Part shown: positions 1 to 64,000 of the stretch, one piece after another
How positions within the stretch are numbered: position 1 is the first letter of the stretch
Layout of the letters: each line of letters starts with the position of its first letter
Source of the DNA: Marinobacter gelidimuriae
GTDB lineage: Bacteria; Pseudomonadota; Gammaproteobacteria; Pseudomonadales; Oleiphilaceae
Assembly (NCBI RefSeq): GCF_000372805.1
Contig: NZ_KB889919.1
Coordinates: 1-64,000, forward strand
Reading direction: 5' to 3'
Length of the DNA stretch: 64,000 bases
Translations under genes and position numbers: made by a program
Notes under the pieces: generated by a model
The model's database searches: none
The model's input: the letters and a program-made list of their open reading frames with translations, nothing else
Told to the model about the DNA's origin: nothing

Positions 1-298
1 ACTCATCGAAAAAATTGACGCTGCGCAGGTGCTGATAGCGGATAAAGGCTACGACAGCCAGATAATACGTGACAAGGGAGAAGCCCTCGGAATGAGCGTT
101 ATTATTCCCAGAAAGAAAAATTCGATCAAGGGCAACAAGGGACTCGACTGGCATTTGTATAAGCTCAGACACCTGGTCGAGAATGCGTTTGCCAGACTCA
201 AGCACTATCGTGCCGTTGCCACCCGATATGACAAGCTTGCTCGAAATTATGAGAGCATCGTGTCATTGGCTTGCGCATTTCTCTGGCTACCGATGTGA
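1..298 (+). CDS. IS5-family transposase, C-terminal part
   Basis: This is the 3' part of a DDE transposase that moves the insertion sequence by cut-and-paste. The visible frame carries the second catalytic aspartate region (ADKGYD) and the downstream glutamate motif (HLVENAF), so the catalytic core seems undamaged in this part. The frame stays open to the left window edge, and the ATG at 29 is internal rather than a start. In this group the transposase is often split into two overlapping frames joined by frameshifting, which cannot be tested here. The stop lies 15 bases before the presumed terminal repeat. Confidence 0.8.
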   Translation, partial: LIEKIDAAQVLIADKGYDSQIIRDKGEALGMSVIIPRKKNSIKGNKGLDWHLYKLRHLVENAFARLKHYRAVATRYDKLARNYESIVSLACAFLWLPM

Positions 299-313
299 AT
301 TGTCAACAGCCCC
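1..313 (+). mobile_element. IS5-family (IS427-group-like) insertion sequence, right end, cut by window edge
   Basis: The first 298 bases encode the last ~95 residues of a DDE transposase: an ADKGYDS block, then a YKLRHLVENAFARLK block holding the catalytic glutamate, then an ATRYDK motif. This pattern is typical of the IS5 family, IS427 group. The reading frame ends with TGA at 296-298. It is followed by TTGTCAACAGCCCC, which looks like the right terminal inverted repeat, ending at about 313. The next bases are TAG, which fits the TA or CTAG target preference of the group. The left end and the start of the transposase lie outside the window, so completeness cannot be judged. Confidence 0.8.
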
Positions 314-576
314 TAGCGCCCAATCCGTCAACAACGAAAACACCTACGGCGTGCGTGCCAGCTACACTCTGGATAATCTGCGTGTAACTGGTCAGCTTCA
401 GACCCGTAAGAACGTTGCTGACACCTACGGTTTGATGGGCGTTTACACCTTGGGCCAAAACCAGTTCGCACTGTCCTATGAAATGCGCGAAAAAGATGGC
501 ACAGGCAACCCAACTGGTGCCGCAGACTTCTGACGAGCGTACCGTTGCTGCCGTTGGCGCAACCTACTACTTCTAA
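314..576 (+). pseudogene. Outer-membrane porin, 3' fragment, IS-interrupted and frameshifted
   Basis: Directly after the insertion sequence, an open frame reads through short beta-strand-like stretches (YGVRASYTLDN, TYGLMGVYTLG, NQFALSYEMR), as in trimeric gammaproteobacterial porins. The frame stops at TGA 531-533. Shifting by one base at that point restores a natural porin ending, DERTVAAVGATYYF, with the C-terminal aromatic residue needed for outer-membrane assembly and a TAA at 574-576. The gene therefore has two lesions: loss of its 5' part to the insertion sequence and a one-base frameshift near the end. The 5' half may lie beyond the window on the far side of the element. The exact porin type cannot be named. 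Confidence 0.75.
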
Positions 577-599
577 TTCAGCTAATTCGGTAGTATTAA

Positions 600-632
600 A
601 AACCGGTGATCTTCGGATCACCGGTTTTTTTG
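600..632 (+). terminator. Rho-independent terminator of the porin gene
   Basis: A perfect 12-bp stem (AAACCGGTGATC at 600-611 and its complement at 616-627) with a TTCG tetraloop is followed by a run of seven T. It lies 23 bases after the porin stop, as expected for a strongly expressed porin gene. The 197 bases between it and the next gene hold no gene I can support. Confidence 0.9.
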
Positions 633-829
633 CATTTGCGTGAAGTTTGATCAGCGAGCGGGTAACGTATACGGCAACAGTGGAGGTGGTATGCGCTTTA
701 TGACTGGCGTGTCAACGGAACGCTGAACGGGCGCGACCTCAGCCGTTTGCGGGCTGACATGTAACCGGGGGCCACTGACAAGTATCTGCCAGTTTTGGCA
801 TGCATTCACCGAATGGGGCAAGCGCATTG

Positions 830-1756
830 ATGGCACAAGAGCTGGAAATTAAACTGACCCTGCATCCGCAACAGATTCCGCTGGCAGTGGCTTGGCTGCT
901 ACAGCAGGCGGGCGCTAGCAAGGGCGCGTGCAAACGCCTGGTGAATACTTACTACGACACCCCCGGCAACGAACTGAACGGTCAACGCATCGCCCTGCGT
1001 TTACGGCAGGCTGGCGGCCGCATCATTCAAACCCTGAAAACCCAGGGCGAATTTGTCAACGGCGCCCACAAACGCAATGAATGGGAATGGGAAGTGCCCG
1101 GCCCTAACGTGCAGCTGGGCTTGCTGGCAGACACGCCGCTGGCGGACAACGTGAATCTGGCGAGGCTGGCACCGGTGTTCGAAACCAACTTCGAGCGCCA
1201 GGTGATTATGCTCGCAGGCGGCAGCTCGGTGATCGAAGTGGCGGTGGATATCGGCGAGATTATCGCCAACGGGCACAGCCGCGCGCTCTGCGAAGTTGAA
1301 TTCGAACTAAAATCCGGCAATCCTGACAGCCTGTTGATCTGGGCGCAAAAGCTGGCGCAACAGTGCCCGGTGTTTTTAAATTTGGTGAGCAAAGCCGAGC
1401 AGGGTTATTTTCTGGCGGATGAATCAATGGCTACTGCACGTGTTATTGAGAGTGATGATGAGAGTGGCGGTGAGAATGCCGGCGAAAGTGCCGGTGAGGC
1501 AACAGCCTCTTTGAACAGGCTGCTTCAGTATTTGAGTCAAAGCTGGCTAAAACAGCAATCCGTAAACATGAAGAGCCTGAATCTTGGTGCACTGGCGCAA
1601 CTTGCGGCGCGCAGCGACATGGATCAGCCCTGGTCAGAGCTTGTTGAGCAACTGCAAGGCGGCACAAAGGTCAGTGATCTGTTACAGCAGCCGTTGTTAG
1701 GCCAAATTCAGTTGGCCATGCTGCGGCAAATAGCAGACCAGCAGGGCGCCAATTAA
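830..1756 (+). CDS. CYTH-domain protein, probable inorganic triphosphatase (YgiF-like)
   Basis: This 308-residue protein starts MAQELEIKLTL; the ExExK signature (E4, E6, K8) that binds triphosphate and metal in CYTH enzymes is present. Later blocks such as ALRLRQAGGR, KRNEWEWE and CEVEFELKSG are typical metal- and phosphate-binding strands of the tunnel fold. The last ~90 residues are a less conserved helical CHAD-like tail. In E. coli the homologous ygiF lies directly before glnE; here glnE is also the next plus-strand gene, which supports the assignment. The ATG at 830 is preferred over the upstream ATG at 800 because the CYTH motif begins immediately after it. The role is hydrolysis of inorganic triphosphate; the physiological need for it is not well known. 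Confidence 0.85.
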   Translation: MAQELEIKLTLHPQQIPLAVAWLLQQAGASKGACKRLVNTYYDTPGNELNGQRIALRLRQAGGRIIQTLKTQGEFVNGAHKRNEWEWEVPGPNVQLGLLADTPLADNVNLARLAPVFETNFERQVIMLAGGSSVIEVAVDIGEIIANGHSRALCEVEFELKSGNPDSLLIWAQKLAQQCPVFLNLVSKAEQGYFLADESMATARVIESDDESGGENAGESAGEATASLNRLLQYLSQSWLKQQSVNMKSLNLGALAQLAARSDMDQPWSELVEQLQGGTKVSDLLQQPLLGQIQLAMLRQIADQQGAN

Positions 1757-1782
1757 GAACGGAATGGGAAGTCTTAGGTCGC

Positions 1783-2427
1783 TCAGGAATCGGTGCTGTC
1801 ACTTTCCTGGCTGTTACGCCACTTTTCCAGAAACGTCCGGTAGCGCTCCAGGGCTTCTTTGACGACGTCCAAACCTGGAGTGTCACTGGAGCGTACCAGC
1901 ACAATCAGGCCTTTGCCTTTGATCGGTTCTTTGATGGGTGGCTGGCAAATCACTTCGCCATCGTCTATGTAGGCCAGGGCGCTGCCGCCGTGCTGGGGTG
2001 TGTTGATGATAACGATGTGTTCTTTCATTTTGTAAACCCAAAGTCCGCGTAGAATACGTTCCCGGCGATAAAACCGGTATTCGATGAAGTCGCTGATAAT
2101 CAGCGTGAGCACCGTAATGGCGCCTATAAACAGCACTACAATAGTGCTCAGTCGGCCCATCCAGGTTTGCGGCGCATAATCGCCGTAGCCCACGGTAGAC
2201 ACGGTGGTCATGGTAATCCAGACCGATTCGAACAGGGTCAGGTCTTCCACTGTCCAAATCACCAACACCTGGAAGATTAGCAGCCCAATCAACATCGAAA
2301 AAAGTGTTTTCATGCGCTTGCGGATCAACCCGCTCATAGGCAAGTGCGATTGAGAGTTGGATTGAGAGTTGGATTGAGAGTTGGATTGAGAGTGTTCGGC
2401 GTTCAGTGGGCGACGATTGCGTTGCAT
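1783..2427 (-). CDS. Two-TM ion channel protein with potassium-channel selectivity filter
   Basis: The protein has a first membrane helix (about residues 41-59), a pore helix, the potassium selectivity filter TVGYGD at residues 78-83, and a second membrane helix (about 92-112). A cytosolic domain of about 95 residues follows, beginning HIVIINTP, which may be a reduced RCK/TrkA-like regulatory domain. It is probably an inner-membrane potassium channel. An in-frame ATG at 2337 (MSGLIRKRM) is a possible true start. The upstream alternative includes a 12-bp tandem repeat coding for NSQS units. The gene is oriented against its neighbours and separates ygiF-like from glnE. Confidence 0.8.
   Translation of the reverse strand: MQRNRRPLNAEHSQSNSQSNSQSNSQSHLPMSGLIRKRMKTLFSMLIGLLIFQVLVIWTVEDLTLFESVWITMTTVSTVGYGDYAPQTWMGRLSTIVVLFIGAITVLTLIISDFIEYRFYRRERILRGLWVYKMKEHIVIINTPQHGGSALAYIDDGEVICQPPIKEPIKGKGLIVLVRSSDTPGLDVVKEALERYRTFLEKWRNSQESDSTDS
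2348..2394. repeat. 12-bp tandem repeat, about 3.9 copies
   Basis: The unit GATTGAGAGTTG occurs three times in a row at 2348-2383 and a fourth time in shortened form. On the minus strand it encodes repeated Asn-Ser-Gln-Ser in the N-terminal leader of the channel protein. Because the unit is a multiple of three, gain or loss of copies would keep the frame. Confidence 0.9.
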
Positions 2428-2521
2428 CCGGGCGCTGGTGTCCTGTGGGTCTGATTCGTTATACAGTACCTTTAATACGATACTAAACCAAAAATATAAC
2501 AGAGAAACAGAGGTTTGCTTT

Positions 2522-5422
2522 ATGTCTCAGCCTTGGAGCGCACTGCCGCAGGTTTTGGCTGCCGACGTTGCCGGGCGCTGGCCGGGTATTTTCGCAGACG
2601 GCGTGCCTTCCTGGCTCACAGAGTCTGGCGCCATTACCACCGAGTTACTGGCGGCTGCCATTGCCAGCAGTCCTTTTTTGGGCCAAACCCTGGAGCGGCA
2701 ACCCGATGCGGTGCGTGAATTGCTGTCCTCGCGCTGCCTCAGCAAACCCACCACCATCGCCTATCTGCAACAGCGCTGGCAGGAATATCTGGCGCACATT
2801 AGTGACGAGCCGGGCCTGCATCAGGCTTTGCGATGTTTCCGCCGGGAAACCCAGTTTCGTATTATCTGGCGCGATCTTCTGCGCCAGGCCGACTTGGCCG
2901 AAACCATGGCCGCCACCAGCGGCTTCGCCGATATCTGCATCGATGGCGCACTAAGCTGGCTTTACGGCAGCGCTTGCGAGCAGTTTGGCACACCCTGGGG
3001 TATCAGCCCGGTCAGCGGCGAAGAGGCACCGCAAAAAATGGTGGTGCTGGGTATGGGCAAACTGGGCGGGCGCGAACTGAACGTGTCTTCCGATATAGAC
3101 CTGATATTTGCCTTTCCCGGCAAGGGTGAAACCCGCGGCGGGCGGCGGGCGTTAGACAACCAGCAGTTTTTTGTTCGCCTTGGCCAGCGATTGATTCAGG
3201 CGTTAGACCAGATAACCGCTGACGGTTTTGTGTTCCGGGTAGACATGCGCCTGCGGCCCTATGGCCAGAGTGGCGCCCTGGCGCTGAGTTTCGCTGCGCT
3301 GGAAACCTACTATCAAGACCAGGGTCGCGACTGGGAGCGCTATGCCATGGTCAAGGTCCGGGTAGTAGCCGGGGACCAAGAAGCCGGTGTGGTGCTGATG
3401 GAAAGCTTGCGGCCGTTCGTGTATCGCCGCTACGTGGATTTCGGCGCTTTTGAATCCTTGCGCAGTATGAAAGCCATGATTGGCCGCGAAGTGCGCCGCA
3501 AAGGCCTGGAAAACAACATTAAGTTAGGCAGTGGTGGCATCCGCGAAATCGAGTTTGTGGTGCAAGCGTTTCAGCTGATTCGCGGTGGCCGGGACCGGGA
3601 ACTGCAGCAGCGCGAATTACTGCGGGTGCTGAACGAATTTCTGGAGCTGGAACTGCTGCCGCCGCAGGTGATCAGCGAGCTGCGGGCGGCCTACGTATTC
3701 CTGCGCAATCTGGAGCACGCGCTACAGGGCATGGAAGACCAGCAAACCCAGCTACTGCCTGATACCGACCTGGCCTGTGCCCGAGTGGCGCATATTATGG
3801 GTTACAACAGCTGGCCGCTGTGCCAGCAGCAGCTGGACGAGCACCGGGCGCAAGTGGCAACGCACTTCAGTAACATCATTGCCAGTGATGGCGACGACAG
3901 TCCACAGAACAACCTTGATGATGGCTGGCAAGAGCTGTGGTTTTGCGAGATGGACGAGCCGACTGCTCTGGCATGGCTGGTTGAAAAGGGTTTTGAAGCG
4001 CCAGAAGAAACCCTTGCTGCGCTCACCAGCCTGCGCACCAGCCGCACCATCAAATCGCTGCAAACCCAGGGCCGACACCGCCTGCACCAGTTTATGCCCA
4101 TGCTGCTGGCCACCCTGACCGAAGTCGAAAACCCGTCCCATACCTTCGGCCGGGTGCAGCCTTTAATAGAAGCCATACTGCGCCGCACCGCTTACATGGT
4201 GCTGTTACTGGAAAACCCAGGGGCCTGTTCCCAACTGGTGTCCCTGTGCAGTGAAAGCCCCTGGATAGCGCGCGAACTGGCTGACACACCGCTGCTACTG
4301 GACGAGCTTTTAAACGCTGAAAGCTTGTATTACCCACCCGCCAAAGCCGAACTGCAGGACGACTTGCACCAGCAGATGCTGCGCATTTCCTATGACGACC
4401 TGGAAGACCAGATGGAGTCTTTGCGGCATTTCCGCAAAGCCCACACCTTGCGGGTGGCGGCCGCTGAAATGAAAGGTACCCTGGCGCTGATGAACGTCAG
4501 CGATTATCTGACCTGGATTGCCGAAGTGGTGCTGGAACACGTGGTGGATGTCGCTTTTGCCAATCTGGTCAGCCGCCACGGCTATCCGCGGCGAGCCGAT
4601 GGTTCGGTCTGCGATTCGGATTTTGCGGTGATTGGGTATGGCAAGCTAGGCGGTATCGAGCTGGGCTACAGTTCCGATCTGGATCTGGTGTTTGTTCACA
4701 GCGCCGACCCGTTGCAAAGCACCGATGGCGAAAAATCCATCGACAACGCGGTGTTCTACACCCGCCTGGGCCAGCGCATTGTGCATATTCTGAGCACCCA
4801 GACACCCTCCGGCCAGCTTTACGATGTAGACATGCGGCTGCGCCCGTCTGGCAGCTCGGGCCTGTTGGTAACCACTTTGCAGGCCTTTGAAAAATATCAG
4901 CACACCGACGCCTGGACCTGGGAACACCAAGCTCTGGCCCGCGCCCGCGGCATAGCCGGGTGCCCGCGCACTCTGGAAGGCTTTGAACAGATCCGCAAGA
5001 GTACCCTGTGCCAGCACCGCGACCGGCTAGCGCTGCGCAGCGAAGTAGTGGCCATGCGTGAAAAAATGCGCGCCAGCCTGGCCACCCCCGCCAGCCGCCG
5101 AGCCGAGATGTTCCACGCCAAACAGGACCCGGGTGGCATTGTGGATATCGAGTTTCTGGTGCAATACCTGATGCTGGCCTGGAGCGAGGAATACCCCACA
5201 TTAATCCGCTGGCCAGACAACATTCGCCAAATGGAAGCATTAGGTCAGGCCGGCGTATTGCCCGCAAGCGACGTTAAAACACTGCGTGCGGCCTACATTG
5301 CGCTGCGATCCGCCATTCATCGCCGCACCCTGCAAGATTTGAACAGCCATTTGTCCGGCGATGCGTTCATTGCAGAGCGGGATTTTATCCGTTCCATCTG
5401 GCAACGAGTCATGATTGAATAA
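2522..5422 (+). CDS. glnE: Bifunctional glutamine synthetase adenylyltransferase/adenylyl-removing enzyme
   Basis: This 966-residue enzyme adds AMP to, or removes it from, glutamine synthetase and so tunes nitrogen assimilation through PII signalling. It has the expected two nucleotidyltransferase halves. The N-terminal adenylyl-removing half carries GMGKLGGRELNVSSDIDL near residue 177, and the C-terminal transferase half carries GYGKLGGIELGYSSDLDL near residue 704. Each is followed by a helical regulatory bundle, and each half repeats the VDMRLRP motif. Length is close to the E. coli protein (946). The ATG at 2522 is chosen because MSQPWSALPQ begins the conserved part and an AGAGG stretch lies upstream; the longer frame from 2417 is unlikely. 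ilvE follows after 73 bases. Confidence 0.97.
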   Translation: MSQPWSALPQVLAADVAGRWPGIFADGVPSWLTESGAITTELLAAAIASSPFLGQTLERQPDAVRELLSSRCLSKPTTIAYLQQRWQEYLAHISDEPGLHQALRCFRRETQFRIIWRDLLRQADLAETMAATSGFADICIDGALSWLYGSACEQFGTPWGISPVSGEEAPQKMVVLGMGKLGGRELNVSSDIDLIFAFPGKGETRGGRRALDNQQFFVRLGQRLIQALDQITADGFVFRVDMRLRPYGQSGALALSFAALETYYQDQGRDWERYAMVKVRVVAGDQEAGVVLMESLRPFVYRRYVDFGAFESLRSMKAMIGREVRRKGLENNIKLGSGGIREIEFVVQAFQLIRGGRDRELQQRELLRVLNEFLELELLPPQVISELRAAYVFLRNLEHALQGMEDQQTQLLPDTDLACARVAHIMGYNSWPLCQQQLDEHRAQVATHFSNIIASDGDDSPQNNLDDGWQELWFCEMDEPTALAWLVEKGFEAPEETLAALTSLRTSRTIKSLQTQGRHRLHQFMPMLLATLTEVENPSHTFGRVQPLIEAILRRTAYMVLLLENPGACSQLVSLCSESPWIARELADTPLLLDELLNAESLYYPPAKAELQDDLHQQMLRISYDDLEDQMESLRHFRKAHTLRVAAAEMKGTLALMNVSDYLTWIAEVVLEHVVDVAFANLVSRHGYPRRADGSVCDSDFAVIGYGKLGGIELGYSSDLDLVFVHSADPLQSTDGEKSIDNAVFYTRLGQRIVHILSTQTPSGQLYDVDMRLRPSGSSGLLVTTLQAFEKYQHTDAWTWEHQALARARGIAGCPRTLEGFEQIRKSTLCQHRDRLALRSEVVAMREKMRASLATPASRRAEMFHAKQDPGGIVDIEFLVQYLMLAWSEEYPTLIRWPDNIRQMEALGQAGVLPASDVKTLRAAYIALRSAIHRRTLQDLNSHLSGDAFIAERDFIRSIWQRVMIE

Positions 5423-5495
5423 CGGCTAAAACTTTTCCCGGTGATCCTGATAGAATACCGATCCCACAAGAACTGCTTTTCTGGAGCAACCTAGT

Positions 5496-6419
5496 ATGTC
5501 GATGGCTGATCGTGATGGTGTTATTTGGCTGGATGGAGAAATGGTGCCCTGGCGTGAAGCCAAAGTGCATGTACTGACCCACACCCTGCATTATGGTTTG
5601 GGCTGTTTTGAAGGTGTGCGAGCTTACAACACCGCTGAAGGCGCCGCTATTTTCCGTATGAAAGATCACACCGACCGGCTATTCCGTTCAGCTCATATTC
5701 TGAATATGAAAATGCCGTTCAGCAAAGACGAAATCAACGCCGCCCAGCTGTCTGCGGTACGGGACAACAATCTGGACGAAGCCTACCTGCGCCCAATGGT
5801 ATTTTATGGCTCCGAAGGCATGGGCCTGCGTGCCGACAACCTGAAGGTGCACGTAATGGTCGCGGCTTGGAATTGGCCATCGTATATGTCGCCAGAAGCC
5901 AAAGAGCTCGGCATTAAGGTGCGCACTTCGTCTTACACCCGCCACCATGTGAACATCACCATGTGTAAGGCCAAGGCTAACGGCAACTACATTAACTCCA
6001 TGCTGGCGCTGCAAGAAGCCGTATCCAGCGGTTGTGAAGAAGCCCTGATGCTGGATAACGAAGGCTACGTGGCTGAAGGCTCTGGCGAGAACGTCTTTAT
6101 TCTTCGCAACGGCGTGCTGCATACACCGGAACTGAGCTCCTGCCTGGAAGGCATCACCCGCCAGACCATTCTGGACTTCGCCAAAGAGCTGAACATTGAG
6201 GTGAAAGAGCGCCGCATCACCCGCGACGAAGTGTATGTCGCTGAAGAAGCCTTCTTTACCGGCACCGCCGCCGAAGTGCTGCCTATCCGTGAGCTGGACG
6301 GTCGCGCTATTGGTGAAGGTAAACGCGGGCCGGTCACCGAAAAACTGCAGTCTATGTACTTTGATGCGGTAAAGGGCAAGTCGCCTCAGCATCGGGATTG
6401 GTTGACGTTTGTGCGCTAA
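5496..6419 (+). CDS. ilvE: Branched-chain amino acid aminotransferase
   Basis: A 307-residue fold-type IV PLP enzyme that makes the last step of leucine, isoleucine and valine synthesis and the first step of their breakdown, in the cytosol. The N-terminal WLDGEMVPW and HTLHYGLGCFEGVRAY blocks and the phosphate-binding EGSGENVF motif are present. The PLP lysine is probably K160 in the AKANGNYINS motif. GGAGC lies eight bases before the ATG. It follows glnE as in Pseudomonas, and its 3' end lies 11 bases from the convergent acyltransferase gene. Confidence 0.96.
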   Translation: MSMADRDGVIWLDGEMVPWREAKVHVLTHTLHYGLGCFEGVRAYNTAEGAAIFRMKDHTDRLFRSAHILNMKMPFSKDEINAAQLSAVRDNNLDEAYLRPMVFYGSEGMGLRADNLKVHVMVAAWNWPSYMSPEAKELGIKVRTSSYTRHHVNITMCKAKANGNYINSMLALQEAVSSGCEEALMLDNEGYVAEGSGENVFILRNGVLHTPELSSCLEGITRQTILDFAKELNIEVKERRITRDEVYVAEEAFFTGTAAEVLPIRELDGRAIGEGKRGPVTEKLQSMYFDAVKGKSPQHRDWLTFVR

Positions 6420-6430
6420 CGCGTGCCCAC

Positions 6431-7309
6431 TCAGTAAAGCGGCGTCGCTCCGGGCGCCGCTCTGCGAAAACGTTTGTATTCCCACTGATACTGGGCAGGG
6501 TTGTCGGCAATACATTTCTCTACCGAGAGATTAAGTGCCGCCACAGATTCGGCTATATCCCTGGACGCCATGCCCGGTTCGGCTTCCCGAATGACGATTT
6601 TAAAACCTGCTGCCGCTGGCAGGCGTTGGGCATAGGTTACAAGCGGCGTGGCGCCGGTTTTGTGTATGAGCTTGGAGGCTAGTGTCATTGTCATGGTGGG
6701 GATGCCAAAAAAAGGCGCTACCTCTCCGCTCTCTTTGGGCGGAACCTGGTCAGGCAGAATGCCAATAACGCCACCGTCTTTAAGGATGCTGAACAGGCGC
6801 ACAATGCCCCGCCTGTCGGTAGCCACCAGTTCAGAACCATTTCGACTCCTTACGTTTTTTATGTATTTTTCTAGTCCGGCCTGATTGGGTGGGCTGTACA
6901 GTGCAGCCATCTTGTACTTTGAAGCAAAAAACAGCCCCGCTAATTCCCAGTTCCCCAGATGGGGCGCGAGCAACAATAAACCTTGCTTGCTGGCATGGTA
7001 CTTGTTGAGCAGCTCTTCCCCTTCAATTTCCCGGATCAAATCGAGACATTTTTCAGTGCGCCATTCCCACATCAGTGGAATTTCCAGCGCTGTTGCACCG
7101 GTTTCACGGAGGCTGTGCCGGCCAAGGGCTTCCACTTGTTCCTCGTTAAGTTCGGGGTAACAGACACGAAGATTTTTTCTGGTCGTGTCGACAGCGCGGC
7201 CATTCAGTTTCCAAGCTATGCCGCCCAATAATCTGCCCAGACCCTGTGCATTCTTGAGGTCTAATAGGGATATCATCCAAAACAACAGTTTTATGAACTT
7301 GCCGGACAC
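6431..7309 (-). CDS. Lipid A biosynthesis acyltransferase (LpxL/HtrB family)
   Basis: This 292-residue inner-membrane protein should transfer a secondary acyl chain from acyl-ACP onto Kdo2-lipid A. It has an N-terminal membrane anchor (about residues 5-20), the catalytic HX4E motif HLGNWE at residues 117-122, and the downstream PDQVP and FFGIPTMT blocks of the family. It is clearly different from the second acyltransferase at 16 kb and its decayed paralogue at 22 kb, so it probably adds a different chain. The gene opens the LPS locus and is divergent from the ELM1 operon, with 152 bases between them that should hold both promoters. Whether it is LpxL or LpxM in function cannot be told from the sequence. 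Confidence 0.9.
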   Translation of the reverse strand: MSGKFIKLLFWMISLLDLKNAQGLGRLLGGIAWKLNGRAVDTTRKNLRVCYPELNEEQVEALGRHSLRETGATALEIPLMWEWRTEKCLDLIREIEGEELLNKYHASKQGLLLLAPHLGNWELAGLFFASKYKMAALYSPPNQAGLEKYIKNVRSRNGSELVATDRRGIVRLFSILKDGGVIGILPDQVPPKESGEVAPFFGIPTMTMTLASKLIHKTGATPLVTYAQRLPAAAGFKIVIREAEPGMASRDIAESVAALNLSVEKCIADNPAQYQWEYKRFRRAAPGATPLY

Positions 7310-7461
7310 AGGGCACCCACTCAGGAATTAGCAAAGTGGGAAAATACCACTGGTACAAAAGGTAAACAAGTTCGGGGCTCATGATTGATTACGGCGGGCA
7401 CCGGTATCATAAGCATGTATAAATGCTACCATAAAGGTCTTTACGCCCGCGTACCATTGAG

Positions 7462-8358
7462 GTGAGCGACGACTTGACACGTATCCTGATTATTAGCGAC
7501 GGCAAGGCCGGACACTTGAACCAATCTCTCGGGCTCGCTGAAGCCTTGGCCAAGCAGCGTCCGGGGGTGGAAATCGAGCAAATGTTGCCGTTCTCGCGTT
7601 TGCAGGTGCTGTTCGGTTTACTTTTTGGGCGCTGTCAGTTTCTTGAAAACAAACCGGATCTGGTGATTGGTGCCGGGCACGGAACACATCTGACGCTGCT
7701 AACGCTGAAACGATGCTGGCACCTGCCGGTTATGTTGTTGATGAAGCCGTCCATTCCCATGCAATTCTTCGATCTCTGTCTGATTCCGGAACACGATCAA
7801 CCACCGAAACGCGCCAATGTTATTGTGACTCGTGGTGCTCTGAACCGTGTCCGGCCTGCCACGAAGCAGGCGGGAACCGGTATCATTTTAATTGGGGGTC
7901 CGTCGAAAAATAGCGATTGGGATAAGGCGCGCTTGATACGGCAGTTGGAGGCGTTGGTCAGGAGTGACCCTCGTTCCTGGTTGATGACGACCTCAAGACG
8001 TACGCCGGCTTCAACCGTTGAAGCATTGGGGCACATTAACGGGATTGAGCTATTCCCGGTGGAAGAAACCGACGCGGGCTGGCTGCCTGAGATGCTGGCA
8101 TCGGCGGAACATTGCTGGGTGACTGAAGACAGTGTGTCGATGATCTATGAAGCTTTGAGCGCAGGCTGTTCAGTAGGTGTGTTTGAAGTGCCGTGGCGCA
8201 GTGAAGGGCGATTACCTAAAGGGGTTAACAAACTGAAAAAGCAAGGTTTCCTGACGCCTTTTGAACGCTGGCCTGGCAAGCCGCTGCCTCCTCTGGATCA
8301 CAGGTTCAACGAGGCTGAGCGGTGTGCAAAAAAGATAATTGAGAGAGGGTTGCTATGA
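7462..8358 (+). CDS. ELM1-family protein (Mito_fiss_Elm1), copy 1, probable LPS-related
   Basis: A 298-residue protein of the family named after plant ELM1. It has the [11 protein letters not shown] start block, [10 protein letters not shown], a LMKPSIP stretch, IGGPSKN, TTSRRTP and [15 protein letters not shown]. The last resembles the nucleotide-sugar-binding side of GT-B glycosyltransferases, so a transferase role in LPS core assembly is an inference. The biochemical function of bacterial members is not established. The start is GTG at 7462, with no strong ribosome site. It is the first gene of a tight six-gene operon and overlaps the next gene by four bases (ATGA). Two further members occur at 12.6 and 20.8 kb. 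Confidence 0.85.
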
Positions 8359-9638
8359 GCTTACCGACATTAGAGACAACGAATATCGGAATCATCGGGT
8401 TGGGGTATGTTGGCTTACCCTTGGCAGTGGAGTTTGGTAAGCATTATCCGGTTGTCGGCTTTGATATCGACTTGGAGCGAATCGTAGAACTTGAAGCTGG
8501 GCACGATAGCACTCGGGAGGTTGAAGACGAGGCCCTGGCCGCGGCTAAGCAGCTGCATTTCAGTGCCGAGCCAGAAAGTCTGCGCAGTTGTAATATCTAT
8601 ATCGTGACAGTTCCAACCCCGATCAATGGCCAGAAACAGCCAGATTTGACCCCTCTGATCAAAGCCTCTGAAACGCTGGGTAGGTTGGTGAGCCGTGGGG
8701 ATATTGTAATCTATGAGTCTACGGTATACCCGGGGGCCACAGAGGAAGATTGTATTCCTGTGATTGAGCGCGTTTCAGGGCTGAGGTTCAATCAGGATTT
8801 TTTCGCGGGTTACAGCCCCGAGCGGATTAACCCGGGGGACAAGGTGCACCGGCTTACGTCCATAAAGAAAATCACCTCCGGTTCAACGCCCGAGGTGGCG
8901 GACACCGTGGACGCACTGTACCGCACCATCATAACCGCGGGCACGCATAAAACGAGCAGTATCCGCGTAGCTGAAGCGGCGAAAGTGATCGAAAACACTC
9001 AGCGTGACCTCAATATCGCGCTTGTTAATGAGTTGGCTATTATATTCAACAGGCTCGGTGTTGATACGGAGGAAGTTCTTGAAGCTGCAGGTACGAAATG
9101 GAACTTCTTACCGTTTAGGCCCGGCCTTGTTGGCGGGCACTGCATCGGTATCGATCCTTATTATCTAACCTATAAGGCGCAGTCAGCTGGCTATATTCCC
9201 GATGTAATCCTGGCGGGGCGGCGAATCAACAGCAACATGGGGGCGTACGTTGCTGACGAAATGATCAAGGGCATGTTGCGCAAACGAATTCATGTTGTTG
9301 ATAGCCGCATTCTGATTATGGGTCTGACGTTCAAGGAAAACTGTCCGGATCTGCGCAATACTCGTGTCATCGATATTATCCACGTACTGGAAGGCTACGG
9401 TGCTGAGGTAGATGTCTATGACCCCTGGGCCGATGCCTCTGAGGCGGAGGCCGAATACGGCATCCGGCCAGTGGCACAGCCTGTCGATGGTCAATATGAC
9501 GCTATCATGCTGGCCGTTGCCCATCGGGAGTTCTATCAGCTGGGCGCCGGGGTTATACATCAGTGGGGTAAGCCGGAACACGTGCTTTACGACCTGAAAT
9601 ATGTATTGCCGGCGGATCAGGTTGATCTGCGTTTGTAA
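8355..9638 (+). CDS. Nucleotide sugar dehydrogenase (TviB/WbpO-like)
   Basis: A 427-residue member of the UDP-glucose/GDP-mannose dehydrogenase family. The Rossmann motif GLGYVGLP is at residues 15-22, the middle domain carries the [12 protein letters not shown] helix, and the catalytic cysteine is C263 in GGHCIGID. The sequence is closest to the Vi/TviB and WbpO/WbpA branch, which oxidises UDP-N-acetylglucosamine or UDP-N-acetylgalactosamine to the uronic acid. The exact substrate cannot be decided by eye. It starts with an ATGA overlap with the ELM1-family gene and is followed closely by a glycosyltransferase, so its acidic amino sugar is probably used for the LPS core or polysaccharide made by this operon. 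Confidence 0.88.
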
Positions 9639-9657
9639 CCGGTTCTAGCAGGTGTTT

Positions 9658-10758
9658 ATGAAAGTTGTTCAGGTATTGCCCACTTTAAATGGTGGTGGTG
9701 TGGAGAAAGGCACCCTGGAAATTGCTAAGGGTCTGGTCGGTAGCGGTCATGAATCGATAGTGATCTCGGCCGGCGGCGGGATGACCGCGCAGCTGGAAGC
9801 GGAAGGCAGTCGTCATGCCACCTGGGACCTGGGTAAAAAATCACCGTTAACCTTTCGCCATGTGCGGGCGTTGCGGCGCTGGCTGCTACAGGAAAAACCG
9901 GACATTCTGCATCTGCGTTCCCGCATGCCGGCGTGGGTCTGCTGGCTTGCATGGAAGGGCCTGCACGAGAGCCAGCGCCCGCGTTTGGTGACGACAGTTC
10001 ACGGGCTTTATTCTGTCAGCCGTTACAGCGCCATTATGTGTCGTGGCGAGCGCGTTATCGCGGTATCCAATACCGTCTGCGATTACATTCGTGAAAGCTA
10101 TCCACACACCGATATGGATAAAGTCCGGATTGTTTACCGTGGTATCGACCCGGGTGAGTTTTCGCAAGGTTATCATCCCTCTGACGAGTGGCTGGGCCAA
10201 TGGTATCTGCAGTATCCCCAACTAAAAGGGAAAAAAGTGCTAACCCTGCCCGGACGCCTGACCCGGTTGAAAGGCCATCACGATTTTATTGGTCTGATCA
10301 AGCAATTGCGGGATTCGGGCCAGCCGGTGCATGGACTGATCGTGGGCGGTGAGGATCCGAAGCGAAAGGCTTATGCCCAGGAGATCCGGAAGCGGATTGC
10401 CAAAGAAGGGCTTGGGGACAGCATATTGCTGACCGGCGCAAGACGTGATATTCGAGAGGTGTTCGCCGTTTCCGATCTGGTGCTTTCTTTGTCAACCAAG
10501 CCCGAGTCTTTCGGTCGGACTGTAGTGGAAGCCTTGAGCATGGGCGTGCCGGTCATTGGCTATGACCATGGCGGTGTAGGGGAAGTCCTCGGCCAGTTGT
10601 ATCCGCAGGGCCGCGTGCCTTTGGCGAATTCTGATGCTCTTTACGGGGCGGTAATCAAGAACTTAAACACAGTACAGTCACAACCACGAAATGATCGTTT
10701 CTTGCTGAGTGAGATGGTCCGGCAGACTCTGGACTGTTACCTGGAGCTGGCGCAATGA
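9658..10758 (+). CDS. Glycosyltransferase family 4 protein
   Basis: A retaining GT-B glycosyltransferase of about 366 residues. The N-terminal acceptor domain begins KVVQVLPTLNGGGVEKG. The C-terminal domain has the PGRLTRLKGHHDF motif and the EXFGRTVVEALSMGVPVIGYDHGG nucleotide-sugar-binding stretch, with the EX7E glutamates (sequence here read in two overlapping parts). The ATG at 9658 is preferred over GTG at 9652 because an AGCAGGT site lies upstream. It ends in an ATGA overlap with the deacetylase. A 5' stub of a closely similar gene lies at 20.7-20.8 kb. The sugar it transfers is unknown. Confidence 0.88.
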   Translation: MKVVQVLPTLNGGGVEKGTLEIAKGLVGSGHESIVISAGGGMTAQLEAEGSRHATWDLGKKSPLTFRHVRALRRWLLQEKPDILHLRSRMPAWVCWLAWKGLHESQRPRLVTTVHGLYSVSRYSAIMCRGERVIAVSNTVCDYIRESYPHTDMDKVRIVYRGIDPGEFSQGYHPSDEWLGQWYLQYPQLKGKKVLTLPGRLTRLKGHHDFIGLIKQLRDSGQPVHGLIVGGEDPKRKAYAQEIRKRIAKEGLGDSILLTGARRDIREVFAVSDLVLSLSTKPESFGRTVVEALSMGVPVIGYDHGGVGEVLGQLYPQGRVPLANSDALYGAVIKNLNTVQSQPRNDRFLLSEMVRQTLDCYLELAQ

Positions 10759-11567
10759 TTTGGGGCGCGATTCTTCTGCTGGCTTTGCTGGGGCTGCTGG
10801 TATTAAGCAAGCGGTACGCTTGGTGGCGCCCCGCTGTCGGGCAAGAGCATCCGCGTATCCTGATGTTCCACATGGTCAGTGAGCATCAACCGGGGGCGAA
10901 GTTCAACAAACTGCGGGTGAAGCCAGAGGCCTTTGACTGGCAGATGCGCTGGCTCAAGGAAAATGGTTGGTACTTTGCGTTGATGTCAGAGTTGGCGGAG
11001 CCGGAAAAGCTGCCGCAAAAAACGGTATTTTTGACTTTTGATGATGGCTTCGCCGACAACTACCATCAGGCTCATCAGGTATTGCAAAAGGTGGGCGCCA
11101 GAGCAACGCTTTATTTGGTAGTGGACCGTTTCGATCGTGACTGGTCCACAGCCAAGAAAGCACACCATAACAGTGGCGAATTGATGCGCGAGCCCAAACT
11201 GAGCGATGAACAGGTCACCGAGATGTTGGCCAGTGGCTGTTGGGAACTGGGTGGCCACACACTGACTCATGCCAATCTGGCGCGCCTGGATGAGGCGCAA
11301 AAGCTGACTGAGATCAAAGGCTGCCGAGAACAGCTCGCAGCCCGGTTTGGTGTTTTCGTGTCCAGCTTTGCCTATCCATTCGGCATCTATGACAGGGCCG
11401 ATGTCGCGTTAGCCGAAGAGGTCGGATTTGTGAGCGCAGTAACAACGGTTGAAGGCATAGAAATTGATTGTCCCTCGAACCGTTTTCAGCTTCGCCGTAT
11501 CAAAATTTCAGGTAAGGACAACCGGCTGGCATTCCGTCTGCGAATGCGCACCGGCAGAAGAGGTTAA
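10755..11567 (+). CDS. Membrane-anchored polysaccharide deacetylase (NodB fold)
   Basis: A 270-residue carbohydrate esterase family 4 protein. One N-terminal membrane helix (about residues 2-18) is followed by the NodB domain with metal-binding motif TFDDG at 94-98 and HTLTH at 168-172, plus a FAYPFG motif. It probably removes N-acetyl groups from a sugar in the LPS core or its precursor at the membrane. In Pseudomonas a de-N-acetylase gene (dnpA) also sits in the core LPS locus, but I cannot say this is its orthologue. It lies between two glycosyltransferases, overlapping the first and four bases before the second. Confidence 0.88.
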   Translation: MIWGAILLLALLGLLVLSKRYAWWRPAVGQEHPRILMFHMVSEHQPGAKFNKLRVKPEAFDWQMRWLKENGWYFALMSELAEPEKLPQKTVFLTFDDGFADNYHQAHQVLQKVGARATLYLVVDRFDRDWSTAKKAHHNSGELMREPKLSDEQVTEMLASGCWELGGHTLTHANLARLDEAQKLTEIKGCREQLAARFGVFVSSFAYPFGIYDRADVALAEEVGFVSAVTTVEGIEIDCPSNRFQLRRIKISGKDNRLAFRLRMRTGRRG

Positions 11568-11570
11568 GGC

Positions 11571-12599
11571 ATGAAGGTATGTCAGATAATGGCCGGAAAT
11601 GAAGAGGGCGGCTTGGAAAATCATTTTGTTGAATTGTGCAATGGCCTGGCTGGCAAAGTTGACAAAGTGGTGGTGATCGCCCATGAGAAGTACCGTGAAC
11701 GCTTTTGCCCTGAGGTGCGGTTTTTACCCTTGGACTTGAGCGGAGGGCGCCGCAATCCCTGGTTGTTGTTTCGCCTGGCATTACTCATCCGTCAGGAAGC
11801 ACCGGATATCGTCCATGCACAAGCCAGTAAGGCGGTCGACATGCTGGCTCGTATCCGCGCATTCGTTCCCGGTTACCGGATAGGAACCCTGCATAATCGT
11901 AAAAAGAAATTGGGGATGTATGCCGGGATGCAAACGGTGATTGGAGTTAGTCAAGGTGTGGTCGATGGGCTTGAACACCCTGATATTCGGGTGGTTTATA
12001 ATGGCATCCAGCCCTATACCGATGTGCAGTACGATAAAAGTCGTTTGGCCGCTGAATATCAGTTCGATCCGACGTTACCGATTGCAATAGCGGTGGGGCG
12101 TTTAGTTTTTGCCAAAGGCTTCCGGGAGCTGATTCGTGCCTGGCCGGCAGGTAAAGGGCAGTTGCTGATCGTTGGAGATGGCCCGGAGCGTGAGCCGTTG
12201 GCTTCGCTGATAGCCAACCTGAATCTGGAGCAGCAGGTGATTCTTGCAGGCTATCGTTCCGATGCCAGGGGGTTGATGACCGGTGCAGATCTCCTGCTGG
12301 TATCCTCAAATCGCGAAGGCTTCAACTATACCGTGGCCGAAGCGTTGGCTTGTGGTTTGCCGGTGTTATCAACTCAAGTGCCAGTGGCGCAGGAAATTCT
12401 TCCCGAATCTTACTTGGTGCCGGTCAATGACCTGCAAGCACTCAATGCGGCCTTGTGTCGGGTTTTAAGCAACCTGGACGTGGCTCGAACTGAACAGCAG
12501 TCGGTGTTTTCCTGGGCGCGCAAGACTTTTTCCATCGACCACATGATCCTGCAGACCATAGCGCTGTACCGGGAGAAGTTGCAGCAGGTGGCGCAATGA
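11571..12599 (+). CDS. Glycosyltransferase family 4 protein
   Basis: A 342-residue GT-B glycosyltransferase. It begins MKVCQIMAGNEEGGLENHF, an acceptor-side glycine-rich loop, and carries AVGRLVFAKGF, IVGDGPER and the SNREGFNYTVAEALACGLPVL donor-binding block (EX7E with E in NREGF and AEALA). It is translated three bases after the deacetylase stop and overlaps the next ELM1-family gene by four bases, so the genes are translationally coupled. It differs from the glycosyltransferase at 9.7 kb and probably makes a different linkage. Substrate unknown. Confidence 0.87.
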   Translation: MKVCQIMAGNEEGGLENHFVELCNGLAGKVDKVVVIAHEKYRERFCPEVRFLPLDLSGGRRNPWLLFRLALLIRQEAPDIVHAQASKAVDMLARIRAFVPGYRIGTLHNRKKKLGMYAGMQTVIGVSQGVVDGLEHPDIRVVYNGIQPYTDVQYDKSRLAAEYQFDPTLPIAIAVGRLVFAKGFRELIRAWPAGKGQLLIVGDGPEREPLASLIANLNLEQQVILAGYRSDARGLMTGADLLLVSSNREGFNYTVAEALACGLPVLSTQVPVAQEILPESYLVPVNDLQALNAALCRVLSNLDVARTEQQSVFSWARKTFSIDHMILQTIALYREKLQQVAQ

Positions 12600-13636
12600 A
12601 CAACCCATCCGGCAAACTGCGAATTTTATTGCTGAGTGATGGCTTGCCTGGGCATCTCAGCCAGTCCCAGGGGCTTGCAAGGTGGTTAGGCGATCGTTAT
12701 TTAACGGAGTCTGATGAAATGACCGTTGGCTTGAAGGTTAAGCCGCTTGCAAGGCTTATCCTGCCTTACATGACGCGATTCCGCTGTTTAGCGCCGCTGG
12801 TGTTGAGGTTTTATAGTGGTGTCCCGGATGATATTCAGGGTGTTGATCTAATCCTGTCTGCAGGTGGCACTACCTCCTTTTTGAATGTGGCCCTGGCGCA
12901 ACACGGGCAAATTCCGAATGTGTTTCTGGGGTCCAAGCGCCGTCTGCGATCAGACGATTTTTCAGCCCACCTGACCCTGGAGCCGACTGGCGAGCCGCAC
13001 AATATTGTTATGATCCTGCCGCCAACGCTCACGGATCCGGAACAGTTGCAGGAAAAAGGCCGTGAACTGCGATTATCTCTTGGGCTTTCGGATAACGAAA
13101 TGCTGAACCTGATGGCGATAGGCGGTGACGGCGCGGGGTACCAGTATGACAGCCAGGCGGTACAGCAGTTGGTCCAGCTAATGATAGAAGAGTACCAGCG
13201 CACCGGCCGGCGCTGGCTTTTGACGACTTCGAGGCGGACGGGAGCGAGACTTGAACAGGAGCTTAAGCAAGCCATGCCGGCGGAATTGTTAGCAGATAGT
13301 GTATGGTGGTCGGAGAATCCGCGTAAGGTGATGGCGGCCTATATGGGGGCTGCTGACCAGATCTTCATTACTGCAGACAGCATGTCGATGATTGCCGAAG
13401 CAATTTCCAGTGGCAAGCCAACAACCGTGCTGTGGCCTGAAAAGAGTAGGCCGGACTCGCGCTATAAGGCCGCTCTGGAGCGCTACGAAAAACACGGTCT
13501 GTGTCAGCTCGCCAGACTTGATGAACCGGTCACGTGCACGCTCGATGGCTCGGCAGCGGTTTCCCGGGCGCGTGAGGCTTTATTGGACCAGTTGGAGCAA
13601 TATCATGACCTGTCAGCTTTTCAGCGTTTGAGCTGA
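12596..13636 (+). CDS. ELM1-family protein (Mito_fiss_Elm1), copy 2
   Basis: A 346-residue member of the ELM1-like family, only distantly similar to the copy at 7.5 kb. It shares the SDGLPGHLSQSQGL start block, the LSAGGTTSF motif, GSKRRLR, AIGGDGAG, TTSRRTG and TADSMSMIAEAISSGKPTTV. The last block looks like a GT-B donor site, but the activity is unproven. It is the last gene of the 7.5-13.6 kb operon, starting with an ATGA overlap. Its 3' end overlaps the convergent ligase-glycosyltransferase gene by 16 bases, so no space for a terminator exists between them. Confidence 0.84.
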   Translation: MNNPSGKLRILLLSDGLPGHLSQSQGLARWLGDRYLTESDEMTVGLKVKPLARLILPYMTRFRCLAPLVLRFYSGVPDDIQGVDLILSAGGTTSFLNVALAQHGQIPNVFLGSKRRLRSDDFSAHLTLEPTGEPHNIVMILPPTLTDPEQLQEKGRELRLSLGLSDNEMLNLMAIGGDGAGYQYDSQAVQQLVQLMIEEYQRTGRRWLLTTSRRTGARLEQELKQAMPAELLADSVWWSENPRKVMAAYMGAADQIFITADSMSMIAEAISSGKPTTVLWPEKSRPDSRYKAALERYEKHGLCQLARLDEPVTCTLDGSAAVSRAREALLDQLEQYHDLSAFQRLS

Positions 13637-15876
13637 TGAATTCCCTCTTCGAGAGCCTGTAAAAAGCACGCTTTTGCCTGGGCAGGAGTGTAACGCTCGC
13701 GATATCGCTGCTGCGCCCTATATGCCATGGCAAGTCGCTGCTCCGGATTTTTAATCAACACAGTCAGCGCATCAGCAAATGCCCGGGCATCGCGCCTGGG
13801 TACTATCATTCCAAGCTCACCGTGCTCCAGCAGCTCGGCCGTTCCGGGGTCGTCAGTTCCTATCACCGCACAGCCTGCTGCAAAGGCTTCGATTGGGCTG
13901 ATCGGAAAGCCTTCTCCCAGGGTTGGAAAGCAGAAGATATGCGACTTGGCGAGAAATTCCACCGGATCCTGAACCTGACCGACAAATTCTACCTGCTTCG
14001 CAAGTCCGAGCCTGTCACGGAGTTTCTGGAATTCTTCCAGATCTCCGGACCCGGCAATGGAACAGGTGAAATCGATACCTTGTTGCTTCAGTTGAACCAA
14101 TGCGTTAAGCAATACATCAACGCCTTTGGTGGCCGTCAGGCGACCCATGAAACTGAGTTGCACAGGCATTTCCATGGCTTGGGGTGGGTGGATGCAATGC
14201 TTTCTTGGGCAATTGAACACCCGGAAGTGGCGCCCTTTGAGCGTCCGCTCTCGGATCAGTTTTTCAATATGGTTCGATATATTGAAAAAGATATCCGCAC
14301 CAATGGATCTTTTGACATTATTCGAGTGATTAACGGCGATCAGGGGAGTGTGGAGTGGCTTCGCACGCTTGAATAAACAGGTTGAGCGACCGCCATGACT
14401 GATAACGGCATCAGGCTTGATCTGTCGCAGAAGGTGCCAGAGCTTGACGGTGGCAACGGGGTCATAAAAGCCAAAGTTGCTCATGCGAATAACCTTGCAG
14501 CCAATTGCTTTCAGTTCGGTTGTGGGCTCATCTGTTTTTGTGCCAATAATAACGGTTACTTCATGGCCTGCCTCGCGCAGCCACCGGCTGTAATCAATCA
14601 GAACCTGCCAGCGGCCACCGCGCGCACTGCCGAATACTGTGTTGATAATATGCATTCTATTTCTGTTCTCTTTGTCTAATGGGAGTTTCACGCAGCTTCT
14701 TGACCCAAGCGACAATCCGAAACAAACAGAAAATAAGCCCACTGTATGGTACGACATCAGATTCATATCACTCATGCCCTTAATGCTGAGGTACGTCAGC
14801 GTTGCCAAGGCAAAAGCCGTTGCCGGGTTTTTGACAGCAGCACTGAAATTAATTTTCAGCAGTGCGTTAATTATCCAAGCTGTCAAAAGCACGCTCCCTA
14901 TGATCCCGAACGAAAATAGCGCCTCCAGGTATAGGTTGTGCGGATAAAGAAATTGGTAGCCATCAACGGCAGCCATTTCTACATATTTATACGTTGCAGC
15001 TCCCCAGCCGGTAAAAAGCTGTTGCTGGCAGGTTTCAAGCAATTGAGCGTAAATCTGCGAGCGTATTTGAAGCGTGCGCACTTGTAAGCCTGTGAGGCTG
15101 GAAAACTGTTCAGGAAACACATAGAAAACCTGGAGCAACAGTACCGGTAAGAGCGCGAGGGTCAACAAACCATAGCGTAGGGCTTTCTTCTGGCAGCTTA
15201 ACCCCGCCAAAAGCAGGCATGTGCATGCCAGCGCCAGTAGTGACCCTTCGGATTGTACGAGAACGCTTATAAGCAGGAGCGGTAGTAAGGAGCACAAGCC
15301 GGTAAGCCGGCTTGAAGTGCGGCGATGTTGCCATGTGACGATACCAGCCAGAAGCAGGCTGATAAAAAGAAAATTGTCGAGATTGTGAATGTTGCCAACA
15401 TGCGTTGACGACCATGCGTTGATGGACTGGTAGGGAGCCGACCAGTCAACAACCCAAACAAGAAGGCTCAATGCAACTACTGAGCTGATCATGCCGAAGA
15501 ACAGAGCCACCCGTTCAAATCGGTGGGGGGTGAAGGTGTCGGCCGCCAGTAACGCCACCGGTAGAATCCATAATCCTTTGAATACGTTGAAGGCCCCTGT
15601 CGATGCCTTGGCCGGTAACGGTGAAAACACAGCACTAGCAACGAGCAAGGCTATAATCGCTGCCAGAATTTTCAGATGAGAACGGACAAATGTGAAAAAC
15701 GAGTGGTGAGTTATAGACAGTAACAGCAATAATACGCTTATTGCTGTGGTGTGGCTGACCATGTTGACCGGTGTGGCGATCATGAGGTAAGTCAGCCCGG
15801 CAACAAATAGATAGTTGATCAGCTCCTGCCGGTTCCACAGGGTAAAACTCTCAGCCAGTAAACGTTTTACATGCAT
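13621..15876 (-). CDS. O-antigen ligase (WaaL-like) fused in frame to a GT4 glycosyltransferase
   Basis: One open frame of 751 codons. Residues 1-407 form a polytopic membrane protein with about ten hydrophobic segments and the PHNLYLEALFSFGIIG loop of the Wzy_C/WaaL O-antigen ligase family. Residues 408-751 form a complete GT4 glycosyltransferase with its own natural-looking beginning (MHIINTVFGSARGGRWQ), then SFMGRLTATKGVDVL and FPTLGEGFPISPIEAFAAG. The internal ATG (complement of 14653-14655) has an AAAGAGAAC stretch upstream. The two proteins may therefore be made as a fusion, as two proteins from one message, or both. The ligase would join a polymer to lipid A-core in the periplasm, while GT4 enzymes act in the cytosol. 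A fusion needs a membrane topology that puts the C-terminus inside. A sequencing error removing a stop is possible. Confidence 0.82.
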   Translation of the reverse strand: MHVKRLLAESFTLWNRQELINYLFVAGLTYLMIATPVNMVSHTTAISVLLLLLSITHHSFFTFVRSHLKILAAIIALLVASAVFSPLPAKASTGAFNVFKGLWILPVALLAADTFTPHRFERVALFFGMISSVVALSLLVWVVDWSAPYQSINAWSSTHVGNIHNLDNFLFISLLLAGIVTWQHRRTSSRLTGLCSLLPLLLISVLVQSEGSLLALACTCLLLAGLSCQKKALRYGLLTLALLPVLLLQVFYVFPEQFSSLTGLQVRTLQIRSQIYAQLLETCQQQLFTGWGAATYKYVEMAAVDGYQFLYPHNLYLEALFSFGIIGSVLLTAWIINALLKINFSAAVKNPATAFALATLTYLSIKGMSDMNLMSYHTVGLFSVCFGLSLGSRSCVKLPLDKENRNRMHIINTVFGSARGGRWQVLIDYSRWLREAGHEVTVIIGTKTDEPTTELKAIGCKVIRMSNFGFYDPVATVKLWHLLRQIKPDAVISHGGRSTCLFKRAKPLHTPLIAVNHSNNVKRSIGADIFFNISNHIEKLIRERTLKGRHFRVFNCPRKHCIHPPQAMEMPVQLSFMGRLTATKGVDVLLNALVQLKQQGIDFTCSIAGSGDLEEFQKLRDRLGLAKQVEFVGQVQDPVEFLAKSHIFCFPTLGEGFPISPIEAFAAGCAVIGTDDPGTAELLEHGELGMIVPRRDARAFADALTVLIKNPEQRLAMAYRAQQRYRERYTPAQAKACFLQALEEGIHQLKR

Positions 15877-15980
15877 GGTTGGTAATCCAGTTGCTGTCGT
15901 TATGATGTGAGTACGATGCCTGTTGCATCAAAATGTGTTTGCAACTATCACTTCACTGGGTAGTCATTATTCGGGAGTGT

Positions 15981-16940
15981 TTAGTTTTTTTTACTTTTTT
16001 TTCTGTAAAACCCCGGGTCTTTCTCATCTGGCCGAGTCTTGAACCGCCGATGCATCCACAGATACTGGTCGGGCGCCTTGCGAATCTCCTGCTCTATAAA
16101 GGCGTTGATGCGGGTGGCATCCTCCAGGTCGTCGCCACCGGGGAAGTTTTCCAATGGAGCGTGGAAGTAGATGTCGTAGCCGGGTTTGTCTGCATGGCGG
16201 AAATGGCTGAAGGGCATGACCGTACAGCCGCTGCGCTCGGCGATTCGGGACGTTGCTGTTATGGTGCCTGCCGGAATCCCGAAAAAGGGTGCGAAGACGA
16301 TGTCCTTGCGGCCATAGTCCTGATCGGTGGCGTACCACACGGCCCGGTTCTGTTTCAGGCTGCGCAATAGTCCACGGAGATCTTTGGCACTCAAAACCTT
16401 GCCATACCGGCGCTCCCTGCAACGGGTCATGACGGCATTCATCAGCGGGTTGTTGTGGTCGCGCTGCATGACATTCGATTTGATATACTCTGTCGAGAGC
16501 GAACCGCCCATTTCCAGCGTGCTGAAATGCGCACCCACGAGCAGAATGCCGCGACCGGCTTCCAGTGCTTTTTCAAAATGCTCTTGGCCATGAATGCGCG
16601 TAATCTTTTTCAGTTTTGCGGTGTTCCGGAACCAGCCAATTCCGATTTCGATCAGGCCGATGCCATTGGCAATAAAGCTGTTGCGAACGAGTGCCCCCTG
16701 TTGTTGTTCGTTCAATTCGGGGAAGCACAGTTGAATGTTCGTCTCGGTAATGCGGCGCCTGGACTTGGCAAATGTCCATGCCAGCAGCCCCGCCATCCGG
16801 CCCAGCCACCATTGGCTGCGCAAGGGCAGCTGGGCGACCAGCCACATGGCAGCAATGCCCAGCCAGGTTGTCCACCACCTGGGGTGGATGTAGGCGGAAT
16901 AATTGGTATTTCTGGGAAGCTTGCGGTACTTATTGTTCAA
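15981..16940 (-). CDS. Lipid A biosynthesis acyltransferase, second type (LpxL/LpxM family)
   Basis: About 319 residues, with a membrane anchor near the N-terminus (WLGIAAMWLVAQLPL), the HX4E catalytic motif HFSTLE, the downstream TDQDYG and FFGIPAGT blocks, and the QYLWMHRRFKTRP ending of the family. The start is uncertain. A TTG at complement 16940 has AGGAT upstream and gives the N-terminus MNNKYRKLPRNTNYSAY, which aligns with MKKKYRKQPRNTDFSAY of the decayed paralogue at 22.2 kb. An ATG at complement 17021 would add 27 residues that overlap the promoter area of waaA. It is divergent from waaA. It should add a secondary acyl chain to Kdo2-lipid A. Confidence 0.9.
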   Translation of the reverse strand: MNNKYRKLPRNTNYSAYIHPRWWTTWLGIAAMWLVAQLPLRSQWWLGRMAGLLAWTFAKSRRRITETNIQLCFPELNEQQQGALVRNSFIANGIGLIEIGIGWFRNTAKLKKITRIHGQEHFEKALEAGRGILLVGAHFSTLEMGGSLSTEYIKSNVMQRDHNNPLMNAVMTRCRERRYGKVLSAKDLRGLLRSLKQNRAVWYATDQDYGRKDIVFAPFFGIPAGTITATSRIAERSGCTVMPFSHFRHADKPGYDIYFHAPLENFPGGDDLEDATRINAFIEQEIRKAPDQYLWMHRRFKTRPDEKDPGFYRKKSKKN

Positions 16941-17004
16941 AATCGCTGATCCTACATCGACAAACGGTCTGTTCGAGGGCAAGATGCCCGGCAAAAGAAT
17001 GACA

Positions 17005-17020
17005 TCACTATGATAACGCA
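17005..17020 (+). promoter_or_regulatory. Possible waaA -10 element shared with the decayed copy
   Basis: TATGAT at 17009-17014 lies 28 bases before the waaA start. The same CTATGATA string occurs at 22336-22343, 27 bases before the start of the decayed waaA copy. Conservation of the string and spacing between two otherwise diverged upstream regions suggests a -10 box. No good -35 hexamer is visible. Confidence 0.35.
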
Positions 17021-17041
17021 TCGTTTTGCCGGGAGTCCCGC

Positions 17042-18295
17042 GTGTTGCCGTTCATTTATTCCCAACTTATCAGAATCGCCCTGCCGTTTATCCTGATCCG
17101 GCTATGGTGGCGCGGCAGGAATGCCCCCGCCCGCCGCAAAAACTGGCTGCATCGTCTTGGTATTGTGCCGAAAATGTTCGGGCCCGTCATATGGGTGCAT
17201 TCAGTGTCTGTGGGTGAAACCATTGCTACTGCGCCCATGGTTAGACGGTTGCTGGCACAGAATCCTGATGTTGCCATTCTGATGACCGCGATGACCGACA
17301 CCGGTCTGGCCCAGGCCCGGAAGATGTTTGGTGACAGGGTAGCCTATGCTTACGCCCCATACGACACACCGGGCGCAATTCGCCGTTTTCTTGACCGTGT
17401 CAATCCTCGGATTCTGGTCATCCTCGAAACTGAAATCTGGCCCAATATGATTGGCTTGTGCCGCAAGCGCAATGTTCCGGTGTTTCTGATTAATGCCCGG
17501 TTGTCCGAGCGTTCCGCCCTTGGATACGAGCGGGTGAGAAATCTGGTGGCTCCGGTTATGCAGAGCATCACCTGGGTGGCGGCGCAAGCCGAGCCGGATG
17601 CTGAAAGGTTCCGGCGTATTGGTGTGGCGGCAGCGCACGTTGAGGTTACCGGGAGCGTGAAATTTGATGTCGATATTCCGGAGGGTGTTCGTGACGCCGC
17701 TACCCGCTTGCGAGAGCAGTTTGGGCACCGGCCGGTCTGGATTGCGGGCAGCACGCACGATGGTGAGGATGTGCAGCTTCTGGAAGCCCAGCGTGGCGTG
17801 CTGGCACGCCACCCGTCGGCGTTATTAATTCTTGTGCCCCGCCATCCGGAACGCTTCGATGCGGTCGCTGAAATGGCCGCGGGTAAGGGCTTTGCGGTGG
17901 TTCGCCGTTCATCTGGCCAGCCTTCGAAAACCGCCCAGGTTTATGTTGGCGACACCATGGGCGAGCTGATGATGCTCTACGGCGCCAGCGATATGGCTTT
18001 CGTGGGTGGTTCACTGACTGAGCATGGCGGGCACAATCCTCTGGAGCCGGCGGCGTGGGCCATTCCGGTGTTTTCAGGCTCCCACGTGTTTAATTTCGAG
18101 ACGATTTACGAGCGGCTGGAAAGTGATCGCGGCGCTCAGAGGGTGCAGGGCAGTCAGGAACTGGCGCAAGCGGTCAGCCACCTGATGTCGAATTCAACAG
18201 AGCGGCTGGCCTTTGGCCAGCGGGCGCTGGCAGTGGTCAACAAGAACCGTGGGGCGCTGGACAAGGTGGTGGAAGGGATTATCGAGAGGTTGTGA
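17042..18295 (+). CDS. waaA: 3-deoxy-D-manno-octulosonic acid (Kdo) transferase
   Basis: A 417-residue inner-membrane-associated GT30 enzyme that transfers Kdo from CMP-Kdo to the lipid A precursor. It has the N-terminal membrane helix, the IWVHSVSVGET motif with the proposed catalytic glutamate, the LVPRHPERF and GDTMGELMMLYGASD blocks, and GGSLTEHGGHNPLEPAAW. The start is GTG at 17042. It is divergent from the acyltransferase gene. A gutted paralogue in the same divergent arrangement is found at 22.4-22.9 kb, so this copy should supply the essential function. Confidence 0.95.
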   Translation: MLPFIYSQLIRIALPFILIRLWWRGRNAPARRKNWLHRLGIVPKMFGPVIWVHSVSVGETIATAPMVRRLLAQNPDVAILMTAMTDTGLAQARKMFGDRVAYAYAPYDTPGAIRRFLDRVNPRILVILETEIWPNMIGLCRKRNVPVFLINARLSERSALGYERVRNLVAPVMQSITWVAAQAEPDAERFRRIGVAAAHVEVTGSVKFDVDIPEGVRDAATRLREQFGHRPVWIAGSTHDGEDVQLLEAQRGVLARHPSALLILVPRHPERFDAVAEMAAGKGFAVVRRSSGQPSKTAQVYVGDTMGELMMLYGASDMAFVGGSLTEHGGHNPLEPAAWAIPVFSGSHVFNFETIYERLESDRGAQRVQGSQELAQAVSHLMSNSTERLAFGQRALAVVNKNRGALDKVVEGIIERL

Positions 18296-18409
18296 TTTCG
18301 GGCGCCAACGGCAAGCGCTCGGAATCGTAATGCGTTTCCCGATTGACTGTATCGGGTCTGCCAGCATTGTTTTCTCATTGGCCAAAGCATAGGGGGACAT
18401 TCAGTGTTA

Positions 18410-18749
18410 AACCAATCACGCCCTGAGTGGTGGTACCGGTGCTTTGGGTGATAGCCGTGTACCTTAATGCCTTCGCTTTCAAAGCGGGCGCGGTATTCGG
18501 CGCCTGGTAGGACAGGTGGGGTGCTTACTGGAACACAAAGGTTATCAGGTGGCCATCGCAGCGGCCCAACAACTGGCTGCGAACTACCCGGATGTTATGT
18601 TTGTGTTTTTGGGTGAAGGGCCAGATGAAAACTGGCTAAAGCAGCAAGCTGGCAAGATTGATGTCAGTTACTTGGCGGGCTTTCGTGGGCAGCCGCCAGA
18701 GAATGCTTCCCACAAAACCACCAAGCCGTTGCGCCGCGCTCAGGCTTAA
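18410..18749 (+). pseudogene. Glycosyltransferase remnants between waaA and manC
   Basis: From 18516 the plus strand encodes the middle of a GT4 enzyme: LLEHKGYQVAIAAAQQ, then VMFVFLGEGPDENW and SYLAGFRGQ. The likeness ends near 18695, and there is no catalytic EX7E region. Just upstream, on the minus strand at about 18410-18505, a short frame reads YRARFESEGIKVHGYHP, which resembles the N-terminal half of such enzymes. Opposite orientation of the two pieces suggests deletion plus inversion. This explains most of the 504-base stretch between the neighbouring genes; the rest shows nothing recognisable. Confidence 0.55.
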
Positions 18750-18799
18750 CCAGCTAACCACGCGCAGTAAGGTAGCAATCGTATAATATTCCAGCTTTT

Positions 18800-20221
18800 T
18801 CATGTGCGACCGTATTTGTCCTCGTAACGAACAATGTCGTCTTCCCCAAGGTAAGAGCCAGACTGCACTTCAATCAGCTCCAGGTTTATCACGCCCGGAT
18901 TTTCCAGCGAATGAACCTGCCCCACAGGAATGTAGGTAGACTGGTTTTCTGTGACCAGATAGGTTTTTTCGCCGTTGGTGACTTTGGCGGTGCCGCTGAC
19001 CACAACCCAGTGTTCGGCGCGATGGTGATGCATCTGCACCGACAGCTTGGCCCCAGGCTTCACGGTAATCCGTTTAACCTGATAACGCTCACCGTTGTCG
19101 ATGGAGTCGTACAGGCCCCAAGGCCGGTAAACTTCTCGATGGTTCAGGTGCTCGTGGCGTCCGTTTGCTTGCAGCTGCGCCACCAGTTTTTTTACATCCT
19201 GCACTTTGTCTTTATGCGCCACCAGTACGGCGTCTTTGGTTTCTATGATCACCAGATCGTCAACGCCAAGTGTCGCCAGTAAGCGGCTGTCGGCGCGCAC
19301 CAGGGTATTATGGGTGTCCAAAGTCATCACGTCGCCACTGGTGCTGTTACCGTGGGAATCTTTCGGGCTGACTTCCCACAGCGCAGACCAGGAACCGATA
19401 TCGCTCCAGCCAGCGTCCAGTGCGACAACTGCCGCAGCGTCAGTTTTTTCCATTACCGCGTAGTCTACCGATTCATTCGCGCACTCCGCGAAACGGGCCT
19501 CGTCGATACGGGTAAAATCAAAATCCTGGCTTACGTTTTCCATGGCTGCCTCGCAGGCGGCCAGAATATCCGGGCGGTGCTTTCCCAGCTCTTCCAGGTA
19601 GCGGCCGGCGCGGAACATGAACATGCCGCTGTTCCAGAGGTAGTTGCCAGATTCCAGGTAGGATTTTGCGGTTTCTACATCGGGCTTTTCAACAAAGGCT
19701 TTAACTGTATGGCCGCACTCGTTAATGGGGTCGCCGTGGCAGATATAACCGTAGCCGGTTTCCGGGTGCGTTGGCGTAATACCAAACGTAACCAGTTTGT
19801 CGGCTTGTGCCAGGGTGCCGGCCTGTTGAACACACCTTTGAAAGGCCGTCACATTTTGAATAAGATGGTCTGCTGCAAGAACCAGCATTACCGGGTCTTC
19901 TTCGCCCTGCTGGCGGGCCTTTTGCAATTGCAGTGCGGCGAGCGCGATGGCCGGCGCCGTGTTGCGGCCGCAGGGCTCGAGTATAATATGAGCACCCTGA
20001 AAGCCCGCCTGGCGCATTTGCTCAGCGGCAATGAAACGGTGCTCTTCGTTACAGATGATCAGCGGCGGCTGCACCGGCAGGCCATTGAGCCTGACGACGG
20101 TGGATTGCAGCATCGACCACTTCGGGTCTGTCAGTTTCAAAAATTGCTTGGGATTCAGCTGGCGCGAAAGTGGCCACAGCCGTGAGCCAGTACCACCGGC
20201 CAACATTACCGGATAAATCAT
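18800..20221 (-). CDS. manC: Mannose-1-phosphate guanylyltransferase/mannose-6-phosphate isomerase
   Basis: A 473-residue type II bifunctional enzyme (ManC/AlgA/XanB family). The N-terminal pyrophosphorylase domain has [12 protein letters not shown] at residues 9-20, and the middle carries FVEKPD. The C-terminal cupin isomerase domain has [20 protein letters not shown] and [10 protein letters not shown] metal ligands. It makes GDP-mannose for LPS core, O-antigen or other polysaccharide. No other GDP-mannose genes (phosphomannomutase, GDP-mannose dehydratase) lie in the window. It stands alone between remnants of LPS genes. Confidence 0.93.
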
Positions 20222-20336
20222 GAGGCTACTCCGGGCTTGATTGAGCGCAAAAGCGCCATGATGAACAAGTGACTGCTCGGTATAATGTTACCACACAGAG
20301 GTGGCCGCATTGCGTATGCCCAAGCCTCTGAGGTGA

Positions 20337-20720
20337 CTATTCTGTTTTCTGGAAGGCCTCCCAAAAGATTTTTCGCCCCTGAGCTTCCCACTGAATTCTC
20401 TGATCAAAGCGCTTGCTCTTGCGGCGGATATAATGGTTTTGCCAGCGCGTCACACGCGCCATCTGGTTTTGTACCTGAGGCGCACCCAAGCTGTCTACCA
20501 AAAACAGCTCTGCTGTTCCTGATCTGTCTGAAAGCATCAGGTTATGGGGCAGCAAGTTACGGGTGAGAATGCCGTGGGTTCTCAGCCACAGGGTTTAGCG
20601 ATCGACAGCAGCTTTGAGCATCGGTGTGTAGCCGTCTTTCTTCAGCAGCTCTTCAAGCGAGGGGGCGATTTTGCCATCGGCGCACCTAATCAGTTTACTG
20701 GCAGTCGCTGGCCCCATTGA
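20337..20720 (-). pseudogene. YrbL-like (LPS-locus kinase-fold) protein, C-terminal remnant
   Basis: The frame reads CADGKIAPSLEELLKKDGY, continues to KAAVDR, then hits an in-frame TAA at complement 20595-20597. It resumes as LWLRTHGILTRNLLPHNLML and ends LGRKR-like at TAG 20337. The RNLLPHNL motif resembles the catalytic loop of the PhoP-network YrbL family, which has a protein kinase-like fold. The N-terminal half with the ATP-binding lobe is missing, and the remnant runs into the stub of a glycosyltransferase gene. I therefore read it as a dead gene joined to another by deletion. The family assignment is by motif memory. Confidence 0.6.
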
Positions 20721-20815
20721 TGTTGCGACGCTGCCGCTAGCTGTCTGGCGAATTCGACGGTGCCCCGCTCTACACCACCACTGTGCAGCGCTGGCAGCGC
20801 CTGAAGCATTTTCAT
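20690..20815 (-). pseudogene. GT4 glycosyltransferase, N-terminal stub
   Basis: The ATG at complement 20815 opens a 41-codon frame beginning MKMLQALPALHSGGVERGT. This is strikingly like the start of the intact glycosyltransferase at 9.7 kb (MKVVQVLPTLNGGGVEKGT). Likeness ends after about 31 residues, where the YrbL-like remnant begins in another frame. It follows the third ELM1-family gene by two bases, so the old operon order was ELM1-family gene then glycosyltransferase. Confidence 0.7.
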
Positions 20816-20817
20816 CG

Positions 20818-21762
20818 TTAAAGCCCAGTTGATAAGAAGTGTTTCATAACCCAGCGTGCCGCAGCGTCTGCTTGCCAGAATAGAATACGTGATCCTGGAC
20901 TAGCGGTCATAACCTTGTAGTGATCATCCCAGGTGGCCACCAAATGTTCATCTTGCATTGCGGCCAGGCCCAGCGCAACGCGGCTGCGGCGCTTGGCCGG
21001 CAATTGGAACACCCCGGTGGGTACGCCAGACGTTGCCGCTTCGCACACCATCGAATTGCTGTCTGGGGTTATCCAGGCGCAGCGGCTGTGTGCCAAGGCG
21101 GTGCTTAGCCAGTGTTCACCGGTATCCTGCGGTGTTAACACTTGAATCCGGTTGGTTTCCAGCGCAGCCAGCGCCTGCACGCAGCTAGCCGGAGTGCGCC
21201 GGGAGCTGCTGATAACCCAGCTCCATTGCCGGTAGCTGTGCAACAATTCCTCGATCTGCGCCATGACAGCCTCGTCGCTCCACTGAAAATGCGCCGACGG
21301 ACCACCTACCAGTATCAGTCCGCGGGGCTGCGTGCCCAGTTCTTTAATGGGGGTTACGGCGTTGATTACGCCCTGGCTCAGAAACAGGTTCGGGCCCGGT
21401 TTCACCCGGTCGTGTTGGGGAATAATGGCGCCATCTACCCAGCGCAGTGGAAAGCCCGGTTTCATCAGCACCAGTGTGCGCGCACCTTTAAGCTTGCGCA
21501 GGGCCAACAGTAAACGATGGGTTCCGGAGCCGGCGGCGATGATCAGGTCTGGCTGCGGCGGAGCAGGGTCGAGCGCGGGTGGCCGCCCCAGAAGCACTCG
21601 CCATAGGGGCGTTTTGACGCTGTTTACGTCTATCCAGTGCAGTGACGCACCGGCCAGCACCCGCAGTCGGTTGCCCAGGCCTTTGAGTTGGTTGCGGTGG
21701 CCCGGTTTGTTGTCGGTTAGCAACCAGATAACCGGGAAGGACGTGTTAGCGTTTGCGGCCAT
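20818..21762 (-). CDS. ELM1-family protein (Mito_fiss_Elm1), copy 3
   Basis: A 314-residue, apparently complete ELM1-like protein starting MAANANTSFPVIWLL. It has TDNKPGHRNQLKGL, IIAAGSGTHRLLL, LMKPGFPLRWVDGAIIPQHD, VGGPSAHFQW, SSSRRTP and TPDSNSMVCEAATSGVPTGVF. The start at complement 21762 is chosen because the longer frame upstream is the shifted reading of the damaged acyltransferase gene. It overlaps that gene's end by 17 bases. It sits inside a group of decayed LPS genes yet shows no lesion, so it may still be functional. Its reaction is unknown; a glycosyltransferase-like role is inferred from context. Confidence 0.82.
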   Translation of the reverse strand: MAANANTSFPVIWLLTDNKPGHRNQLKGLGNRLRVLAGASLHWIDVNSVKTPLWRVLLGRPPALDPAPPQPDLIIAAGSGTHRLLLALRKLKGARTLVLMKPGFPLRWVDGAIIPQHDRVKPGPNLFLSQGVINAVTPIKELGTQPRGLILVGGPSAHFQWSDEAVMAQIEELLHSYRQWSWVISSSRRTPASCVQALAALETNRIQVLTPQDTGEHWLSTALAHSRCAWITPDSNSMVCEAATSGVPTGVFQLPAKRRSRVALGLAAMQDEHLVATWDDHYKVMTASPGSRILFWQADAAARWVMKHFLSTGL

Positions 21763-22228
21763 AGAAGCCTGGGTCATCTGGATCGGGTCGGGTTTTGAAG
21801 CGACGGGGCCTCCATAGGTACTGGTCCGCAACAGCACGCCTTTTCCGCCCTCTAGCGCGCTCGAAGTTCTCCAGCCCATGTAGGGTGGTAATGGCTTTGA
21901 GTTTGGCGGTATCGCAAAACCAACACACGCCAATTTCCAGTAAGCCAATGCCATTGGCGATAAAAGATTTTTTGACCAACTCGCGTTGCTGCTGCTCAGT
22001 GAGCTGCGGAAAACACAGGCGAATGTTGGTCTCTGTAATGCGCCGCCGGCTGTTACCCAGGCGCCAAACCAGGCGGCCCACGCCGGAGCCGAGCCACCAC
22101 TGCACGCGAAGGGGCAGCTGCGCTACCAGCCACATAAAAAACATGGCCGCCCAGGTAGGCCACCAGCGTGGGTGACGATAGGCGCTAAAGTCAGTGTTTC
22201 GCGGTTGTTTACGGTATTTCTTCTTCAC
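21746..22228 (-). pseudogene. Lipid A acyltransferase paralogue, internally deleted
   Basis: The N-terminal ~125 residues (MKKKYRKQPRNTDFSAY to TLHGLENFERA) and the last ~30 (DQYLWRPRRFKTRP to GFYGRKR) match the intact acyltransferase at 16 kb. The ~160 residues between them, including the HX4E active site, are missing. A two-base loss in a GC repeat shifts the frame after FERA, since the alternative frame still reads ALEGGKGVLL. The large deletion then restores the frame. The result is a misleading open frame of 160 codons without catalytic residues. It was divergent from the decayed waaA copy, as in the intact pair. Confidence 0.88.
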
Positions 22229-22369
22229 TAGAGTTGAACTCGCAAGTCTGTGGAATTTTGGTAAACCAGGGCGTCAGCTGACGTACACAAGCAATAGCGG
22301 GAACCGCCGCAAAAGGCAAACTGCTGATGTTTAGTCTATGATACCCCACTGCCTTATTCGGAGCCCGCT

Positions 22370-22887
22370 GTGCTGTAATTTATCCATTCCCAACTGATCC
22401 GCCTGATGCTGCCTTGATGATTATTGTGCCGCGCCACCCCGAACGTTTCGAGCTGGTCGCCAGCGCTGTTACAAAGGCAGGTTTCAGCCTGGCCCGCCGA
22501 TCGTTGAGCGAGAGCCCCGCTGCTGCTCAGGTGTATTTAGGCGACACCATGGGCGAACTGATGATGCTTTATGGCGCCAGTGATCTTGCTTTTATTGGCG
22601 GCTCGTTGATTGAGCGCGGCGGCCACAACCCTTTGGAGCCGGCGGCCTGGGGGATAGCGGTAATCTCTGGCCCCCACGTATTCAACTTCGAGTCGATTTA
22701 TCAGTGCCTGCAGGAGCACGACGGAGTAACCATCGTAGAGTCTGCTGGGGCGTTGTTAGTGTGTCTGACTCGGCTATTAAATAATCAACAGGCGTTGCAC
22801 GAAAGCGGTCAGCGCGCTTTGGCGGTAGTGGAAAGTAACCGAGGCGCGTTAGGCCGTGTGGTGGCCGGCATCAGCCAGCGGGTTTAG
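22370..22887 (+). pseudogene. Kdo transferase (waaA) paralogue, internally deleted
   Basis: GTG at 22370 begins a frame that matches the start of waaA (FIHSQLIRLMLP against FIYSQLIRIALP) but has TAA as its third codon. After ~16 codons about 250 codons are missing. The sequence resumes at the AALMIIVPRHPERF position and runs to the natural C-terminus, including GDTMGELMMLYGASD and GGHNPLEPAAW. An open frame of 157 codons from 22414 would be called a short protein by gene finders. It lacks the N-terminal acceptor domain and catalytic glutamate, so it cannot act as a Kdo transferase. Confidence 0.9.
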
Positions 22888-22917
22888 GCCCGCCGGCTGA
22901 AAAATGCGGCTACCGGC

Positions 22918-24303
22918 TTACTGGCTCATTGTTTGGCTACTTAGGGTTGTGTCGTCGTTGGCCAGGGCTTCGATGCCCGGTGCGTTTGCGCTCAGCCAGT
23001 TGTTCAGCTCTATCAGGTCCTGCGGGCTTAGAGTGCCAGCCGACTGTTTAAGCCGTAACGAGTTCACCACGTAGTCGTAGCGGGCGTTGGCGAAGTCTCT
23101 CAGCGCTACGTAGTAAGCGCGCTCGGCATCCAGCACTTCGACGATATTTCGTGTGCCGACTTCGTATCCCGCTCTGGTTGCTTCGAGAGCACTGCGACGG
23201 GAAATGATTGTCCGCTCCAGGGCGGAAGCGGATTCGATGTTGTTATTTACGGTGAGGAAAAGGCTGCGGGTGTCCACTCTGACATCGCGCTGCGTCGTGT
23301 TGAGTTGCTGTTCCGAGACCCTTACCAATGCCCTCTGCTGACGTACACCTGCCTGGGTACCTCCGCCGCTATACAGCGGAATGTTGAGTTCAAGGCTGAT
23401 TGAGTTAATGGTTGTGGTACCTCCACCCTGAGTTTGCACACCAGAAAAGCCACCCAGGCCCCGGAGATCGGAGTTAACGTGGGAAGCTGTCAGGTCAAGT
23501 GTCGGATAGTGCCCTGCCTTGGCTACCTTCAATTGCGCTTCGGTGGCTGCCAGTTCGTGACTGGCTGATTGAATCGACCAGTTCTGCTGTAAGGCAGTTT
23601 CTTCCCAGACGGAAGGGTTCATTGGTGTCGGCCTGCTGAGAGGAAACTCCTGGCGCAGGTTCTCGACGCTGGTGGCGTACTCGCCCGTCAGCCGTGCCAG
23701 TCGCTCCTTGGCAACATTGAGGTCGTTCTCCGCCGCAATGCGCAGGCTCTTACTGTCGTCAAAGCTTGCTCTCGCTTCGAAGACGGCGGTAATCGCTATG
23801 AGGCCAACGTCGAACCGTTCCTGTGCCTGTTTGTACTGCCGCTGGATAGCTGCTTCCGTTGCCCGTGCAGTGCTCAGCGCATCGTTTGCCCTGAGCACGT
23901 TAAAATACGCAGTGGCAACATCCAGTATCAGCTGCTGCTGAGCAAGGTTGTAATCGGCTCTGGCGGCGTCTGTGTCCAGTTTGCTGACGTCATGCCGGAA
24001 CCACTCTTCAGCCCGGAACAGCGGCTGAGTCAGCTGTAAACCATAACGGAGAATCTTGTAGCTGTCGTTACTGGTCGGTTCGTCCGAGTCGTCGTGGGTC
24101 GCACCGCCAAATGCGCTGAGCTGGGGAAGCAGAAAGCTTCGTGTTACTCCCGTCGCTTCCTCAGTCGCATCCAGTGTGGCTCTGGCACCGGCAATTCCAG
24201 AGTCGTAGGAGATTGCTTTTTCGTAGGTTTCAATCAGGTCCATGGCAAACACGGGCGACGCCGCAAAAAGGCCGATAAGCCCGGATAGCAATTGTTTCTT
24301 CAT
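22918..24303 (-). CDS. tolC: TolC-family outer-membrane channel protein
   Basis: A 461-residue outer-membrane efflux/secretion duct. It has a signal peptide (MKKQLLSGLIGLFAASPVFA), then the two repeated TolC halves with long coiled-coil segments and the typical GTRNIVEVLDAERAYY motif near the C-terminus. The start at complement 24303 is set by the signal peptide and a strong AGGAGGAG site just upstream; the longer frame is not needed. Its partners would be RND and ABC transporters elsewhere in the genome. It is divergent from the yqiB-cpdA unit, which is a common gammaproteobacterial arrangement. Confidence 0.94.
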   Translation of the reverse strand: MKKQLLSGLIGLFAASPVFAMDLIETYEKAISYDSGIAGARATLDATEEATGVTRSFLLPQLSAFGGATHDDSDEPTSNDSYKILRYGLQLTQPLFRAEEWFRHDVSKLDTDAARADYNLAQQQLILDVATAYFNVLRANDALSTARATEAAIQRQYKQAQERFDVGLIAITAVFEARASFDDSKSLRIAAENDLNVAKERLARLTGEYATSVENLRQEFPLSRPTPMNPSVWEETALQQNWSIQSASHELAATEAQLKVAKAGHYPTLDLTASHVNSDLRGLGGFSGVQTQGGGTTTINSISLELNIPLYSGGGTQAGVRQQRALVRVSEQQLNTTQRDVRVDTRSLFLTVNNNIESASALERTIISRRSALEATRAGYEVGTRNIVEVLDAERAYYVALRDFANARYDYVVNSLRLKQSAGTLSPQDLIELNNWLSANAPGIEALANDDTTLSSQTMSQ

Positions 24304-24546
24304 TTCTCCTCCTGAAAACCTGTGCGCTTGGGCGAGCGCCCGCTTGATGGCAAGCAAATCTATATCCCCTATTATGGCCAATTATCACCGACAGCTCTAC
24401 CGTTGTAGAATGCATGTATTTTCAAATTGCACCCGAGTCGAATGTCCGTGTTCAGTTTCAGAGGCCAGGCTCCATACTTGCCCTGAACTTACGCACAACT
24501 TGCAATCAGCGCCGACCAGGGACTATCTTTCAAAACTGTTTTTAGC

Positions 24547-24858
24547 TTAGGGCAAACCATTCTGCAAACCGCGCGCTTTACCGAAACCCTGCTGCTTGAG
24601 CAGGTGCACAACGCCGGGCGCTGGCTGAACAATCCGAAAATGACCGTGCGGGTGTATCATGATGCCAGTATGGCGGAGGTGATCAGCTGTTACCGTGACC
24701 GCCAGATTGCGCCGGTGAACGACTATCCCAATCGCTATATGCACCACCCCGATGAAAAAGTGCAGGTGAACAGTTTTTTGACTGACTGGCTGGATTACTG
24801 CCTGCGTTTTGGCCACCTGCCCATGGAGTATGCGGTCTGGAGATTCTCTGTCCCGTGA
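24547..24858 (+). pseudogene. DUF1249 protein (YqiB-like), 5'-truncated
   Basis: The frame reads TARFTETLLLEQVHNAGRW, continues through MTVRVYHDASMAEVI and the YDYP-like NDYPNRYMHH block, and ends FLTDWLDYCLRFGHL. This matches roughly the last two thirds of YqiB. No start codon or ribosome site fits the full protein, and about 50 N-terminal residues are missing. nudF, which normally precedes yqiB, is absent: tolC lies directly upstream. A GTG at 24604 could start a short product. The stop overlaps the cpdA start (GTGA). The 243 bases between tolC and this remnant should contain the tolC promoter; nothing else is recognised. Confidence 0.7.
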
Positions 24859-25679
24859 CGACTCAACTTTTATTCCAAGATCCGCCACAGCAGCGACCGC
24901 TAAGAGTTCTGCAGCTGACAGACCCCCACCTGAAAGCCGACCGCGATGGTAAGTTGCTTGGCATGAACACTCGCGACAGCCTGGCCGCGGTGATTGATGA
25001 CGTACTGAAACGCTGCGGTCAGCCAGATTTGGTGCTGGCCACCGGTGATTTGGCACAGGATGGCAGCGTTGATGCCTACGAGGCGCTGGCGCGGGCGTTG
25101 GCGAGATTCGATTGCGACAGCCTGTGGATTCCGGGTAACCACGACAATACCGAGCGGCTGTGGCCGGTTGCCCGCCGCTACCGTGCCGAGCGCAAACACC
25201 TGAAGCAGGGCGGCTGGCAGATTCTGATGCTGGACTCATCGGTCCCGCGCAAGGTGCACGGCGAGTTAACCCGGCAAGAGTTGGAATGGCTAGACGCAAC
25301 TCTGGCAGCGAACCCCCGGTTGCCCGCGCTCATAGCTTTGCATCATCACCCGGTGGATATAACCGCCAACTGGATGGCAGACATTGGCCTGCACAATCGT
25401 GACGCTTTCTGGGAAATTATTAATCGCCACCCACAGGTTAGAGTTGTTGCCTGGGGCCATATTCATCAGGAAGTGGACCGGCAGGAAAACGGCGTGCGCC
25501 TGTTGGGCACGCCCTCAACCTGTATTCAATTTACCGCCGGCGCCCGTGAGTTCTCGGTTGAAGAGCGGGCACCCGGGTACCGTTGGTTCGAGCTGGGCAG
25601 CGCCGGCGGGTTTACCACGAAGGTACACCGGGCGCTGGATTTCAAGGTAGTGCTGGATCGCGACAGCGGGGGTTATTAA
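24855..25679 (+). CDS. cpdA: 3',5'-cyclic AMP phosphodiesterase
   Basis: A 274-residue calcineurin-like metallophosphoesterase that hydrolyses cAMP in the cytosol and so limits CRP/Vfr signalling. All metal motifs are present in order: TDPHL, GDLAQDG, GNHDN, HHHPV and GHIHQE. The GTG start overlaps the yqiB remnant stop (GTGA), showing translational coupling inherited from the old operon. Loss of the yqiB start may lower cpdA translation, but this is inference. Confidence 0.93.
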   Translation: MTTQLLFQDPPQQRPLRVLQLTDPHLKADRDGKLLGMNTRDSLAAVIDDVLKRCGQPDLVLATGDLAQDGSVDAYEALARALARFDCDSLWIPGNHDNTERLWPVARRYRAERKHLKQGGWQILMLDSSVPRKVHGELTRQELEWLDATLAANPRLPALIALHHHPVDITANWMADIGLHNRDAFWEIINRHPQVRVVAWGHIHQEVDRQENGVRLLGTPSTCIQFTAGAREFSVEERAPGYRWFELGSAGGFTTKVHRALDFKVVLDRDSGGY

Positions 25680-25686
25680 GCCCTGC

Positions 25687-27984
25687 TTAAGCCGCTTGCT
25701 CTGCCAGTTTTTGGCGCAGCTCCTTGGCGGCGTCCACCATGGCCCGCAGCGCTGGCTGCACTTCTTCCCAACGGCGGGTTTTCAGGCCGCAATCCGGGTT
25801 CACCCACAACCGCTGCGCCGGAATCCGTTCCGCTGCCTTGTTCATCAAGCTCGTAATCTGATCGACCTGCGGAATGTTCGGGGAGTGAATGTCGTATACA
25901 CCCGGGCCAATGTCGTTAGGGTAATCAAAGTTTTTGAAGGCGTTCAGCAGTTCCATGTCGGAGCGCGACGTTTCAATGGTAATCACGTCGGCGTCCATGC
26001 GGGCGATGGCAGCGATGATGTCGTTGAACTCCGAATAGCACATGTGGGTGTGAATCTGGGTTTGATCACTCACGCCGTTAGCGGTTATGCGGAAAGCGTC
26101 TACCGCCCATTGAAGATAGCTGTCCCAATCGGTCTGGCGTAATGGCAGGCCTTCGCGCAGCGCGGCTTCGTCAATCTGGATGATTTTCACACCAGCTGCC
26201 TCCAAATCCTGCACTTCCTCGCGAATCGCCAGCGCCAGCTGCAAACAGGTGTCACGGCGGGGTTGATCGTCGCGCACAAAGGACCAGTTCAGAATGGTGA
26301 CCGGGCCGGTCAGCATGCCTTTAAGCGGTTTGCTGGTGAGCGACTGGGCGTAGTTTATCCAGTCTACCGTCATCGCTTTTGGCCGCGAGATATCACCGAA
26401 CAGAATCGGTGGCTTCACACAGCGGGAGCCGTAAGACTGCACCCAGCCGAAGCGACTGAACACATAGCCGTCCAGCTGTTCGCCAAAATACTCCACCATG
26501 TCGTTACGTTCGGCTTCACCGTGCACCAGTACATCCAGTCCCAATTCTTCCTGCTGGCGGACACAGTGGGCGATTTCCTCTCGAATGCGCTCCTGGTAAG
26601 CGGCGGCATCCAGCTCACCCTTGCGAAATTGCAGTCGGGTTTGGCGAATCTCGGCGGTTTGCGGAAAAGATCCGATGGTGGTGGTTGGAAAGGCCGGCAG
26701 ATTCAAGTGCTGCTGTTGCAGAGCAATACGTTTGCCAAACAGGCTCTTGCGCTGGCCCAGTTCGGGCGTGATCGCCGCCACCGATGCGGCCACGTTTGGA
26801 TTGTGCACCCGCGTTGACCGGCGCCGGCTGGCCAGCGCTTCAGCGTTGGCGGTAAGTTCTGCCGCAACGGTGTCGCGGCCGTGGGTCAAGGCGCGGGCCA
26901 GCAGGTTCAGTTCTTCCAGTTTCTGTTGGGCGAAGGCCAGCCAGTTGCGTACTTCGGCATTTAGCTCGGTTTCCTGGGCCAGGTCCACCGGCACGTGCAG
27001 CAGTGAACAGGAAGGCGCTAGCCATAGCCGATCACCCAGTTTCTGCTGTATGGGTTCCAGCCAGTCCAGCGTTGCCGGCAGGTCGGTTTTCCAGATGTTG
27101 CGACCGCTTATGATTCCTAACGACAGCACTTTGTGGCTTGGCAACCAGTCAACCAGGCGTTGAACTTCCGCCGGTGCGCTAACGGCGTCCAGGTGCAGGC
27201 CCGCCACTGGCAGTTCACAGGCTAACTGCAGATTCTCACGCAGTTCGCCAAAGTAGGTGGTTAGTAGCAGCTTTACCGGTGCGGATTTGAACTGGTGGTA
27301 GGCGAGAGTAATGGCATGGCGCCAGTCGCTGTCCAGTTCGGTGACCAGCGCCGGCTCGTCAATCTGCACCCAGCTGGCGCCATTGTCCGCCAGGGTTTGC
27401 AGTAACTCGCCGTACACCGGCAGCAGTTTTTCTAACAGGGCCAGGCGGTCACTGTTGTCTTTGCTTTTGCCGAGTAATAGATAAGACACCGGGCCAAGAA
27501 TCACCGGTTTTGCGGCAATGCCTTGCGCGCGAGCTTCCGCCAGTTGCGCAATCAGGCGATCGGCGTTCAGACTGAACTCGGTGTTGGCGTGAAATTCCGG
27601 CACGATGTAGTGGTAGTTGGTGTCGAACCACTTGGTCATTTCGCCCGCATGAATGTTGCCACAAGCACTGTCGCTGGCGGAGCGGCCGCGTGCCACGCGG
27701 AAATAATGATCCAGCTCGGTGCCGTCGGTGGCGCTGGCGCGCTCGGGCAGGTTGCCCAGGGTAGCGCTCATGTCCAACACTTGGTCGTAGAGAGAAAAGT
27801 CCCCCACCGGCACCCAGTCCAGCCCCTGCGCCTGTTGTTGCTGCCAGTGTTTGGCGCGTAAAGTGGCTGCGGTGGACTGCAGTTCGTCAGCGTCGATTCT
27901 GCCCTGCCAGAAAGCTTCCTGAGCGAATTTTAGTTCGCGCTGGGCGCCAATGCGAGGAAATCCCAGGTTGTGGGTAATGGCCAT
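25687..27984 (-). CDS. metE: Cobalamin-independent methionine synthase
   Basis: A 765-residue enzyme that transfers a methyl group from methyltetrahydropteroyl-triglutamate to homocysteine. The N-terminal domain begins [16 protein letters not shown], and the C-terminal catalytic domain carries the zinc ligands in THMCYSEF and NPDCGLKTR. The start at complement 27984 is set by GGAG six bases upstream and by the family N-terminus. It is divergent from metR with a MetR box between them, the classical arrangement for activation by MetR with homocysteine. Confidence 0.97.
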
Positions 27985-28047
27985 GTTCATCTCCGGAATA
28001 AATCGTGTGTTTTGATTGCTATTGGTTATGAGCAATCAGATTACCGC

Positions 28048-28101
28048 TGAAGAGTTATGAAAAATAATGGTATTATTTCACATATCCATGAATTCTATTC
28101 A
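28048..28101. promoter_or_regulatory. metE-metR control region with MetR box
   Basis: TGAATTCTATTCA at 28089-28101 is an exact match to the TGAA-N5-TTCA MetR operator. A weaker half-matching site (TGAA-N5-ATGA) lies at 28048-28060, and an AT-rich imperfect inverted repeat spans 28058-28080. The stretch between the divergent starts is about 147 bases and should contain both promoters and operators. Confidence 0.7.
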
Positions 28102-28131
28102 CGTTAGGCTGAGCTATGAGTGGGCATATCT

Positions 28132-29100
28132 GTGATTGAACGTAACCATCTGGAAGTTCTGCGGGCCGTAAACGCGGGGGGCTCCTTGACCGCTGCTGCC
28201 GAACGCCTGCACCTGACCCAGTCGGCGCTGAGCCATTCCATCCGTAAACTGGAGCAGCAGCTCGGCACGCCTTTATGGCTGCGCGAAGGCCGGCAACTGC
28301 AGCTGACCCAGGCGGGCAAATACCTGCTGGCTCTGGCGAACCGTTTGCTGCCGCAATTCGAGCATGCAGAACTGCAAATCGACCAGTTCGCCCGTGGCCA
28401 GGCGGGCACTCTGCGTATTGGTATGGAATGCCACCCCTGTTATCAGTGGCTGTTAAAAGTGGTGGGGCCTTATCTGGGGCACTGGCCCATGGTAGACGTA
28501 GACGTAAAACAGAAATTTCAGTTTGGCGGTATTGGCGCGCTCTTTGGCCATGACATTGATCTGCTGGTAACGCCAGACCCGTTGCATCGGCCAGGCCTGG
28601 TGTTTGAACCGGTGTTTGATTACGAGCAGGTGCTGGTGGTGCACAGTGGCCATCGATTGGCACACAACGATTGGATCAGCGCGCAAGATCTGGAACCAGA
28701 AATTCTGATCACTTACCCGGTGGCGGTGGAGCGCCTGGATGTATACACACATCTCTTACTTCCGGCCAACATTCGCCCGGCGCGGCACAAAACCATCGAA
28801 ACCACCGACATTATGTTGCAGATGGTCGCTGCCGGCCGCGGTGTAGCGGCTCTGCCACGTTGGCTGGTGCAGGAATACCAGCAGCGTATGGCCATTGTGC
28901 CGGTGCAGCTGGGCGAAACGGGCATTGGTAAACAGATCTTTCTGGGCTGTCGCGAGCGCGACCGCAATGTGGATTACCTCAGTGCGTTTATGAAGCTGGC
29001 TACAGAGGTTCGCTGGCAGGGTATCGGGCAGGGCATCGGGCAGGGCATCGCGCCAGGCGTTTTATCTGGTGTCATATCAGATGTCGTATCGACGAATTAG
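28132..29100 (+). CDS. metR: LysR-type regulator of methionine synthesis
   Basis: A 322-residue LysR-family activator. The N-terminal helix-turn-helix reads GSLTAAAERLHLTQSALSHS, followed by the effector domain that senses homocysteine. The GTG at 28132 is preferred (MIERNHLEVLRA, the usual MetR beginning) over GTG at 28120. Divergence from metE supports the name. The last residues contain a repeated GQGI motif from a 12-bp DNA repeat (29024-29052) that extends the tail beyond the family norm. Confidence 0.9.
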   Translation: MIERNHLEVLRAVNAGGSLTAAAERLHLTQSALSHSIRKLEQQLGTPLWLREGRQLQLTQAGKYLLALANRLLPQFEHAELQIDQFARGQAGTLRIGMECHPCYQWLLKVVGPYLGHWPMVDVDVKQKFQFGGIGALFGHDIDLLVTPDPLHRPGLVFEPVFDYEQVLVVHSGHRLAHNDWISAQDLEPEILITYPVAVERLDVYTHLLLPANIRPARHKTIETTDIMLQMVAAGRGVAALPRWLVQEYQQRMAIVPVQLGETGIGKQIFLGCRERDRNVDYLSAFMKLATEVRWQGIGQGIGQGIAPGVLSGVISDVVSTN

Positions 29101-29181
29101 CCAGACGAGACGCCCCTTGTTCCGCTAAAATGCGGCCAATCTATTACTACAAACCCATTTTAACTTATCAGGATTCGACCG

Positions 29182-29571
29182 ATGAGCGATGTTCCCTCTG
29201 ATTTGAAATACCTTGAAACCCACCAGTGGGTGCGGGTAGATGAAAGCGGCCTGGCCACCGTGGGCATTACCGGTTTTGCCCAGCAGCAGTTGGGCGACGT
29301 GGTTTATATTGGCGTTCCAGAGCTGGGTACCACGGTGACCGGCGGCGAAGAAGCCGGCGTGGCGGAATCGGTCAAATCTGCCTCAGACGTATTCAGCCCG
29401 GTGACCGGCGAAGTGGTCGAAATTAACGAGCGGCTAGAAGACGAGCCGGAAAAAGTGAACGAAGACCCTTACGGCGAAGGCTGGCTGTTTCGGGTGAAAA
29501 TGACCGACGACGGCGAGCTTGATGGCCTGATGGATGCAGACACTTACAGCGACCTGGTCGCAGCGGAGTAA
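29182..29571 (+). CDS. gcvH: Glycine cleavage system H protein
   Basis: A 129-residue lipoyl carrier that shuttles the aminomethyl group between P and T proteins of the glycine cleavage system. The lipoylation site is K65 in ESVKSASD. The neighbours are metR and rlmI; gcvP and gcvT are not in the window, so this may be a stand-alone copy. H protein may also serve lipoyl transfer to other enzymes (established for some organisms). rlmI starts nine bases after the stop, so the two are probably co-transcribed. Confidence 0.95.
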   Translation: MSDVPSDLKYLETHQWVRVDESGLATVGITGFAQQQLGDVVYIGVPELGTTVTGGEEAGVAESVKSASDVFSPVTGEVVEINERLEDEPEKVNEDPYGEGWLFRVKMTDDGELDGLMDADTYSDLVAAE

Positions 29572-29580
29572 CAATCTTTT

Positions 29581-30777
29581 ATGAATTTCCCGGTGTTATA
29601 CCTCCGCAAAGGCGCCGAGCGCCGTCTGCGGGCAGGCCACTTGTGGGTCTACAGTAATGAAGTGGATGTCAAACGCTCGCCGCTGACCGGCTTCGAAGCC
29701 GGTGTTCAGGCAGAGCTGCGCGCATCGAACGACAAGCCTTTGGGCACCGTGTTTGTGAATCCCCATGCGTTGATTTGTGGCCGGCTGATTAGCCGTGACC
29801 CAACCCATGGCATGACCCCACAACGGCTTACCCAGCGCATGGAAGTTGCGCTGGAATTGCGCCAGCGGCTGTTTAACAAGCCGTTTTACCGCTGGGTTTT
29901 TGGTGACAGCGATGGCCTGTCCGGGCTGGTGATTGACCGCTTCGGGGACACCGTGGTGGTGCAAATTTCCAGCGCCGGCATGGAACAGATGAAAGAAGCC
30001 ATTGTCCGCGCCATACAAAGGCTGACCCAAGCCAGCTCTATTGTGCTGAAGAACGACGGCAAAATGCGCAAAGTGGAAGGTCTGGAAAGCTATGTGGAGC
30101 AGGCCCACGGCAGCGCCCCTGAAATGCTTCAGCTGGAAGAAAACGGCGTCAAGTTTGAAGTGCCGCTGGCGGGCGGGCAGAAAACCGGCTGGTTTTACGA
30201 CCACCGCATGAACCGTGCGCGTTTGCAGGCCTACGCGCCGGGCAAACGGGTGCTGGATGTATTCAGTTACGTGGGCGGTTGGGGCATACAGGCCGCCAGT
30301 GCCGGCGCCACCAGCGTGACCTGCATAGACAGCTCGGCGTCAGCCATTGAGTCGGTGCACCACAACGCCCGCCTGAACGGACTGACGAATGTTGATACGA
30401 TTGAAGGCGACGCCTTTGACGCGTTAAAAGCATTGGCGGATGAAAAACAGAAATTCGACATTGTGGTGCTAGACCCACCTGCACTGATACCCCGCCGCCG
30501 CGACCAGAAAGCCGGTGAGCAAGCCTATGCCCGCTTGAATCAGCTGGGTTTGCGCCTGCTGGAGCGGGACGGCTTACTGGTGTCGGCATCTTGCTCTATG
30601 CACTTGTCCCAGGAAAAGTTGGTAGACATCATCCGCGGTAGCGGGCGCAAAATTGACCGCTTTGTGCAGCTGCTGGAGCAGGGCCATCAGGCGCCAGACC
30701 ACCCGATTATTCCGGGCATTGCGGAAACCGATTACATCAAATCCTGCTTTGTGCGATCGCTAACCGGGTTTTTATAG
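29581..30777 (+). CDS. rlmI: 23S rRNA (cytosine-C5)-methyltransferase, RlmI family
   Basis: A 398-residue SAM-dependent methyltransferase. It has an N-terminal PUA RNA-binding domain (RKGAERRLRAGHLWVYSNEV), then an EEI domain, and a Rossmann domain with VLDVFSYVGGWGIQAA, LDPPA and SASCSMHLS, where the cysteine is the likely catalytic residue. It should methylate C1962 of 23S rRNA (E. coli numbering). It ends just before a REP-like palindrome. Confidence 0.9.
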   Translation: MNFPVLYLRKGAERRLRAGHLWVYSNEVDVKRSPLTGFEAGVQAELRASNDKPLGTVFVNPHALICGRLISRDPTHGMTPQRLTQRMEVALELRQRLFNKPFYRWVFGDSDGLSGLVIDRFGDTVVVQISSAGMEQMKEAIVRAIQRLTQASSIVLKNDGKMRKVEGLESYVEQAHGSAPEMLQLEENGVKFEVPLAGGQKTGWFYDHRMNRARLQAYAPGKRVLDVFSYVGGWGIQAASAGATSVTCIDSSASAIESVHHNARLNGLTNVDTIEGDAFDALKALADEKQKFDIVVLDPPALIPRRRDQKAGEQAYARLNQLGLRLLERDGLLVSASCSMHLSQEKLVDIIRGSGRKIDRFVQLLEQGHQAPDHPIIPGIAETDYIKSCFVRSLTGFL

Positions 30778-30796
30778 CCCCGGCTGTCAGTATCGG

Positions 30797-30821
30797 GGGG
30801 ACAGACTTCAAGTCTGTCCCC
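30797..30821. repeat. REP-like palindrome, copy 1
   Basis: GGGGACAGACTT and its perfect complement flank a single C (centre 30809). It lies between the convergent ends of rlmI and the HAD gene and may also end transcription. A near-identical palindrome occurs at 63.6 kb. Such elements (GGGGACRGATTTC type) are commonly mobilised by REP-associated tyrosine transposases. Confidence 0.75.
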
Positions 30822-30826
30822 GAGCC

Positions 30827-31483
30827 TTAATCCCGCAGCGACATAACGGGCCAGCCGCGCTCGCCGGCCATGGCTTCCAGGCGCGAATCCGGATCAACCA
30901 CCACCGGATTCGCAACCTGCTCCAGCAGCGGCGCATCGTTGATGGAATCGCTGTAAAACCAGGCGCCGTCCAATGACTCATCGTTTTCATTCAGCCACTG
31001 CTTCAGGCGCGTTACCTTTCCGCCCTGAAAACTGGGCGTGCCCGACACCTCTCCGGTAAAGCGGCTATTCACCACTTCCGGGTTGGTGGCAATCAAGTGC
31101 TCAATGCCTAAAAGGTCGGCGATTGGCCTGGTAATAAAATGATTGGTGGCGGTAATAATCATCAGTGTGTGGCCTTGGCTGCGATGCTGGTGCAGCAGTT
31201 CGGCGGCTTTGGTTTGCAGCATCGGTTGCACGTGGCTGGCCATAAAACGCTCGCGCATGGAGTGCAGTTCGTCCATTGAAAACTGCGCCAGGGGTTCCAG
31301 CACAAAACGCTGATAGCGAAACACGTCCAGCTCGCCGCTCAGGTAATCCTGATAAAACCGATCATTGGCTTTGCGGTGCGCATCGGCGTCTACAATGCCT
31401 TGCGCTGCCAGAAAAATGCCCCAGGCGTGGTCGCTGTCGCCGTTCAGCAAGGTGTTGTCCAGATCGAATATGGCCAGAGTCAT
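30827..31483 (-). CDS. HAD-superfamily IB hydrolase (phosphoserine phosphatase-like)
   Basis: A 218-residue cytosolic phosphatase of the HAD-IB subfamily. Motif I is FDLDNTLLNGDSD, motif II is IITATN, motif III follows at GGKVTRL, and motif IV is YSDSINDAPLL. The start at complement 31483 (MTLAIFDLDN) or the ATG just before it at 31486 both fit a GAGG ribosome site. It is divergent from rppH, as in Pseudomonas PA0335-PA0336. The substrate is not known; it resembles SerB but is not the standard serB. Confidence 0.85.
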   Translation of the reverse strand: MTLAIFDLDNTLLNGDSDHAWGIFLAAQGIVDADAHRKANDRFYQDYLSGELDVFRYQRFVLEPLAQFSMDELHSMRERFMASHVQPMLQTKAAELLHQHRSQGHTLMIITATNHFITRPIADLLGIEHLIATNPEVVNSRFTGEVSGTPSFQGGKVTRLKQWLNENDESLDGAWFYSDSINDAPLLEQVANPVVVDPDSRLEAMAGERGWPVMSLRD

Positions 31484-31679
31484 CATTTTGCCTCGGTGAT
31501 TAAGGTGGCTGAAAGCCGGCACTTACCGGCGTCTCGAAGTGTGCAGCAGTTTATCATGGCCGCACGCAAACAGCCGTGATTGCCGATTTCTTGGGATTCT
31601 GCAAGAATGAGAGCAGCTTGGAAAAATCCGGCCGTCGCATTTTGCCGCGGTTAACCGACTCTTAAAGAGGTACTGACCC

Positions 31680-32162
31680 GTGATTGACTCAGACGGTTTC
31701 AGACCCAACGTCGGAATCATTCTGGCCAACCACAAAGGGCAAGTGTTGTGGGCGAGGCGCATAGGCCAAAACTCCTGGCAGTTCCCGCAAGGCGGAATTC
31801 ATCAGGATGAAACACCGGAACAGGCATTGTACCGGGAGCTTGGGGAGGAAGTTGGGCTGTGCGCCCGCGATGTGGAAATTATCAGTTGTACGCGGGGCTG
31901 GTTGCGATACCGCTTGCCGCGGCGGATGGTTCGCCACAATTCGCACCCGTTGTGTGTAGGGCAAAAACAGAAATGGTTCCTGCTGGGGATGCTTTCGCCA
32001 GACGCGCAGGTATGCGTAGATGGTACCGATTCACCGGAATTCGACGGCTGGCAGTGGGTAAGCTACTGGTACCCGTTGGGGCAGGTGATCTCATTCAAAA
32101 AAGAAGTCTACCGACGTGCGCTGCGCGAGCTGGCGCCGCGGCTGTTCCATAACATGGAGTAG
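31680..32162 (+). CDS. rppH: RNA pyrophosphohydrolase
   Basis: A 160-residue Nudix enzyme that removes pyrophosphate from the 5' end of mRNAs and so starts their decay. It begins [15 protein letters not shown] with GTG at 31680. The Nudix box [22 protein letters not shown] is complete (read in two parts). Position before ptsP matches Pseudomonas PA0336-PA0337 and other gammaproteobacteria. Confidence 0.95.
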
Positions 32163-32225
32163 GCGCGGCGTGCCGAGCACAACCGGCGCTTGAAGGAATA
32201 ATCATGACGACGGGCTAATCCCAAC

Positions 32226-34538
32226 ATGCTGAGTACATTGCGAACGATCATCCAGGAAGTAAACAGCGCCCGCGACCTGCAGGAGGCGCTGAGCATTATT
32301 GTTTCGCGTGTGCAAAAAGCCATAAACACCGAAGTGTGTTCGGTGTATCTGTTAGACCCTGCTACCAACCGCTACGTACTGATGGCCACTGAAGGGCTGT
32401 ACCGCAAAGCCGTGGGCAAGGTTAGCCTGGGTTGTTCCGAGGGCCTTGTGGGCCTTGTGGGCTCGCGGGAAGAGCTGATTAATCTGGAAGATGCGCCTTC
32501 CCATCCCCGTTACCGTTACTTTCCTGAAACCGGCGAAGAACGCTTCCGCTCGTTTCTGGGTGTGCCCATTATTCACCATCGCCGCCTGATGGGTGTATTG
32601 GTCGTGCAGCAGCGTGAGAGTTCCCGCAGTTTTAATGAAGGCGAAGAAGCCTTTATGGTGACTATCTCGGCTCAGCTCAGCGGGGTGATCGCCCACAGCG
32701 AGGCCACGGGCGCCATTGGTGGTTTGTCGCTCACCGGCGAGGAAGCTCATGACATCGGTTTTGACGGCGTGCCCGGCGCCCCCGGCGTGGCCATTGGCAC
32801 CGGCGTAACCGTTTACCCGGCGGCAGACCTTGACCTTGTGCCGGAAAAAACCACGGATGATATTGAGCACGAACTGGACCTGTTCCAGTGCGCGGTAAGT
32901 GCCGTGCGCGAAGACATCGAACGGGTAGCAGCACGACTGGCTTCGCAGCTGAGGCCGCAGGAACAGGCGTTGTTTGATGTGTACCTGCGCATGCTCAGCG
33001 ATGAAGCTCTGCCGGACGAAGTTAACGGTAAAATTCGCGAAGGTAACTGGGCCCAGGGATCGCTGAAACAGGTTGTGCAGCAGTACGTGCGCAATTTCGA
33101 GATGATGGATGATCATTATCTGCAGGAGCGGGCGGTAGACGTGCGCGACCTGGGTCGGCGTTTGTTGTCGCACCTGCAGGAAGGCGAGCAAGCCGGCCTG
33201 GAATATCCCGAACGCACCGTATTGGTGAGTGAAGAAATCACCCCCGCTATGCTGGGCGAAGTGCCCAAGGGCCAGTTGGTGGGATTGGTTTCGGTGAAAG
33301 GCTCCAGCCACTCCCACGTGGCCATTCTGGCTCGCGCCATGGGCATACCCACGGTAATGGGGCTGGTTGACATACCGGTGAATCAGCTCGACGGCAAGGA
33401 ACTGGTGGTAGACGGCTTCGAAGGCCAGATCTTCGCGTCGCCATCGGCGGATTTGCGCGCTTATTTCCAAGTTATCTGCGACGAAGAAAAAGAGCTGATT
33501 CGCGGCCTCGAAGCCCTGCGCGATTTGCCTTGTGAAACCACCGACCATCACCGGGTATCCATGCTGGTAAACACCGGGTTGATGACCGACGTGGTGCGGT
33601 CGCTGACTCACGGCGCCGAAGGCATTGGTCTGTACCGCACGGAAGTGCCGTTCATGATTAAAGATCGCTTCCCTTCGGAACAGGAACAGCGCGAATACTA
33701 CCGCGAGCAGTTGGAAGCCTTTGCGCCTAACCCGGTGACCATGCGCACCCTGGATATCGGCGGCGACAAGTGCCTGACGTATTTCCCCATCCACGAGGAA
33801 AATCCGTTTCTGGGCTGGCGTGGCATACGCGTCACCCTGGACCACCCGGAGATTTTCCAGCTACAGGTGCGGGCGATGATGAAGGCCAGCGAAGGCCTGA
33901 ACAATTTGCAGATTATGCTGCCAATGATCAGCAATATTTCCGAAGTGGAAGAGTCTCTTCATCTGATTTACCGCGTATATCACGAAGTGCGTGAAGACGG
34001 TTACAACATCCATATGCCAAAAGTGGGCGTAATGATAGAGGTGCCGGCAGCGGTATACCAGATACGCGAATTGGCCGACCGGGTGGATTTTCTGTCGGTG
34101 GGTACCAACGATTTAACCCAATATTTACTGGCGGTAGACCGTAACAACCCCCGTGTGGCGCCGCTGTACCATTCCTACCACCCAGCTGTGTTGCAGGCGC
34201 TGGTGCGTATTGCCCAGGACGCCCATGCCGTGGGCAAGCCGGTGGGCGTGTGTGGCGAATTGGCGGGAGACCCGGGCGGCGCCGTATTGCTGATGGCCAT
34301 GGGCTACGATTCACTGTCGATGAACGCAGCCAGCCTGCCAAAAGTGAAATCGGTGATTCGCAGTGTCAGCCTTGAGTGGGCGACAAATTTGTTAGAGGAC
34401 ATCCTGCTGTTGGATTCGCCCCATGTGATCAAAAGCTGTGTCGACCTGGCGTTGCGTAATGCCGGATTTGGCCGCTATATGCGGCCCGGAAAATCCACTG
34501 GCAAAACCTTGGCAGAGGTAGCCTCGGCATCCGCCTGA
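32226..34538 (+). CDS. ptsP: Phosphoenolpyruvate-protein phosphotransferase of the nitrogen PTS (EI-Ntr)
   Basis: A 770-residue regulatory enzyme I. An N-terminal GAF domain (about residues 5-160) is followed by the EI-N domain, the phosphohistidine domain with active histidine H364 in SSHSHVAIL, and the PEP-binding barrel with TLDIGGDK and VGTNDLTQYLLAVDR. It passes phosphate from PEP to NPr and EIIA-Ntr, linking nitrogen and carbon status to regulation. Length matches the Pseudomonas protein. It is 63 bases downstream of rppH and probably co-transcribed. Confidence 0.95.
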   Translation: MLSTLRTIIQEVNSARDLQEALSIIVSRVQKAINTEVCSVYLLDPATNRYVLMATEGLYRKAVGKVSLGCSEGLVGLVGSREELINLEDAPSHPRYRYFPETGEERFRSFLGVPIIHHRRLMGVLVVQQRESSRSFNEGEEAFMVTISAQLSGVIAHSEATGAIGGLSLTGEEAHDIGFDGVPGAPGVAIGTGVTVYPAADLDLVPEKTTDDIEHELDLFQCAVSAVREDIERVAARLASQLRPQEQALFDVYLRMLSDEALPDEVNGKIREGNWAQGSLKQVVQQYVRNFEMMDDHYLQERAVDVRDLGRRLLSHLQEGEQAGLEYPERTVLVSEEITPAMLGEVPKGQLVGLVSVKGSSHSHVAILARAMGIPTVMGLVDIPVNQLDGKELVVDGFEGQIFASPSADLRAYFQVICDEEKELIRGLEALRDLPCETTDHHRVSMLVNTGLMTDVVRSLTHGAEGIGLYRTEVPFMIKDRFPSEQEQREYYREQLEAFAPNPVTMRTLDIGGDKCLTYFPIHEENPFLGWRGIRVTLDHPEIFQLQVRAMMKASEGLNNLQIMLPMISNISEVEESLHLIYRVYHEVREDGYNIHMPKVGVMIEVPAAVYQIRELADRVDFLSVGTNDLTQYLLAVDRNNPRVAPLYHSYHPAVLQALVRIAQDAHAVGKPVGVCGELAGDPGGAVLLMAMGYDSLSMNAASLPKVKSVIRSVSLEWATNLLEDILLLDSPHVIKSCVDLALRNAGFGRYMRPGKSTGKTLAEVASASA

Positions 34539-34559
34539 ATAACATGAGAAGGCCAAGCT

Positions 34560-34662
34560 ATGAGTAACGGCAAACTGACAAAAAACGCAGCCGGCGAACG
34601 CAGCGAGCGGCAAAAAACCCCGAATCGGTCTGGCGTTAGGCGGTGGCGGCCCGATTGGCGCG
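34560..34662 (+). pseudogene. Patatin-like phospholipase, N-terminal remnant
   Basis: ATG at 34560, with GAGAAGG upstream, opens MSNGKLTKNAAGERSE. After this a one-base shift within an A-run gives PRIGLALGGGGPIGA, the oxyanion-hole motif at the beginning of patatin-like lipases. The gene then stops being recognisable, and the catalytic GXSXG and DGG motifs are absent. It lies directly after ptsP and against hslU, and looks like a scar left by deletion. Confidence 0.6.
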
Positions 34663-34693
34663 CGACCAGCAGGCACTCCTGCCCTGGTCGCGG
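34660..34693. repeat. Inverted repeat at the end of the patatin remnant
   Basis: CGCGACCAG and CTGGTCGCG form a 9-bp perfect stem with a smaller CAGG/CCTG stem inside. It has no T-run. It may help end transcription between the convergent ptsP and hslU units. Confidence 0.5.
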
Positions 34694-34732
34694 CTTTAGC
34701 TCTCATCCGCTACAGGCTTCAGCTCTCGCACG

Positions 34733-36061
34733 CTACAAAATATAGCGGCTTAAATCTTCGTCTTCCGCCAGTTTGCCCAGCTTTTCCTCGACGTACTCGG
34801 CGGTCACTTCGAATTGTTCCGTCACCTTGTCGCCGGCATCGAATGACAGGCTTTCCAGCAGTCTTTCCAACATGGTGTGCAAACGCCGCGCGCCGATATT
34901 TTCGGTGTTCTCGTTCACTTTCCACGCCACTTCGGCCAAGCGGGTGATGGCGTCGTCGGTAAAGCTGAGTTTCAGGCCTTCGGCGCCCATCAAGGCTTCG
35001 TATTGCTGCACCAGCGAAGCATCCGGCTCGGTCAGAATTCGCTTGAAATCGTTTGGCGTCAGCGGATGCAGTTCTACCCGAATCGGCAGGCGGCCCTGCA
35101 GCTCCGGAATCAAGTCTGACGGCTTGGTCAGGTGGAAGGCTCCAGAGGCGATAAACAGGATGTGATCAGTGCGAATAGCGCCGTACTTGGTGGTGACAGT
35201 GCTGCCTTCAATCAGCGGCAGAAGGTCACGCTGAACGCCCTCGCGGGACACATCCGAGGAGGTGTTTTCAGAGCGCTTGGCCACTTTGTCGATTTCATCC
35301 AGAAACACGATGCCGTTTTGCTCAACAGCCTGTACCGCTTTCTGTTTGATTTCTTCTTCGTTCACCAGCTTGGCGGCTTCTTCGTCTTTCACCCGGCGCA
35401 GGGCATCGGCCACCCGCATCTTGCGGGTTTTGCGCTTGTCCTGGGACATATTGGCAAACATGCTTTGCAGCTGGTTGGTCATTTCTTCCATGCCCGGCGG
35501 CGCCATGATTTCAACGCCGGCGCTGCTGTTGCGCAGATCAATCTCGATTTCTTTGTCGTCTAGCTCGCCTTCCCGCAGTTTTTTACGGAACATCTGGTGG
35601 GTGGCCGAATCTTCCTTCGGCTTGCTGTCTTCTTTGACATCCCGTGCCGGTGGCAGCAGCGCGTCCAGAATGCGATCTTCCGCGGCGTCCAGAGCGCTGT
35701 TTTCGTGGCGCTTCATTTCCTGCTCACGCAGCATTTTCACGGCCATATCAGCCAGGTCACGAATGATGGAATCAACATCGCGACCGACATAACCCACCTC
35801 GGTAAATTTGGTCGCTTCCACTTTCAAAAAGGGTGCGTCCGCCAGTTTGGCCAGGCGCCGGGCAATTTCGGTTTTACCGACACCGGTGGGGCCAATCATC
35901 AGAATATTCTTGGGGCTGATTTCTTCACGCAGCTCGTCGTTGAGCTGCATCCGGCGCCAGCGATTGCGCAGGGCAATGGCTACCGCGCGCTTGGCTTCCT
36001 GCTGGCCAACAATGTGTTTGTCCAGTTCGAGGACAATTTCTCTGGGAGTCAGTGCAGACAT
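34733..36061 (-). CDS. hslU: ATP-dependent protease ATPase subunit HslU
   Basis: A 442-residue AAA+ unfoldase that feeds proteins to the HslV peptidase. Walker A is GPTGVGKT at residues 57-64, followed by the inserted I domain, Walker B FLDEIDKV, and the conserved C-terminal tail ending LSRYIL, which activates HslV. The length equals that of E. coli (443). It is downstream of hslV with 12 bases between, the usual operon. Confidence 0.97.
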
Positions 36062-36073
36062 GATCGCTCCGGC

Positions 36074-36604
36074 TTAATCGTTGGCAGAAAGCACTTCAAT
36101 GGTGCGATTCTGGTTGGTGTAAATACAGATGTCAGCCGCTATGATCAGGCCTTTTTCGGTAATCTCGCGGGCACTCATGGTGGTGTTCTCTAACAGCGCG
36201 CGGGCAGATGCCTGGGCGAAAGGGCCGCCGGAACCAATGGCAATCAGGCCCATTTCTGGCTCTATAACATCGCCGTTACCGGTGATGATGAGTGAGGCGG
36301 TTTTATCGGCCACCGCCAGCAGGGCCTCCAGTTTTCGTAACGCCCGGTCTGATCGCCAGTCTTTGGCCAGCTCCACCGCGGCGCGGGTCAGGTTGCCCTG
36401 GTGTTTTTCCAGCTGCGCTTCGAAGCGCTCGAACAAGGTGAACGCATCGGCGGTACCCCCGGCAAAGCCCGCTAAAACCTGGCCGTTGTGCAAACGGCGC
36501 ACTTTGCGGGCGTTGCCCTTCATTACGGTATTGCCAAGGGACACCTGGCCGTCACCGCCCATGGTGACTTCGTCGTCGCGGCGTACGGAAAGTATGGTGG
36601 TCAT
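36074..36604 (-). CDS. hslV: ATP-dependent protease peptidase subunit HslV
   Basis: A 176-residue threonine peptidase that forms a double hexamer. The sequence begins [13 protein letters not shown]; the initiator Met is removed to expose the catalytic Thr. GDGQVSLG, the helix KVRRLHNG and the GSGGPFAQA block are all present. Co-transcribed with hslU and probably with the SPOR and argS genes upstream. Confidence 0.96.
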
Positions 36605-36722
36605 GTGGGCTCCAGTTGCCTGATCGAATGTGTTAGCGCAGTTATGGAGGCAGCGCCGCGATTTTCAAGGCAGAGCGTTCAGCACTCAGTTTTAGATTTA
36701 CGCATCAGGAGCAAAAGAGACT

Positions 36723-37316
36723 CTAGCCCTTTTTGGGGATTTTCCGCACCAGCGGCTGAATGCTGATAGACACCAACTTGTCCACGGCAGCGTTCATTTG
36801 GCTGCGGGATGTGAACGGGCCTACATTCACCCGATACCAGACATTGCCTTCTTCCAGGTCGATTTTCTGCACCGCTGCGCGCAGACCCTGGAAAGCGATT
36901 TGGGCGCGCTGTCGTTCGGCGTCTTCGGCCTTGCGAAACGAACCGGACTGCAGCAGGTAATCGACTTGCGGGCGGCCTGGGCCAGGCGTGTATTCATCCA
37001 CCGTGGACGGCATTACCTCGGTTTCTGGCAGCATTTCGTAAAAACGGAATTGGGGTTTGGCGATTTCCGGTTGTATCAGCGCCGGCGTTTTGGCCGGTGC
37101 CTTCTGCACGGTGGGCGCCGCGTCTTTGGCGGGTGCCTCGCTGCCAGGCAAGCTGTTCAGGTACACAATAAAGCCGATGAAACCGCCCACAGCCGCCAGT
37201 GCCAATACCGATTTCATCGACAGGCTACCGTGTTGAGCCCGGGCCGGCTTGCCCGGCTTTTGACGAGGCGTAGTGGCCTGGTTGGGTGACGATTTGCGGG
37301 CGTAGTCTCGCGGCAT
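36723..37316 (-). CDS. SPOR-domain protein, FtsN-like
   Basis: A 197-residue bitopic inner-membrane protein. A positively charged cytosolic N-terminus (MPRDYARKSSPNQ) is followed by one membrane helix (about residues 34-50), a proline/alanine-rich periplasmic linker, and a C-terminal SPOR domain (VDYLLQSGSFRKAEDAERQRA to the end) that binds denuded peptidoglycan at the septum. The position between argS and hslV matches Pseudomonas PA5052, which is regarded as FtsN-like. It lies eight bases after argS. Confidence 0.88.
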   Translation of the reverse strand: MPRDYARKSSPNQATTPRQKPGKPARAQHGSLSMKSVLALAAVGGFIGFIVYLNSLPGSEAPAKDAAPTVQKAPAKTPALIQPEIAKPQFRFYEMLPETEVMPSTVDEYTPGPGRPQVDYLLQSGSFRKAEDAERQRAQIAFQGLRAAVQKIDLEEGNVWYRVNVGPFTSRSQMNAAVDKLVSISIQPLVRKIPKKG

Positions 37317-37324
37317 TTTTTTGG

Positions 37325-39010
37325 TTACATCTCTTCCGGAGCGCTAACGCCCAGCAGGCCCAGGCCATTTTCGATCACCTGGCGTACGGCCAGGTACAAG
37401 CTGATGCGGGCATCGCGCAGGGCGGTGTCTTCAATCAGCACCTTGTGGGCGTTGTAATAGCTGTGGAATAGGCCGGCCAATTCCCGCAGGTACTGGCTCA
37501 GGGTGTGGGGCTCGCGCTGGGCAGCGGAGCTGGCAACCAGCTCTGGATATTTTGCCAGCTGGTTGGCCAGTTCTTTTTCTTCATCCAGCGTCAGCAGAGT
37601 CAGGTCGCCTACGCATTCGTGACGGCCACGCTGCACGCCTTCGACAGCCAGCTTGCGCAACACGCTGCAAATGCGGGCGTGAGCGTACTGGATGTAATAC
37701 ACCGGGTTTTCGTTGGTTTGCGAGCGCGCAAGATCAATGTCAAAGGTCAGCTGGGAATCCACTCGCCGCGCGGCCAGGAAGAAACGGGTGGCGTCGCGGC
37801 CTACTTCGTCAATCAGGTCGCTGAGGGTGACATAGCTGCCCGCGCGCTTGGAGATTTTCACCTCTTCACCGCCGCGGATCACCATCACCATCTGGTGCAG
37901 CACATAATCGGGCCAGTCTTTTGGAATACCGACATTCAACGCCTGCAAACCGGCGCGAACCCGGGTAACGGTTGAATGGTGGTCGGCGCCCTGTTCGTTA
38001 ATAACCGTGCTGAAACCGCGCTGCCACTTGTCCAGATGATAGGCAACATCCGGCAGAAAGTAGGTGTAGCCGCCGTCGGTTTTGCGCATAACCCGATCTT
38101 TGTCGTCGCCAAATTCGGTGGTTTTCAGCCACAGGGCGCCGCCGTCTTCGTAGGTGTAGCCGTTTTCCTGCAGGCGCTTTACGGTGGCTTCAACCTTGCC
38201 GTCGTCATACAGCGAAGATTCCAGAAAATACACGTCGAATTCGACGCCAAAGGCTTTCAGATCAGAATCTTGCTCGCGGCGCAGATAGGCCACGGCAAAA
38301 TTCGTGATGGCTTCAAGGTTGTTCGGCTCGGCCTCGCCGGTTACCGAGCGGTCGTCTGCCGTAATCGTCTTGCCAGCCAGATAGGCTTCGGCCACGTCGG
38401 TAATATAGTCACCGCGGTAGCCATTTTCGGGCCAGCTTTCGTGGTCCGGTGTCAGGCCTTTTACCCGGGCCTGAACGGACAGCCCCAGGTTGTTGATCTG
38501 GGCGCCAGCGTCGTTGTAATAAAACTCGCGGGTAACCTGATAGCCGTTGGCATCCAGTAGCCGACAAATGCAGTCACCGATTGCAGCACCACGGCCGTGG
38601 CCCACGTGCAAAGGGCCGGTGGGGTTGGCGGAAACAAACTCTACCTGGACTTTTTCGCCCTTGCCGCTTTGGTTGCAGCCAAAGTTTTCAGCCTGTTCCA
38701 GTGCCGTATTCACAACGCCAAAGGCGCTGGCCGTACTCATGAAAAAGTTGATAAAACCCGGCCCGGCAATCTCCACTTTGTCGACCGCTGCACTGGCCGG
38801 CAAGTTGGCCACCAGCGCCTCCGCCAGTTTGCGCGGCGCACAGCCGGCAGACTTGGCCGCCACCAGCGCAATGTTACACGCGTAATCGCCGTGGGATTTG
38901 TCTTTGGTGTTGCCAATCTGTGGCGTGTAGGTCTGGTCGGCAGGCAGCGTGCCTTTTGATTGAAGGGCAGCCAGCGCGGACTGGAGCAGGTCGGAAACGA
39001 TCTCTTTCAT
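37325..39010 (-). CDS. argS: Arginyl-tRNA synthetase
   Basis: A 561-residue class I synthetase. The HIGH-type motif is PLHVGHGRG, the KMSKS counterpart is KISKRAG, and the C-terminal anticodon-binding helical domain includes [19 protein letters not shown]. The start at complement 39010 ([10 protein letters not shown]) is preferred over the longer frame. Two leftward terminators lie immediately upstream, so argS must have its own promoter in the short space between them and the start. Confidence 0.97.
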
Positions 39011-39052
39011 GCTGTTGAGTGGCTCGGGTTGACAAAATGAGGAGGCGGCAAG

Positions 39053-39083
39053 CAAAAACGCCCACCGAGAATTCGATGGGCGC
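39053..39083 (-). terminator. Leftward rho-independent terminator upstream of argS
   Basis: CGCCCA and TGGGCG (with a further CGA/TCG pair) form a stem, followed on the minus strand by TTTTT. It would stop transcripts entering argS from the right. Confidence 0.65.
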
Positions 39084-39110
39084 TATTATCACGGAAACTC
39101 GTTTTGTAAG

Positions 39111-39137
39111 CAAAAAGCCCGGCGCGAGGCCGGGCTA
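39111..39137 (-). terminator. Leftward terminator of the Ig-like adhesin remnant
   Basis: AGCCCGGC and GCCGGGCT flank a short loop, with a T-run on the minus strand. It begins seven bases after the adhesin stop codon and was probably its terminator. Confidence 0.8.
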
Positions 39138-39143
39138 TACGAA

Positions 39144-39510
39144 TCACTGCCAGGTGTCAGTCTCGAGCTTGGTTTCTGAAGCGCCGTCGTCTGGAGTTTG
39201 TACGGTCACCGACAGCTCTATAGAGCCTTGTCGTTGATTCTATGATCCCGGTGCTATCATCAGCCAATCGACCGTTTGTTGAGGCCGTTATAATCGCATA
39301 AGGCCCGTCAGTTTTCAGACTCTCCCATGAAACGCTGCAGCGCCCATCTGTGACTACGCAGTCTGGATCGATAGATCCTTGATCCGTTTGGAAGTTGACG
39401 TATGTGTTGCCACGAATCCTGTTGCCATTCTTATCTGCAACGTAAAGCGTAAGGCCAGGTTGAACGCCGTTTATCCCTTGGGTATTTGGTGAAAAGTTCT
39501 CTGAACGGCG
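39144..39510 (-). pseudogene. Ig-like-domain (invasin/Big-type) surface protein, C-terminal remnant
   Basis: On the minus strand one frame reads GVQPGLTLYVADKNGNRIRG, then VNFQTDQGSIDPDC, TDGRCSVSWES and YAIITASTNGRLA. This is the typical pattern of bacterial Ig-like repeats with a paired-cysteine loop. Near 39233 the frame shifts and continues as SIELSVTVQTPDDGASETKLE to a TGA at 39144. Upstream the frame is closed by a TGA, and no signal peptide or other repeats remain. It is a broken tail of a long surface protein. It fills most of the 639-base gap between mdh and argS. Confidence 0.65.
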
Positions 39511-39542
39511 AGGTCACGTGACCTTAATAAAGGTAGAAAATG

Positions 39543-39582
39543 AAAAACACCCACACTCGTTAACCGAATGCGGGTGTTAAAA
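39543..39582 (-). terminator. Leftward terminator of mdh
   Basis: AACACCC and GGGTGTT form the stem of a long hairpin (with an inner CG/TTAA/CG part). The minus strand shows TTTTT after it. It lies about 70 bases after the mdh stop. Confidence 0.75.
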
Positions 39583-39649
39583 ACGTTGGCGCCCTGTTGA
39601 TTTTATAGGAGATCAGGACGACAGGAACACTTGGCGGCCTATAACCGAT

Positions 39650-40732
39650 TCAATCGGTCTTAACGACTATCGGTTCGGCACGCAGGCATTCATCATCAAT
39701 CTCATTAACCAGGCCAGCGCGATTAAACGGATCACTCATACGAGCCGCCGTTTCAGCTGGCAGCAGGTGATCAATCGCCGCTCGCTCTTCCAGCAATTCC
39801 GCTTCAGATACTTTCATACGCTCTTTTGAAAAATCATTCAGCTCAAGACCCTGAACAATCTCATAACGGCCATAGTTACAGCGTACCGGGAAGGAATAGA
39901 TAATACCGGTGGCGACACCGTAACTGCCATCACTGGGAATGGCCATGCTGACCCACTCTTCGCCTGTGCCTAATGCCCAGCTACGCATATGGGCAATCGC
40001 GGCCTGCGCTGCCGAGGCAGCACTGGAGGCACCGCGCGCATTAATGATAGCCGCGCCTCGCTTTTGCACCAGCGGGATAAATGAATCTTTGTACCAATCT
40101 TCATCAATCAACGACAGAACAGAGTCACCATGCACAGAGGCGTGATGCAGATCAGGGTATTGCGTCGCAGAGTGATTACCCCAGATAGTGACACCGATCA
40201 CTTCCATCACACTCTTGCCCAAACGGTTCGCCAAAATACCTTTAGCACGCTGATGATCAAGGCGTGTCATGGCTGTGAATCGGCCTGGATCAAGATCAGG
40301 GGCATTGCGGCTGGCAATGAGCGCATTAGTATTAGCGGGGTTGCCCACCACCAACACGCGCACATCAGGGTTAGCGAAGTCATTCAATGCTTTACCCTGC
40401 ACGGAGAAGATCGCAGCATTCGCTGTTAACAAGTCACCACGTTCCATGCCTGGCCCACGAGGACGTGCACCTACCAGCAAGGCATAATGAACACCCTTGA
40501 AACCCTCTTCAGGATTATCGTGAATGCTAACTTGTTGTAGCAGCGGGAAAGCGCAATCTTCGAGCTCCATGGCAACGCCACGCAGCGCTTTCATTGCCTG
40601 AGGAATTTCGACTAACTGCAAAATTACGGGTTGATCGTCACCGAGCATTTCGCCAGCAGCAATCTTGAATAATAGTGAATAGGCAATATTGCCAGCGGCT
40701 CCTGTTACGGTAACTCTAATGGCTGGTTTCAC
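39650..40732 (-). CDS. mdh: Malate dehydrogenase
   Basis: An NAD-dependent cytosolic malate dehydrogenase of the cytoplasmic-like type: [19 protein letters not shown], the VGNPANTN and [11 protein letters not shown] blocks, and catalytic histidine in [12 protein letters not shown]. It interconverts malate and oxaloacetate in the TCA cycle. At 360 residues it is about 30 longer than usual; the extra part is a C-terminal tail after AIDHLLP, rich in acidic residues. Base use looks less GC-rich than in argS and priA. In Pseudomonas argS and priA are adjacent, so mdh with the adhesin remnant looks like an insertion. Confidence 0.93.
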
Positions 40733-40946
40733 ACGGCTTCTCCTTGATTTGGAAATGACGGATTTGGAACGTCTTTTTTATGCTCACCTGCCCTGTAATC
40801 ACATAGGTCGAGTCGGTGAGGAAATGAAATATAGGAAGCGCTTAGGGGTCCATAACACGTGCGCTATTACGTGCAGCTCGACACATTCTACCAGTTAAAA
40901 GCGGGTAGGCACGAGTGGATTCGAATCACCCTCGAATCAGAACCTC

Positions 40947-43121
40947 TTAGCCTGTTTCCTGAGGATCCACATCAATCATCCATTTGGCCCCTTTGGGGAA
41001 TCTTTGCCCTTCAAGAGTCTGGCAAATATTGGTCAGCAGCATATTGAGCCGTTTCCGGTTATCTGTATTCAGTACCAGTTGCGCGCGATGCCTGTCAGCC
41101 CGGCGTGCGATCAACGCGGGGAGCGGGCCCCAGACTTCGATACCAGGCGCGTTAACGAGTGGTTTTATGCTGTCCAGGATTTGCAGGCTTTGTTCCATCG
41201 TGTCTGCCTCGGCCCGAAAGATCGCCATGGAGCGAAAAGGCGGGAACTGGCCGGCTTCGCGTTCCTCAAGGAGCTGGTCTGCCATATCAAGATAGTGGCC
41301 ATGGCAGAGTGTTCTGAGGAGAGGGTGGTCGCTGTGGCAGGTTTGTACTAGCACCTTGCCGGGTTTTGATCCTCGTCCGCCCCGGCCGCTTACCTGAAGC
41401 AGTGTCTGTATCAATTGTTCAGGCGCCCTGAAGTCGACACTGAAGAGTCCGCCGTCTGCATTGATAACGACGACCAGAGTCACGTTCGGGAAGTCGTGGC
41501 CTTTGGCCAGCATCTGGGTTCCAACGAGTATGCAGGGTTTTCCGCTGTTGACCTGTTTCAGAATGTTTTGAATGCTGCCCCTTCGTTGTGTGCTGTCGCG
41601 ATCGACGCGAACGATCGGCGTATCCGGAAACCTGGCGGCGAGGATGTCCTCGGTTTGCTCTGTGCCTTGGCCGATCGGTTTGAAAGCCTCACTGTTGCAT
41701 TTCGGGCAGGTTTCGGTCGCCGCAGTCTGGTAATCACAATGGTGGCACCGCATCGCCCGGTCGCGGCGATGATAGGTAAGGCGTGTGTCGCAGCGCGGGC
41801 ACTCCACCATATGGCCGCAGTCAAAACACATCATGACCGGCGCAAAGCCCCGGCGGTTTACGAACACCAGTGCCTGGCTGCCACTGTCCAGGGTTTGCCG
41901 GATCGACTGCAGGGCAGGCCGCGAAAGCCCGCCTTCAAGTGGTCGGCTGCGTATATCCAGCAGGCTGATTGTCGGAGGCAGCGCTTCGCCTGCACGCTCT
42001 TCAAGCCGGATGAGCTGATATTTGCCGCCCAGAGCATTGTGATAGGACTCCAGCGAAGGCGTGGCCGAGCCCAGAATAACCGGGCAACGATTCAGGTGAG
42101 CCCGGTAAACCGCTACGTCCCGCCCTGAGTAACGAAAACCCTCGCCTTGTTTGTAAGAGCTATCGTGCTCTTCGTCTACGATCAGCGCTTTCAGCGAGGT
42201 AAAAGGAAGGAGCACGGCCGAGCGTGTGCCAATGAGAATAACCGGCTCGCCGTTGCGGATTTTCAACCAGGCGCTCAGGCGTTCGCTGTCATTGAGGGCC
42301 GAGTGCCACACCAGGATGCGTTCGCCGAAATAGCGTTGAAAGCGGGCAACGGTCTGCGGCGTAAGGTTTATTTCCGGAACCAGTACCAGTGCCTGATCTT
42401 TGGATGAGAGGTTCTGTTTAAGATAGTGCAGATAGATTTCTGTCTTGCCGCTCCCAGTGATGCCGTATAAAAGGGAGGCGCTGAAACCGACCTCTGGCAG
42501 TGGGAGCTGAGAGGCTGCCTCGAGTTGTGCTGGTGATAGCTCCGGGGCCGCTATAGTTTCTTTATGATGCTGGGTCTGGGGGCTTTCGTTCGCCGGTAAT
42601 GCCGCCCGGATCAATTCCTTGTCACTTAGTGCTTTCAGCTGCGGGCGGGTGAACCCAGCCCTTATGATGTCGCTGCCTTTTGCACCTTGCTCATGCTGTG
42701 CAAGCCAGTCCAGCAGGGTCTTCTGCTTGTGGGCGTTTGCCGGCAGTGCAACGCCGCTGCCGCAGACCTGCCACCAGTCCTCCACTTTTTCCGTGGCTGG
42801 TCGGCCTCGTCGCAATGCGGGTGGCAACGCTGTGAACAGACACTCCCCCAGCGGATGCTGGTAATAGTCGCTGGCCCAGCTCAGAAGCTGAAAGGTTTCG
42901 TCCGGCAGGGCAGGCCAGTCTTCCAGTGCATTGTGGATAGGTTTGAGAGTGATGCCTGCTGGCGGTTCAATGTCAATTTCCACGACCAGGCCGATTGCCT
43001 GCTGGCGCCCAAAAGGGATCTTTACGCGCTGGCCGGGCTTTACGGTGAGCCCTTCGGGCACAAGGTAATCAAAGAGCCTTCTGAGCGGCCGGTTCAGCGC
43101 AATACGGGCTGTGGATAGCAC
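40947..43121 (-). CDS. priA: Primosomal protein N' (replication restart helicase)
   Basis: A 724-residue superfamily 2 helicase that reloads the replisome at stalled forks. It has an N-terminal 3'-DNA-binding domain, Walker A GITGSGKTE, the DEEH box VDEEHDSSYKQ, and the zinc-binding cysteine cluster CFDCGHMVECPRCD with CHHCD and CPKCN. A helicase C domain ends VDPQETG. It is divergent from rpmE, as in Pseudomonas. Confidence 0.96.
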   Translation of the reverse strand: MLSTARIALNRPLRRLFDYLVPEGLTVKPGQRVKIPFGRQQAIGLVVEIDIEPPAGITLKPIHNALEDWPALPDETFQLLSWASDYYQHPLGECLFTALPPALRRGRPATEKVEDWWQVCGSGVALPANAHKQKTLLDWLAQHEQGAKGSDIIRAGFTRPQLKALSDKELIRAALPANESPQTQHHKETIAAPELSPAQLEAASQLPLPEVGFSASLLYGITGSGKTEIYLHYLKQNLSSKDQALVLVPEINLTPQTVARFQRYFGERILVWHSALNDSERLSAWLKIRNGEPVILIGTRSAVLLPFTSLKALIVDEEHDSSYKQGEGFRYSGRDVAVYRAHLNRCPVILGSATPSLESYHNALGGKYQLIRLEERAGEALPPTISLLDIRSRPLEGGLSRPALQSIRQTLDSGSQALVFVNRRGFAPVMMCFDCGHMVECPRCDTRLTYHRRDRAMRCHHCDYQTAATETCPKCNSEAFKPIGQGTEQTEDILAARFPDTPIVRVDRDSTQRRGSIQNILKQVNSGKPCILVGTQMLAKGHDFPNVTLVVVINADGGLFSVDFRAPEQLIQTLLQVSGRGGRGSKPGKVLVQTCHSDHPLLRTLCHGHYLDMADQLLEEREAGQFPPFRSMAIFRAEADTMEQSLQILDSIKPLVNAPGIEVWGPLPALIARRADRHRAQLVLNTDNRKRLNMLLTNICQTLEGQRFPKGAKWMIDVDPQETG

Positions 43122-43304
43122 TGAGTGCTCCTCGTGGTAAGGCTTGCCTGACAGGGTAATTGCAAGTAAGATTCGCGATCTGTTTGCGGCAGGGCATGAT
43201 TGTGCCCCGTCTTCTCTATTGATTCAAACATGCGGTGCCTGGCACCAGGGCTATAACGATTGCGCCCCGTGATCAGGTAGCGGCATGACCCAAAGAGGTT
43301 CGCC

Positions 43305-43529
43305 ATGAAAGAAGGTATCCACCCCAAGTACGAAGCCATCACCGCAACCTGCTCCTGCGGTAACGTGATCAAGACCCGCTCTACTATCGGTCACGATCTG
43401 CAGCTTGATGTTTGTTCGCAGTGTCACCCGTTTTACACTGGCAAGCAGAAAGTTATGGACACTGGCGGTCGTATCGACAAATTCCAGAAGCGTTTTGGTG
43501 GTCGTATCGCTGGCGGTAAGAAAGACTGA
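43305..43529 (+). CDS. rpmE: 50S ribosomal protein L31, zinc-binding type
   Basis: A 74-residue ribosomal protein with the four zinc-binding cysteines (C16, C18, C37, C40), so it is the C+ form used when zinc is sufficient. It starts [12 protein letters not shown] with an AAAGAGG site upstream. A strong terminator follows 16 bases after the stop. The 183 bases to priA should hold both promoters. Confidence 0.96.
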
Positions 43530-43545
43530 TTTTGTCGCAGAGTTG

Positions 43546-43572
43546 AAAAAAGCGCCTGATGGCGCTTTTTTT
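43546..43572 (+). terminator. rpmE terminator
   Basis: AAAAAAGCGCC and GGCGCTTTTTTT form a stem with a TGAT loop and a T-run, 16 bases after the rpmE stop. The ~195 bases from here to maeB contain no recognisable gene. Confidence 0.9.
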
Positions 43573-43767
43573 GTGTCAGGTCAAAAGTGGTCGTTTAGTA
43601 ATTGGTTGTACGCAATTAGCCGTATTGACTGGTCAGGCTTTGCTCGGCTTTCCCAGTATTTTCCCTTGTCGTTTTGGGGCAGGCGAGCCATAATGTCGAG
43701 CTCCCTCAGGCAGGCTCTTGCCGTCTGGAGGTCTATTACCTTTTAACGTGACAAACGGACAGTGTCA

Positions 43768-45033
43768 ATGTCTCAAGATTTGAAAGAAGCAGCTCTTGAA
43801 TATCATGCCAAGCCGCGTCCTGGAAAGATCAGTGTAGAAATCACCAAGCCGACAGCGACCGCTCGCGACCTTGCTCTCGCATACAGTCCCGGGGTCGCCG
43901 AACCGGCACGTGAGGTCGCGAGAGACCCGGAGAACGCCTACAAGTATACTGCCAAGGGCAACCTTGTGGCCGTTATCTCCAACGGCACTGCGATTCTTGG
44001 TCTGGGTAACCTGGGCCCGCTGGCCAGCAAGCCGGTAATGGAAGGTAAAGGCCTTCTTTTCAAGCGCTTTGCCGGTATCGATGTATTTGATATTGAAGTC
44101 AATTCTGAAAGCCCCCAGGCTTTTATTGAAACCGTTGAACGCATTGCCGATACCTTTGGCGGCATCAACCTCGAAGATATCAAGGCGCCTGAGTGTTTTG
44201 AAATCGAGCGCGCGTTGATTGAAAAGTGCAGCATACCGGTATTCCACGACGATCAGCACGGTACCGCCATTGTAACGGCCGCCGGCATGCTTAACGCGCT
44301 GGAACTGCAGGGCAAGAAAGTCGAAGAAGCCACCATTGTGTGCCTGGGTGCCGGCGCTGCCGCCACTGCCTGCATGAAGCTGTTGATCAGCTGTGGTGCG
44401 CGTTCCGAGAATATCTTTATGCTGGACCGCAAGGGTGTGATCCACTCTGGCCGCGACGATTTGAACCAGTACAAGGCGATGTTCGCCAACGACACTGACA
44501 AGCGCACTCTGGACGACGCCATCGACGGCGCCGATGTGTTTGTGGGTTTGTCTGGCCCGGACTTGCTGAGCGCTGAGCAGCTCAAGAAAATGGCACCTAA
44601 CCCCGTTGTTTTCGCCTGTTCAAATCCGGATCCGGAAATTGATCCGGCAGTTGCTAACGCAGTGCGCGATGATCTGATCATGGCTACTGGCCGCTCAGAT
44701 TACCCTAACCAGGTGAACAACGTGCTGGGCTTCCCCTTCATTTTCCGTGGCGCTCTGGATGTTCGTGCCACAGTGATTAACGAAGAGATGAAGATTGCTG
44801 CGGTAAACGCTATTCGCGAACTGGCCAAAGAGCCGGTGCCCCAGGAAATCTGTGAAGCTTACGGCGCTGACAGCTTCGAATTCGGCAGGAATTACATCAT
44901 TCCGAAGCCGATGGATGTGCGATTGCTGGAAGTGGTTCCGGCGGCTGTTGCCCGTGCAGCGGTTGACAGCGGTGTAGCTCGTAACCCGTACCCGGCGCAT
45001 TACCCGCTTAAATCCATGGGCGATATTATTTAA
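43768..45033 (+). CDS. maeB: NADP-dependent malic enzyme, short form
   Basis: A 421-residue enzyme that decarboxylates malate to pyruvate and makes NADPH. It has [25 protein letters not shown], the dinucleotide site [11 protein letters not shown] and [10 protein letters not shown]. The phosphotransacetylase-like domain of long MaeB proteins is absent. The ATG at 43768 ([10 protein letters not shown]) is preferred over GTG at 43762. Position between rpmE and mrcA equals Pseudomonas PA5046. Confidence 0.94.
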
Positions 45034-45054
45034 TCGACCAGGCGTTAAGCGAAT

Positions 45055-45099
45055 AAAAAACCGGCGGTGCCCATTTAATCAGGCTCCGCCGGTTTTTTT
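45055..45099. terminator. Terminator between maeB and mrcA
   Basis: CCGGCGG and CCGCCGG flank an 18-base loop; A-run on the left and T-run on the right let it work in both directions for the two convergent genes. Confidence 0.85.
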
Positions 45100-45160
45100 G
45101 TGGGCGCTCGGTTCTTCACTAAGGCTAACCACGACACTCAGACCTGCTGCGATCAGTTGC

Positions 45161-47698
45161 CTAGAACAGTTGCCGGGAAATATCGTCGGTGTCGCCAGTT
45201 CCCAAGCCGCTGCGTTCTTCCGCGCTGATGACCTCGGGTTCGTCTTCTTCACGGAACAGTTCGAATACGCCTTCTTCGCCGGGGCGGGCGCGCCTGCCGG
45301 TATCTACATTAATGCGCACATTCACAATGCCATTGGGGCGCGGCATCTGCGCAGAGGGTGTTTGGTCCAGAGCGACTTTCATGTAGTCGATCCAGATGGG
45401 CAGGGCGGTGCTGGCGCCGAATTCGTTTCGGCCCAAGGGCGCTGGCTGGTCAAAGCCGACCCAGGCAATAACCGCCTGCTGATAGTTGAAGCCGGCAAAC
45501 CAGGTGTCTATTTGATCGTTGGTGGTGCCGGTTTTGCCGGCAAGATCGTCCCTGTTCAGGGCGCTGGCACGGCGGCCGGTGCCCAGTTTGATGACATCGC
45601 GCATCATGGAGTGCAAAATGTACACCGAGCGCTCGTCGGCCAGTCTTGGCATCAGTCGGGCCGGCGCTTGTACCACGCTTTCCAAAGGCTCGTCGCTCAG
45701 TTCGGTCACAATGAAATCGTCGTTTGTGTCGCCGCTGTTGTCCGTGTCCTGCAAGCCAATTTCTTCAATTTCAACGGCGTTACCGCAGTTGCTGTCGCAA
45801 AGAATCACGTCGGGTGCTTTGTAGACGGCCGTGCCGCGCGCGTCTTCAATTCGGCGGATCAGAAAAGGCTCTACGTCATAGCCACCGTTGGCAATAACGG
45901 CCATGCCCCGTGCCAGTTCCATCGGCGATAGCAAGCCACTGCCCAGTGCCAGCGATAAATTAGCGGGCATGTCTGCAGTGGGCACTTTTAGCTGTTCGAG
46001 GTAATCCAGCATTGGCTGAATGCCAAGGTCGCGCAGCAAACGGACAGACACCAGGTTGCGTGAGCGGTAGAGGGCTTCGCGTAGGCGTGTGGGGCCGTAG
46101 AACTGGCCGGATGAATTTTGCGGGCGCCAGGCGATTTCCTGGCCTTTCTCTTCCAGTACGATGGGCGAGTCGTTAATCAGCGTCGCCGGGGTAAAGCCGG
46201 ATTCCAGAGCGTTCAGGTAAAGAAACGGCTTAAACGTGGAGCCAGGTTGGCGCCTGGCCTGGATGGCGCGGTTGTATTTACTTTGCCCGAAGCTATAGCC
46301 GCCGCTCAGCGCTTCAATGGCACCGGTTTCTGCGGTTAAGGCTATCAGCGCGCCTTCGACTCGCGGCACCTGATACAGCGCTACGTTTTGCACGACGTCA
46401 GTGAGGGGTTGTTCTTGGCCGTCGTCGGTGGGTTGGGGAGCCGCGTTATTCAGCGCTTTCACATAAACCACATCGCCAGGGCTGAGTACGTCTGACGGTT
46501 TTTTTGGCGCCGGGCCGGTCAGGTTTTCGGTGCGGTAACGCTGGGCCCACGTCATGGTGTCTAACGTCATGGTCACGGGGCCAAGGAAGCGGGCGTGCAG
46601 CGCGGCTGTGCCGTTATTGTCATCGGTTTGCAGAACCACCGCAGGAATCAGCGGCCCGGTTCTCGGGTAAGAGCGCAAGGCCGTGGCGAGCTCGTTGGCG
46701 TCCAATGATTTTGTGTCAATGGTTCCCACCGCACCGCGAAACCCGTGACGGCGATCATAGGCTTCCAACCCCTGACGCAGGGCGTCAGTGGCGGTTTGCT
46801 GTTTTACGCTGTCTACGGTCAGGGTCACCGAGTAGCCATCGGTGTAGGCGTTATCGCCAAAGCGCCGAACCATTTCGGCGCGGGCCATTTCGGCGATGTA
46901 ATCGGCGTCCACTTCGGTGTCGGTGGCGTTATAAGTGGCTGTCAATTCGGCGTTAACGGCTTGTTCGTAGTCGTCCTGAGAAACCATCTCAAGCTCTTTC
47001 ATGCGCCCCAATATCCAGTTGCGGCGCGCCAGAGCGCGGCTTGGATTTGCCAAGGGGTTGGAAGCCGACGGTGCCTTTGGCAGGCCGGCCAGCATGGCCA
47101 TTTGGGCCAGCGTTAATTCGCTCACGGGCTTGTTGTAATAAACCTGGCTGGCGGCCGCAATACCGTAGGCGCGGTTGCCTAAATAGATCTTGTTGAGGTA
47201 AAGCTCAAAGATCGTGTTCTTGTCCAGCTCACGCTCAATTTGCAGAGCCAACAAAATTTCGTTGAATTTACGAATGAACGTGCGATCCCGCGACAAAAAG
47301 TAGTTTTTTGCCACCTGCATGGTAATGGTGCTGCCTCCGGACTGTATGTGGCCGGTAGAAGCCAGTTCCAGTGCGGCCCGTGCCAAACCTCTTATGTCTA
47401 CGCCGAAGTGTTCATAAAAACGAGAGTCCTCTGCGGCGAGAAATGCTTGCAGTTGGCGCTCGGGAACTTGCTCGATTGTGACGGGTGCCCTTCTCTTTTC
47501 ACCAAATTCTGCTATTAATTTGCCGTCCTGACTGAATATCCGCAGCGGTGTTTGCAGCTTTATATCAAATAACTGCTCGGCGGCGGGCAGGCCGGGCCGA
47601 AGATACAAATAGAAGCCGGAACCTAGGACAAGGGCAACACTCAGTCCGGTTAGAAAAAGCCAGATGAAAAGGCGAGAAGTACGCATCAAATAGGACAT
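45161..47698 (-). CDS. mrcA: Penicillin-binding protein 1A
   Basis: An 845-residue bifunctional peptidoglycan synthase. A membrane helix (about residues 10-30) is followed by the glycosyltransferase 51 domain with AAEDSRFYEHFGVD, GGSTITMQVAKNYF and LYLNKIYLGNRAYGI, then an OB-like insert. The transpeptidase domain has PGSTFKPF (SXXK), SRN and KTGTTND. It polymerises and cross-links peptidoglycan in the periplasm. Divergent from the pilM operon, with 188 bases between, as in Pseudomonas (ponA-pilM). Confidence 0.96.
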   Translation of the reverse strand: MSYLMRTSRLFIWLFLTGLSVALVLGSGFYLYLRPGLPAAEQLFDIKLQTPLRIFSQDGKLIAEFGEKRRAPVTIEQVPERQLQAFLAAEDSRFYEHFGVDIRGLARAALELASTGHIQSGGSTITMQVAKNYFLSRDRTFIRKFNEILLALQIERELDKNTIFELYLNKIYLGNRAYGIAAASQVYYNKPVSELTLAQMAMLAGLPKAPSASNPLANPSRALARRNWILGRMKELEMVSQDDYEQAVNAELTATYNATDTEVDADYIAEMARAEMVRRFGDNAYTDGYSVTLTVDSVKQQTATDALRQGLEAYDRRHGFRGAVGTIDTKSLDANELATALRSYPRTGPLIPAVVLQTDDNNGTAALHARFLGPVTMTLDTMTWAQRYRTENLTGPAPKKPSDVLSPGDVVYVKALNNAAPQPTDDGQEQPLTDVVQNVALYQVPRVEGALIALTAETGAIEALSGGYSFGQSKYNRAIQARRQPGSTFKPFLYLNALESGFTPATLINDSPIVLEEKGQEIAWRPQNSSGQFYGPTRLREALYRSRNLVSVRLLRDLGIQPMLDYLEQLKVPTADMPANLSLALGSGLLSPMELARGMAVIANGGYDVEPFLIRRIEDARGTAVYKAPDVILCDSNCGNAVEIEEIGLQDTDNSGDTNDDFIVTELSDEPLESVVQAPARLMPRLADERSVYILHSMMRDVIKLGTGRRASALNRDDLAGKTGTTNDQIDTWFAGFNYQQAVIAWVGFDQPAPLGRNEFGASTALPIWIDYMKVALDQTPSAQMPRPNGIVNVRINVDTGRRARPGEEGVFELFREEDEPEVISAEERSGLGTGDTDDISRQLF

Positions 47699-47877
47699 TT
47701 TTTTCTGACAACAGTTGGATATAGGTCTATGATTTGAACCATTGTATTAGGAAGGGAGACTGCTTCGCTGATACAAAAGCCCTGCGTTAAGAAGAATAGG
47801 GATTGTAATCGGAAAACAGAAGAATTTCTCTTAAATAAAAAACATACAAAGTACATAACCGGATTAACCAGTTATAG

Positions 47878-48950
<1,073 letters not shown>

Positions 48951-48951
<1 letters not shown>

Positions 48952-49517
48952 TGGCAAGAATCAATCTTCGGCCCTGGCGTGAAGAGCTGCGGGCAGAAAA
49001 ACAGAAACAGTTTGTGGTGATGCTGCTGAGCGCTGCCATTATTGCTAGCGGCCTGGCGTTTTTGTGGAAAAACAACGTAGACAGCCGCATTGCCTATCAA
49101 CAATCCCGCAATGCTTATATTCAAACAGCGACCAGTAAGCTGGATGAGCAGATCAAAGAAATTGAAAGCCTGAAGCGTAAGCGCAACGAGTTGCTGGCGC
49201 GAATGAAAGTCATTCAGGACTTGCAGGGCAAGCGCCCGGTTATTGTGCGGGTATTCGACGAGCTGGTGCGTACTGTGCCCGATGGCCTGTATTTCAGCGA
49301 TTTGAAGAAGGTTGGTGATCGCCTGGACCTGGTGGGTATGGCAGAGTCTAACAGCCGGATTTCATCGCTGATGCGGCAGTTTGAAGACTCCGACTGGTTT
49401 ACCAATCCCAATCTGTCCAACGTGTCGACTGCTGATGCCCGCCGTGCAGGTTACAGCCAGTTCAATTTGTCCGTCAGTCAGCAAGCCCGTGGTATTGAAG
49501 GGGAGGAGAAACAATGA
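48951..49517 (+). CDS. pilN: Type IV pilus assembly protein PilN
   Basis: A 188-residue bitopic inner-membrane protein. It starts MARINLRPWREELR, the conserved cytosolic tail (INLLPWR-like) that binds PilM, then one membrane helix (about residues 22-40), a coiled coil, and a ferredoxin-like periplasmic domain. The ATG overlaps the pilM stop by one base, and the end overlaps pilO by four. Confidence 0.95.
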
Positions 49518-50125
49518 GCCTTGCGGACTCGCTGAAAAGCCTGAACGAATTCGATATCAATGATCTGGACATGAACAACGCCGGTATCTGGCCGGCACCG
49601 GTCAAAGCCATTGTGCTACTGCTGGTGTTTGGCTTGATTATGGGTGGCGGCTACTGGTTCTTTATAAAAGACCAGTTTGCGCAACTGGACGGGGTAAAAA
49701 GTACAGAGCTGGAACTGCGCCAGAATTATGAGAGTAAGGCTTATCAGGTGGCTAACCTCAGCGTGTTCAAAGCGCAGATGGTAGAAATGGAAGAAACCTT
49801 CGGTGCGTTGGTGCGTCAGTTGCCGAGTGAAACCGAAGTGCTAGGCCTGTTGGAAGACATTACCAATACCGCGCTGGGTAGTGGTCTGGCCTTGCAGGAA
49901 GTGAAACTGCAGCCAGAGCAGAAACGGGATTTCTATTCCGAACTGCCTATTAATATTCGGGTGTCGGGCTCTTACCATGAACTGGCATCGTTTGTTAGCA
50001 GCGTGGCGAGTTTGCCGCGTATCGTGACTCTGCATAATTTGACGATTAAATCCATCGGAGCGGACAGCGATCAGCTGGACATGCAGGTTGTTGCCCGTAC
50101 CTATCGCTACCGGGCCGGAGAATGA
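49514..50125 (+). CDS. pilO: Type IV pilus assembly protein PilO
   Basis: A 203-residue bitopic protein that pairs with PilN. A cytosolic segment with LNEFDINDLDMNNAG is followed by a membrane helix (about residues 29-50), a coiled coil and a periplasmic alpha/beta domain ending IVTLHNLTIK. Overlaps both pilN and pilP by ATGA, showing translational coupling. Confidence 0.95.
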   Translation: MSLADSLKSLNEFDINDLDMNNAGIWPAPVKAIVLLLVFGLIMGGGYWFFIKDQFAQLDGVKSTELELRQNYESKAYQVANLSVFKAQMVEMEETFGALVRQLPSETEVLGLLEDITNTALGSGLALQEVKLQPEQKRDFYSELPINIRVSGSYHELASFVSSVASLPRIVTLHNLTIKSIGADSDQLDMQVVARTYRYRAGE

Positions 50126-50700
50126 GCATGACGGTAAACCATGCCGGAAAAGCCTGTCTGGGCCTGTGCCTGGTATTGTCGCTGACAGCCTGCTCGCAGA
50201 GCAGCGGCTTTTCCGATCTCGACGTGTTTATGGAAGAGACCCGCGCAAAACCCCGGGGGTTTGTCGAACCATTGCCGGAGTTCAACGCTTACGAGGCGTT
50301 TAGCTATTCGGCATCAGATCAGCGCTCGCCGTTTGAGCCGCCCATCGACGTGCAGCTGACGATGATCAGCGAGCAGGAACAGCAAGCGATGAGTGACGTA
50401 AAGCCGGATCTGGACCGGCCGCGGGAAGTGCTGGAGAACTTCGATCTGAAAGACCTGAATATGGTGGGCACCCTGCGTAACAGTGCAGGCACGCTGTTTG
50501 CTTTGTTAAAAGACAGCAGTGGCAGCATTCACCGTATCAACAGCGGCAATTTTATCGGTAAAAACTACGGGCGGATTGTGGGTGTAGGCGAGACCCGCGT
50601 CGAACTGTTGGAAATCGTGCCCGACGGCCGTGGCGGATGGGTAGAACGCCCGCGCCAACTGTCGCTGGACGAAGGTGATAGCGATGGAGCGGCACGATAA
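50122..50700 (+). CDS. pilP: Type IV pilus lipoprotein PilP
   Basis: A 192-residue inner-membrane lipoprotein with lipobox LTAC (lipidated C24). The disordered N-terminal part binds PilN/PilO, and the C-terminal beta-domain (LNMVGTLRNSAGTLFALLKD onward, with GRIVGVGETRVELLE) contacts the PilQ secretin. Its stop overlaps the pilQ start by one base. Confidence 0.95.
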   Translation: MSMTVNHAGKACLGLCLVLSLTACSQSSGFSDLDVFMEETRAKPRGFVEPLPEFNAYEAFSYSASDQRSPFEPPIDVQLTMISEQEQQAMSDVKPDLDRPREVLENFDLKDLNMVGTLRNSAGTLFALLKDSSGSIHRINSGNFIGKNYGRIVGVGETRVELLEIVPDGRGGWVERPRQLSLDEGDSDGAAR

Positions 50701-52817
50701 TGAATAACAGCAACATGAATGCACAAAAATGCTTGAAGCCGAGGCTAGCGATGTTCAAAAAACTCAACGTAATTGTCTGCGCGGTAACCGTTGGGTTGTT
50801 GTCCAGCCTGGCCAGCGCTGCCACCTTGCAGGATGTGTCGTTTTCCTCTTTGCCCGGGGATCGGCTGGAAGTGACTTTGCAGTTTGACGGCCCACCGCCT
50901 GAACCTACGGGGTACACTATCGAGCGCCCTGCTCGCATTGCAGTAGACCTGAAAGACACCACCAGTGCCCTGAATGCCCGCAGCTTGCCGTTGGGCAGCG
51001 GGAATGCGCAAAGCATGACCGTGGTTGAAACCAGCGACCGAACCCGCCTTATTTTCAATCTGATTGAGCTGGTTCCTTACACCACTCAGCGCAATAACAA
51101 CGCGTTGGTGATGATTATTGGCGGCGATTCCGCAGATGTAGCCAGTGACGTTTCGGGATCTGACGGTGCCAGCCCTGTTGCCTCGTCAGCGGACGCAGCG
51201 CCGGCGTTGGTAGACGTCGATTTCCGTCGCGGTGCACAAGGTGAAGGCCGTGTGGTTGTGCGTCTGGCCAGTGCGACGACTCAGGTTAACCTGAGCGAAC
51301 TGGGCGGAAAAATTCGCCTGACCATGCCGGATCTGACCGTGCCCGAGCGCCTGCGTCGCCGTTTAGACGTGACAGATTTTGCCACGCCGGTACAATGGAT
51401 CGACACCTTCATTGAGGGTGGCGGTGCGGTTATAGAAATTCGTCCGGAAGGCGACTATGACTACATTGCGTACCAGTCTGGCAACGAATTTACCGTGAGC
51501 GTTGAACGGCTCGGCGAGGAAGAAGCAGTAACCCGCCGTGAAGAGAAGTTCCCATATTCCGGCGATAAGCTCTCGCTAAACTTTCAGGACATTGAAGTTC
51601 GCTCGGTGCTTCAGCTGATTGCCGACTTTACCGGTTTGAATCTGGTGGCCAGCGATACCGTTGGTGGAAACATCACGCTGCGCTTGCAGAATGTGCCTTG
51701 GGATCAGGCGCTGGATCTCATTTTGAAAACCAAAGGCCTGGACAAGCGCCAGATTGGCAATGTATTACTGGTAGCGCCCGCCGATGAAATCGCCGCCCGT
51801 GAACGGCTGGAACTGGAAACAACCAAGCAGATCGCCGAGCTTGCCCCAGTGCGTCTGGACATCATTCAGGTCAATTACGCAAAAGCGGCGGAAGTGGTAG
51901 CGCTGGTGCAGGCCGACCAAGAGCTGATTTCCAGCCGCGGTTTCATTTCCTCAGACGCCCGAACCAACACCATCAGTGTGCGTGAAACCATTGAAAAGCT
52001 GGACGAGATTCGTCGCCTGGTATCCACCTGGGACGTACCCGTGCGTCAGGTTTCCATTGAAGCCCGGATTGTGCGTGCTCAAACCAGCGTGGCCGAGAGC
52101 CTGGGCGTTCGCTGGGGCGGTGCATCTTTTGGCGACAATGGTAATAACTCAACGGTTGTAGGCGGTTCTCTGGAAACGGTCGGTGGTGTAATGGGCGCCG
52201 GGGCTGCGAATTCAACCTCGGTTACCTTCCCGGGTGCTCTGGCGGTAGATCTTGGCGTATCTGGCGATGGCGCCTCATCCTTTGCCGTTGGGTTCAGTGG
52301 CGGCGACTTCCTGGTCGACCTTGAACTGTCTGCGCTGGAAAGCGATGGTAAAGCGGAAATCGTGTCTCAGCCCAGAGTTGTTACCGCGGACCGCCAGACG
52401 GCGTCTATCAAATCGGGTCAGCAAATCCCGTATCAGGAAGCCAGCAGCAGCGGCGCCACCAGCACTTCCTTTAAAGAAGCTGTGTTGTCGCTTGAAGTAA
52501 CGCCGCAGATCACGCCGGATGACAAAATCATCATGGACCTGGAAGTGAATCAGGATTCCCGTGGCAAAGACACCCCCAGCGGCCCGGCCATCAACACCAA
52601 CTCGGTGACAACTCAGGTGCTGGTCGCCAACGGTAAAACCATCGTTCTGGGCGGTATTTTCGAATCGACCAACACCGAAACCACCACCAAAACACCGTTC
52701 CTGGGCGATATTCCCTACCTGGGTCGGTTGTTCAAGCGCACCCAAACCAGCGAACTGCGTAGCGAGCTGCTGATTTTCATCACCCCGAAAATCATCAAAA
52801 ACGACCTGGTTCGTTAA
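50700..52817 (+). CDS. pilQ: Type IV pilus secretin PilQ
   Basis: A 705-residue outer-membrane secretin through which the pilus passes. A signal peptide lies near residues 18-40 (FKKLNVIVCAVTVGLLSSL), so the in-frame ATG at 50751 is also a possible start. Two AMIN domains that bind peptidoglycan follow, then the N0/STN domain (LNFQDIEVRSVLQLIADFTG near residue 290), N1, and the secretin core ending KTPFLGDIPYLGRLFK. A terminator follows. Confidence 0.96.
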   Translation: MNNSNMNAQKCLKPRLAMFKKLNVIVCAVTVGLLSSLASAATLQDVSFSSLPGDRLEVTLQFDGPPPEPTGYTIERPARIAVDLKDTTSALNARSLPLGSGNAQSMTVVETSDRTRLIFNLIELVPYTTQRNNNALVMIIGGDSADVASDVSGSDGASPVASSADAAPALVDVDFRRGAQGEGRVVVRLASATTQVNLSELGGKIRLTMPDLTVPERLRRRLDVTDFATPVQWIDTFIEGGGAVIEIRPEGDYDYIAYQSGNEFTVSVERLGEEEAVTRREEKFPYSGDKLSLNFQDIEVRSVLQLIADFTGLNLVASDTVGGNITLRLQNVPWDQALDLILKTKGLDKRQIGNVLLVAPADEIAARERLELETTKQIAELAPVRLDIIQVNYAKAAEVVALVQADQELISSRGFISSDARTNTISVRETIEKLDEIRRLVSTWDVPVRQVSIEARIVRAQTSVAESLGVRWGGASFGDNGNNSTVVGGSLETVGGVMGAGAANSTSVTFPGALAVDLGVSGDGASSFAVGFSGGDFLVDLELSALESDGKAEIVSQPRVVTADRQTASIKSGQQIPYQEASSSGATSTSFKEAVLSLEVTPQITPDDKIIMDLEVNQDSRGKDTPSGPAINTNSVTTQVLVANGKTIVLGGIFESTNTETTTKTPFLGDIPYLGRLFKRTQTSELRSELLIFITPKIIKNDLVR

Positions 52818-52833
52818 GTTATCTGCAACACTG

Positions 52834-52863
52834 AAACCGCCGCCTAAAAACGGCGGTTTTTTT
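52834..52863 (+). terminator. Terminator of the pilMNOPQ operon
   Basis: AAACCGCCG and CGGCGGTTT form a 9-bp stem with an 8-base loop and a run of seven T, 17 bases after the pilQ stop. Confidence 0.92.
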
Positions 52864-52956
52864 GTGCGTGTGAAACCCGCGGCAGAACCGGACAATCTTA
52901 TAGAATGACGGCCCCTATGCTATTCTGACCGGCTTGAACCTTATTGAGCGGACGTT

Positions 52957-53523
52957 ATGTTGTTGCCCAAGCGAGTTATTCTGGTGGGTCCCATGGGGGC
53001 CGGTAAAAGTACCATCGGCCGTATGCTGGCGCGTGAGCTGGACTACCGCTTTTTGGATACCGACCGAATTATTGAAGAGCGCTGCGGTGCCAATATTCCC
53101 TGGATTTTCGATGTAGAGGGTGAAGACGGGTTCCGCCAGCGCGAAACCGCCATGCTGAGCGAGCTGTCTACCGAGGCCGGTATCATTCTGGCGACCGGTG
53201 GAGGCGCGGTTATGCGCGACGTGAATCATGAACTGCTGCGCCGTAATTCGGTGATTGTTTACTTGCGCACGTCGGTCGAGCACCAGGTAGAACGCACCCG
53301 TAAAGACCGCAATCGTCCGCTGTTGCAAACAGCGGATCCGGAGGCGGTGTTACGCCACCTCTTCGCGATCCGTGATCCTATTTACACCGAATTGGCCACC
53401 TTCATCATGTACACGGATCGCAAGAGCCCGCGGTTGGTGGTGCGCCAACTGGTTAATCTGCTGAACCCAAAAACACCCCGTCACATACGCCAGATTCGAA
53501 AGGAAGGTCGTCATCATGCCTGA
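52957..53523 (+). CDS. aroK: Shikimate kinase
   Basis: A 188-residue P-loop kinase that phosphorylates shikimate in the chorismate pathway. Walker A is GPMGAGKST at residues 11-19; the shikimate-binding DTDRIIEE and GGGAV motifs and the lid KDRNRPLL are present. The end overlaps aroB by eight bases, as usual for aroKB. Confidence 0.95.
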
Positions 53524-54607
53524 ATTACTCCGTGAACTTGAGGTAGACCTGGGCGAACGAAGCTATCCGATACTGATTGGCGAGCAGCTGTTGGGGCAAT
53601 ATGACTTGACGCCTTATGTTGGCGGTTCCCAGGTGATGATTGTGTCTAACGACACCGTGGCCCCGCTTTATCTGGAGCAGGCAAAAGCCTGTTTTGCAGG
53701 CAAACAGGTAGATTCGGTGATTTTGCCGGATGGCGAAAAACACAAAGACTGGCAAACCCTGAACCTGATTTTTGATGCGCTGCTGCTGCACAGGCACAAT
53801 CGCACGACCACCCTGGTAGCCCTGGGCGGAGGCGTAGTGGGGGACATGACCGGGTTTGCAGCGGCGAGCTACCAGCGCGGCGTAGCGTTCATCCAGATTC
53901 CAACAACGCTGCTGTCGCAGGTGGATTCCTCCGTTGGTGGCAAAACCGGCATCAATCATCCCTTGGGTAAAAACATGATAGGGGCTTTTCATCAGCCCCA
54001 AGCCGTGCTGATTGATACCGGTACCCTGGTGACGCTGCCAGACCGGGAAGTGTGTGCCGGGATGGCGGAAGTCATCAAATACGGTCTGATTCGTGATCTG
54101 CCTTTTCTGCACTGGCTGGATCAGAATCTTGGGTCTTTGCTCAAAAAGGATCCGCTGCAGGTCGCAGAGGCTATCTATCGTTCTTGCGTCTGCAAGGCGG
54201 AAGTCGTTGCCATTGATGAACGCGAAGGCGGTCTAAGGGCAATACTCAATCTTGGCCACACCTTCGGCCACGCTATCGAGACGTTCGCCGGCTATGGCAA
54301 CTGGTTACACGGAGAAGCCGTTGGCACCGGCATGTTGATGGCAGCGGATCTTTCCGCCCGCGAAGGTTTTATCAGTGCTGCCGAATGTCAGCAGATTTGC
54401 AGCCTGATCAGCCGTGCCGGATTGCCGCCGCTGGCGCCTGCAGCCATGTGCCCGGACGACTTCATAGAGCGGATGGCAGTGGATAAAAAGAATGTAGATG
54501 GGCAGCTCAGGCTGGTTCTGCTGCAGGCGGTGGGCGAAGCGGTTGTGACCGCCAAAACTGCGCGCAAAAACCTTGAAGCAACCCTGAACGCTTTTTGCCA
54601 GCGTTGA
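53516..54607 (+). CDS. aroB: 3-dehydroquinate synthase
   Basis: A 363-residue NAD- and metal-dependent enzyme that makes 3-dehydroquinate from DAHP. It shows [47 protein letters not shown] and the metal-binding HTFGHAIE and HGEAVGTG. It overlaps aroK and is therefore translationally coupled to it. Confidence 0.96.
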
Positions 54608-54632
54608 ACCCAGAGCCCGAGACGCTATCGCC

Positions 54633-54715
54633 ATGGTCAACGACGACAATCTGAACAGTCAGGAAGCCGGGGGTCTTTTCCCCCGCCTGCAGGAGCGCTT
54701 TGGTCTGCGGCGCCT
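54633..54715 (+). pseudogene. Possible damX-like gene stub (first ~27 codons)
   Basis: ATG at 54633 opens MVNDDNLNSQEAGGLF and continues PRLQERFGLRR. This resembles the start of the AAA/SPOR DamX-like protein normally found between aroB and gltB in related genomes (PA5037 position), after which likeness ends. The frame runs on to 54869 through unrelated sequence with the gltB upstream region. The 355-base stretch from aroB to gltB otherwise holds AT-rich promoter-like sequence near 54820-54890. The assignment rests on a short match and on position. Confidence 0.4.
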
Positions 54716-54962
54716 TGGATGCGTGAGAACCGGAGTTTGTAGCCCTGAATGCCCAAAATCGACCCGTTTTGGTGCACTGGTAGAATCCCCGGGTTTTCGT
54801 GACCCGTACTGGTGCATAACGTTAAAAATTTTAAATTGCCATTTGAGCAGCGAATTTTCATCTGCGTAAACTATTGTACCTATGTTAAAAATGTCATGGA
54901 GCTATTTGCGCGATTTTCGCTGGCTCGTTGATAATAAAGGCTTTTACAGAGAGATTGTGCTT

Positions 54963-57900
54963 ATGACAACTGGCTTGTACCAACTCGGTGAATTCAAAGA
55001 TAACTGTGGCTTTGGCCTGATTGCTCACACCAAGGGCGAAGCCAGCCATCAATTGCTACAAACCGCCATTGAGTCGCTAACGTGTATGACTCACCGCGGC
55101 GGTATTGCCGCCGATGGTAAAACCGGCGATGGTTGCGGGCTGTTGTTGCAAAGCCCGGACAGTTTTCTCCGCAAGGTTGCCCGTGCACAGTTTGGCAAAG
55201 AGCCTGGTGATCTGTTCGCTGTGGGCCAGGTGTTTCTGAGCTCCGAAGAAGGCCAGGCGGCGGCCGCGAAGGCGGTTCTGGAAAGGCGTCTGTGTGAGCA
55301 GGGGCTGGAGGTAATGGGATGGCGCGATGTGCCGGTCGATACCTCTTGCCTGGGCCCCATGGCGCTGGATTGTATGCCACGCATTGAGCAGGTGTTTGTA
55401 TTGCCTGCGGGCAAACCAGAAAGCGAGTTTGGCATTAGCTTGTTTGTTGGCCGCCGTTTTGCCGAGCGCGACCTGGCTGACGACAGCGAATTCTATATTT
55501 GCAGCCTGTCGCACCGCACGCTGGCCTATAAAGGCCTGATGATGCCTGCAGACCTGGCGAATTTCTATCGCGATCTGGGCGACCCGGATCTGCAGACCGC
55601 CATTTGCGTATTCCACCAGCGTTTCTCAACCAACACCATGCCGCGCTGGCCGCTGGCGCAGCCATTCCGTTATCTTGCCCACAACGGCGAGATCAACACC
55701 ATTGATGGCAACCGTAATTGGGCGATTGCCCGTGCAGCCAAATTCAGCTCGCCGCGCCTGCCGGACCTGAAAACGCTGCAACCTCTGGTTAACCTGACCG
55801 GCTCCGATTCCTCTAGCATGGACAACATGCTGGAAGTGCTGCTGGTAGGCGGTGTCGATCTGTTCCGCGCCGCGCGGATGATGGTGCCGCCGGCATGGCA
55901 AAACGTAGACACCATGGACGCAGACCTGCGCGCCTTCTACGAATACAACTCCATGCACATGGAGCCCTGGGACGGCCCTGCCGGCCTGGTATTGACCGAC
56001 GGCCGCTACGCCTTGTGTATGCTTGACCGCAACGGCCTGCGCCCGGCGCGTTGGGTACATACCAAAAACGATTTTCTCACCGTCGCCTCGGAAATCGGTA
56101 CCTACGGTTACAAGCCGGATGACGTGGTAGCCAAGGGTCGCGTTGGCCCCGGGCAGATGCTGGCCATTGATACAGAAACCGGCGAGATTCTGCACACCCG
56201 CGATATCGATCAGCGTCTGAAAACCGCTCAGCCGTATAAACGCTGGCTGCGGGAAAACGCTCTGCGGGTAGAGTCCACACTGCATCAGGACGCCCCGGAT
56301 TTCGAACTGCTTGGCGCCGACGAGCTTTTGGTTCACCAGAAGATGTTCAACGTGTCATTTGAAGAACGCGACCAGATACTGCGCCCTCTGGGCGAGAACG
56401 GTCAGGAAGCAGTAGGCTCCATGGGCGACGACACGCCAATGGCTGTGTTGTCCAGTAAAGTGCGTCACTTGGCGGACTATTTCCGCCAAAAGTTCGCCCA
56501 GGTCACCAACCCTCCCATTGATCCGCTGCGCGAAGCCATCGTGATGTCGCTGGAAACCTGCCTGGGTGCCGAGCGCAATGTGTTCGAAGAAGCGGCTGAG
56601 CACGCCGATCGGGTGATTCTGACGACACCGGTTTTGTCACCGGCAAAATTCCAGCGCATCTTGGCGAGTGAACGCCCCGGCTTTGCAGTGGCAACAATTC
56701 CATTGAGTTATGCCCCGGAAGAGGGTCTTCAACAGGCCGTCAGGCGTGTGTGCGCCGCTGCAGAACAGGCGGTGCGTGATGGCAAGTCACAAATTCTTCT
56801 GAGTGACAGTAACTTGCAACAGGGCCAGTTGCCCGTGAACGCGCTCATGGCTACCGGCGCCGTGCACCATCATCTGGTGGCTCAGGGTTTGCGCTGTGAC
56901 TCCAACATTGTGGTAGAAACCGGCTGGGCGCGAGATCCTCACCATTTTGCGGTGCTATTCGGTTTTGGCGCCACAGCGGTTTACCCATACTTGGCGTACC
57001 AGGTGCTTAATGACCTGATTCGCACCGGCGAAATGCTGGTGGACCCTATCGACGCCAAGAATAACTACCGCAAGGGTATTAACAAGGGCCTGCTGAAAAT
57101 CCTGTCCAAAATGGGCATTTCTACCATTGCCTCCTATCGCGGAGCCCAGCTGTTTGAGGCCATCGGTCTGGCCGATGAAGTGGCCGATCTGTGCTTCAAG
57201 GGCGTGCCCTGCCGGATTCAGGGCGCCGATTTCTACGACTTCCAGCACGACCAGGAGCAACTGGCCAAGCTGGCGTGGAAGCCGCGCAAGCCCCTGTCAC
57301 CGGGTGGTATTCTGAAATACGTACACGGTCAGGAATACCACGCCTTCAATCCGGATATTGTGGCCAAGTTGCAAGATGCCGTTACCAGCGGCGACTATCG
57401 CCAGTATCAGGAGTACGCCGGGTTGGTCAATCATCGGCCGGTGGCCACCCTGCGGGACCTGCTCGGGTTCCGCGAAGGCATCCAGTCGGTGGACCTGGCC
57501 GACGTTGAGCCGGTAGAGCAGATTTTTACCCGCTTTGATTCGGCGGGGATGTCCCTGGGGGCACTGTCGCCAGAGGCCCATGAAGCCCTGGCGGTGGCCA
57601 TGAACACCCTGGGTGGACGCTCCAATTCCGGTGAGGGCGGCGAAGACCCGGCTCGCTATGGCAATGAAAAACGCTCAAAAATCAAACAGGTAGCCTCAGG
57701 CCGTTTCGGCGTTACCGCTGAATATTTGCGCAGCGCCGACGTTATGCAGATTAAAATTGCCCAGGGCGCCAAGCCGGGTGAGGGTGGACAACTGCCCGGC
57801 GGTAAAGTGAACGCGCTGATTGCTCGTTTGCGTTATTCGGTGCCGGGCGTAACGCTGATTTCGCCGCCACCACACCACGACATTTATTCTATCGAGGATC

Positions 57901-59411
57901 TGGCCCAGCTGATTTTTGATTTAAAGCAGGTTAACCCGCAAGCGTTGGTGTCGGTGAAGCTGGTGTCTGAGCCTGGTGTGGGCACTATCGCAGCGGGCGT
58001 CGTTAAAGCTTATGCGGATCTGATTACGGTGTCGGGTTACGACGGTGGCACGGCGGCAAGCCCACTGACGTCAATCCGCTACGCCGGTTCGCCCTGGGAA
58101 CTGGGGTTGGCGGAAACCCAGCAGGCCCTGCGAGCCAACGATTTGCGCGGCAGAGTTCGCCTGCAAACCGACGGTGGTATAAAAACCGGCCTGGATGTGG
58201 TGAAGGCCGCTATTTTAGGTGCCGAGAGCTTTGCGTTTGGCACCACGCCGATGGTCGCGCTGGGATGTAAATTCCTGCGAATTTGCCACCTGAACAACTG
58301 CGCCACTGGCGTAGCCACCCAGAATGAGCAGCTGCGCGAGGAGCACTTCAAAGGCACCGTAGAAATGGCGATGAACTTCTTCCGCTTTGTAGCGGAAGAA
58401 ACCCGCGAATGGATGGCACAGCTGGGGGTGCGTTCCCTGCAGGAACTGGTGGGCCGTACAGACCTTCTGGTGCGTCTGACGGGTGATACCGAACGCCAGC
58501 GCAAACTGGACCTGAACCGCTTGCTAAACAACGATCAGATCCCAGCGGACAAACCGCAAACCTGCCAGGTGGCGCGCAACGAACCCTTTGACAAAGGCAC
58601 GCTTGCGGAAAAAATGCTCAGTGACGTCCGCAGTGCCATCGACAACAAGAGCGGTGGTGCCTGGAGCTACCGGGTAACGAACTGTGACCGCTCCATTGGT
58701 GCGCGGCTGTCCGGTGAAATTGCCGCTCTGCATGGCAACCAAAGTATGGCGGATGCCCCCATCACACTGGATTTGACCGGTACCGCCGGCCAGAGCTTTG
58801 GTGTGTGGAACGTCGCCGGCCTGAACCTGATACTGGAAGGCGACGCCAACGATTATGTGGGCAAAGGCATGACCGGCGGCAAGCTGGTGCTTTACCCGCC
58901 CCGCGGCAGTGTTTTCACGGCCCGGGAAACCGCGATTATCGGTAACACCTGTTTGTATGGCGCCACCGGAGGCAAGCTGTTTGCAGCCGGTACAGCCGGC
59001 GAGCGCTTTGCCGTGCGCAATTCCGGCGGCCATGCGGTGGTAGAAGGCGCAGGCGACCATTGCTGTGAGTACATGACAGGCGGCCTGGTGACGGTACTGG
59101 GCAGCACCGGACACAACTTCGGCGCGGGTATGACCGGTGGTTTTGCCTATGTGCTGGACCAGAACAATACCTTCGTTGACAAATACAACCACGAGCTTGT
59201 GGAGATACAGCGAATCTCCAGTGAAGATATGGAAGCCTATCGCAACCACCTGCGCAGCATTATTCGTGGACACATTGCGGAAACCGCCAGTGAGTGGGGC
59301 CAGCATTTGTTGGAAAATTTCGACGATTACATTGGCCGGTTCTGGCTGGTGAAGCCCAAGGCCGCAAACTTGCGCAGCCTGCTGGCCAACACCCGGGCGC
59401 GCCCGGAATAA
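54963..59411 (+). CDS. gltB: Glutamate synthase (NADPH) large subunit
   Basis: A 1482-residue enzyme that makes two glutamate from glutamine and 2-oxoglutarate. The start [18 protein letters not shown] puts the class II amidotransferase cysteine (C16) after a short propeptide. The amidotransferase domain covers about residues 16-420, and the FMN-binding synthase domain ([30 protein letters not shown]) follows. The Fe-S cysteines are in CHLNNCATG. The C-terminal beta-helix of GXGG repeats runs from [11 protein letters not shown] to [13 protein letters not shown]. The ATG at 54963 is preferred to the longer frame from 54882. Confidence 0.97.
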
Positions 59412-60914
<1,503 letters not shown>

Positions 60915-60935
60915 AATCGGCGTTGATGTGAATCG

Positions 60936-60970
60936 GAGGGCGGCCTGTCAAAAACAGGTCGTCCTTTTTT
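60936..60970 (+). terminator. Terminator of gltBD
   Basis: GGCGGCCTGT and ACAGGTCGTC pair (with a GT pair) around a CAAAA loop; TTTTTT follows, about 21 bases after the gltD stop. Confidence 0.85.
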
Positions 60971-61043
60971 ATTGATACAAACGGGGTATCATTGCCTGAT
61001 GAATGTTGTGACCTTTTAATGACTGAGAACGCTGGACATTTTT

Positions 61044-62111
61044 ATGACTGAACTGAAAAACGATCGTTTCCTTCTGGCCCTGATGGGTCAGCCCGTAGAC
61101 CGCACGCCGGTATGGATGATGCGCCAGGCCGGTCGCTATCTGCCGGAATATCGCGCTACCCGCGCCAAGGCCGGTGACTTTCTCAGTTTGTGCAAAAACA
61201 CGCCGCTGGCCTGTGAAGTGGCTCTGCAACCGCTAGAGCGTTTCCCGCTGGACGCAGCCATTCTGTTTTCTGACATTCTGACCATTCCTGACGCGTTGGG
61301 TCTGGGCCTGTATTTTGAAACCGGTGAAGGCCCGAAGTTCAAACACACCATTCGTTCCGCTGCCGATGTAGACGCGTTGCCAAAAATCAACGCCGAGGTG
61401 GATCTGGATTACGTAATGAACGCGGTGTCGACCATCCGCAGTGCGCTGAACGGACGGGTGCCGCTGATTGGCTTCTCTGGCAGCCCCTGGACCTTGGCCA
61501 CTTATATGGTAGAAGGCGGTTCGTCCAAAGATTTCCGCGAAGCCAAAAAGCTGATGTACGGCCAGCCCGAAGTCATGCACAAGTTGCTGGACCACTTGGC
61601 GGATGCGGTTACCGATTACCTGAACGGCCAGATTCGCGCCGGCGCCCAAGTGGTGCAGATTTTTGACACCTGGGGCGGCGTGCTCACCACCTGGGCTTAT
61701 GAAGAGTTCTCCTTGAAGTACATGCGTAAAATCATTGCTGGCCTGAATCTGGAAAGCGAAGGCCGTAAGGTGCCGGTGATTGTGTTCACCAAGAACGGCG
61801 GCCAGTGGCTGGAAACCATTGCAGACTGTGGCGCCGACGCTGTGGGCCTGGATTGGACCACGGACATTGGCGACGCCCGCGCCCGAGTGGGCGACAAAGT
61901 TGTGCTGCAGGGCAATATGGACCCGACCATGCTGTACGCGCGCCCCGCGCGCATTCGTGAAGAAGTGGGCGATATTCTGCGCCGTTTTGGTCATGGTTCT
62001 GGCCACATCTTTAATCTGGGCCACGGCATTACACCGGATGTAGACCCAGCCCATGCCGGCGCGTTTATTGATGCGGTGGTAGAGCTGAGCCCCCAATACC
62101 ATCAAAGTTAA
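61044..62111 (+). CDS. hemE: Uroporphyrinogen decarboxylase
   Basis: A 355-residue cytosolic enzyme of haem synthesis that removes four carboxyl groups from uroporphyrinogen [14 protein letters not shown], the [14 protein letters not shown] block, [13 protein letters not shown] and [14 protein letters not shown] are all conserved. The length is standard. It follows gltD as in Pseudomonas PA5034. Confidence 0.96.
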
Positions 62112-62160
62112 GCGCACCACAAAAATTAAGCGCACCATCAAAATTAACAGCATCGTCAAA
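62105..62160. repeat. Short imperfect direct repeats between hemE and radA
   Basis: AAGCGCACCA followed by CAAAAATTAA or TCAAAATTAA occurs twice (about 62109-62147), with further degenerate copies (AACAGCATCGTCAAAA, AACAGTACC). Period is about 20 bases. No known function. Confidence 0.5.
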
Positions 62161-62183
62161 ACGAACAGTACCAGAGCTGATTT

Positions 62184-63563
62184 ATGGCCAAAGTGAAAAC
62201 CGCGTTTGTCTGCACCGACTGTGGTGCCGACTTCTCCAAGTGGCAGGGCCAGTGCACGGCTTGTAAAGAATGGAATACCCTTAGCGAGATGCGTGGGGTT
62301 TCGGCACCGGCCCATAAAAGCGCCCGCGGTTCCCGCTTCGAAGGCTTCGCCGGCAGCCTGTCGGCGGTGCAGAGCCTGAATGATGTCAGTCTGGCGGAAC
62401 AGGTTCGTCTGAGCACCGGCATGGCCGAATTCGACAGGGTTCTGGGCGGGGGCCTGGTAGAGGGTTCGGCGGTGTTGATGGGCGGGCACCCTGGCGCCGG
62501 TAAGAGCACCCTGCTGTTACAGGCTGTGTGCAACTTGGCAAGCTCGGTATCGGCGCTTTACGTAACCGGTGAGGAATCTCTGCAACAGGTAGCCATGCGC
62601 GCCAAGCGGCTTGGCCTGCCCACCTCAGATTTGAAAATGCTGTCAGAGACCAGCGTCGAGCGGCTGTTACAGATCGTTGAAGTGGAAAAGCCACGAATTC
62701 TGGTGATCGACAGTATTCAGGTGATGCACGTGGCCGATTCCGAATCGGCGCCCGGCAGCGTGTCACAGGTACGTGAAAGCGCGGCGTTTCTGACCCGCTT
62801 TGCAAAACAGACCGGCACCATTTTGCTATTGGTGGGGCACGTCACCAAAGACGGCAGCCTGGCCGGGCCAAAAGTGCTGGAGCACATGATCGATTGCTCC
62901 ATTTTGCTGGAAGGCTCAAGCGATAGCCGCTATCGCACCCTGCGGGGTATTAAAAACCGCTTTGGTGCGGTGAACGAGCTGGGCGTGTTCGCCATGCTGG
63001 AACAGGGCCTGAAAGAAGTGAAAAACCCGTCCGCTATCTTTTTGAATCGTGGCGAAGAAGCCGCGCCCGGTAGTGTGGTGATGGTGGTGTGGGAAGGTAC
63101 CCGGCCCATGCTGGTGGAAATTCAGGCGCTGGTGGATACGGCTCAGGGTAGTTATCCCCGGCGAGTGGCAGTAGGGCTGGATCAAAACCGGCTGGCCATG
63201 TTGCTGGCGGTTTTACATCGTCATGGTGGTATGCACGTGGCGGACCAGGATGTGTTTGTGAACGTGGTGGGGGGCGTAAAAGTCGCTGAAACCAGTGCCG
63301 ATCTGGCGCTTTTGGCAGCTGTTGTGTCGTCATTTCGCGACCGTGCGCTACCGCAAGATCTGATGATTTTTGGCGAAGTAGGTCTGTCCGGCGAAATTCG
63401 CCCGGTACCCAACGGCCAGGAACGGATCAACGAGGCGGCCAAGCACGGCTTTACCCACGCGCTGGTGCCAAAAGGCAACGCCCCGCGCAAAGCCATTAAC
63501 GGCATGAAGGTTATTCCGGTGACAAAGCTGAGTGACGCGCTGACGGCTCTCGACGAACTCTAG
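62184..63563 (+). CDS. radA: DNA repair protein RadA
   Basis: A 459-residue RecA-like branch-migration ATPase. It has an N-terminal zinc finger (C10, C13, C24, C27), Walker A GGHPGAGKST near residues 100-109, the RadA-specific KNRFG motif, and a C-terminal Lon-protease-like domain (GGVKVAETSADLALLAAVVS). It helps recombinational repair. It lies 72 bases after hemE, possibly with its own promoter. Confidence 0.96.
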   Translation: MAKVKTAFVCTDCGADFSKWQGQCTACKEWNTLSEMRGVSAPAHKSARGSRFEGFAGSLSAVQSLNDVSLAEQVRLSTGMAEFDRVLGGGLVEGSAVLMGGHPGAGKSTLLLQAVCNLASSVSALYVTGEESLQQVAMRAKRLGLPTSDLKMLSETSVERLLQIVEVEKPRILVIDSIQVMHVADSESAPGSVSQVRESAAFLTRFAKQTGTILLLVGHVTKDGSLAGPKVLEHMIDCSILLEGSSDSRYRTLRGIKNRFGAVNELGVFAMLEQGLKEVKNPSAIFLNRGEEAAPGSVVMVVWEGTRPMLVEIQALVDTAQGSYPRRVAVGLDQNRLAMLLAVLHRHGGMHVADQDVFVNVVGGVKVAETSADLALLAAVVSSFRDRALPQDLMIFGEVGLSGEIRPVPNGQERINEAAKHGFTHALVPKGNAPRKAINGMKVIPVTKLSDALTALDEL

Positions 63564-63597
63564 CAAAATCCGCGCAAACATACTGGTGAAAGTGCAA

Positions 63598-63630
63598 GAC
63601 CGGGGACGGATTTCAAATCCGTCCCCGGTC
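63598..63630. repeat. REP-like palindrome, copy 2
   Basis: Perfect 16-bp arms, GACCGGGGACGGATTT and its complement, flank a single C at 63614. The core matches the palindrome at 30.8 kb apart from two compensated positions. A partial second arm (CGGTCCCCGG) follows. It sits between the convergent ends of radA and ettA. A 12-base direct repeat (CAGTGGCAAGAG, twice) follows at about 63665-63688. Confidence 0.8.
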
Positions 63631-63719
63631 CGGTCCCCGGTTGTTGCCTAAGAAGTGCGAAGTGCAGTGGCAAGAGCAGTGGCAAGAGCAGATCTGGCAG
63701 GCTCCCAAAGCTGACTAGA

Positions 63720-64000
63720 TCACGCTAACTTCTTGTACTTCATGCGTTGTGGCACCATGGCAGAATCGCCTTTGCGTTTCTTGTGGTCTTCGTCGTAGTC
63801 GCTGAAGTTGCCTTCGTAATAAATCACTTCGCCGTCGTCTTCAAACGCCAGTATATGGGTAGCCACCCGGTCCAGGAACCAGCGGTCGTGAGAGATCACC
63901 AAAGCCGAGCCCGGGAAGTTCAGCAAGGCTTCCTCAAGGGCACGCAGGGTTTCCACGTCCAGATCGTTGGTTGGTTCGTCCAGCAGCAGGACGTTGCCGC
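63720..64000 (-). CDS. ettA: Energy-dependent translational throttle protein EttA, C-terminal part
   Basis: The last ~93 residues of an ABC-F protein, open at the window edge. It has the second Walker B region LLLDEPTNDLDVETLRALEEAL, read in part as LDEPTNDLDVE, and the switch histidine in VISHDRWFLDR. The ending YEGNFSDYDEDHKKRKGD to MKYKKLA is EttA-like. It binds the ribosomal E site and gates translation according to ATP/ADP ratio. Confidence 0.92.
   Translation of the reverse strand, partial: GNVLLLDEPTNDLDVETLRALEEALLNFPGSALVISHDRWFLDRVATHILAFEDDGEVIYYEGNFSDYDEDHKKRKGDSAMVPQRMKYKKLA

Follow-up and report, generated by a model that had tools for sequence, protein, structure and literature searches.

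The minus strand of the DNA stretch analysed here (64,000 nucleotides of the Marinobacter gelidimuriae contig NZ_KB889919.1, referred to below as the window) carries at positions 13621–15876 a single uninterrupted open reading frame (ORF) of 751 codons plus stop, in which a Wzy_C-type membrane protein of 407 residues is followed by a complete GT4 glycosyltransferase. The fused ORF is a genuine open frame in the assembly: it matches the contig of its own genome with 100% identity over aa 1–751, and both the continuity of the frame and its two-part composition, as given in the preliminary description, are borne out by the ORF listing and Pfam. As to its origin, we consider the chances about even that two abutting genes of lipopolysaccharide (LPS) assembly have recently been made one ORF by a genuine frame-changing mutation.

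The ligase half, aa 1–407 (14656–15876, minus strand), is a predicted integral membrane protein of the Wzy_C superfamily, as judged by Pfam, the structure model and the listing of helices and charges. Its Wzy_C domain covers aa 197–331 (14884–15288, minus strand; E 2.9e-16, 60.0 bits against the cut-off of 31.7). The GT4 half, aa 408–751 (13624–14655, minus strand), is delimited by Pfam, fold matches and a free homologue; the GT4 domains lie between aa 420 and 734 and all score above the cut-offs (Glycos_transf_1, E 3.4e-36). The start-like methionine that had been assigned to the glycosyltransferase is indeed aa 408, with the ATG at 14655–14653. When run separately, the two halves yield Pfam scores as good as those within the fused ORF.

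The model of the GT half has a confident GT-B fold and matches many solved enzymes over approximately aa 404–751 (Z 28–36, rmsd 2.4–4.1 among the 50 matches listed). In the sequence comparison with PimA the E-value is 2e-17, and a scan of genome contigs yields one distant glycosyltransferase match besides. The residues at aa 655–663 (13888–13914, minus strand) form what we take to be the E-x7-E motif of retaining GT4 enzymes. The half has the marks of a GT4 enzyme: Glycos_transf_1 and N-terminal GT4 domains, the GT-B fold and this motif.

The ligase half is predicted to have about 12 helices, with a loop at aa 254–314 before the last three of them. Wzy proteins have approximately 10–14 transmembrane helices, according to a published description (PMC12004945), and the predicted helix number, together with the large loop before the last three helices, agrees with the architecture of the superfamily comprising WaaL, Wzy and PglL. 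Three residues of E. coli WaaL, Arg215, Arg288 and His338, are functionally important, as stated in PMC3643930. In the alignment and in hhalign, Arg288 corresponds to Arg272 (15061–15063, minus strand) and His338 to His313 (14938–14940, minus strand), while the position of Arg215 is occupied by Glu210 (15247–15249, minus strand); seven of eight aligned relatives have here the arginine of an SRG motif. Hence two of the three residues are retained. The relatives vary at the same sites, one (L045) having Lys for Arg and two (L034, L035) Asn for His. hhalign matches the ligase half to E. coli WaaL weakly (E 0.003, probability 10); nonetheless, the three motifs are in register. No solved structure was matched by the sequence search with the ligase half, and the matches that filled the two structure searches are to the GT half.

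The label "WaaL/Wzy_C-type" given initially thus holds for the Wzy_C superfamily, whereas "WaaL" is too specific, since the half belongs to a superfamily of WaaL, Wzy and PglL and lacks one of the important E. coli WaaL residues. WaaL serves here as a superfamily label, and judging by sequence the half could possibly be a Wzy polymerase. Its activity is uncertain because Glu replaces the first important Arg. The sole other Wzy_C match in the genome (G000:C82:1253-1678; L121:815-2383) is a 522-aa protein with hardly any similarity to the ligase half (25% identity over 131 residues), which by eye has a PglL-type look.

By prediction, the ligase half ends in the cytosol, as three helices follow the loop bearing Arg272 and His313 and five Lys/Arg residues are present in the joint. 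The GT4 enzyme is thereby predicted to sit, on the C-terminal tail of the ligase, on its proper, cytosolic side. The earlier claim of a periplasmic ligase and a GT4 enzyme working on the cytosolic face thus agrees with the predicted topology. We also considered whether the opposite faces make a fusion implausible, and rejected this: the predicted C-terminus is cytosolic, and both WadA of Brucella and a Wzy_C-GT2 fusion common in the genus, considered below, do likewise.

The joint, aa 391–407 (14656–14706, minus strand), is the tail past the last predicted helix, as delimited by the model and examined by codon scores; the model confidence is below 50 at aa 394–404. The tails of the relatives past the last conserved helix have approximately the same length as the tail of the fused ORF up to Met408. 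Reading the neighbouring (+2) frame reveals a TAG at 14657–14659 (minus strand), one base ahead of the ATG of the glycosyltransferase. The training set for the codon scores consisted of 26 long window ORFs. In a test spanning just 15–17 codons of an atypical gene, the tail scores −4.4 in the fused frame, the 5th percentile of in-frame ligase windows, and the 15-codon tail in the +2 frame scores +2.1, the 50th percentile, a value reached by 2.6% of off-frame windows. With the codon usage of the ligase itself, the preference is small (−8.0 for the +2 frame, −10.3 for the third frame, −11.4 for the fused frame). These scores hint weakly that the tail evolved in the +2 frame, so that the joining would be young. 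Programmed frameshifting was considered as well; inspection of the joint by eye showed no slippery heptamer.

A possible ribosome site had been noted before Met408. The best Shine–Dalgarno-like word within 20 bases 5' of the ATG has three letters at a spacing of 14. However, 14 of the 26 other ORFs of the window score no better, and hence the ribosome-site score says little either way. Internal initiation at Met408, and hence two forms of the product, is a reasonable possibility if the frame is genuine.

The fused ORF is preceded by a gene of a lipid A acyltransferase-like protein (15981–17021, minus strand) and, beyond it, by waaA, encoding Kdo transferase (17042–18295, plus strand), both assigned by Pfam. 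On the other side, the ELM1-like gene (12596–13636, plus strand; ORF listing and Pfam) is convergent with the fused ORF, the two overlapping tail-to-tail by 16 bases (13621–13636). Besides the ELM1-like gene, Pfam identifies a polysaccharide deacetylase and two GT4 genes downstream of the fused ORF. The GT4–deacetylase–GT4–ELM1-like cassette (9652–13636) retains its order in G045, G027 and G116, with identities of 56–83%. Based on the gene families present, we infer that the locus is one of LPS assembly.

Some genes further along the window are incomplete. A second acyltransferase gene is represented by a remnant at 21749–22234 (minus strand), without approximately residues 158–313 of the protein of a relative, and a second waaA by its last 160 codons at 22402–22884 (plus strand). 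Beside the intact copies at 15981–18295, these remnants point, as far as sequence can tell, to an LPS locus that was replaced or merged. At 31680–32198, a conserved gene, presumably of the Nudix type by its motif, stops about 16 codons short of its counterparts in three relatives, due to an in-frame stop near the C-terminus.

The search with the ligase half covered samples from the family (163 genomes, of which 124 belong to the genus), the order (390 genomes) and the class (369 genomes); the own genome is part of each sample, and some genomes recur between samples. Beyond the own genome, the matches at E≤1e-3 numbered seven in the family, ten in the order and five in the class, representing 21 different genomes. 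In none of the 20 loci opened among these 21 genomes (L044 was left out) does a single ORF match both halves; this absence of the joined form relies on ligase-half searches that are complete at E≤1e-3 and miss more divergent ligases, rather than on the searches with the fused protein, in which at most 8 and 6 candidates per genome are scored and the best rows listed. All ten ligase relatives at E≤1e-6 are in open frames of 398–447 codons. The long frames at the weak ligase hits in G528, G603, G732 and G597 were considered as candidate fusions and found unsupported: in L056 and L057, BLASTP gave no ORF match to the ligase half, and a glycosyltransferase match was absent from all four loci.

Free genes for both parts are found among the relatives. 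The closest relative of the GT half, in G045 (L103), has 35% identity and is a free gene of 352 aa, whose residue 1 aligns with Met408. Just before it stands the same acyltransferase gene (85% identical), and farther along, on the other strand, there is a Wzy_C gene. In G027, a free ligase gene directly follows the acyltransferase gene, and in G116 a free ligase gene adjoins the ELM1-like gene. In G240 (L050), from another family, separate Wzy_C and GT4 genes stand in tandem with 14 bases between them. Comparison with relatives had been suggested as a check for separate genes; the two parts are separate in the opened loci, and this argues against a long-standing fusion. Given the separate genes of the relatives, a tandem pair of genes is the most likely ancestral arrangement.

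The GT half also aligns, in BLAST, to the C-terminal end of ORFs of 671–686 codons in the eight loci examined. Long frames of approximately 790–820 codons from the list of glycosyltransferase matches in the genus were considered as candidates for the same fusion and rejected: all three that were tested with Pfam show GT2 followed by GT4, with no Wzy_C. The GT2–GT4 fusion proteins of the genus include L008:28-2067, L020:52-2067 and L033:16-2067, with frames up to about 820 codons, and thus joined glycosyltransferases are not rare there.

The separate genes in relatives and the joint codons favouring the other frame imply either a recent joining or an error. Accordingly, of the in-frame fusion described initially, the open frame stands, whereas a functional fusion is less certain. 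In the reading that we prefer, a Wzy_C-type gene, for a ligase (or polymerase), would have stood in tandem with a GT4 gene, one base apart, and a frame change within the final codons of the ligase gene would have produced a single ORF, recently and in this genome. If translated as read, the product would be a membrane ligase with a GT4 enzyme on its cytosolic C-terminal tail. The GT4 part would add a sugar to a lipid-linked acceptor at the cytosolic face, and after flipping the ligase half would join glycans at the periplasmic face, as in Brucella WadA; some free GT4 might still start at Met408. From sequence, the frame change is inferred to be genuine, recent and tolerated, with both activities present. 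An alternative origin of the single ORF is the loss of a stop codon by one substitution in the fused frame, with no frame change.

The strongest competitor, which we find rather unlikely while taking it seriously, is an assembly or base-calling error. In that case there would be two translationally coupled genes, the ligase gene truly ending one base ahead of the ATG from which the separate GT4 gene starts. The stop of the neighbouring frame one base before the ATG, the better codon score in that frame and the separate genes in the opened relatives all agree with an error, and the assembly is a draft; however, a chance stop one base before the ATG in either of the other frames is, by estimate rather than by computation, not very unlikely. 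In a frameshift control, 199 ORFs from three relatives were compared with the window. At E≤1e-20 and identity above 45%, 99 ORFs were matched, covering 52,306 of the 64,000 bases; the fused ORF lies outside this part. Among the 99 matched ORFs, we saw no intact gene with a clear internal frameshift; two places, at 315–573 and upstream of 43762, are doubtful.

A stop lies within 12 of the 99 best matches, and coverage is below 85% in 6 of the 99. In addition, five neighbouring matches lie in a different frame. One is against an ORF whose match has three stops and looks antisense, another falls in an extension on the upstream side that overlaps the gene before it, the third is a scrap at 315–573 from a partial gene, and the remaining two are upstream of the ORF at 43762. 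Since the control shows no clear frameshift, the sequence looks sound at the level of single bases; this speaks for a genuine change, and an error is not the default explanation. Its share of the probability reflects the draft state of the assembly, with 136 contigs, and the fact that one genome of the species is at hand.

An established, selected fusion, that is, a bifunctional membrane enzyme with a GT4 part, analogous to the Wzy_C-GT2 protein of the genus, is improbable. The joined form is seen in one genome and in none of the opened loci of relatives, the joint codons look off-frame, and a glutamate stands for a functionally important arginine. On the other side, the position of the joint and the predicted topology resemble those of Wzy_C-GT2, WadA demonstrates that the design works, and Wzy_C-GT2, present in 53 of the 124 genomes of the genus, is missing from the genome of M. 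gelidimuriae, as found by a genome search.

The Wzy_C-GT2 protein was reached via a survey of PF04932. It has about 670 aa, with Wzy_C at aa 193–336 and GT2 at aa 419–539, as assigned by Pfam in one protein (L089:1254-3272, minus strand, 672 aa). The near full-length matches in the 53 genomes comprise 50 in a single piece, including that of the query itself, and three in two pieces in one frame (G006, G072, G058); four of the 50 single-piece matches (G047, G054, G077, G031) have one in-frame stop within the matched span. Elsewhere in the family, 6 of the 39 genomes from other genera have it. The fetched stretch also contains waaA and an acyltransferase gene in 10 of 12 Wzy_C-GT2 loci, the remaining two stretches being short. 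Arg205, Arg268 and His318 are invariant in all 17 aligned proteins. In the model, three helices follow the loop and precede the glycosyltransferase; the mean pLDDT is 68.5, and the second half of the glycosyltransferase is poorly modelled. We found no description of this protein in the literature on ligase–glycosyltransferase fusions.

Among known systems, the solved GT4 structures PimA, PglA, BshA and WaaG share the GT-B fold with the GT half; the descriptions of the matches listed mention no fusion to a ligase. E. coli K-12 WaaL (L122) likewise has a Wzy_C region, in which Arg288 and His338 align with Arg272 and His313; it differs in having no glycosyltransferase domain and in having Arg215 at the position of Glu210.

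The Wzy_C-GT2 fusion (L089) is closer in plan: a ligase-like half comes first and a predicted cytosolic glycosyltransferase second, the joint is short and the predicted topology is similar. It differs in that the glycosyltransferase is GT2 rather than GT4, it occurs in many species, and its ligase half is outside the relatives of the fused ORF, the ligase-half search detecting no relation between the two. As this fusion is widespread in the genus, the plan of a ligase followed by a glycosyltransferase is viable there. The Wzy_C-GT2 proteins are tractable material for asking why cytosolic sugar transfer and periplasmic ligation are tied together.

WadA of Brucella is the only relevant protein that we found in the literature on ligase–glycosyltransferase fusions. 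It is a bifunctional glycosyltransferase/O-antigen ligase and, in the words of its authors, the first such ligase identified (PMC9938171). According to the same paper, one chain of the LPS pathway combines a cytosolic glycosyltransferase domain with a 12-helix ligase domain that has a conserved His in a periplasmic loop. For the fused ORF, if it is made as one chain, the model predicts a cytosolic glycosyltransferase and a periplasmic ligase loop. The order of the domains is reversed: in WadA, as described in that paper, the glycosyltransferase is N-terminal (aa 1–266) and the ligase C-terminal (aa 267–703), while the fused ORF has the ligase first and GT4 last. WadA has been tested genetically (PMC9938171), and the fused ORF is known from sequence.

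If the frame change is an error, the case advises caution about annotated fusions whose joint, read in another frame, ends one base ahead of a former start codon. If the fused ORF is genuine, it adds to LPS assembly a further, differently built protein that is active on either side of the inner membrane. Should it be a selected ligase-first enzyme with a C-terminal GT4, which we regard as quite doubtful, it would be an independent parallel to Wzy_C-GT2, and the joining of the last cytosolic sugar transfer with periplasmic ligation would have evolved at least three times, in WadA, in Wzy_C-GT2 and in the fused ORF, with two orders of the domains.
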